A DNA stretch of 21,072 nt, taken from a virus. The position numbers and the translations under genes are program-made. The notes beneath the pieces are model-generated. The model was not told the origin of the DNA, ran no database searches, and was given only the letters and a program-made list of their open reading frames with translations. Shown here one piece after another: positions 1-21,072 of the stretch (the stretch's first letter is position 1; the number at the start of each line of letters is the position of its first letter). The stretch spans positions 1 to 21,072 of IMG/VR virus record IMGVR_UViG_3300010153_000154; one strand, given 5' to 3'.

Positions 1-469
1 CATGAGAGCAGTCGGATATCCGCATGCCATAATGCCACCCAAACAAGATCATCGGAACCCAGTAGTTGCTGTGCTTGTGTTTCCCCGCAGACTCTAGCAA
101 TACCTTCGCCTCGTTGTGGTTGAACCCCACTATCTCCTTGTGCTCAGGAGGCAGTGCGTCAACCAGCTTGGCTGGGTTCTTGTCAATGTACCCGGAGTCT
201 ACCAAGTAGGAGAAGAACGACCTTAGCCTTGATACATAATTGTTTATTGTGCCTCCCTTAATCTTCTTTCCACTCCTAAGATGCGCGACCCACTTGTAGG
301 TGGTTTCGCTTTTCAATGGATGCAGACTCCTATCAAGGCAGAACTCCGCAAAGCGTAGGAGTGTCATCTCTAGGCACTCTATTGTGTTTGTTGACTTAGT
401 AACCATCTTGAAGGACAGGTACTCGCTTATTAGTTGAGGGAGGTTTTTTGTTTTTCTTTTTCTTTTCAT
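1..469 (-). CDS. Tyrosine recombinase/integrase, N-terminal part (cut by window edge)
   Basis: My own translation from the ATG at 469-467 runs open for 156 codons to the left edge. It begins with a basic stretch (MKRKRKTKN), continues with a helical region typical of the SAM-like core-binding domain of phage integrases (about residues 10-105), then enters the catalytic domain, where FGWHYGMRISDC (about 143-154) matches the box I arginine motif of tyrosine recombinases (R150). The remaining catalytic residues (K, HxxR, H/W, Y) lie outside the window. It would catalyse site-specific strand exchange. It sits directly downstream of a small HTH gene, with only the 17-bp palindromic motif between stop and start, so the two are probably cotranscribed. 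A second, complete and very different tyrosine recombinase lies about 500 bp away on the other strand. Confidence 0.85.
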   Translation of the reverse strand, partial: MKRKRKTKNLPQLISEYLSFKMVTKSTNTIECLEMTLLRFAEFCLDRSLHPLKSETTYKWVAHLRSGKKIKGGTINNYVSRLRSFFSYLVDSGYIDKNPAKLVDALPPEHKEIVGFNHNEAKVLLESAGKHKHSNYWVPMILFGWHYGMRISDCSH

Positions 470-470
470 A

Positions 471-487
471 AAATCTGGGCCAGTTAT
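471..487 (-). promoter_or_regulatory. Palindromic intergenic motif, copy 1
   Basis: AAATCTGGGCCAGTTAT on the plus strand. The core CTGG-G-CCAG is symmetric. It fills the gap between the HTH gene (stop TAA at 486-484 lies inside it) and the left-edge recombinase (ATG at 469-467). It is the only copy outside the 13.5-20.4 kb region. It is likely a protein-binding operator or an RNA element; the sequence alone does not decide. Confidence 0.7.
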
Positions 488-813
488 GAGTTCATTAGCT
501 TGACTAGGTATGGCTTGTTCTTAGCCCTCTCAACATGAGCCATCTTTGGCCCACGCATGAGGTACTTCCTTACGTTGGATTGGTTCAACAGGTCTACCCC
601 GCATGCTCTTGTGAAGGCGCTTATGTGGGAGAGGGGGACTGACCCCCAACTCTTGAGCCTCGAAATCTCCCCGACCCGCTTGACAGTCAGCCCACTAATG
701 CGCGATACCTCTGCGTTCGTAAGGGCTTTCCTGTCCTTCCGTGCCAGAACCCTGCACAAATACGGGGGCAGTCTGTCGAGTTGTTTAACTAGGTTTAAAA
801 TATATTGAGCCAT
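484..813 (-). CDS. Small helix-turn-helix-like protein next to recombinases
   Basis: 109 aa. Residues about 31-60 (LTNAEVSRISGLTVKRVGEI) look like a helix-turn-helix: an alanine in the first helix, a glycine turn, then a basic recognition helix. The C-terminus is basic. The family is not recognised beyond this. Its position between two oppositely oriented tyrosine recombinases suggests a regulator or recombination-directionality factor, by inference. Its start codon faces the plus-strand integrase across a 162-bp divergent gap, so both may share an operator region. Its stop codon overlaps copy 1 of the palindromic motif, which could be its target; that is untested. No Shine-Dalgarno is visible. 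Confidence 0.7.
   Translation of the reverse strand: MAQYILNLVKQLDRLPPYLCRVLARKDRKALTNAEVSRISGLTVKRVGEISRLKSWGSVPLSHISAFTRACGVDLLNQSNVRKYLMRGPKMAHVERAKNKPYLVKLMNS
777..800 (+). repeat. Direct repeat, copy A (integrase promoter region)
   Basis: A 24-bp element matching 949-972 at 20 of 24 positions. The first 12 bases (CGAGTTGTTTAA) and last 8 (GTTTAAAA) are identical. It overlaps the first codons of the HTH gene. A shorter GTTTAAAA match sits near 892. It is a candidate arm-type or regulator-binding site. Confidence 0.5.
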
Positions 814-975
814 AAGTTGTTAGCTATAAGTCATTTAGATTCATATTTATGCCGACCTACGAGTACTGCTGTAAACGCAGTCCTTTATATACGTTTAAAA
901 TCAAATATATACAAGCCAAAAACCCTATATTTTTTATGTTGTTTTACGCGAGTTGTTTAAAGTAGTTTAAAACGC
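814..975. promoter_or_regulatory. Divergent intergenic region between HTH gene and integrase
   Basis: 162 bp without a gene, AT-rich, flanked by divergent starts (813 minus, 976 plus). It contains several TTTAAA palindromes, including GTTTAAAA near 892 and 965, and AT-rich runs at 893-912 and 925-936. No convincing -35/-10 pair could be assigned and no ribosome binding site precedes the integrase ATG. It may hold promoters for both genes and integrase arm-type sites; attP was not identifiable. Confidence 0.5.
949..972 (+). repeat. Direct repeat, copy B (immediately upstream of integrase)
   Basis: Partner of 777-800 (20 of 24 identical), ending 3 bp before the integrase ATG. The position suggests autoregulation of the integrase or a recombinase-binding arm site. 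Confidence 0.5.
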
Positions 976-2109
976 ATGGCCTCACTGGTTACGCATAAAG
1001 GTTCTCCGTTCTGGTATATAGCACACCGTGATAGGGGAGGGAAACGTAAGCATTCTCCGACCAAATTCTACCACGATAAAGCTATGTGGTTAAAGGCATC
1101 AAAGCGGGGCAAAGGTGACAGCAACTTCCAAGACAGGTGGCCAGAGCAGAGACGCAAAGCCAAGGCGCTTTGCTTGAAAGCCACCGCAACTGAAGCGGTG
1201 ACAGCCACGGACGGTAACGCCCTTTGGGCTAAGTGGGTTCCGCAGTTTCTCCATCGTCGATACACTAACCAGTTGACCCTTGGTAAATACTCAAAGCTAT
1301 GGGTGGACATGGAGGTGTTGCTGGGTGATTTGGGTTACTACACCCCGGATCAGATTGGCCCAAGGGAATGGGACAGGTTGGTGGATGCGGTACTGGAAGA
1401 GTGGAGCCGCTGGCGAAGGATGTCCATACAGAAGGGGCCGATATCATTGATGAAGGTTCTTATGGCAGAGGCGTTCCGTCTTGAATACTCCACTAGGAAT
1501 CCGACAGTAGGGTTTACTGTTCCCGGCATTGAGAAGTTTCCCAAAAGGATTATGAGTCAGTTCACGGACAAGGAGCTTAACGCTGTGTGGCGGGAGCTAG
1601 GAGACCGACCGCCTTGGATGACTGTCTCGTTCGCCCTTGGCCTCTATCACGGGGCGAGGATATCAGCGACCAAGCTTGCGCCTTGGCAAGTGGAGGATCA
1701 GCAGATTCATTTCCTTGAGAAGGGGGGAGTCAGGCACTCCGTCCCGATCTCACCTCTGGCTAAGCCTTTCCTTACTGACGTAAGACTACACGGTAACGCT
1801 CTGGATATATCAAACAACACCATGTCCCCAATGTTTAGCAGGGTTTTTAAAAAGCTGCGAATGCCTCATGTATTCCATGACACAAGGGTAACTTGCGTTA
1901 CGAGGATGGCGATAGCTGGTGTCCCGCAACAATTGGCACAGGCATATGTGAACCACTCATCGGCACTCATTCACCGCATCTACATCAATGTCAATCCAGA
2001 GCAGCTTCGTTCTGTTCACAAGAGCCTGACCCCGGCTTACGGGGGTAGACATTGCTTACCCGAAAGTCAGGATTGTTATCCAGAAATTCCACAAGTCGCT
2101 GGAACCTGA
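976..2109 (+). CDS. int: Tyrosine recombinase (phage-type integrase), complete
   Basis: 377 aa. All catalytic landmarks of the lambda-integrase family are visible: box I arginine in LGLYHGARIS (R228), the beta-hairpin lysine in FLEKGG (K249), HxxR in FHDTRVT (H301, R304), the histidine in YVNHSS (H327) and the nucleophilic tyrosine in HRIYI (Y336). Residues 1-80 are a basic N-terminal region (possible arm-binding); about 80-185 form the core-binding domain. It catalyses phage integration/excision by DNA breakage and rejoining through a 3'-phosphotyrosine. It is the only long plus-strand gene in the window. Its last 119 bp, encoding the tail after Y336, are overlapped antisense by the excisionase-like gene. 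No Shine-Dalgarno precedes the ATG. Confidence 0.93.
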   Translation: MASLVTHKGSPFWYIAHRDRGGKRKHSPTKFYHDKAMWLKASKRGKGDSNFQDRWPEQRRKAKALCLKATATEAVTATDGNALWAKWVPQFLHRRYTNQLTLGKYSKLWVDMEVLLGDLGYYTPDQIGPREWDRLVDAVLEEWSRWRRMSIQKGPISLMKVLMAEAFRLEYSTRNPTVGFTVPGIEKFPKRIMSQFTDKELNAVWRELGDRPPWMTVSFALGLYHGARISATKLAPWQVEDQQIHFLEKGGVRHSVPISPLAKPFLTDVRLHGNALDISNNTMSPMFSRVFKKLRMPHVFHDTRVTCVTRMAIAGVPQQLAQAYVNHSSALIHRIYINVNPEQLRSVHKSLTPAYGGRHCLPESQDCYPEIPQVAGT

Positions 2110-2254
2110 ACACTCTGGCCCCTCCAATATTCGCAGCCTTCTTGAGCGCACTGACATACGCCTTGCTCACTCCGAGTATCGACGCAGCCTTGCTTGTGTT
2201 GGTGAACAGGGGAACCGTCACCGTGCCTTCTTCATTTGTAACTTCTATGCTCAT
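1991..2254 (-). CDS. Excisionase-like helix-turn-helix protein
   Basis: 87 aa. Residues about 20-60 have the layout of small phage excisionases or MerR/AlpA-like winged HTH: SKAASILGVSKAYVSALKKA (first helix, turn, recognition helix), a basic strand (ARVFRF), then an amphipathic helix (QRLVEFLDN). Role by inference: DNA bending and directionality control for the adjacent integrase. It is last in the minus-strand replication operon and overlaps the preceding 50-aa gene by 23 bp, suggesting translational coupling. The C-terminal ~40 codons run antisense through the integrase tail, so the two genes converge with a 119-bp overlap. It resembles the upstream 50-aa protein and is probably a paralogue. 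Confidence 0.75.
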   Translation of the reverse strand: MSIEVTNEEGTVTVPLFTNTSKAASILGVSKAYVSALKKAANIGGARVFRFQRLVEFLDNNPDFRVSNVYPRKPGSGSCEQNEAALD

Positions 2255-2384
2255 TCAAAAAATTCCTTAACCATTGTAAACGAAAACGCTTTAACCCTGC
2301 TATCCCTACAAGTTTCTTGATACGTCTTAACTCTTCTAGGGATATGTTTAGCTCCCTCACTGCCTCAGTATTTGTAATAAACAT
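2232..2384 (-). CDS. Small HTH protein, paralogue of the excisionase-like protein
   Basis: 50 aa, ATG at 2384-2382, TGA at 2234-2232. EAVRELNISLEELRRIKKLV, then AGLKRFRLQWLRNFLNEH, lines up with the excisionase-like neighbour (KAASILGVSKAYVSALKKAA, then GGARVFRFQRLVEFLDNN), sharing the same helix-turn-helix, basic strand, amphipathic helix order. It begins 3 bp after the DnaB stop codon and overlaps the next gene by 23 bp, which supports it as a real operon member. It is probably a DNA-binding recombination factor or regulator. It could instead be a degenerating duplicate. Confidence 0.65.
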   Translation of the reverse strand: MFITNTEAVRELNISLEELRRIKKLVGIAGLKRFRLQWLRNFLNEHRSYK

Positions 2385-2387
2385 TTA

Positions 2388-3719
2388 TTAAACCGCCTCA
2401 GCTACTGGGACTGCCAATGTCCCAGACTCAAAACGGGTGAACTCCTTGAAGAAAATAAACGGGAACCTTACCCCGCTAGTACCATCCCTGTTCTTGTCAA
2501 TAGATACCCAGACTGGAACCCCCACGGAATTGTCATCTGTTTTGTAGTCAGGGTCTTTGTACAAGAAGGTCACAAGGTCTGCGTCTTGCTCAATCGAGCC
2601 GCTATCACGAAGATCCGAACACCTCGGTTTTCTCTCGGCAATCTCTGCTGATCGGTTGATCTGGCTCAGCAAAAGGATGGGTATGTCCAAGTCTTTAGCC
2701 AACGCCTTGCAGCCACTAGAAATTTCTGTGACCTCATCGTTGCGAGTCCCCTTGCTCTTAGTGCTTCGTATGAGTTGGAGGTAGTCCACTACGAGTAGCT
2801 CAATATCATGCTGGGATTTCATTCGCCTTGCCGAGGCCGCGATCTGCTGCACCGTCAACCCGCTTCTGTCGTCAATGTGTAGGGGCGCGGCTGCTACTGT
2901 GCTCGCGGCCCTGCTAAGGTCGTCAATTCGCCCAGCCCAACTTTCCTTGGGGCATCTGGCCTGTGTGTGGATCATTCGCTGGATCAGGGCATCGGCTGAC
3001 ATTTCCAAACTGAACACGCCAACAGGCTTCCGTTGGTCAACGGCAACGTGACGCGCCACGTTCATGGCGAAGCTCGTCTTACCCACGCTTGGTCTCGCAG
3101 CTACCACTATAATGTTAGCTGGCTGGAGTCCTTTAATTGTACGGTCGATGTCATGCCACCCAGTCATAAGCCCATAGTTATTAGCTGGGTCATCGATACT
3201 GTACTGTAGCTTCTGGAGGTAGTCCGTCACCATGACAGACGTAGACCGTTCACCTTTCTGTGCTTGGTCTTGGGCGATAGACATAACCTTACGCTGCGTA
3301 ATGTCTAGCGCGTCCTCTCCGCTTTGGTTGTTCTGCGCTTCATACACGGCGTCTTTCCCTGCAAGTATTAAACTTCGCCTGACATGGTAATCTCTTAGTG
3401 CGTCTGCATAGGTTGGGTAGTTAATAGCCGAGGCTGCTTGATCGGTTAAGGACAACGCAAAGACTATGCCACCTATCTCATCCAGTTTGCCTTTCTTTTT
3501 AAGGTGATCTGTTAATGTATTCTCATCCACCGCCATGCTTGTGTTCACCAACTCGATGATCGAATTGAAGACAGTTTTGGTTCTAGTGGAGAAGAAGTAT
3601 TCCGCTACATTTTTATGTTCAGATATTACATTAGGTATCACCTCGTCAGGAGATAAAATCATGCAGCCCAGCAGGGCTTTCTCCATTTCTTCGTTATTTG
3701 GTAGGGTTTCTATGCTCAT
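2388..3719 (-). CDS. dnaB: DnaB-family replicative DNA helicase
   Basis: 443 aa, close to the usual DnaB length. Residues 6-150 match the N-terminal DnaB domain (NNEEMEKALLGCMI). The RecA-fold motor follows: Walker A ARPSVGKTS at 208-216 (K214), catalytic Glu in FSLEMS (E239), Walker B LLVVDYLQL (D312), and the DnaB signature around SQINRSAE and SDLRDSGSIEQDAD with arginine finger candidate R371. It unwinds DNA 5'-3' as a hexamer at the phage fork. No separate helicase loader or primase is recognisable in the window. The gene overlaps the upstream nuclease by 26 bp, and the start MSIETLP is the only reasonable one. Confidence 0.97.
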   Translation of the reverse strand: MSIETLPNNEEMEKALLGCMILSPDEVIPNVISEHKNVAEYFFSTRTKTVFNSIIELVNTSMAVDENTLTDHLKKKGKLDEIGGIVFALSLTDQAASAINYPTYADALRDYHVRRSLILAGKDAVYEAQNNQSGEDALDITQRKVMSIAQDQAQKGERSTSVMVTDYLQKLQYSIDDPANNYGLMTGWHDIDRTIKGLQPANIIVVAARPSVGKTSFAMNVARHVAVDQRKPVGVFSLEMSADALIQRMIHTQARCPKESWAGRIDDLSRAASTVAAAPLHIDDRSGLTVQQIAASARRMKSQHDIELLVVDYLQLIRSTKSKGTRNDEVTEISSGCKALAKDLDIPILLLSQINRSAEIAERKPRCSDLRDSGSIEQDADLVTFLYKDPDYKTDDNSVGVPVWVSIDKNRDGTSGVRFPFIFFKEFTRFESGTLAVPVAEAV

Positions 3720-4074
3720 TTTTTCTTATGCTTTCATCTAGTTCTCTGGTTAATCTCATAAAGTCCGAGAAGGACAGGCAGATTAACCACTCTGCGTTGT
3801 TCTTCTTAAATCCGTAGACGGGCATCTGTCCGGGCTGGGAGTCCCTTGCCGCCTGTTCATAGCCCTCTCTTGTAGCACCCTTCTGCCTGTTCTTTACCTC
3901 GAAATGAAAAGCACTAAGGTCTTCGCAAATAATGTCGGGCGCTACAGTTCCGCCAGCATCACGGCCAGCATTCTGGCATCCCCGCATGGTGCATGTATCC
4001 CACCCTTCGTCCTTCAACATTGAAGCGAACTCCCTTTCTGATCGCGCACCCTTTTGCCTTGAGTTAATGCTCAT
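3694..4074 (-). CDS. Small PD-(D/E)XK nuclease, Holliday junction resolvase-like
   Basis: 126 aa. GARSEREFASMLKDEGW at 9-25 (E14), APDIIC at 45-50 (D47) and FHFEVKNRQKG at 56-66 (E59, K61) form the E...D...ExK pattern of Hjc-like resolvases and related PD-(D/E)XK nucleases. Expected role: Mg-dependent cleavage of branched recombination or replication intermediates. An Arg/Cys/Gly-containing stretch at 30-42 sits between the motifs, as in resolvases. The gene overlaps its upstream neighbour by 4 bp (ATGA) and dnaB by 26 bp. It may instead be a VRR-like or other endonuclease; the fold is clearer than the substrate. Confidence 0.75.
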   Translation of the reverse strand: MSINSRQKGARSEREFASMLKDEGWDTCTMRGCQNAGRDAGGTVAPDIICEDLSAFHFEVKNRQKGATREGYEQAARDSQPGQMPVYGFKKNNAEWLICLSFSDFMRLTRELDESIRKNEHRNPTK

Positions 4075-4649
4075 AAATCCCAGATTAGTTTAGGCAGTGG
4101 ATGCAACAAGCTGTAACCCAGTACATGTGCTCCATTAAAAACACCACTGGTTGCAACCTTGCCATCCAGTTCGTCATCGGTGGCCCATCCCATTATGTGG
4201 CATAGAGCGCAGTTCTTCTTTAACTCAACAAGGACTAGGCAGTATGTCCAATCGGGCTTCCGCTCCCTCGGCCTAATGACCAACGAGTATTCCCGTGGGT
4301 CTTTGTGGCTCTTAATCCTTGTACCCTTTACGTCCATGCGAAGGCCCGGTAGATCGTATCCCTCATCCCCCTTGTCAGGAGTCTGCATGCAGTTCCAGCG
4401 TTGTATTCGGTACAGTTGATCTGTCCCTGTCATGTAGGTGGTGATTGCAAGCTGGGATATTTGGCCCGTCACTTGGTCGTGGTACAATCGGTTGATGCGA
4501 TCCTCTAATGTATGGTCAGGTATCTGGCTCCCAGTCTTACCCCTCTTCACAATCTTTGGCATGAAGTGCTCGACCAATTCGTTCGCCTTTCCTAGAGCTA
4601 AGTCCACTCTATGCTCGTCCAACCTTATAGTGGGATAAGGGTCTGTCAT
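4071..4649 (-). CDS. Putative PD-(D/E)XK-type nuclease of unknown family
   Basis: 192 aa. The central segment GYDLPGLRMDVKGTRIKS (97-114) places an acidic residue (D99), then D106-V-K108 on a predicted strand, the arrangement of a PD-(D/E)XK active site. A helix with GQISQLAITTYMTG (62-75) precedes it, as in other members of the fold. A later stretch (WTYCLVLVEL) looks like a core beta strand. The gene sits between two other PD-(D/E)XK-like genes with 4-bp overlaps on both sides, so the operon context supports a role in DNA processing. The specific family is not recognised, and the assignment rests on one motif plus context. Confidence 0.55.
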   Translation of the reverse strand: MTDPYPTIRLDEHRVDLALGKANELVEHFMPKIVKRGKTGSQIPDHTLEDRINRLYHDQVTGQISQLAITTYMTGTDQLYRIQRWNCMQTPDKGDEGYDLPGLRMDVKGTRIKSHKDPREYSLVIRPRERKPDWTYCLVLVELKKNCALCHIMGWATDDELDGKVATSGVFNGAHVLGYSLLHPLPKLIWDL

Positions 4650-5749
4650 TGTACTCGCATCAGGCTTGGCTTGGCTTGAGTCGTTGCAACAACTGCATCG
4701 TATTCAGCCTGACTCAGCATCTCCCCAATGGTTCCCCTGTCCCCCACCAGCTTCTTATATCTCCCGGTCGTAACGGAACAAGATTTAAGGAACTCTTCCG
4801 TACTCACCCCAGCCTTACGGGCCACAGCAAATGCCTTGGACGTACTGGACACTCGGCTAATGGCTCGACCACTCTTAACCTTCCAGCCTGTGATTGCAGC
4901 GTTATCCTTCTTTAAAAGCTCCCTCGCCTCCGCAGCCCTAGAGTCGTATGCGGCTACAGTTTTATCCCTAGCTTCCTTTAACTTGGACATAACGCCAGCC
5001 CTGTCCGACGCTGACATGTCCTCAAGTGGGCCAGCGTCATCGCCTAGCGCGTTATCAACGCGCCAGCTTGCAGCTTTACAAAACGACACAGCATCGCACC
5101 ACTTGCATGCCTTCTCGCTAGGGTAAAGCTGGGCGTGTTTGCTGCTGCCAAGGCTGACAATTCTCAGCAGTTTCCGACGAGCACTAGCCAGTTCCTCTAA
5201 GCTAAACACATGACACACCAACTTACCATAAGGTGACTCAGGTTGGGCGAAGCAGTAGCGCACAGGGTAGCCGGGGTTGTGGTGGTCGTGGAAAAGCACA
5301 GACTCAGCCATCGCTTGCCAGTTACCATTGGCGTCTTCTTGACCCATCCCTGTTTTATAGTTGATGACCACCGATTCGCCGTTAAGTTTATCGATACCGC
5401 CAACGTCCAGCTTACCAGAGAACAGCTTGTCGCCATCACTCCAGACGTACCACATTCGCTCCTCTCGTATGATGGGGTCGCAGTCATGTAGCAGTATGGA
5501 GTCGAACTCTTTCAGTTCATCAGCTACGACCTGTTCTTCGGGGGACAACACCACATCATCACCCTCCATGTGGGCGTGGATTCTGGTTCCACGTTCTGCC
5601 ATAGGGCTACTGGGTTGCGGCGGGGCTTGGCTTTCCATTTGGAAAGAACCCGGACACAGGGCGAGTCTTGATAGGCCAGAAGCTGACGGCTTCCCCCCTC
5701 TCTCGTCGAAGACTTCTTCAATAACTGCTTGTACTTCTGCTTCTGGCAT
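4646..5749 (-). CDS. DUF2800-like phage RecB/Cas4-type exonuclease, possibly altered active site
   Basis: 367 aa. Features of the DUF2800/RecB-like phage nuclease family: N-terminal SASGLSRLALCPGSF (22-36), a helix with ERGTRIHAHME (52-62), GKLDVGGID (112-120, D115), then VVINYKTGMG (127-136), and a cysteine cluster ending in ACKWCDAVSFCKA that together with C32 could hold a metal or Fe-S centre as in Cas4/AddB. The lysine of the (D/E)xK motif is K132, but the position usually Asp is Asn (N130), so activity may be lost or supported by other residues. The Sak4-like ATPase lies immediately upstream, consistent with an exonuclease-annealase recombination pair. The C-terminal third is charged and unassigned. 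Confidence 0.8.
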   Translation of the reverse strand: MPEAEVQAVIEEVFDERGGKPSASGLSRLALCPGSFQMESQAPPQPSSPMAERGTRIHAHMEGDDVVLSPEEQVVADELKEFDSILLHDCDPIIREERMWYVWSDGDKLFSGKLDVGGIDKLNGESVVINYKTGMGQEDANGNWQAMAESVLFHDHHNPGYPVRYCFAQPESPYGKLVCHVFSLEELASARRKLLRIVSLGSSKHAQLYPSEKACKWCDAVSFCKAASWRVDNALGDDAGPLEDMSASDRAGVMSKLKEARDKTVAAYDSRAAEARELLKKDNAAITGWKVKSGRAISRVSSTSKAFAVARKAGVSTEEFLKSCSVTTGRYKKLVGDRGTIGEMLSQAEYDAVVATTQAKPSLMRVQ

Positions 5750-5753
5750 TGTG

Positions 5754-6692
5754 TTATTTCGTGTTGCATTGTGCCACCACAGATGCCAAAAAAACAGTAG
5801 GTGATCCTATGATTTTCCCTGCGTACTCAGGGGACATGTCCAACCAGCCCTCGCCTTCTTGTATCTGGCCTTTAACTGTCAGGAACTTGATGACCATTGC
5901 CTCTTTTCCAGCGAACAATTTACTCAGCACACCGACCACCTTGTCAGGTATTTTTGTGGCAACCTTTGGCTTGGGCGCTGGCTTTACCTTTTCTTTAGGC
6001 TTCTCCAGCTTGGGTGCAGCAGCTTCACCGCCGCCTAGCCAACGCTTAATAATCTTGGCCAGTTCCTCCATCGGCTGGGCAAACAGTTCGCCTGACAACT
6101 CAGGGCATCGTGACTTCTCTATAGTCATGTTGTTCTGGCCGTCCATTGTGGCGAAGATATCGAACTCGTAGTCAACTCCATCCCGTTGGATGGATGCCAT
6201 ACCCGTCTTGGTCACGGTTGTCTTACCGCGCTCATCCCGTGTCTGTTCATAGGAAACCTTGCGGCGCATTGTACATATAACGTGGCCGGGGTACTTCAGT
6301 ATAGCGTCCATGAGCTTGTCCTGTAGTGGTGTCACCTTGGCCCATGCGTTGAAAGACTTCCCAGCTTTCGACACTTGATCCAACGCGCCGTCCTTGCCTT
6401 GCCATGCGTGACTCAATGAATCTATCACCACGGTTTCGATCCCAGCCTCGGCTGCTTCAGCCAAGGCATCGATGTATTTCTGTGGATGAAACGAGTCCAG
6501 ATTGCACACCAAGAACGGCCACTTAGTAGAATAGATTTCAGAGCTTGATCGCTCGGTGTCTATTACTGCTGTACTATTACCCAGTAACGATGCCAGCCCC
6601 AGACTGGTGTATGTCTTCCCGCTGCCAGATACCCCGGCTACGGCCATTCTTAGTTTACGCTCAGCGCGTTTTGCTTCCTTGAACAATGCCAT
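5754..6692 (-). CDS. Sak4-like phage RecA-fold ATPase (AAA_24), recombination
   Basis: 312 aa. The RecA-type core shows Walker A GVSGSGKT (20-27), an acidic strand TAVIDTERSS (41-50), Walker B TVVIDSLSHAW (87-97, D91) and polar strands around VICTMRRK, the layout of phage nucleotide-binding AAA_24/Sak4 proteins. Sak4 proteins promote single-strand annealing with a partner SSB, although no SSB is evident here. A proline/lysine-rich linker (about 225-245) joins a C-terminal domain of about 65 residues not found in minimal Sak4. It lies 4 bp upstream of the DUF2800-like nuclease and 1 bp downstream of the RHH gene, in the recombination/replication operon. Confidence 0.85.
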   Translation of the reverse strand: MALFKEAKRAERKLRMAVAGVSGSGKTYTSLGLASLLGNSTAVIDTERSSSEIYSTKWPFLVCNLDSFHPQKYIDALAEAAEAGIETVVIDSLSHAWQGKDGALDQVSKAGKSFNAWAKVTPLQDKLMDAILKYPGHVICTMRRKVSYEQTRDERGKTTVTKTGMASIQRDGVDYEFDIFATMDGQNNMTIEKSRCPELSGELFAQPMEELAKIIKRWLGGGEAAAPKLEKPKEKVKPAPKPKVATKIPDKVVGVLSKLFAGKEAMVIKFLTVKGQIQEGEGWLDMSPEYAGKIIGSPTVFLASVVAQCNTK

Positions 6693-6693
6693 G

Positions 6694-6879
6694 TTATTTA
6701 TGTGGTTTGTGGTTTGGATTTAAATCCTTTGTTATCAACCCAAGCATGTACTGGTTAACTGTAACCCCGCCCTCATCAGCCATCCTTTCCAGTGCCAAGG
6801 CTTCATCAACGTCTAGCTCTATGTCTAGTTGTGTATTGACTGCATTGGGTGGGGCATCACCGGGATAAGAAGAACTCAT
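6694..6879 (-). CDS. Small ribbon-helix-helix-like protein
   Basis: 61 aa from ATG 6879-6877. This start is preferred over the in-frame ATG at 6894 because AAGGAGG lies just upstream and the ATG overlaps the previous stop (ATGA). After an acidic/polar N-terminus comes a strand (LDIELDVD), a helix (ALALERMADEGG), and a second helix (VNQYMLGLITKDL), the order of Arc/CopG ribbon-helix-helix DNA-binding domains. The strand is acidic rather than basic, so DNA binding is uncertain; it could be an antitoxin-like or protein-binding variant. It is cotranscribed with the Sak4-like gene. Confidence 0.6.
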   Translation of the reverse strand: MSSSYPGDAPPNAVNTQLDIELDVDEALALERMADEGGVTVNQYMLGLITKDLNPNHKPHK

Positions 6880-7553
6880 CGAACCTCCTTCCAATTAGGG
6901 GTGTGTGTTGATGTGTAATCCTTTAGCGTCAAATTTATTTTATCCACCAGACCTTCGTTGACAATGGAATACCATTCGGGCTGTTCAGTTACCCATTGCA
7001 ACACATCCAAGTGAAACGCATTTATGGCGTACTCTAGGAGTTTTTCTGTCAGGCTAGGATTCCACTCTCTAAAAGGAAACCCGTTTGGCCTGTCTGGGTT
7101 TATGGTCAGCGCGGATTCCAAATAGTTTGTGTGGCCAGTTATGAATCCCATGAACACTCTCTCGGTTTCGTTTCTCCAATTGAGTTTATTTTTTTGAACC
7201 TTGAGTAGTTCATGCTGGTCATCTATCGTCGCCAAATGCGAATTCTCTCGCAAGCCAGCCCGATTAACCTCGGCCTTGAGTTTTAGGTTCTCACTTTCCA
7301 AGAAAGAAACCTTCGCTTTAGTTTCCCAGAACCAGTACCCGCTATGGTATTTTCCATAGGAGGCACTCGCTCCCCACTGTGCCAGCGATAATGCCAAGCC
7401 GATTATCACAGCCGTTCTTAGGGTGAGTTGTCTTCTTGCTCCCCTTGCCGCTGCTGCTGCGTTTTCGCACAGGGAATATTTTGCTTCTCCTTGTTGTTCA
7501 GCCAACCCCACGATGGCCGAATCATCTACTGCTTCGATACTATCCTTTTTCAT
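6876..7553 (-). CDS. Single-pass membrane protein with coiled coil, unknown function
   Basis: 225 aa. A cytoplasmic N-terminus of about 43 residues ends with Arg-rich RGARRQ, followed by one hydrophobic segment (about 46-63, TAVIIGLALSLAQWGASA) and a charged, Leu-heptad region (about 80-125, ESENLKLKAEV) likely to form a coiled coil. The remainder is soluble with aromatic residues. The topology suggests N-in/C-out with the coiled coil outside. No family is recognised. It sits between two RHH-type genes and overlaps the next start by 4 bp. Candidate roles include anchoring of replication or superinfection control, but nothing in the sequence decides. Confidence 0.7.
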   Translation of the reverse strand: MKKDSIEAVDDSAIVGLAEQQGEAKYSLCENAAAAARGARRQLTLRTAVIIGLALSLAQWGASASYGKYHSGYWFWETKAKVSFLESENLKLKAEVNRAGLRENSHLATIDDQHELLKVQKNKLNWRNETERVFMGFITGHTNYLESALTINPDRPNGFPFREWNPSLTEKLLEYAINAFHLDVLQWVTEQPEWYSIVNEGLVDKINLTLKDYTSTHTPNWKEVR

Positions 7554-7584
7554 TGTACTGTTTTTTTGTATTTCTTTCTGGTCA

Positions 7585-7755
7585 TTAACCGTTACTGTTT
7601 CTCTTGTTTGTTAACTTCAACTCCTCAGTAAGCTTCAATATTAACTCACTCACCGGGATGCCTAACGACATAGCCTTACTCCTTAATAATTCTATATCTG
7701 ATTCATACATCCAAGCGCGAAGCTGCCTCTTCTCCGGGTCTCGTTTGTTTGGCAT
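7585..7755 (-). CDS. Small ribbon-helix-helix-like protein, first gene of the replication operon
   Basis: 56 aa, ATG 7755-7753, TAA 7587-7585. A basic N-terminus (PNKRDPEKRQ) leads into a strand (LRAWMYES), a helix (DIELLRSKAMSLG) and a second helix (PVSELILKLTEELK), matching the Arc/MetJ/CopG layout with the glycine turn between helices. It is probably a DNA-binding dimer, and as first gene after the divergent control region it may autoregulate the operon. The longer plus-strand open frame across this region reads like an antisense shadow, while this frame has clear domain logic. Confidence 0.65.
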   Translation of the reverse strand: MPNKRDPEKRQLRAWMYESDIELLRSKAMSLGIPVSELILKLTEELKLTNKRNSNG

Positions 7756-7955
7756 AACTGCATTTATATTTCATACTATATGTCGATTGTCTCAACGGAA
7801 GAACTGTAGAGATAGGTGTATGGTTGTAAAGGATTATTTTCATACATTGAAAAATAAATTGTTGCGTTGTGATACAGTGTCTGTACGTTTCTTTTAGCGG
7901 GGCTGTTGAGCGCCCCCTTTATGAAAGCAATGACGACTGAGAAAGGAACTACAAT
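7756..7955. promoter_or_regulatory. Divergent control region between two RHH genes
   Basis: 200 bp without a gene, separating the minus-strand replication operon from the plus-strand RHH gene. It contains a perfect inverted repeat TACAG-TGT-CTGTA (7873-7885), a plausible plus-strand promoter TTGAAA (7847-7852) with a weak -10 (TGATAC, 7870-7875) that overlaps the inverted repeat, and a GC hairpin (GGGGC, 8-nt loop, GCCCC) near 7900-7917 followed by TTT, which could attenuate the plus transcript. The overlap of palindrome and promoter is the layout of a repressor operator. The promoter elements are weakly supported. Confidence 0.5.
7873..7885. promoter_or_regulatory. Operator-like inverted repeat TACAG-N3-CTGTA
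   Basis: TACAGTGTCTGTA, a perfect 5-bp inverted repeat around TGT. It is located in the divergent gap at the putative -10 of the plus-strand RHH gene, suited to binding by a small dimeric repressor such as one of the neighbouring RHH proteins. Confidence 0.45.
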
Positions 7956-8135
7956 ATGAGAGCTACTGTCGGCTTCTCTTGCCAAGAGAAGCTTCTCTCC
8001 CAGATTGACACAAGGGCCGAGGAACTCGGCCTCACTAGGTCGGGCTACATCCAGATGCTTGTTCGACAGGATGTCATTAAGTTCAGCGGCCAAGAGCTTG
8101 CTGTTGCTGTCGCCCCCAAAAAGAAGAAGCGGTAA
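7956..8135 (+). CDS. Plus-strand ribbon-helix-helix regulator
   Basis: 59 aa, ATG 7956-7958 with GAAAGGA about 8 nt upstream. The N-terminal strand (MRATVGFSC), helix (QEKLLSQIDTRAEELG), turn and second helix (RSGYIQMLVRQDVIKF) fit the CopG/Arc ribbon-helix-helix fold well. The tail ends in a basic run (APKKKKR), probably non-specific DNA contact. It is the only plus-strand gene between the integrase and the right edge. Its stop is 1 bp from the convergent RlpA-like gene's stop, so transcription of one opposes the other. It is likely a repressor acting on the divergent control region just upstream. The antisense 125-codon frame here lacks domain features and was rejected. Confidence 0.75.
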   Translation: MRATVGFSCQEKLLSQIDTRAEELGLTRSGYIQMLVRQDVIKFSGQELAVAVAPKKKKR

Positions 8136-8136
8136 T

Positions 8137-8604
8137 TTACAGTCGCTCCACATGAACTGAGATAACTCCCGCCGCTGGCTGAGCTAGGCGCTTGAATGCG
8201 CCAAGACTTAAATCAATCCTCCTTGTCTTCAAGGAGTTAGGCTTCCCTTTTTTTCTAAGGTCTAGCCCCGGCCCCTTATCCACTACTGTTACCACAATAG
8301 AACGGGTACGGCCTAGACTTACGCGAAGCTTGGTTCCAGGGGGGAACTCCCAGCTTGCACACACAAGCTTCGATGAGTCATACCGCTTACCATATGCTGT
8401 TAGCGTGGTACAATCCTCGTAACCACCCTTGCCGTCAGGCTTACCGTACCAACTTGCAACGGTGTCGAAGCCGCCCCCCTTGTCTTGGGCGCATGCCGCT
8501 AAAAAGAAAAGGGTGGGACAAAAGAGTCCCACCCCAGTAACCATCTGCCTGATACACACAATAGCACCAGCAGAAAATCTATAGTATTTATTAAATGTCT
8601 TCAT
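8137..8604 (-). CDS. RlpA-like double-psi beta-barrel lipoprotein
   Basis: 155 aa from ATG 8604-8602, just after the previous stop (8608-8606); a longer frame from 8676 exists but would bury the signal peptide. A hydrophobic segment (GVGLFCPTLFFLAAC) ends in lipobox LAAC with lipidation at C38. The mature part has RlpA landmarks: ASWYG (50-54), TAYGKRYD, PPGTKLRVSL, VVTVVDKGPG, and RRIDLSLGAFKRLA near the C-terminus. RlpA proteins bind or cleave denuded peptidoglycan glycan at the septum. In a phage this could aid lysis, wall remodelling or exclusion. The SPOR domain of full-length RlpA is absent. A weaker internal start at M21 would also give a lipoprotein signal. Confidence 0.88.
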   Translation of the reverse strand: MKTFNKYYRFSAGAIVCIRQMVTGVGLFCPTLFFLAACAQDKGGGFDTVASWYGKPDGKGGYEDCTTLTAYGKRYDSSKLVCASWEFPPGTKLRVSLGRTRSIVVTVVDKGPGLDLRKKGKPNSLKTRRIDLSLGAFKRLAQPAAGVISVHVERL

Positions 8605-8605
8605 G

Positions 8606-8797
8606 TCAACTGTTTGGTTTAATGTAGTAGTCCCGGTTGGTTGCGATCTCGTACATTGCCTGAACCCCCTTGGCATTAAGGCAATCCACTTGTCGCTTGA
8701 TCATCGATCTCTGCACTCCCGTTATTTTTAGGTCAGCCGCCGTACTGTTCATCATGGCTTGCAGCCTTTTAGGTCTGTCCTTTTTATTGGTGTTCAT
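8606..8797 (-). CDS. Small basic protein of unknown function
   Basis: 63 aa, Lys/Arg-rich N-terminus (NTNKKDRPKRLQ), then a probable helical region (STAADLKITGVQRSMIKRQVDCLNAKG) and a short C-terminal helix. The ITGVQRSMIKRQ segment could be a small HTH, but this is weak. No family is recognised. It is the first gene downstream (minus-strand sense) of the 18-bp repeat array, 22 bp from the array's decayed end, and is almost fused to the RlpA-like gene (1 nt between stop and start). If the array is transcribed as a leader, this gene lies at its 3' end. Confidence 0.5.
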   Translation of the reverse strand: MNTNKKDRPKRLQAMMNSTAADLKITGVQRSMIKRQVDCLNAKGVQAMYEIATNRDYYIKPNS

Positions 8798-8819
8798 TTG
8801 TTGTTAGCTCTTTTTGATT

Positions 8820-9460
8820 GGTTCTCTCAAACGGTTTGGCTCGCTCTTTCTCGGATGGTTCTCTCTTCTTTCATGGCTCGTTCTAGCACCAAGGTTCTCT
8901 CTGAGATGGTGACTCGTTCGTTCATAGTGGTACACTCCTGTTGCATAACCTCGTTCAATTTTCATGGCTCCCTCATATCTAATGACTCGTTCGGTTTGGG
9001 TGGTTCTCTCTGACCGAATGACTCGTTCCACAGCGTGGTTCTCTCATATTTTATGACTCGCTCAAAACTAATGTGCCTGTCTTAATCATTGACTCGTTCT
9101 CGTCGCATGGTTCTCGCTATTGTGATGACTCGTTCTGTTGTATTGGTTCTCTCAGCGAGCTTGACTCGTTCGGCCTCAGTGGCTCTCTCTCTCCTATTGA
9201 CTCGTTCGCGGGGGATGGTTCTCTCTATTGTGGTGACTCGTTCTTCATAATTGGTTCTCTCCCAGATGTATGACTCGTTCTATTTTCCCGGTTCTCTCAT
9301 GGACAGTGACTCGTTCTCAATCTTTGGTTCTCTCAGGCAAGATGACTCGTTCATTACTAGTGGTTCTCTCTCCAGTAGTGACTCGTTCAACTCAATTGGT
9401 TCTCTCTCCCCTATTGACTCGTTCCATATATCTGGTTCTCTCTCAGTATATGACTCGCAT
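8820..9460 (-). repeat. 36-box alternating short repeat array (18/36-bp period), non-coding
   Basis: 641 bp containing 18 boxes of type A (plus strand TGACTCGTTC) alternating strictly with 18 of type B (TGGTTCTCTC). I located each 9-base box: A at 8838, 8875, 8911, 8948, 8984, 9020, 9055, 9091, 9127, 9163, 9199, 9235, 9272, 9308, 9344, 9380, 9416, 9452; B at 8820, 8857, 8893, 8929, 8966, 9002, 9037, 9073, 9109, 9145, 9181, 9217, 9253, 9290, 9326, 9362, 9398, 9434. Thirteen of each are exact. Gaps between 9-mers are 9 bases in 31 of 35 cases (10 at 8847, 8938, 9262; 8 at 9029), and 32 of 35 gaps end in T, so the true box is 10 bases plus about 8 variable. Gap sequences differ. Reading frames are broken by stops and length slips. 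Boxes near 9460 are clean; those near 8820 are degenerate. Function unknown. Confidence 0.95.
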
Positions 9461-9475
9461 AATTTTAGGTTTATT

Positions 9476-9781
9476 TTATTTTTTACCTTTGGCTATGGCT
9501 TGTACTTCTTCCGAGTATACGGTGTGTTTTGTTGCTTCCTCGTCATACAGGTGGTCGGTGGTTACATATTTCTCCTTGCTCCTTTCTACCGCTGATGTTA
9601 ATTGGAATTCCATAGCATCCAATGTTCGTATTTCGGATAGCGATATGTCCCGCATCTCTTTTATGCTCTCGTTTATTCCACCTAGTTTAAGGATTGCGTT
9701 TTCAACCTCTTTTATCAGGTTGATAGTATCCTCTAACCAATGGTCGCCGTTTTTTTCTTGTCTCTTGTTCTTCTTACTCAT
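9476..9781 (-). CDS. Predicted coiled-coil protein adjacent to the repeat array
   Basis: 101 aa. Highly charged with a basic N-terminus (SKKNKRQEKNG), then long helical stretches with hydrophobic heptad spacing (LEDTINLIKEVENAILKL and about 40-75). No transmembrane segment and no recognised family. The stop codon lies 15 bp from the first clean box of the repeat array, so a minus-strand transcript of this gene would run directly into the array. The tight placement makes it a candidate partner (box-binding or array-associated), by inference only. Confidence 0.55.
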   Translation of the reverse strand: MSKKNKRQEKNGDHWLEDTINLIKEVENAILKLGGINESIKEMRDISLSEIRTLDAMEFQLTSAVERSKEKYVTTDHLYDEEATKHTVYSEEVQAIAKGKK

Positions 9782-9826
9782 GGTTTTTATTTTATTTTGT
9801 GTAGTGTTTTGTTTACATTAGGTTTA

Positions 9827-10636
9827 CTACGCTGCTTTCTCAGCTAAAGGCGCTGGCCTAAAATGTGCATGCCCCATGTGTGCAATGGGGTAAGGCAACG
9901 GTGGCGCTTGCTTGTAGTGGTGGCGGTAAGCCACATCATGCCAATGTGACAGGAACAGCTTCACCGCATACCTCTTAGCCCTTGCATGAATGTGACCAGC
10001 GGGTAACTTCCCAATGCTATACGACTTGTGCGCTTCAGTCTTCTTGCCAACCCGCTTGGCCCCGGCGTCAGCTTGAGCTTTATACTCAAGCCGTTCGTTC
10101 TTCTCGTTCTCGTAAGCCTTACGTTCCTCAAATATTTTTCCATAGATATCCGAGTCAAGGTTCTTGGTCTTCACAAAACACTCTCCCATTTTCCAGCAGA
10201 GTGTCTTGAGGTTAGCGTTCCAAGGCCGCTTCTCTCCTTTGTTCCATACGGATGTGGGGTCTTGGCCAGCGAACCGCCATATGTGTCCCACGGTTGGGGC
10301 TTGAGTAATGTCCACATAAGCAAGCAGCCCAGCGGACAAGACAGGCCCAATGCCAGTGATCCCCATAGACCACTGACCTATCGGATGGCCAAGTGCATAC
10401 TTGTTTAGGGCTTTCTTGATGTTGTCCTCCAAGGACAGGTTGATCTCACCAACCCACGACATCACTTCGGACGGTTCGGATTCCTCTTCAAGCCCACGCA
10501 CCTGTGCAGCACTGCGAATCCTCGCGTTCTGCATTTGGTAGTAGGTGTCCACCAAGAACCTAGCTTGGTGATCGGTCATTGTTGCGCTTGCTTTGAGCAA
10601 GTCTTTGTCTAGTTTTACTTTTGCTTTTGTGTTCAT
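9827..10636 (-). CDS. IS110-type helix-hairpin-helix (Transposase_20-like) domain protein, stand-alone
   Basis: 269 aa. Residues about 90-130 (MGITGIGPVLSAGLLAYVDI, then IWRFAGQDP) match the helix-hairpin-helix region of IS110/IS116 transposases. The following part has basic/aromatic segments (WNKGEKRPWNANLK) and a C-terminal HIHARAKRYAVKLFLSHW block with clustered His, including a His-rich tail. The N-terminal DEDD RuvC-like domain of true IS110 transposases is missing, replaced by about 85 helical residues, and no element ends are seen. It is therefore probably a domesticated DNA-binding or structure-specific protein rather than an active transposase. It lies one gene from the repeat array. 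Confidence 0.65.
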   Translation of the reverse strand: MNTKAKVKLDKDLLKASATMTDHQARFLVDTYYQMQNARIRSAAQVRGLEEESEPSEVMSWVGEINLSLEDNIKKALNKYALGHPIGQWSMGITGIGPVLSAGLLAYVDITQAPTVGHIWRFAGQDPTSVWNKGEKRPWNANLKTLCWKMGECFVKTKNLDSDIYGKIFEERKAYENEKNERLEYKAQADAGAKRVGKKTEAHKSYSIGKLPAGHIHARAKRYAVKLFLSHWHDVAYRHHYKQAPPLPYPIAHMGHAHFRPAPLAEKAA

Positions 10637-10653
10637 TGTGTTTTTGTTATGTG

Positions 10654-11154
10654 CTATTGGTACTGGATAACGGGAGTCTCACCCGAAAGTAACTGATTGA
10701 TTCTGTATTCGTTTAGGCATGGGTATATAACTGATGCTTGGTTAAGCATTTTCTTAACATGGATTAGCTTCACATAGTCGCCCCTCGACAGGTATCCTTC
10801 AAAATGTTTCAAGTAGAATTGATCGACACCGTTCTCGCCTATTGAGTAGTCGGGGTTAACGACCACCTTGCGGGTAACACTCTTGTTGAACTGCTTGAGT
10901 TGCCTTGACTCTCCTTCCCTTATCTCACACAGGGGTTTCCTCGCGCTTGTGGGTATACAATTACTGGCGATCAACTCCCTGCGTTCTCTGTTGTCATCCT
11001 TTTCGTTTTGAAGGTAAAAGGAGAAGTACGGATAGGCATCGCAAAGGATGTTCGCCACGCTGTAGTCAAGCGTCTGCAAAGCGTACTTCTGCGAATCCCC
11101 GTAAACCTTATGTGTCGCTACCATGTAGTAGACGGTGGGTAGGTCGTAGTTCAC
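10654..11154 (-). CDS. Hypothetical protein
   Basis: 166 aa, GTG start at 11154-11152 overlapping the previous TGA stop (GTGA), which supports the choice. Tyr-rich throughout. The N-terminal part (YYMVATHKVYGDSQKYALQT) and C-terminal helical part (SRGDYVKLIHVKKMLNQASV) look globular and soluble. No motif is recognised. It belongs to the run of small early genes right of the HhH gene. Confidence 0.6.
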   Translation of the reverse strand: MNYDLPTVYYMVATHKVYGDSQKYALQTLDYSVANILCDAYPYFSFYLQNEKDDNRERRELIASNCIPTSARKPLCEIREGESRQLKQFNKSVTRKVVVNPDYSIGENGVDQFYLKHFEGYLSRGDYVKLIHVKKMLNQASVIYPCLNEYRINQLLSGETPVIQYQ

Positions 11155-11339
11155 TTGCCCTTCCTTTCATCGGCTGCGATCTCTTCATCTGTAAGCCACC
11201 GCCATGTTGGAGGCTTGTTAGCTTCCTTGATTTCCCATTTATGAACAGCCTCGTCGATGTCTTTCTTTGCCCCAAATAACGTATGATCAGGGTACGCATC
11301 CGACACTTCAAACTCATCACCTCTATTGTGGAATACCAT
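11151..11339 (-). CDS. Small hypothetical protein
   Basis: 62 aa, acidic/charged with several Trp (HKWEIKEA, PPTWRWLTDEE). It is closely packed: 2 bp after the previous gene's stop and a 4-bp overlap with the next start, which supports its reality. No recognised fold; probably an early phage accessory protein. Confidence 0.55.
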   Translation of the reverse strand: MVFHNRGDEFEVSDAYPDHTLFGAKKDIDEAVHKWEIKEANKPPTWRWLTDEEIAADERKGK

Positions 11340-11341
11340 AA

Positions 11342-11668
11342 TTATTTATTCTCCTTTCGGCTCATTGTTACTCCCCCTTCAGAGTCGTAACTCCACTCAT
11401 ATGCGAAGTAGTCCTTAGAGGCGTAGCTATAGAACCAACTGCCCGTGGTGTAACACCATTGGGATACCTTGTTCCATGCGCTGCTACCCTCTGTGTTCTT
11501 AGGGTTGTAAAGGGGAGCACTCCATGTGGTCGTGCCGTCACCCCATACACCAAACGCAAACTCCACTAGGACATACCCAGCGAAGTCCGTGATCGAGTTA
11601 GCTGCTGATTTAATCATGCCAACCCTTGGGTTTCTGATCAGCATGGTTGTTCTTTTTTGTATGCTCAT
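11342..11668 (-). CDS. Hypothetical aromatic-rich protein
   Basis: 108 aa from ATG 11668-11666, chosen because AAGGAG lies about 5 nt upstream and the ATG overlaps the previous TGA (ATGA); an in-frame ATG at 11701 is less likely. After a basic N-terminus comes a Gly/Trp/Tyr-rich region (GDGTTTWSAPLYN, GSWFYSYASKDYFAYEW). No family is recognised. It has no transmembrane segment strong enough to call. Confidence 0.6.
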   Translation of the reverse strand: MSIQKRTTMLIRNPRVGMIKSAANSITDFAGYVLVEFAFGVWGDGTTTWSAPLYNPKNTEGSSAWNKVSQWCYTTGSWFYSYASKDYFAYEWSYDSEGGVTMSRKENK

Positions 11669-11889
11669 TTGTCTCCTTGCTCTTTCTCTGTTAACGGCCA
11701 TGTTCCATCGAACTCAAATGACCCTAGTGTTTTATACTTGTCCTTGCCGTGAACTTGTCTGAGGTAAGTCACCGTTCCCGGCGATCCTCTCAGGCAGTCC
11801 ATGTCTTTTAGCAGCGTTGTCGCCACTCGCTTTGTCCCTTCAAACTCCGTGTCCAATCGGACATGGGTAGTATTCTTTGGCGCTTTCAT
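11665..11889 (-). CDS. Small hypothetical protein
   Basis: 74 aa, mixed charge, predicted mostly beta (VTYLRQVHGKDKYKTLGSFEF). It begins 1 bp after the upstream gene's stop and ends in a 4-bp overlap with the following start, consistent with a coupled operon. No recognised family. Confidence 0.55.
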   Translation of the reverse strand: MKAPKNTTHVRLDTEFEGTKRVATTLLKDMDCLRGSPGTVTYLRQVHGKDKYKTLGSFEFDGTWPLTEKEQGDK

Positions 11890-11890
11890 A

Positions 11891-12466
11891 TTATGGGTTC
11901 CTTACTAAGACTTGTTGGTTATGCAGACTTCCTGTTCCGTGCTTGGCGGATAGCTCTGGCACATCAGATGAATGAACAATACTTAACGACTCCTTGAACT
12001 TGTAGGTGTAGGTTCCGTTTGAGTTTCTACTGATACAGAAGTATTTCAGTACAGGCTCGGTGTTAAACCAGCGGCCCTTCTTGTTTGTCTCGTTGCAAAC
12101 AGAGGTGGCTATATGATCCTTGTCTTCAAAGATACTGACCTCATTGTAATATCCTAAACCCTTCTTGGTTGTCTCATTGCAAATGGGACGGGAGTTTACC
12201 GAGACAAAGAAGTCATACATCCCCATAGGGATTAACATTTCATTGTCCCAACCTCGCGTGTATTTATCATAGAAGTTTAGCACCTCGTTAACGCTTGTCC
12301 CAAACAGGTCATGCAGTTGCTCATCGTTCCACCCACCACAGTCTTCACAGTTCTTAACCAGCGTGGAAATCTTGTGAAGGAAGGGGCAGTTCTTGCTGAC
12401 GATCTTATAAAAAAGCGCCTTGCTGTTGGCTTTCTTCTTCCTCGGTTTCCCTGTTGTTTTGTTCAT
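11891..12466 (-). CDS. Hypothetical protein with an internal repeat
   Basis: 191 aa. Lys-rich N-terminus, CEDCGGW (40-46), then two copies of a short element: PICNETTKKGLGYYN and SVCNETNKKGRWFNT, about 29 residues apart. This suggests tandem duplication of a Cys/Asn/Lys-Gly hairpin, possibly metal- or ligand-binding. The start overlaps the preceding 68-aa gene by 62 bp in another frame, an unusually long overlap, so the true start may be further in, but no better Met is visible before residue about 77. Family unknown. Confidence 0.6.
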   Translation of the reverse strand: MNKTTGKPRKKKANSKALFYKIVSKNCPFLHKISTLVKNCEDCGGWNDEQLHDLFGTSVNEVLNFYDKYTRGWDNEMLIPMGMYDFFVSVNSRPICNETTKKGLGYYNEVSIFEDKDHIATSVCNETNKKGRWFNTEPVLKYFCISRNSNGTYTYKFKESLSIVHSSDVPELSAKHGTGSLHNQQVLVRNP

Positions 12467-12611
12467 ATATTTGTTCGATTATGTTGCTTATTGTGTGTGT
12501 CCAGTAGGGAGCACCCGCCGCCTCAGCCTCGACCAGAAAGGTCTGGAGGCTGGGGTGACGTAGTGAATCCTTGTCCCTCTTGGTAATCTTAATGACATAT
12601 TCCTCTGGCAT
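12405..12611 (-). CDS. Small hypothetical protein
   Basis: 68 aa. It starts at ATG 12611-12609, overlapping the upstream stop by 1 nt (TAATG). The N-terminal two thirds look globular (EYVIKITKRDKDSLRHPSL, helical ISNIIEQIYEQNN), while the last 15 residues are acidic/Gln-rich and lie in the 62-bp overlap with the next gene. No recognised family. The acidic tail might be a by-product of overlap. Confidence 0.5.
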   Translation of the reverse strand: MPEEYVIKITKRDKDSLRHPSLQTFLVEAEAAGAPYWTHTISNIIEQIYEQNNRETEEEESQQQGAFL

Positions 12612-13492
12612 TATTTTGTTTTAGGTTTTGTAATCGCATTATTAACAAGCTTGCTAAGCTTGGGGACTAACGCCGAGAACTCTTCCCTAGTTATCGACCC
12701 TTCATTGAAGCAGAACCTAATTTCGCAATCATCGTCTTGAATAAGACCCTTGCCGCCAGTTGATGCCCACATACTGTCCACCTCTATATAGACTGGAGCG
12801 TTAGCGTTCTTGTTGTTGAACCATGATGAGCACCAAGAACTATTATGGGCCTTCTCCATTTCGTAGGATGGAGAGAACCAGACTTTCTTTTTCCGTATAA
12901 CTTCCTTGCATGCCTCGCATAGCTTAGCCTCGCCTGTTGCTACCCCAACCAAGGTGGGTAGGTACGCTTGGTATATGCCCAACTCCTTCTCTAGTCGCTT
13001 GATGAAGCCCTCGGTTGTGGCAAGTGCTGATCGAGGGAGCACACACCCGTTGTTCCGCGCCCATTTATTTCTAGTGTTCTGGTTTAACTTCGATAGCTCA
13101 GTGGAGTAATCATACCCTGCATACCCATGAGCCAAGGTAAACGGGCTGGCCTCATCCTCACCTCCGTTGTAGTCAGTCCATGTGGGCCAACCAAAGGACA
13201 GGTGGAATCTCCCATCCCCTGAGTTGAAGGATATCGTCATAGACATATCCAGTTTCCATAGGGGTGTCTCTTTACAGTCAGGGTAGGCAACATCATATGC
13301 TTCCCCTTGACCTTCTGGTTTCCAAGCGAACTTGATCTCCGCTTGGCAATCTGAAGAGTCCACCTTTACATCGTCAGGCTCAACGCCACGAACCGCAAAG
13401 AGGGTGCTAAGCTCTTTGCTAAGTTCGATGACCGCTTTACTGAACGTCTCCGAGTTCGTTGACAGTAACTTGTTTGCAGTTAAGTAACTCAT
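12611..13492 (-). CDS. Hypothetical protein with CxxC motif
   Basis: 293 aa. The first 60 residues are helical, followed by a beta-rich middle (LDMSMTISFNSGDGRFHLSF) with many Trp, a helix (FIKRLEKELGIYQAYL), CEACKEVI (a possible half zinc site), and a C-terminal beta/helix part. No family is recognised. It is preceded by palindromic motif copy 2 in the gap to the VWA gene, so it is probably controlled together with the MoxR-DUF3150-VWA set upstream. Confidence 0.65.
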   Translation of the reverse strand: MSYLTANKLLSTNSETFSKAVIELSKELSTLFAVRGVEPDDVKVDSSDCQAEIKFAWKPEGQGEAYDVAYPDCKETPLWKLDMSMTISFNSGDGRFHLSFGWPTWTDYNGGEDEASPFTLAHGYAGYDYSTELSKLNQNTRNKWARNNGCVLPRSALATTEGFIKRLEKELGIYQAYLPTLVGVATGEAKLCEACKEVIRKKKVWFSPSYEMEKAHNSSWCSSWFNNKNANAPVYIEVDSMWASTGGKGLIQDDDCEIRFCFNEGSITREEFSALVPKLSKLVNNAITKPKTK

Positions 13493-13510
13493 TGTATTAT
13501 TTATTGGTTA

Positions 13511-13527
13511 ATATCTGGCCCAGTTAT
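13511..13527 (-). promoter_or_regulatory. Palindromic intergenic motif, copy 2
   Basis: ATATCTGGCCCAGTTAT, with flanks extending the symmetry (TTA before, TAtt after). It lies between the VWA gene (its stop at 13529-13527 overlaps the motif end) and the 293-aa gene whose ATG is 18 nt further on. Confidence 0.75.
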
Positions 13528-15089
13528 TATTTGTTAGGCTCAACATGTATCTCCACATAGGAGTAGTTGCGCTGAGGCATGACGATTTTTGTGTTGTCCC
13601 AAGGGTTGACTGCCATAAACTTGGTGACGATTCCGCTATCCGTAGCAGACTTATAGTCCCACTCCATGTCGGTCACACACACAGCCCAGTCGAACTTGTA
13701 ACGGTTCTCCTTTGCGTACTTCAGTACAGGCTCCATGTCAGTACCGCCTCTCCCATACCACTTGCGGGGTACGCGGAGCGGTAGGTCGCTGCGTGAGAAC
13801 TCACGGATAGAATCCTTGTGAACCTGTGTATCGCACTGCACCATCGTTACCTTAGTATGAGGGAACTCTTGGATGATCCTGTTCATCTGCACGAATGCTT
13901 CGTCGCACTCGGCAGTACCCATCGACCCGGATGTATCCACCATTATCAGTCCATGTGACCTACCCTTGGTCTCATTCTTCGGGAAGATGATGTTGGCGGT
14001 TGAGTACCGTTTGTTTACTCGCTTGTAGTTGCGGCCACCGGGAGCGTACTGAACCAGTAGGCGCTTCAGCCAAGTCACATCGTTCAATGCCTTGCGGGTC
14101 AGCATATCCTCAAGGAAGTCCAACTCGGTTCCAAAGCCGTGGCCCTGAGACTTCATAAGAACTACAGCCTCGGATACCGTCTCTTGGTATTCGTTTTCAG
14201 CAACGTCAGCGCCCTCTTCGCAGAGAACCTTGGAGTCATGCACCGCTCCGACAACCTTGCCCTCATCACCAAGGTAATCCTTGAGCCGCTCGCTCAAAGG
14301 CCGAGGCTTTCCAGTAGAGGCAGAGGCATCGTCGCCGCCCTTGCCCTCGTCCTTACCATCGTCCTTGCCTCCACTAGGTGGGGCATCACCCGCTACAGAA
14401 TCGCTACCAGAACCTTGCCCTTGGCCTTGGCCTTGGCCAGTAGTGATAGCGGTAGAACCTTGGCTCTCGCCTTCGCCTTCGCTTGGGTCACTATCGTTCG
14501 GCTTATTGCCTCCGCAATTACCCGGCTGGTCGGGTTGACCTTGACCGGGAGGTGGTGGAGGCGGCTCATGTAACTCCATCTCCAGTTCATGGTAGTACCA
14601 CTCGGTGGACTTGTTCTCTGGGAGCTTTGTGAACTTCCCTTCACGGGGTAGGAGTATGCCAATGTCATTGACCAACTCGTTCCAGACACCAAGGGACTTG
14701 ATGTACGGAATGAAGTGGCTGTTCATTGCCAGATCGGCGGCGACATTCCAGAGGTCTGGGTTCCTGTCGTCTCTCCGCAAGTGATGAGCGAACAACAAGT
14801 GTCCCGCCTCATGGAGTACAATGAACTTAACTGCATCCACCGACAACTTATCGGTGAACTCAGGGTTGTACCGTAGCTCTGCCCCGTTGGTACACATGGT
14901 CTCAACGCTGCGGTCAGCGATTACTTTCCACTTGGCTACGAACGGCACACCGATTGGGTGTGATTCGTAGATGTAGTCGTGACCTATATTGATCTTCGAC
15001 TTTGCTCTCTTGAATACCTCAATCGTATCCAATGTGCGCCAGTCTCCATCGACTGACATTTGCTCTATTGCTTTTTCTACCTTAGTCAT
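13527..15089 (-). CDS. VWA-domain protein with N-terminal metallopeptidase-like HExxH domain
   Basis: 520 aa. The N-terminal domain carries VLHEAGHLLFAHH (91-103; H93, E94, H97), the zinc-binding HExxH of the DUF2201-type putative metallopeptidase domain. A Pro/Gly/Gln/Asp-rich low-complexity linker (about 174-262, with GQGQGQGQG) separates it from a C-terminal VWA-like domain with MIDAS residues in MVDTSGSMG (D385, S387, S389), GGTDMEP (T450, D451) and CVTDMEWD (D474). This resembles the VWA partner of MoxR AAA+ ATPases (CobT/ViaA-like). It is third in a minus-strand set after the AAA+ ATPase and DUF3150-like gene. Probable role: a chaperone-like or maturation complex acting on host or phage targets; the substrate is unknown. 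Confidence 0.88.
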   Translation of the reverse strand: MTKVEKAIEQMSVDGDWRTLDTIEVFKRAKSKINIGHDYIYESHPIGVPFVAKWKVIADRSVETMCTNGAELRYNPEFTDKLSVDAVKFIVLHEAGHLLFAHHLRRDDRNPDLWNVAADLAMNSHFIPYIKSLGVWNELVNDIGILLPREGKFTKLPENKSTEWYYHELEMELHEPPPPPPGQGQPDQPGNCGGNKPNDSDPSEGEGESQGSTAITTGQGQGQGQGSGSDSVAGDAPPSGGKDDGKDEGKGGDDASASTGKPRPLSERLKDYLGDEGKVVGAVHDSKVLCEEGADVAENEYQETVSEAVVLMKSQGHGFGTELDFLEDMLTRKALNDVTWLKRLLVQYAPGGRNYKRVNKRYSTANIIFPKNETKGRSHGLIMVDTSGSMGTAECDEAFVQMNRIIQEFPHTKVTMVQCDTQVHKDSIREFSRSDLPLRVPRKWYGRGGTDMEPVLKYAKENRYKFDWAVCVTDMEWDYKSATDSGIVTKFMAVNPWDNTKIVMPQRNYSYVEIHVEPNK

Positions 15090-15109
15090 TGTGTGATATG
15101 GTTAGATGG

Positions 15110-16063
15110 TTACAGGTTAATGTTCTGAAGAATAGAGGTAACACCATCAGCTTCCTCTATAACTTCCTTACGCTTCTTGGGGTCGTCTCTTAGTTCCTTC
15201 ATCGTTCCTTTGCCTTGGAACTTGGAGAACACCTCCACTAATTTATTGGACGCCTTATCCAACTCATCGTTGTCGGTCAGGTTGATGTTCTTAATCACCT
15301 TGGCAACCTCGACTACGTTATCGATGACGGTATCGGATATCCTCACCTTGGTAGCCTTGCCGCCGTTCTTCTTGGCGGTGCTGAACTTAGCTTTGCCAGC
15401 ATCGTAGTGCTTGAGCCTTGATACTGTGTCGGCAAGCACACCTTGCACTCTTTCAAGTGTCTCGGCCTCAGCTTCCTTGAGCTTGGTCTCGTTACGCTCC
15501 TCCATGTGCTGTTGCACCTCCTTGATGAGACCAGACGGGCCGCTAATCTTAACGTCCTTCGGGTCTTTGATCTCATCGATCTCGATGACGAAGGCAAACT
15601 GCTCAGCGAACTCATCCTTCTCAGGGAACCGTATGTCCTCCCATAGATCGCCAGCCCTACGCTGTGCATCAGCCTTGATCTCCTCGTAGTTCTTGTTGAC
15701 GATCTTATCAACGGCGTCATTGAACTTGAGCTTCAGTTCTTCAAGCTCACGGGAGAGGTCAGGCCAGAACTCTGTCTTACAGATGCGCCAACCATGATCA
15801 TCCCATGTGCTTGTGAAGAACTTGAGCTTACTCCTTGCGGAGGTTGCTACCTCTTGGGCGGCGGCTAAGTCACTCTTACGGAACTTCCGTATGTGGCTGT
15901 CGATTGAATCAACATCAGCCTTGAACGTGTTCGCCGCCTCCTGTGATGCCCGGATCACCAATTGCTTGGAGCCGGGCAACTTGATGCCGATCTTTACCAG
16001 CATGCAGTTCTCGTTGAACCGCTTCATTACTATGTTGTCCTTTGTTACTAGGTTCATAATCAT
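15110..16063 (-). CDS. DUF3150-like coiled-coil protein of the MoxR/VWA set
   Basis: 317 aa, Lys/Glu-rich and mostly helical, with long heptad stretches (about 105-140, and 180-215 EERNETKLKEAEAETLERVQ). The size, composition and position between a MoxR-like AAA+ gene and a VWA gene fit the DUF3150 family of phage/bacterial proteins that co-occur with such pairs; the assignment rests on context as much as sequence. ATG at 16063 is followed by another at 16057, and either is possible. It probably bridges the ATPase and the VWA protein. Motif copy 3 precedes it. Confidence 0.65.
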   Translation of the reverse strand: MIMNLVTKDNIVMKRFNENCMLVKIGIKLPGSKQLVIRASQEAANTFKADVDSIDSHIRKFRKSDLAAAQEVATSARSKLKFFTSTWDDHGWRICKTEFWPDLSRELEELKLKFNDAVDKIVNKNYEEIKADAQRRAGDLWEDIRFPEKDEFAEQFAFVIEIDEIKDPKDVKISGPSGLIKEVQQHMEERNETKLKEAEAETLERVQGVLADTVSRLKHYDAGKAKFSTAKKNGGKATKVRISDTVIDNVVEVAKVIKNINLTDNDELDKASNKLVEVFSKFQGKGTMKELRDDPKKRKEVIEEADGVTSILQNINL

Positions 16064-16079
16064 ATAGTGTTATGGGGTT

Positions 16080-16096
16080 ATATCTGGGCCAGATAT
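16080..16096. promoter_or_regulatory. Palindromic intergenic motif, copy 3 (perfect palindrome)
   Basis: ATATCTGGGCCAGATAT, fully symmetric apart from the central base. It overlaps the AAA+ gene's TGA stop (16098-16096) and lies 16 nt before the DUF3150-like ATG. With its left flank (TATGGGGTT) it matches copy 4 over 27 bp (16071-16097 versus 17400-17426) with two differences. Confidence 0.8.
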
Positions 16097-17214
16097 CACT
16101 TGCTTTGCAGCGAGCGATACTCCTTCTCCCATGCCTTGTACTCAGGTGTAGCCGCCACCTTGAGCTTGGACTCGGATGCCCTCCTAAAGAAGGATGCCTG
16201 TTGTTCTTCAGGCCAGCGCCCAATGTACCGACATGCCGCCTTGGTCTTGTCCATGTTCTCAGGCTTACCCTTCGGCTTGATGTCTTGCACTAGCGCCACA
16301 CCAGTAGCGTAGAACACACCAGCATCCTTCGGGAGCTTGGTCTGAAGAGGGGATTCGTAGATGTCCTCAGGTTGCGGACACTCAGTACACATCTTGCGAT
16401 ATGCCATCATGCTTCGGCCTACCACCTGACCTACCGTGCCGTAAGCAAGGCAGTTCATTACGGAAGGGCTTGTGCTCCAGTCCGTGCCAATGGTGTAGCA
16501 TGCCTCGATGAGGTCATGCGTCCACTCAAGGGTACGGTAGGTAGGCTCAGCCTTCTCGACAAAGGTGAATGGCTCACCTTGTATCTCTTCCTTGCGGTAG
16601 CCCACATAGGATGCGAGCCAAGGCTTCAAGCCCTTGCCATTGGCGTACTCTTGGAAGCCCTTGATCGAGCTATCCAAGGTGGGGTCGATGTATATGTGTG
16701 TCATCCGGGTTGCTGCTGCCCCGGTGATCGGGGTTGTCCCGGTATCTGACTCACCATTGCCAGCGGCACAGATGAGGACGTTATCCTCTAGCTCATGCCC
16801 GTTGACGTTGCGATCCAGAAGAATCTGGAGAGCCACATTCATCACCTCGACCATGCTCCTGTCGAACTCATCGAGGAACAGGATGGCGAGCTTCCACTTG
16901 GGCTTGATGTGCTTGCCCTTGGAGTCGAACCGTTTCCACGGAATGGTTTCATGGTTGATCAACCACTGGACACAGCGGTTCACTTGATCAGCGACCGGGA
17001 GACCCGCCAAATCGGGCGGCTCTTTGTCTGATGTTCGGAAGTCGTACAAGACTGCGCCCATCTCTCTGGCTAGGTCTTGAATCATGTACGACTTACCGCA
17101 TCCGTACTTACCCCATACAATAAAGGGGCGCTTCATCTGGAAGCAGACTGCTGCTGCTCGTTTAGCCGTGGCTATGTCCACGGTCATTGCTTCTAGGCTT
17201 GTTTGCATTGCCAT
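16096..17214 (-). CDS. MoxR-like AAA+ ATPase
   Basis: 372 aa. AAA+ core with Walker A GKYGCGKS (35-42, K41), Walker B AILFLDEFDR (110-119, D115 E116), sensor 1 in LICAAGNGE (N153) and a candidate arginine finger near R170. DLAGLPV (68-74) and the early position of the P-loop match the MoxR/CobS branch. About 190 residues of helical C-terminal domain follow. It would hydrolyse ATP to remodel a partner, by analogy with CobS-CobT or RavA-ViaA, through the VWA protein encoded two genes downstream. It is first gene after a 237-bp regulatory gap containing hairpins and motif copy 4. Confidence 0.9.
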   Translation of the reverse strand: MAMQTSLEAMTVDIATAKRAAAVCFQMKRPFIVWGKYGCGKSYMIQDLAREMGAVLYDFRTSDKEPPDLAGLPVADQVNRCVQWLINHETIPWKRFDSKGKHIKPKWKLAILFLDEFDRSMVEVMNVALQILLDRNVNGHELEDNVLICAAGNGESDTGTTPITGAAATRMTHIYIDPTLDSSIKGFQEYANGKGLKPWLASYVGYRKEEIQGEPFTFVEKAEPTYRTLEWTHDLIEACYTIGTDWSTSPSVMNCLAYGTVGQVVGRSMMAYRKMCTECPQPEDIYESPLQTKLPKDAGVFYATGVALVQDIKPKGKPENMDKTKAACRYIGRWPEEQQASFFRRASESKLKVAATPEYKAWEKEYRSLQSK

Positions 17215-17360
17215 AATGTTATGTGTGTATTGATGGTTACTTTACTTGCGGGTAGCTACTAGCTACTCCACTCGCACATCGAGACGAAGGGTGACACAAT
17301 GTGACACATACGTCAACAACTATTTTTATTTATTTATATAGGTCGATATGCGAGGGGAAT

Positions 17361-17383
17361 AGCTAGGGTTGTATGCCCTAGCT
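17361..17383. repeat. Inverted repeat (8-bp perfect stem, 7-nt loop)
   Basis: AGCTAGGG and CCCTAGCT around a 7-nt loop. It could form a hairpin on either transcript. A second stem (CCCATA/TATGGG with loop CGAG, 17390-17405) stands 6 bp away. No run of T follows on either strand. Confidence 0.7.
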
Positions 17384-17408
17384 TGTACTCCCATACGAGT
17401 ATGGGGTT

Positions 17409-17425
17409 ATAACTGGCCCAGATAT
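17409..17425 (+). promoter_or_regulatory. Palindromic intergenic motif, copy 4 (opposite orientation)
   Basis: ATAACTGGCCCAGATAT on the plus strand, i.e. inverted relative to the others. It is the only copy not touching a stop codon: it lies 26 nt past the 2H-like gene's stop and about 195 nt before the AAA+ ATG, beside two hairpins. Confidence 0.7.
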
Positions 17426-17451
17426 CGGGTCAGTCTTGTCCAGGCTTCTGG

Positions 17452-17934
17452 TTACACCGCGATCTCAGTGACCACGCCGTGGATGTATATCTCAGGTATC
17501 CTCTCCGAGGTTATCGTGCAGCCAAGAGTATTGGATCGACCCGTGTGCGCTTCCTCTACACCTATCATGGTGTTGGCACGGACAGGCTTTACCTCAGGGT
17601 CGTGAGCGACGGTCACATGCGGGTACTTATTGATACTCACAACAGGGCGTAGGCTTGGCCCTCTGGAGCGGTCGCCAAGGTGGGCGTAGATGTGCTTAAC
17701 GTCTACTGCCAGTATGCCCCATTCCCTAGAGAAGAAAGCCGTACCAACACGGGCAGTCACGTTAGCCCCAAGAATCTCGGTAGGATTCAAGCTTGAGTTG
17801 AAGCCGCCCATGTTAAGGGTAACGTGATGACACTTGGTGTACCACTTCAAGGAGGCGATTAACTCTCGCCCTCCCGGCACAGCATCCATTATTTTATTTC
17901 TGGAATTACTATCCAGAAGTATTGCGGTGTACAT
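17452..17934 (-). CDS. 2H phosphoesterase-like protein (LigT/Acb1-type fold)
   Basis: 160 aa. Two HxT motifs typical of the 2H phosphoesterase superfamily are present: CHHVTLNMG (H37, T39) and YPHVTVAHD (H106, T108), 69 residues apart, each on a predicted strand. The N-terminus (MYTAILLDSN) also suits the fold. 2H enzymes act on 2',3'-cyclic phosphates and cyclic nucleotides in RNA repair, and phage versions (Acb1) degrade CBASS signals; which of these applies is open. It starts with a 1-nt overlap (TAATG) with the 201-aa gene. A P-loop kinase and an HD hydrolase in the same cluster support nucleotide or RNA-end metabolism. Confidence 0.7.
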   Translation of the reverse strand: MYTAILLDSNSRNKIMDAVPGGRELIASLKWYTKCHHVTLNMGGFNSSLNPTEILGANVTARVGTAFFSREWGILAVDVKHIYAHLGDRSRGPSLRPVVSINKYPHVTVAHDPEVKPVRANTMIGVEEAHTGRSNTLGCTITSERIPEIYIHGVVTEIAV

Positions 17935-18539
17935 TATATGTGTATGTTTAGAACTAAACGCTGGCGATCATCCAAGCTTTGGATCATGCGAGGTTCATAA
18001 TTTTGTACCTTAACATCCCACTCGAAGTCCGGGTCTTTAATGTCCCACTCGGTCTGATCCTTTACAATCGCCTTGATGTCGAGCTTGTGCATCCCCTCCA
18101 TGCCGAGGATGCGAGGGCCATTTCGCACAAAAAGGGCTTCAATTGTCTGGCCGTTATCCCATACTGTTATCAGGTAAAGCTCACCTCTGTAGGTGTCCCT
18201 CGCATTGTACTTGTCACATATGTGATTGATCAGCGCGACTGGCGTATCTCTTAGGGTGTAGCGCCTTACCTTTTTAGGGTGCTCAATCTTGAATGGCTTC
18301 CTTGAGACAAGGTTGTAGGTCTTGGCTCTTGTCACGGCCTTGCGTAATCCCACACCCCTGTATCCGGGTAGTTCTACCTCAACCTTGCGGCCATCCTTGT
18401 ATGCGTCAGGCCACATGTATCGTATGGCTGTTGAGACCCTGAGCTTCTTGGCTTTGTCCAGTTGCTCAAGCGTCTTGTCTTCCAAGCCGCTAATCTTACG
18501 GCTTACCTTTTCGTAGTGTTCGTAGTTCATGGTTGTCAT
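17934..18539 (-). CDS. Hypothetical protein, coupled to the 2H phosphoesterase
   Basis: 201 aa. Basic N-terminal half (KLRVSTAIRYMWPDAYKDG, RKPFKIEHPKKVRRYTL), then a beta-rich part (GELYLITVWDNGQTIEALFV) and an acidic C-terminal segment. No family is recognised; basic character and context suggest nucleic-acid contact. The first ATG lies inside motif copy 5, so the second Met (residue 4) could be the true start. Its stop overlaps the next ATG by 1 nt, implying coupled translation and perhaps a joint function. Confidence 0.65.
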   Translation of the reverse strand: MTTMNYEHYEKVSRKISGLEDKTLEQLDKAKKLRVSTAIRYMWPDAYKDGRKVEVELPGYRGVGLRKAVTRAKTYNLVSRKPFKIEHPKKVRRYTLRDTPVALINHICDKYNARDTYRGELYLITVWDNGQTIEALFVRNGPRILGMEGMHKLDIKAIVKDQTEWDIKDPDFEWDVKVQNYEPRMIQSLDDRQRLVLNIHI

Positions 18540-18554
18540 ATCTGGCCCAGTTAT
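18538..18554 (-). promoter_or_regulatory. Palindromic intergenic motif, copy 5
   Basis: ATATCTGGCCCAGTTAT occupying the entire gap: the HD gene's TAA (18553-18551) is at one end and the next gene's ATG (18539-18537) at the other. Both codons are part of the motif. Confidence 0.75.
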
Positions 18555-19126
18555 GCGTTCTCAGTTAACAGGATGCGCAGCGACTTCTCATACCTATCCC
18601 TCATAGTAGGGCCAAGCTGATCCGCAGTCACCATGTTGTCCTGTATGTCTGCCACCTTCACGCGGATGACAGTCTCATGCCGCCATTCCTTCTTTGTGTT
18701 GCACAGGCTCGCCTTCTTAATGGCGTACTCTCTGGTGTCACGAATGAAATCCCAATGAGATTGGCAATCGTTTTGACAATCGACAGAAACCTTGCGGGTT
18801 TCTTCCCATTGAGGAGCACACACTTGACACTCCTGAGGCTTACGTCTGCTCAGTGCGTAGACATCATCCACCCACGGCCCGAAGCCAGCCTCAGTCAAGG
18901 ACTCTCTTGTGTGCTCGGTGTCCTCGATGACATCGTGCAACAGCCCAACGATCTGACAGTCCAGATACCGTAAGGCATGGAAGTCAGGTGATTCAGTTGC
19001 AACGGCCCTCATTGAGACCCTTATCGGATGCTCAATGAAAGCGCCGCCACACTTACGCTCTTGTCCTTTGTGCGCCTTCTTTGCGAAGACGTATGCGTCT
19101 TTTAGTTTATGGAATACGTTGTTCAT
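18551..19126 (-). CDS. HD-domain hydrolase, SpoT/MESH1-like (alarmone hydrolase candidate)
   Basis: 191 aa. AYVFAKKAHKGQERKCGGAF, IEHPIRV (H33), LLHDVIEDT (H64, D65, E68, D69) and VKVADIQDN (D160) form the HD metal site plus the ED pair of RelA/SpoT-family hydrolase domains. The length is close to small alarmone hydrolases. Expected reaction: Mn-dependent removal of the 3' pyrophosphate from (p)ppGpp. An insert of about 40 residues (about 94-135) with several Cys (ECQVC, DCQNDC) is unusual and could bind zinc. A phage copy could blunt the stringent response or counter toxic alarmone synthetases. Motif copies flank it on both sides. Confidence 0.85.
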   Translation of the reverse strand: MNNVFHKLKDAYVFAKKAHKGQERKCGGAFIEHPIRVSMRAVATESPDFHALRYLDCQIVGLLHDVIEDTEHTRESLTEAGFGPWVDDVYALSRRKPQECQVCAPQWEETRKVSVDCQNDCQSHWDFIRDTREYAIKKASLCNTKKEWRHETVIRVKVADIQDNMVTADQLGPTMRDRYEKSLRILLTENA

Positions 19127-19135
19127 TATGATTTA

Positions 19136-19152
19136 ATATCTGGCCCAGTTAT
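19136..19152 (-). promoter_or_regulatory. Palindromic intergenic motif, copy 6
   Basis: ATATCTGGCCCAGTTAT overlapping the 71-aa gene's stop (19151-19149), ending 9 nt before the HD gene's ATG. It is preceded on the plus strand by GATTTA, as in copy 8. Confidence 0.75.
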
Positions 19153-19364
19153 TGTCTAGCTAACCAAGCGTTGAGTTCTCTCCGCTTGATGACTCTGAAT
19201 ATAGTGGTTGGTTCTGCTTCACGGTAGCCGCTCATGTTCTGCTTAAACAACTTGCGGTCTCGCAGATGCCCGGTGCTGTCTGCGTCATGCCAGTCCAAGT
19301 CTTCCCAGACACCGTTGTAACGGCCTTGGATTATCTTCCAGTATAGGTACTTGTTTCCCTTCAT
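19149..19364 (-). CDS. Small hypothetical protein
   Basis: 71 aa, basic and aromatic, beta-like N-terminus (KYLYWKIIQGRYNGVWEDL) and basic C-terminal helix (FRVIKRRELNAWLARQ). No recognised family. It follows the previous gene by 2 bp. Confidence 0.55.
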   Translation of the reverse strand: MKGNKYLYWKIIQGRYNGVWEDLDWHDADSTGHLRDRKLFKQNMSGYREAEPTTIFRVIKRRELNAWLARQ

Positions 19365-19366
19365 AA

Positions 19367-19555
19367 TTATACAGTTTTGTCAGAGTCTATTGCTGATATT
19401 ATTTCATCAACTTCCTTCTCTGAAGTGATCCAATTATCTAAGTTAGGGTTGCCATCGTTTTCTGTAAGCTCGCTTACAAACTCTTCAATGTGATCCATGT
19501 TGGCCTTCACATACTCCAACGCCCAAATGATCTTTCCTTTTAGTTCTAGGTTCAT
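19367..19555 (-). CDS. Small acidic helical protein, unknown
   Basis: 62 aa, acidic, almost entirely helical (LKGKIIWALEYVKANMDHIEEF, KEVDEIISAI). It could be a DNA mimic or a small inhibitor given its charge, but this is only an inference from composition. It is closely packed (5 bp and 2 bp gaps) between neighbours. Confidence 0.5.
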   Translation of the reverse strand: MNLELKGKIIWALEYVKANMDHIEEFVSELTENDGNPNLDNWITSEKEVDEIISAIDSDKTV

Positions 19556-19560
19556 GGTTC

Positions 19561-19878
19561 TTATTTGTTGGGGTATACTATCTCCTTTTTAGGGGTAGAA
19601 CAAACGGCGCAATGGTTGTGCTCGTCAGGAACCGTTGGCGTGGTGGTTTCGCACGGCTCGCACGGCGAGACATCCCATTCGTACTCCTTGTCGAAGTCAG
19701 GCTCGTTGGAACTAGTGAGGAATAGTTCACAAAACGCCTCGACCGATGTTTGCCCGTCCCTCGATGACTGGTATAGCTCGATCAAGAACTCATGGACTAC
19801 ATCGCAGTCCATTCTGCGAATACCACATAGCCTTCTGATGTTCCGCTTGATATCGTTTAACTGATTGATTGCACTCAT
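19561..19878 (-). CDS. Small protein with C-terminal cysteine cluster
   Basis: 105 aa from ATG 19878-19876; a GTG in the same frame at 19911 would run back through motif copy 7 and the previous gene's stop, so it was not used. The N-terminal 50 residues are helical (NQLNDIKRNIRRLCGIRR). The C-terminus holds CEPC and HCAVC (with a nearby His), a plausible zinc-binding ribbon in a Thr/Pro-rich tail. The function is unknown. Confidence 0.6.
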   Translation of the reverse strand: MSAINQLNDIKRNIRRLCGIRRMDCDVVHEFLIELYQSSRDGQTSVEAFCELFLTSSNEPDFDKEYEWDVSPCEPCETTTPTVPDEHNHCAVCSTPKKEIVYPNK

Positions 19879-19879
19879 A

Positions 19880-19896
19880 ATATCTGGCCCAGTTAT
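19880..19896 (-). promoter_or_regulatory. Palindromic intergenic motif, copy 7
   Basis: ATATCTGGCCCAGTTAT lying between the 158-aa gene's stop (19895-19893, inside the motif) and the ATG at 19878, one base past the motif's end. Confidence 0.75.
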
Positions 19897-20369
19897 AAGA
19901 TACGCATCCACTCCGCGTTATCAACAGATGTGATTGAGTCGTTGATTTTCTCCAAGATGAAGCCTACGCCTTGAGTCTTCTTCTCGGCCTCGGTCGCCTC
20001 TCTTGGTTTCCATATCACGCGCTTGAAGTATTGCCTGTAGTTCTCTTGGTAGAACGAAGACCACTTGACTAAGCGTCTTGGGCTGCACATACCACCCATG
20101 TTCGTGTAACCAAACAAGGTAACGTCATCCTTTGCCTGTCGGTACAGCATATTACAGGCGGCGTTGACCCACTTACGGGTAGTTACAGTAGGCCAGTCAG
20201 CCAGCGTTGCATGTACCGTGTCGCCCTCCCACCTAGCTATCACGTTACCATGTAGCAGTAGCCTGTAAGAGCCACCAGATCGGTAGTTGTGTAGGTTATC
20301 GGACTCCAATGTTCCCACTTTCTTTTGTCGTTGATTAACGAATGCCTTAACGGCTTCTTCTCTTCTCAT
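19893..20369 (-). CDS. Hypothetical protein
   Basis: 158 aa. A basic N-terminus (REEAVKAFVNQRQKK), a beta-rich segment (YRLLLHGNVIARWEGDTVHATL), a helical Trp/Cys segment (KWVNAACNMLYRQ), then aromatic and basic stretches. The pattern recalls small phage proteins of unknown role; no family is recognised. Motif copies lie at both ends. Confidence 0.6.
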   Translation of the reverse strand: MRREEAVKAFVNQRQKKVGTLESDNLHNYRSGGSYRLLLHGNVIARWEGDTVHATLADWPTVTTRKWVNAACNMLYRQAKDDVTLFGYTNMGGMCSPRRLVKWSSFYQENYRQYFKRVIWKPREATEAEKKTQGVGFILEKINDSITSVDNAEWMRIL

Positions 20370-20378
20370 AATGATTTA

Positions 20379-20395
20379 ATATCTGGCCCAGTTAT
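20379..20395 (-). promoter_or_regulatory. Palindromic intergenic motif, copy 8
   Basis: ATATCTGGCCCAGTTAT between the kinase gene (stop 20397-20395 touches it) and the 158-aa gene (ATG 20369, 9 nt away). Flanked by GATTTA on the left, as in copy 6. Confidence 0.75.
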
Positions 20396-20868
20396 TACTT
20401 GGCGTACAGTTCCTCTGGGCTTGCAGGGGTGTACCTCTCACGCTGCTTCGCTATAACCTCAGCGGGTACACCGTGGACGTTGCGTCCAGCCAGTACCTTA
20501 TCCTTAAATGCTGCGGCAACCTTGCTTTCTGGCATGTCAGCGGGGTCTTGCATCATGTCAACCACGCTCCACTTGTATCCCCAATGGGTTGCGAGCTTGG
20601 TATAGTTGCACCACTCCCACCTTTCGGTGTTGGTGTTGTCCACTACTATGGTGGTATCGCCGCGATCCAATGCTCTGATGAATCGACTCAAGCATCGAGC
20701 GTGTGCTCTGCCTAATTGCTTAGGGTCGAACTCATACTTGCCGCTTCTAGTGAAGTACGAGTCAGCCGATACGACTGTTGCATTGGGGAAGTTTGTATTA
20801 GCCCACGTTGTTTTGCCTGAGCCACTCAGCCCTTGCATGACAATGACTTGTCTTTTGTTTAGTATCAT
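20395..20868 (-). CDS. P-loop kinase, polynucleotide kinase-like (AAA_33)
   Basis: 157 aa. Walker A MQGLSGSGKTTWA (11-23, K19), SADSYF (34-39; Asp at the phosphoacceptor position typical of T4 Pnk-like kinases), FDPKQLGRAHARCL, and TIVVDNTNTERWEW (about 73-86) match AAA_33 zeta-toxin/PNK-like and N4BP2-like kinases. Expected reaction: transfer of the ATP gamma-phosphate to a nucleic-acid 5'-OH, or to another small substrate. With the 2H-like protein in the same cluster it could support RNA-end healing, although no RNA ligase is seen here. Confidence 0.8.
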   Translation of the reverse strand: MILNKRQVIVMQGLSGSGKTTWANTNFPNATVVSADSYFTRSGKYEFDPKQLGRAHARCLSRFIRALDRGDTTIVVDNTNTERWEWCNYTKLATHWGYKWSVVDMMQDPADMPESKVAAAFKDKVLAGRNVHGVPAEVIAKQRERYTPASPEELYAK

Positions 20869-20880
20869 ATGCTTATGCTT

Positions 20881-21072
20881 TCAAGTGTTATGGAACGCAT
20901 CCAGTAAGTTTATTAGTGCCATGTTGTAGTCTGCGGCTCCTTCCTTAATGCTGTCACACTCGTCCTTGCGTAAGCAGGGACGGCAAAGGAAAGATGGGCC
21001 ACTATGAACAGACTCGTTAAAGGGATCGCTTGGCTTGATGACTTCAACCACCTCAAGTTTGTCGCTTTCCGC
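20881..21072 (-). CDS. C-terminal part of a hypothetical protein (cut by window edge)
   Basis: Open from the right edge for 63 codons to TGA at 20883-20881. It contains FLCRPCLRKDEC (three Cys in a C-x2-C-x5-C pattern, a possible zinc site) and a helical end (ADYNMALINLLDAFHNT). The N-terminus is outside the window. It ends 12 bp upstream of the kinase ATG, so probably the same operon. Family unknown. Confidence 0.6.
   Translation of the reverse strand, partial: AESDKLEVVEVIKPSDPFNESVHSGPSFLCRPCLRKDECDSIKEGAADYNMALINLLDAFHNT

What the first reader, a model, noticed from the sequence alone, without database searches (positions are those of the whole stretch)
8820..9460. A 36-box, two-letter alternating array with fixed 18-bp rhythm and variable spacers
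Seen directly: boxes TGACTCGTTC (A) and TGGTTCTCTC (B) alternate A-B-A-B for 641 bp, 18 of each, with 8 variable bases between in almost every case. The two boxes share the pattern TGRYTCKYTC, so a basic 18-bp unit underlies a 36-bp composite. Slippage-type tandem duplication would copy the variable parts too, yet neighbouring spacers differ, so the boxes and their spacing appear to be under selection, or the units were added one at a time. It is not a coding repeat: every frame is broken, and the boxes are identical at nucleotide level including third codon positions. It is not a normal CRISPR, since repeat and spacer are too short. Candidates: a giant iteron/origin or partition array, a cooperative protein-binding platform, or a transcribed purine-rich leader RNA (minus strand GAACGAGTCA / GAGAGAACCA). 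I know of no described element with this design.
Basis: partly seen in the sequence, partly recalled or inferred. Interest (0 to 1): 0.88.

Follow-up and report, generated by a model that had tools for sequence, protein, structure and literature searches.

The report
Phage TIGR guide-RNA array with TasA
The alternating boxes are an array of 18 dual guide RNAs of the recently described TIGR-Tas kind, carried by a bacterial virus; the spacer pairs of sister arrays match a family of temperate phages and prophages, which gives a first testable answer to what such arrays target in nature.

Summary
In detail: 18 pairs of two alternating 10-nt boxes with 8-nt variable spacers, non-coding, at 8807-9460. 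Its interpretation ("no described element has this design") is wrong. Read on the minus strand it is a TIGR dual-repeat array (Faure et al., Science 2025, PMC12045711): edge GAACGAGTCA, loop GAGAGAACCA, 36-nt units, truncated edge repeats at both ends, and a tasA gene (9827-10636, Nop domain only, no nuclease) upstream in the same direction. The repeats differ by three bases each from those of the published Salicola phage CGphi29 array. At least 49 further stretches of phage contigs and one bacterial MAG contig carry sister arrays, most with tasA 12 bp away. New here: comparing 45 arrays shows that the edge-spacerA-loop-spacerB unit is inherited as a block. Spacer pairs of 19 sister arrays match (within 1 nt) a family of temperate phages and prophages, only in the tandem geometry spacerA + reverse complement of spacerB with no gap (4 exact units vs 0.07 expected; 0/1000 re-pairings). 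Natural targets were the stated open question in that paper. The window's own targets were not found. The object is a new member of a known kind; the target result is new as far as I could read.

The parts
8807..9460 (-). TIGR dual-repeat array, 18 edge-spacerA-loop-spacerB units, transcribed strand inferred to be minus (same direction as tasA)
   Evidence: polarity from truncated edge repeats at both ends and from tas orientation in sister loci
9451..9460 (-). 5'-truncated edge repeat (ATGCGAGTCA) that opens the array
9415..9424 (-). first full edge repeat GAACGAGTCA (others at 9379, 9343, 9307, 9271, 9234, 9198, 9162, 9126, 9090, 9054, 9019, 8983, 8947, 8910, 8874, 8837)
9433..9442 (-). first loop repeat GAGAGAACCA (others at 9397, 9361, 9325, 9289, 9252, 9216, 9180, 9144, 9108, 9072 degenerate, 9036, 9001, 8965, 8928, 8892, 8856, 8819)
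8807..8810 (-). 3'-truncated edge repeat (GAGC) that closes the array; sister arrays close in the same way (GAACG/GAGCG)
9827..10636 (-). tasA: 269-aa Nop-domain (IS110 C-terminal-like) protein, no nuclease domain
   Evidence: phrog_4285 E=1e-47; PDB profile TasR 9mty 4.5e-23, TasH 21kl 3.4e-18; AF2 model pLDDT 85 matches TasH Z 19.5, TasR Z 18.0, IS621 Z 13.4
9476..9781 (-). 101-aa ORF of unknown function between tasA and the array
8606..8797 (-). 63-aa ORF whose start codon lies about 10 bp after the array end; no family match
8510..8535 (-). terminator-like hairpin downstream of array and 63-aa ORF (consensus scan only; count not above shuffles)

Best explanation
This is a TIGR-TasA system of a tailed phage. 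The array is transcribed on the minus strand together with tasA (inferred) and cut within each edge repeat into about 18 guide RNAs of 36 nt, predicted 5'-AGUCA-spacerA(8)-GAGAGAACCA-spacerB(8)-GAACG-3' (inferred from the truncated edge repeats and by analogy with SpTIGR). A TasA dimer holds one guide (inferred from the solved TasH and TasR complexes). Spacer A pairs with one DNA strand and spacer B with the other, at a contiguous 16-bp site that reads spacerA + reverse complement of spacerB. That geometry and zero gap are shown here from natural matches of sister arrays. TasA has no nuclease, so it most likely binds and bends the site and blocks transcription or replication (inferred). In sister arrays the sites are in temperate phages or prophages, most in or next to one conserved ~154-aa gene in a replication/recombination gene block. 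The most likely role is therefore competition with resident or co-infecting temperate phages. The targets of this window's own 18 guides are not known.
For: Identity: array anatomy; published definition; SpTIGR of Salicola phage CGphi29 has edge AAGCGAGCCA / loop AAGACAACCA with 8-nt spacers; Nop/Tas relationship by profile and fold; tas next to the array in 46 of the 50 array-bearing sequences counted, usually 12 bp from its stop codon; truncated edge repeats at both array ends, the first often overlapping the tas stop codon (TAA-CCA). Unit: co-inheritance 66% vs 29%. Targets: a site shared by sister arrays led to a phage family. In 46 relatives collected by protein homology (419 kb, seed site excluded) the tandem geometry without gap gave 33 exact hits from 4 units and 153 hits from 12 units at <=1 mismatch; other geometries and gaps gave 0-1 exact hits and 0-8 units at <=1 mismatch. 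Re-paired spacers: mean 0.07 exact units, 0/1000 reach 4; <=1 mismatch mean 3.0, 0/300 reach 12. 1.6 Mb of unrelated viral contigs show only background. Two bacterial genomes hold exact sites, one of them in a single 2.05-Mb contig. Swapped units (A<->B) at <=3 mismatches: 12 vs about 1.4 expected, wrong register 1. Array phages lack the target gene and the target phages lack tasA.
Against: No transcript or small-RNA data. The window's own spacers have no convincing target: scans with its three best conserved sites gave unrelated contigs. The target family was found through one site, and array units and target contigs are related by descent, so hits are not all independent; perhaps 5-7 independent sites support it. 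Silencing by TasA is not tested here or in the paper. Tas nucleases did not block phages or conjugation in E. coli (PMC12045711).
Confidence: 0.85

Rival explanations
1. Same TIGR-TasA array, but its guides serve the phage's own or host gene control rather than inter-phage competition.
For: TasA has no nuclease, so binding without cleavage fits regulation. One window unit (TCACAATA|TCGTCGCA) matches gyrB exactly in one genome of the order of the MAG that carries an array.
Against: No enrichment of sites in 1.7 Mb of array-bearing phage contigs (computed before the register correction). In 1.28 Mb of a host-order genome the correct geometry gives background only, apart from the prophage site. 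The gyrB match is a single hit and was not in gyrB in five other genomes. Sister spacers hit a phage family that is distinct from the array phages.
Confidence: 0.2
2. Iteron or partition array: DNA boxes bound by a replication or ParB-like protein.
For: Fixed spacing and conserved 10-bp boxes; intergenic position.
Against: The spacers, not only the boxes, are conserved between arrays as A-B pairs and match DNA of other elements. The adjacent gene is a Tas/Nop protein, not a Rep or Par protein.
Confidence: 0.02
3. A degenerate, no longer functional TIGR array.
For: Several boxes in the tas-distal half are mutated and one loop box (9072-9081) is degenerate; tasA and array are separated by a 101-aa ORF.
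Against: The tas-proximal half is nearly perfect, tasA is intact and 65-79% identical to the tasA of its nearest sister loci, and one unit is shared exactly with L045 and L054.
Confidence: 0.08

Closest known systems
TIGR-TasH of Salicola phage CGphi29 (SpTIGR; NC_020844, PDB 21kl/9w04)
   Same: Edge/loop dual-repeat array, 10-nt repeats, 8-nt spacers, 36-nt unit; repeats alike at 7 of 10 positions each (AAGCGAGCCA/AAGACAACCA vs GAACGAGTCA/GAGAGAACCA); homologous Nop domain
   Different: The window protein lacks the HNH nuclease domain (it aligns to TasH residues 64-309 only), so it is TasA-type; sister arrays are longer (up to 43 units)
TIGR-TasA (e.g. Flavonifractor plautii FpTIGR, Faure et al. 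2025)
   Same: Solo Nop-domain protein with a dual-repeat array
   Different: FpTIGR spacers are 9 nt (18 nt combined), here 8 nt; different repeats; here the family is phage-borne
IS110/IS621 transposases with bridge RNA
   Same: Related RNA-binding/Nop fold (Z 13.4); two-part guide
   Different: No N-terminal DEDD nuclease domain, no single bridge RNA; an array of guides instead
CRISPR arrays
   Same: Array of guides with repeats and variable spacers
   Different: Two alternating 10-nt repeats, 8-nt split spacers, no cas genes seen near the array

Membership tests
TIGR-Tas (dual-repeat type) | Two distinct alternating repeats of 8-12 nt with spacers of 8-12 nt, about 36-nt unit | tested here: met
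   10-nt repeats, 1707 of 1756 spacers are 8 nt over 45 arrays; definition
TIGR-Tas (dual-repeat type) | Adjacent gene for a Nop-domain (Tas) protein | tested here: met
[quoted passage not shown]
   window and most sister arrays
TIGR-Tas (dual-repeat type) | Predicted rho-independent terminator after the array | tested here: inconclusive
   L033 has a hairpin right after the array; the automatic test flagged 3 of 45 arrays; in most loci a gene follows directly; in the window a terminator-like hairpin lies downstream of the next ORF
TIGR-Tas (dual-repeat type) | Array transcribed and processed into 36-nt tigRNAs bound by Tas | not testable with these tools
   needs small-RNA sequencing
TIGR-Tas (dual-repeat type) | Spacer A and spacer B pair with opposite strands of adjacent DNA (SA + rcSB, gap 0-2) | tested here: met
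   met for sister arrays, gap 0 only; not shown for the window's own spacers
TasA subtype | Nop domain without HNH or RuvC nuclease domain | tested here: met
   269-aa protein; alignments start at TasH residue 64 and TasR residue 110, no Pfam nuclease hit
TasH subtype | N-terminal HNH nuclease | tested here: not met
IS110 transposase | N-terminal DEDD RuvC-like domain plus Tnp domain, single bridge RNA | tested here: not met
   only the C-terminal part matches; dual-repeat array instead of a single bridge RNA

The most novel reading that the evidence does not exclude
Phage-borne TIGR-TasA arrays are heritable libraries of dual guides used against temperate phages and prophages: many independent arrays converge on the same few sites of one phage family, in either orientation and with target-matched variants, and a nuclease-free RNA-guided complex silences these competitors.
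Probability: 0.6. Interest if true: 0.88.

Novelty: new member of a known kind. Interest (0 to 1): 0.72.

Why it matters
TIGR-Tas was described in 2025 with its natural targets, spacer origin and the role of TasA left open (PMC12045711). This window led to a lineage with about 50 sister arrays in which these questions can be addressed from sequence: the inherited unit, the targeting geometry in nature, and a concrete target phage family with sites present in bacterial genomes. It turns the question of what TIGR arrays are for into a binding and prophage-silencing experiment with named sites.

Tried and rejected
Coding repeat: frames broken in the window; only 2 of 45 arrays have any open frame. 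Known RNA family: no Rfam hit. Self or sibling targeting: no enrichment in 1.7 Mb of array phages (run with the first, partly wrong unit register). Targets of the window's own spacers: three scans (TGCARCAGGTTCATAG, TCTTGSCTTCARTCTT, TAYACWGACATATATC) gave unrelated contigs without second hits, and 0 of 300 genomes of the order for the first site. Second target family through the AGGAGATCGAYGCYCG site: nothing. Exact match of one window unit in gyrB of one genome: single hit, not repeated in gyrB of other genomes, treated as chance. Codon phase of variable columns across the spacer A|B junction is highest for the tandem gap-0 geometry (39/91) but only weakly significant. Chains of units that seemed to share spacers were an artefact of box typing, corrected by parity. 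One search used the wrong strand of the target gene as query (repeated correctly). Shewanella MAG hit L058: a single composite pair, at the level of chance for a 20-base exact match in 257 Gb. Searches returned errors. The TasH structures (entries of 2026) have no paper in the library searched, so their biology could not be read.

Full report
OBSERVATION. The array is real. On the minus strand it reads [ATGCGAGTCA]-N8-GAGAGAACCA-N8-(GAACGAGTCA-N8-GAGAGAACCA-N8)x17-GAGC, 8807-9460. There are 18 composite units; spacers are 8 nt except three of 9 and one of 7. Boxes of the tas-distal half and one loop box at 9072-9081 are degenerate.

RELATIVES. A scan of IMG/VR with the 28-bp composite found 49 stretches of other viral contigs, each with an array (7-86 boxes, median 42 over 45 distinct arrays), and one real array in a bacterial contig (Candidatus Propionivibrio aalborgensis MAG, L059). 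All-against-all ORF comparison shows one protein family next to the array in 46 of the 50 array-bearing sequences counted, typically with its stop codon 12 bp from the first full box. In the window it is the 269-aa product of 9827-10636 (-), a PHROG 'transposase'.

IDENTITY. The protein matches solved TIGR-TasR and TasH by sequence profile (4.5e-23, 3.4e-18) and its predicted structure (pLDDT 85) matches them best (Z 18-19.5), then IS621 (Z 13.4). It starts where the nuclease domains of TasH and TasR end, so it is TasA (Nop only). The array fits the published definition of TIGR arrays, including truncated edge repeats at both ends. The SpTIGR array of Salicola phage CGphi29 has closely similar repeats with 8-nt spacers, followed by a terminator. 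An unannotated array of the same type lies after the TasA-like gene of Microcystis phage Mvi-JY20. I therefore file the finding as a TIGR-TasA system; all sequence-testable features are met except the terminator, which is inconclusive.

UNIT AND POLARITY. Between arrays, spacer A and the following spacer B are inherited together (562/848) much more often than spacer B and the next spacer A (262/890). So the block edge-A-loop-B, which is the tigRNA, is what is gained, lost and shuffled. The truncated ends suggest cleavage within the edge repeat, giving AGUCA-A-GAGAGAACCA-B-GAACG, 36 nt (inference).

TARGETS. Units of different arrays that differ by 1-3 bases are far more frequent than in re-paired controls, and 12 cases have A and B swapped (about 1.4 expected), as if the same site were targeted in either orientation. 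One such site (TACCACGA/GGAAGCCC) was scanned with gaps of 0-2 in IMG/VR: 42 hits at gap 0 against 18 and 20, with 16 contigs of one phage family. I then collected 46 members of that family by homology of the protein encoded at the site (419 kb) and tested 622 other units. With target = spacerA + rc(spacerB), gap 0, there were 33 exact hits from 4 units and 153 hits from 12 units at <=1 mismatch. Of the other 15 geometry/gap combinations, one gave a single exact hit and the rest none; at <=1 mismatch they gave 0-8 units. Re-pairing the spacers gave at least 4 exact units in 0 of 1000 trials and at least 12 units in 0 of 300. Most sites lie within about 1 kb: 42 bp upstream of, and at several points in, the 154-aa gene, and in the next gene. 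The family has primase-polymerase, helicase, Cas4-like exonuclease and Sak4-like genes, one contig a type I restriction system, and terminase in its two longest contigs. The related element in a bacterial chromosome carries a serine recombinase. It is distantly related to Acidithiobacillus phage AcaML1. It occurs in two of 399 genomes of the order of the MAG that carries an array (a betaproteobacterium), once in a single 2.05-Mb contig, and different spacer variants match different target variants exactly. Array phages lack the target gene and the target family lacks tasA. Six of 46 target contigs come from samples that also hold an array phage, against 2 of 227 control contigs (p=4e-4; counted by hand from the listed contig names, and habitat may confound it). 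Unrelated viral contigs (1.6 Mb) show only background.

LIMITS. Only arrays of other sub-lineages (19 arrays) hit this family. For the window's own 18 guides no target was found. Hits share descent; a cautious count is 5-7 independent sites. That TasA silences rather than cuts is inferred from its lack of a nuclease domain; binding and bending are taken from the TasR structure (PMC12045711).

VERDICT. What adds interest is that this lineage reveals natural TIGR targets, stated as unknown by the discoverers. I found no paper that reports them, but the library holds open-licence papers only.

Noticed in passing
L060 (Microcystis phage Mvi-JY20, PP438412) 4600-4990: Unannotated TIGR-type dual-repeat array (edge ATGCGAGCC, loop ACGAAACCC) directly after the TasA-like gene, ending in a strong terminator; isolated phage with a known host, so suitable for experiments.
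   Followed up: partly
L061 (Mycobacterium phage CactusRose, KX683876) 2809-3519: The 'transposase' of about 70 mycobacteriophage records is a TasA-like Nop-domain homologue (30% identity) upstream of a Cas4-type exonuclease; no 36-bp dual-repeat array was evident beside it, a stem-loop type array was not tested.
   Followed up: partly
window 8801-8974 versus 9090-9460: Repeat decay is polar: boxes far from tasA are mutated, those near tasA nearly perfect, which may tell at which end units are renewed.
   Followed up: no
arrays L012, L013, L019, L028, L035, L036, L041, L042, L044, L056: A site family CGAGCATC|GATCTCCT varies mostly at codon third positions across both spacers (E-I-D-A), as expected for guides that follow synonymous variation of a protein gene; the target was not found.
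   Followed up: partly
L603 (G099:C1:1-20000), near position 3058: Window unit TCACAATA|TCGTCGCA matches gyrB exactly in one genome; likely chance, but the only exact match of a window guide.
   Followed up: partly
L024/L010 and L059, L040: Arrays also occur upstream of tasA, or on both sides of it, in some relatives.
   Followed up: no
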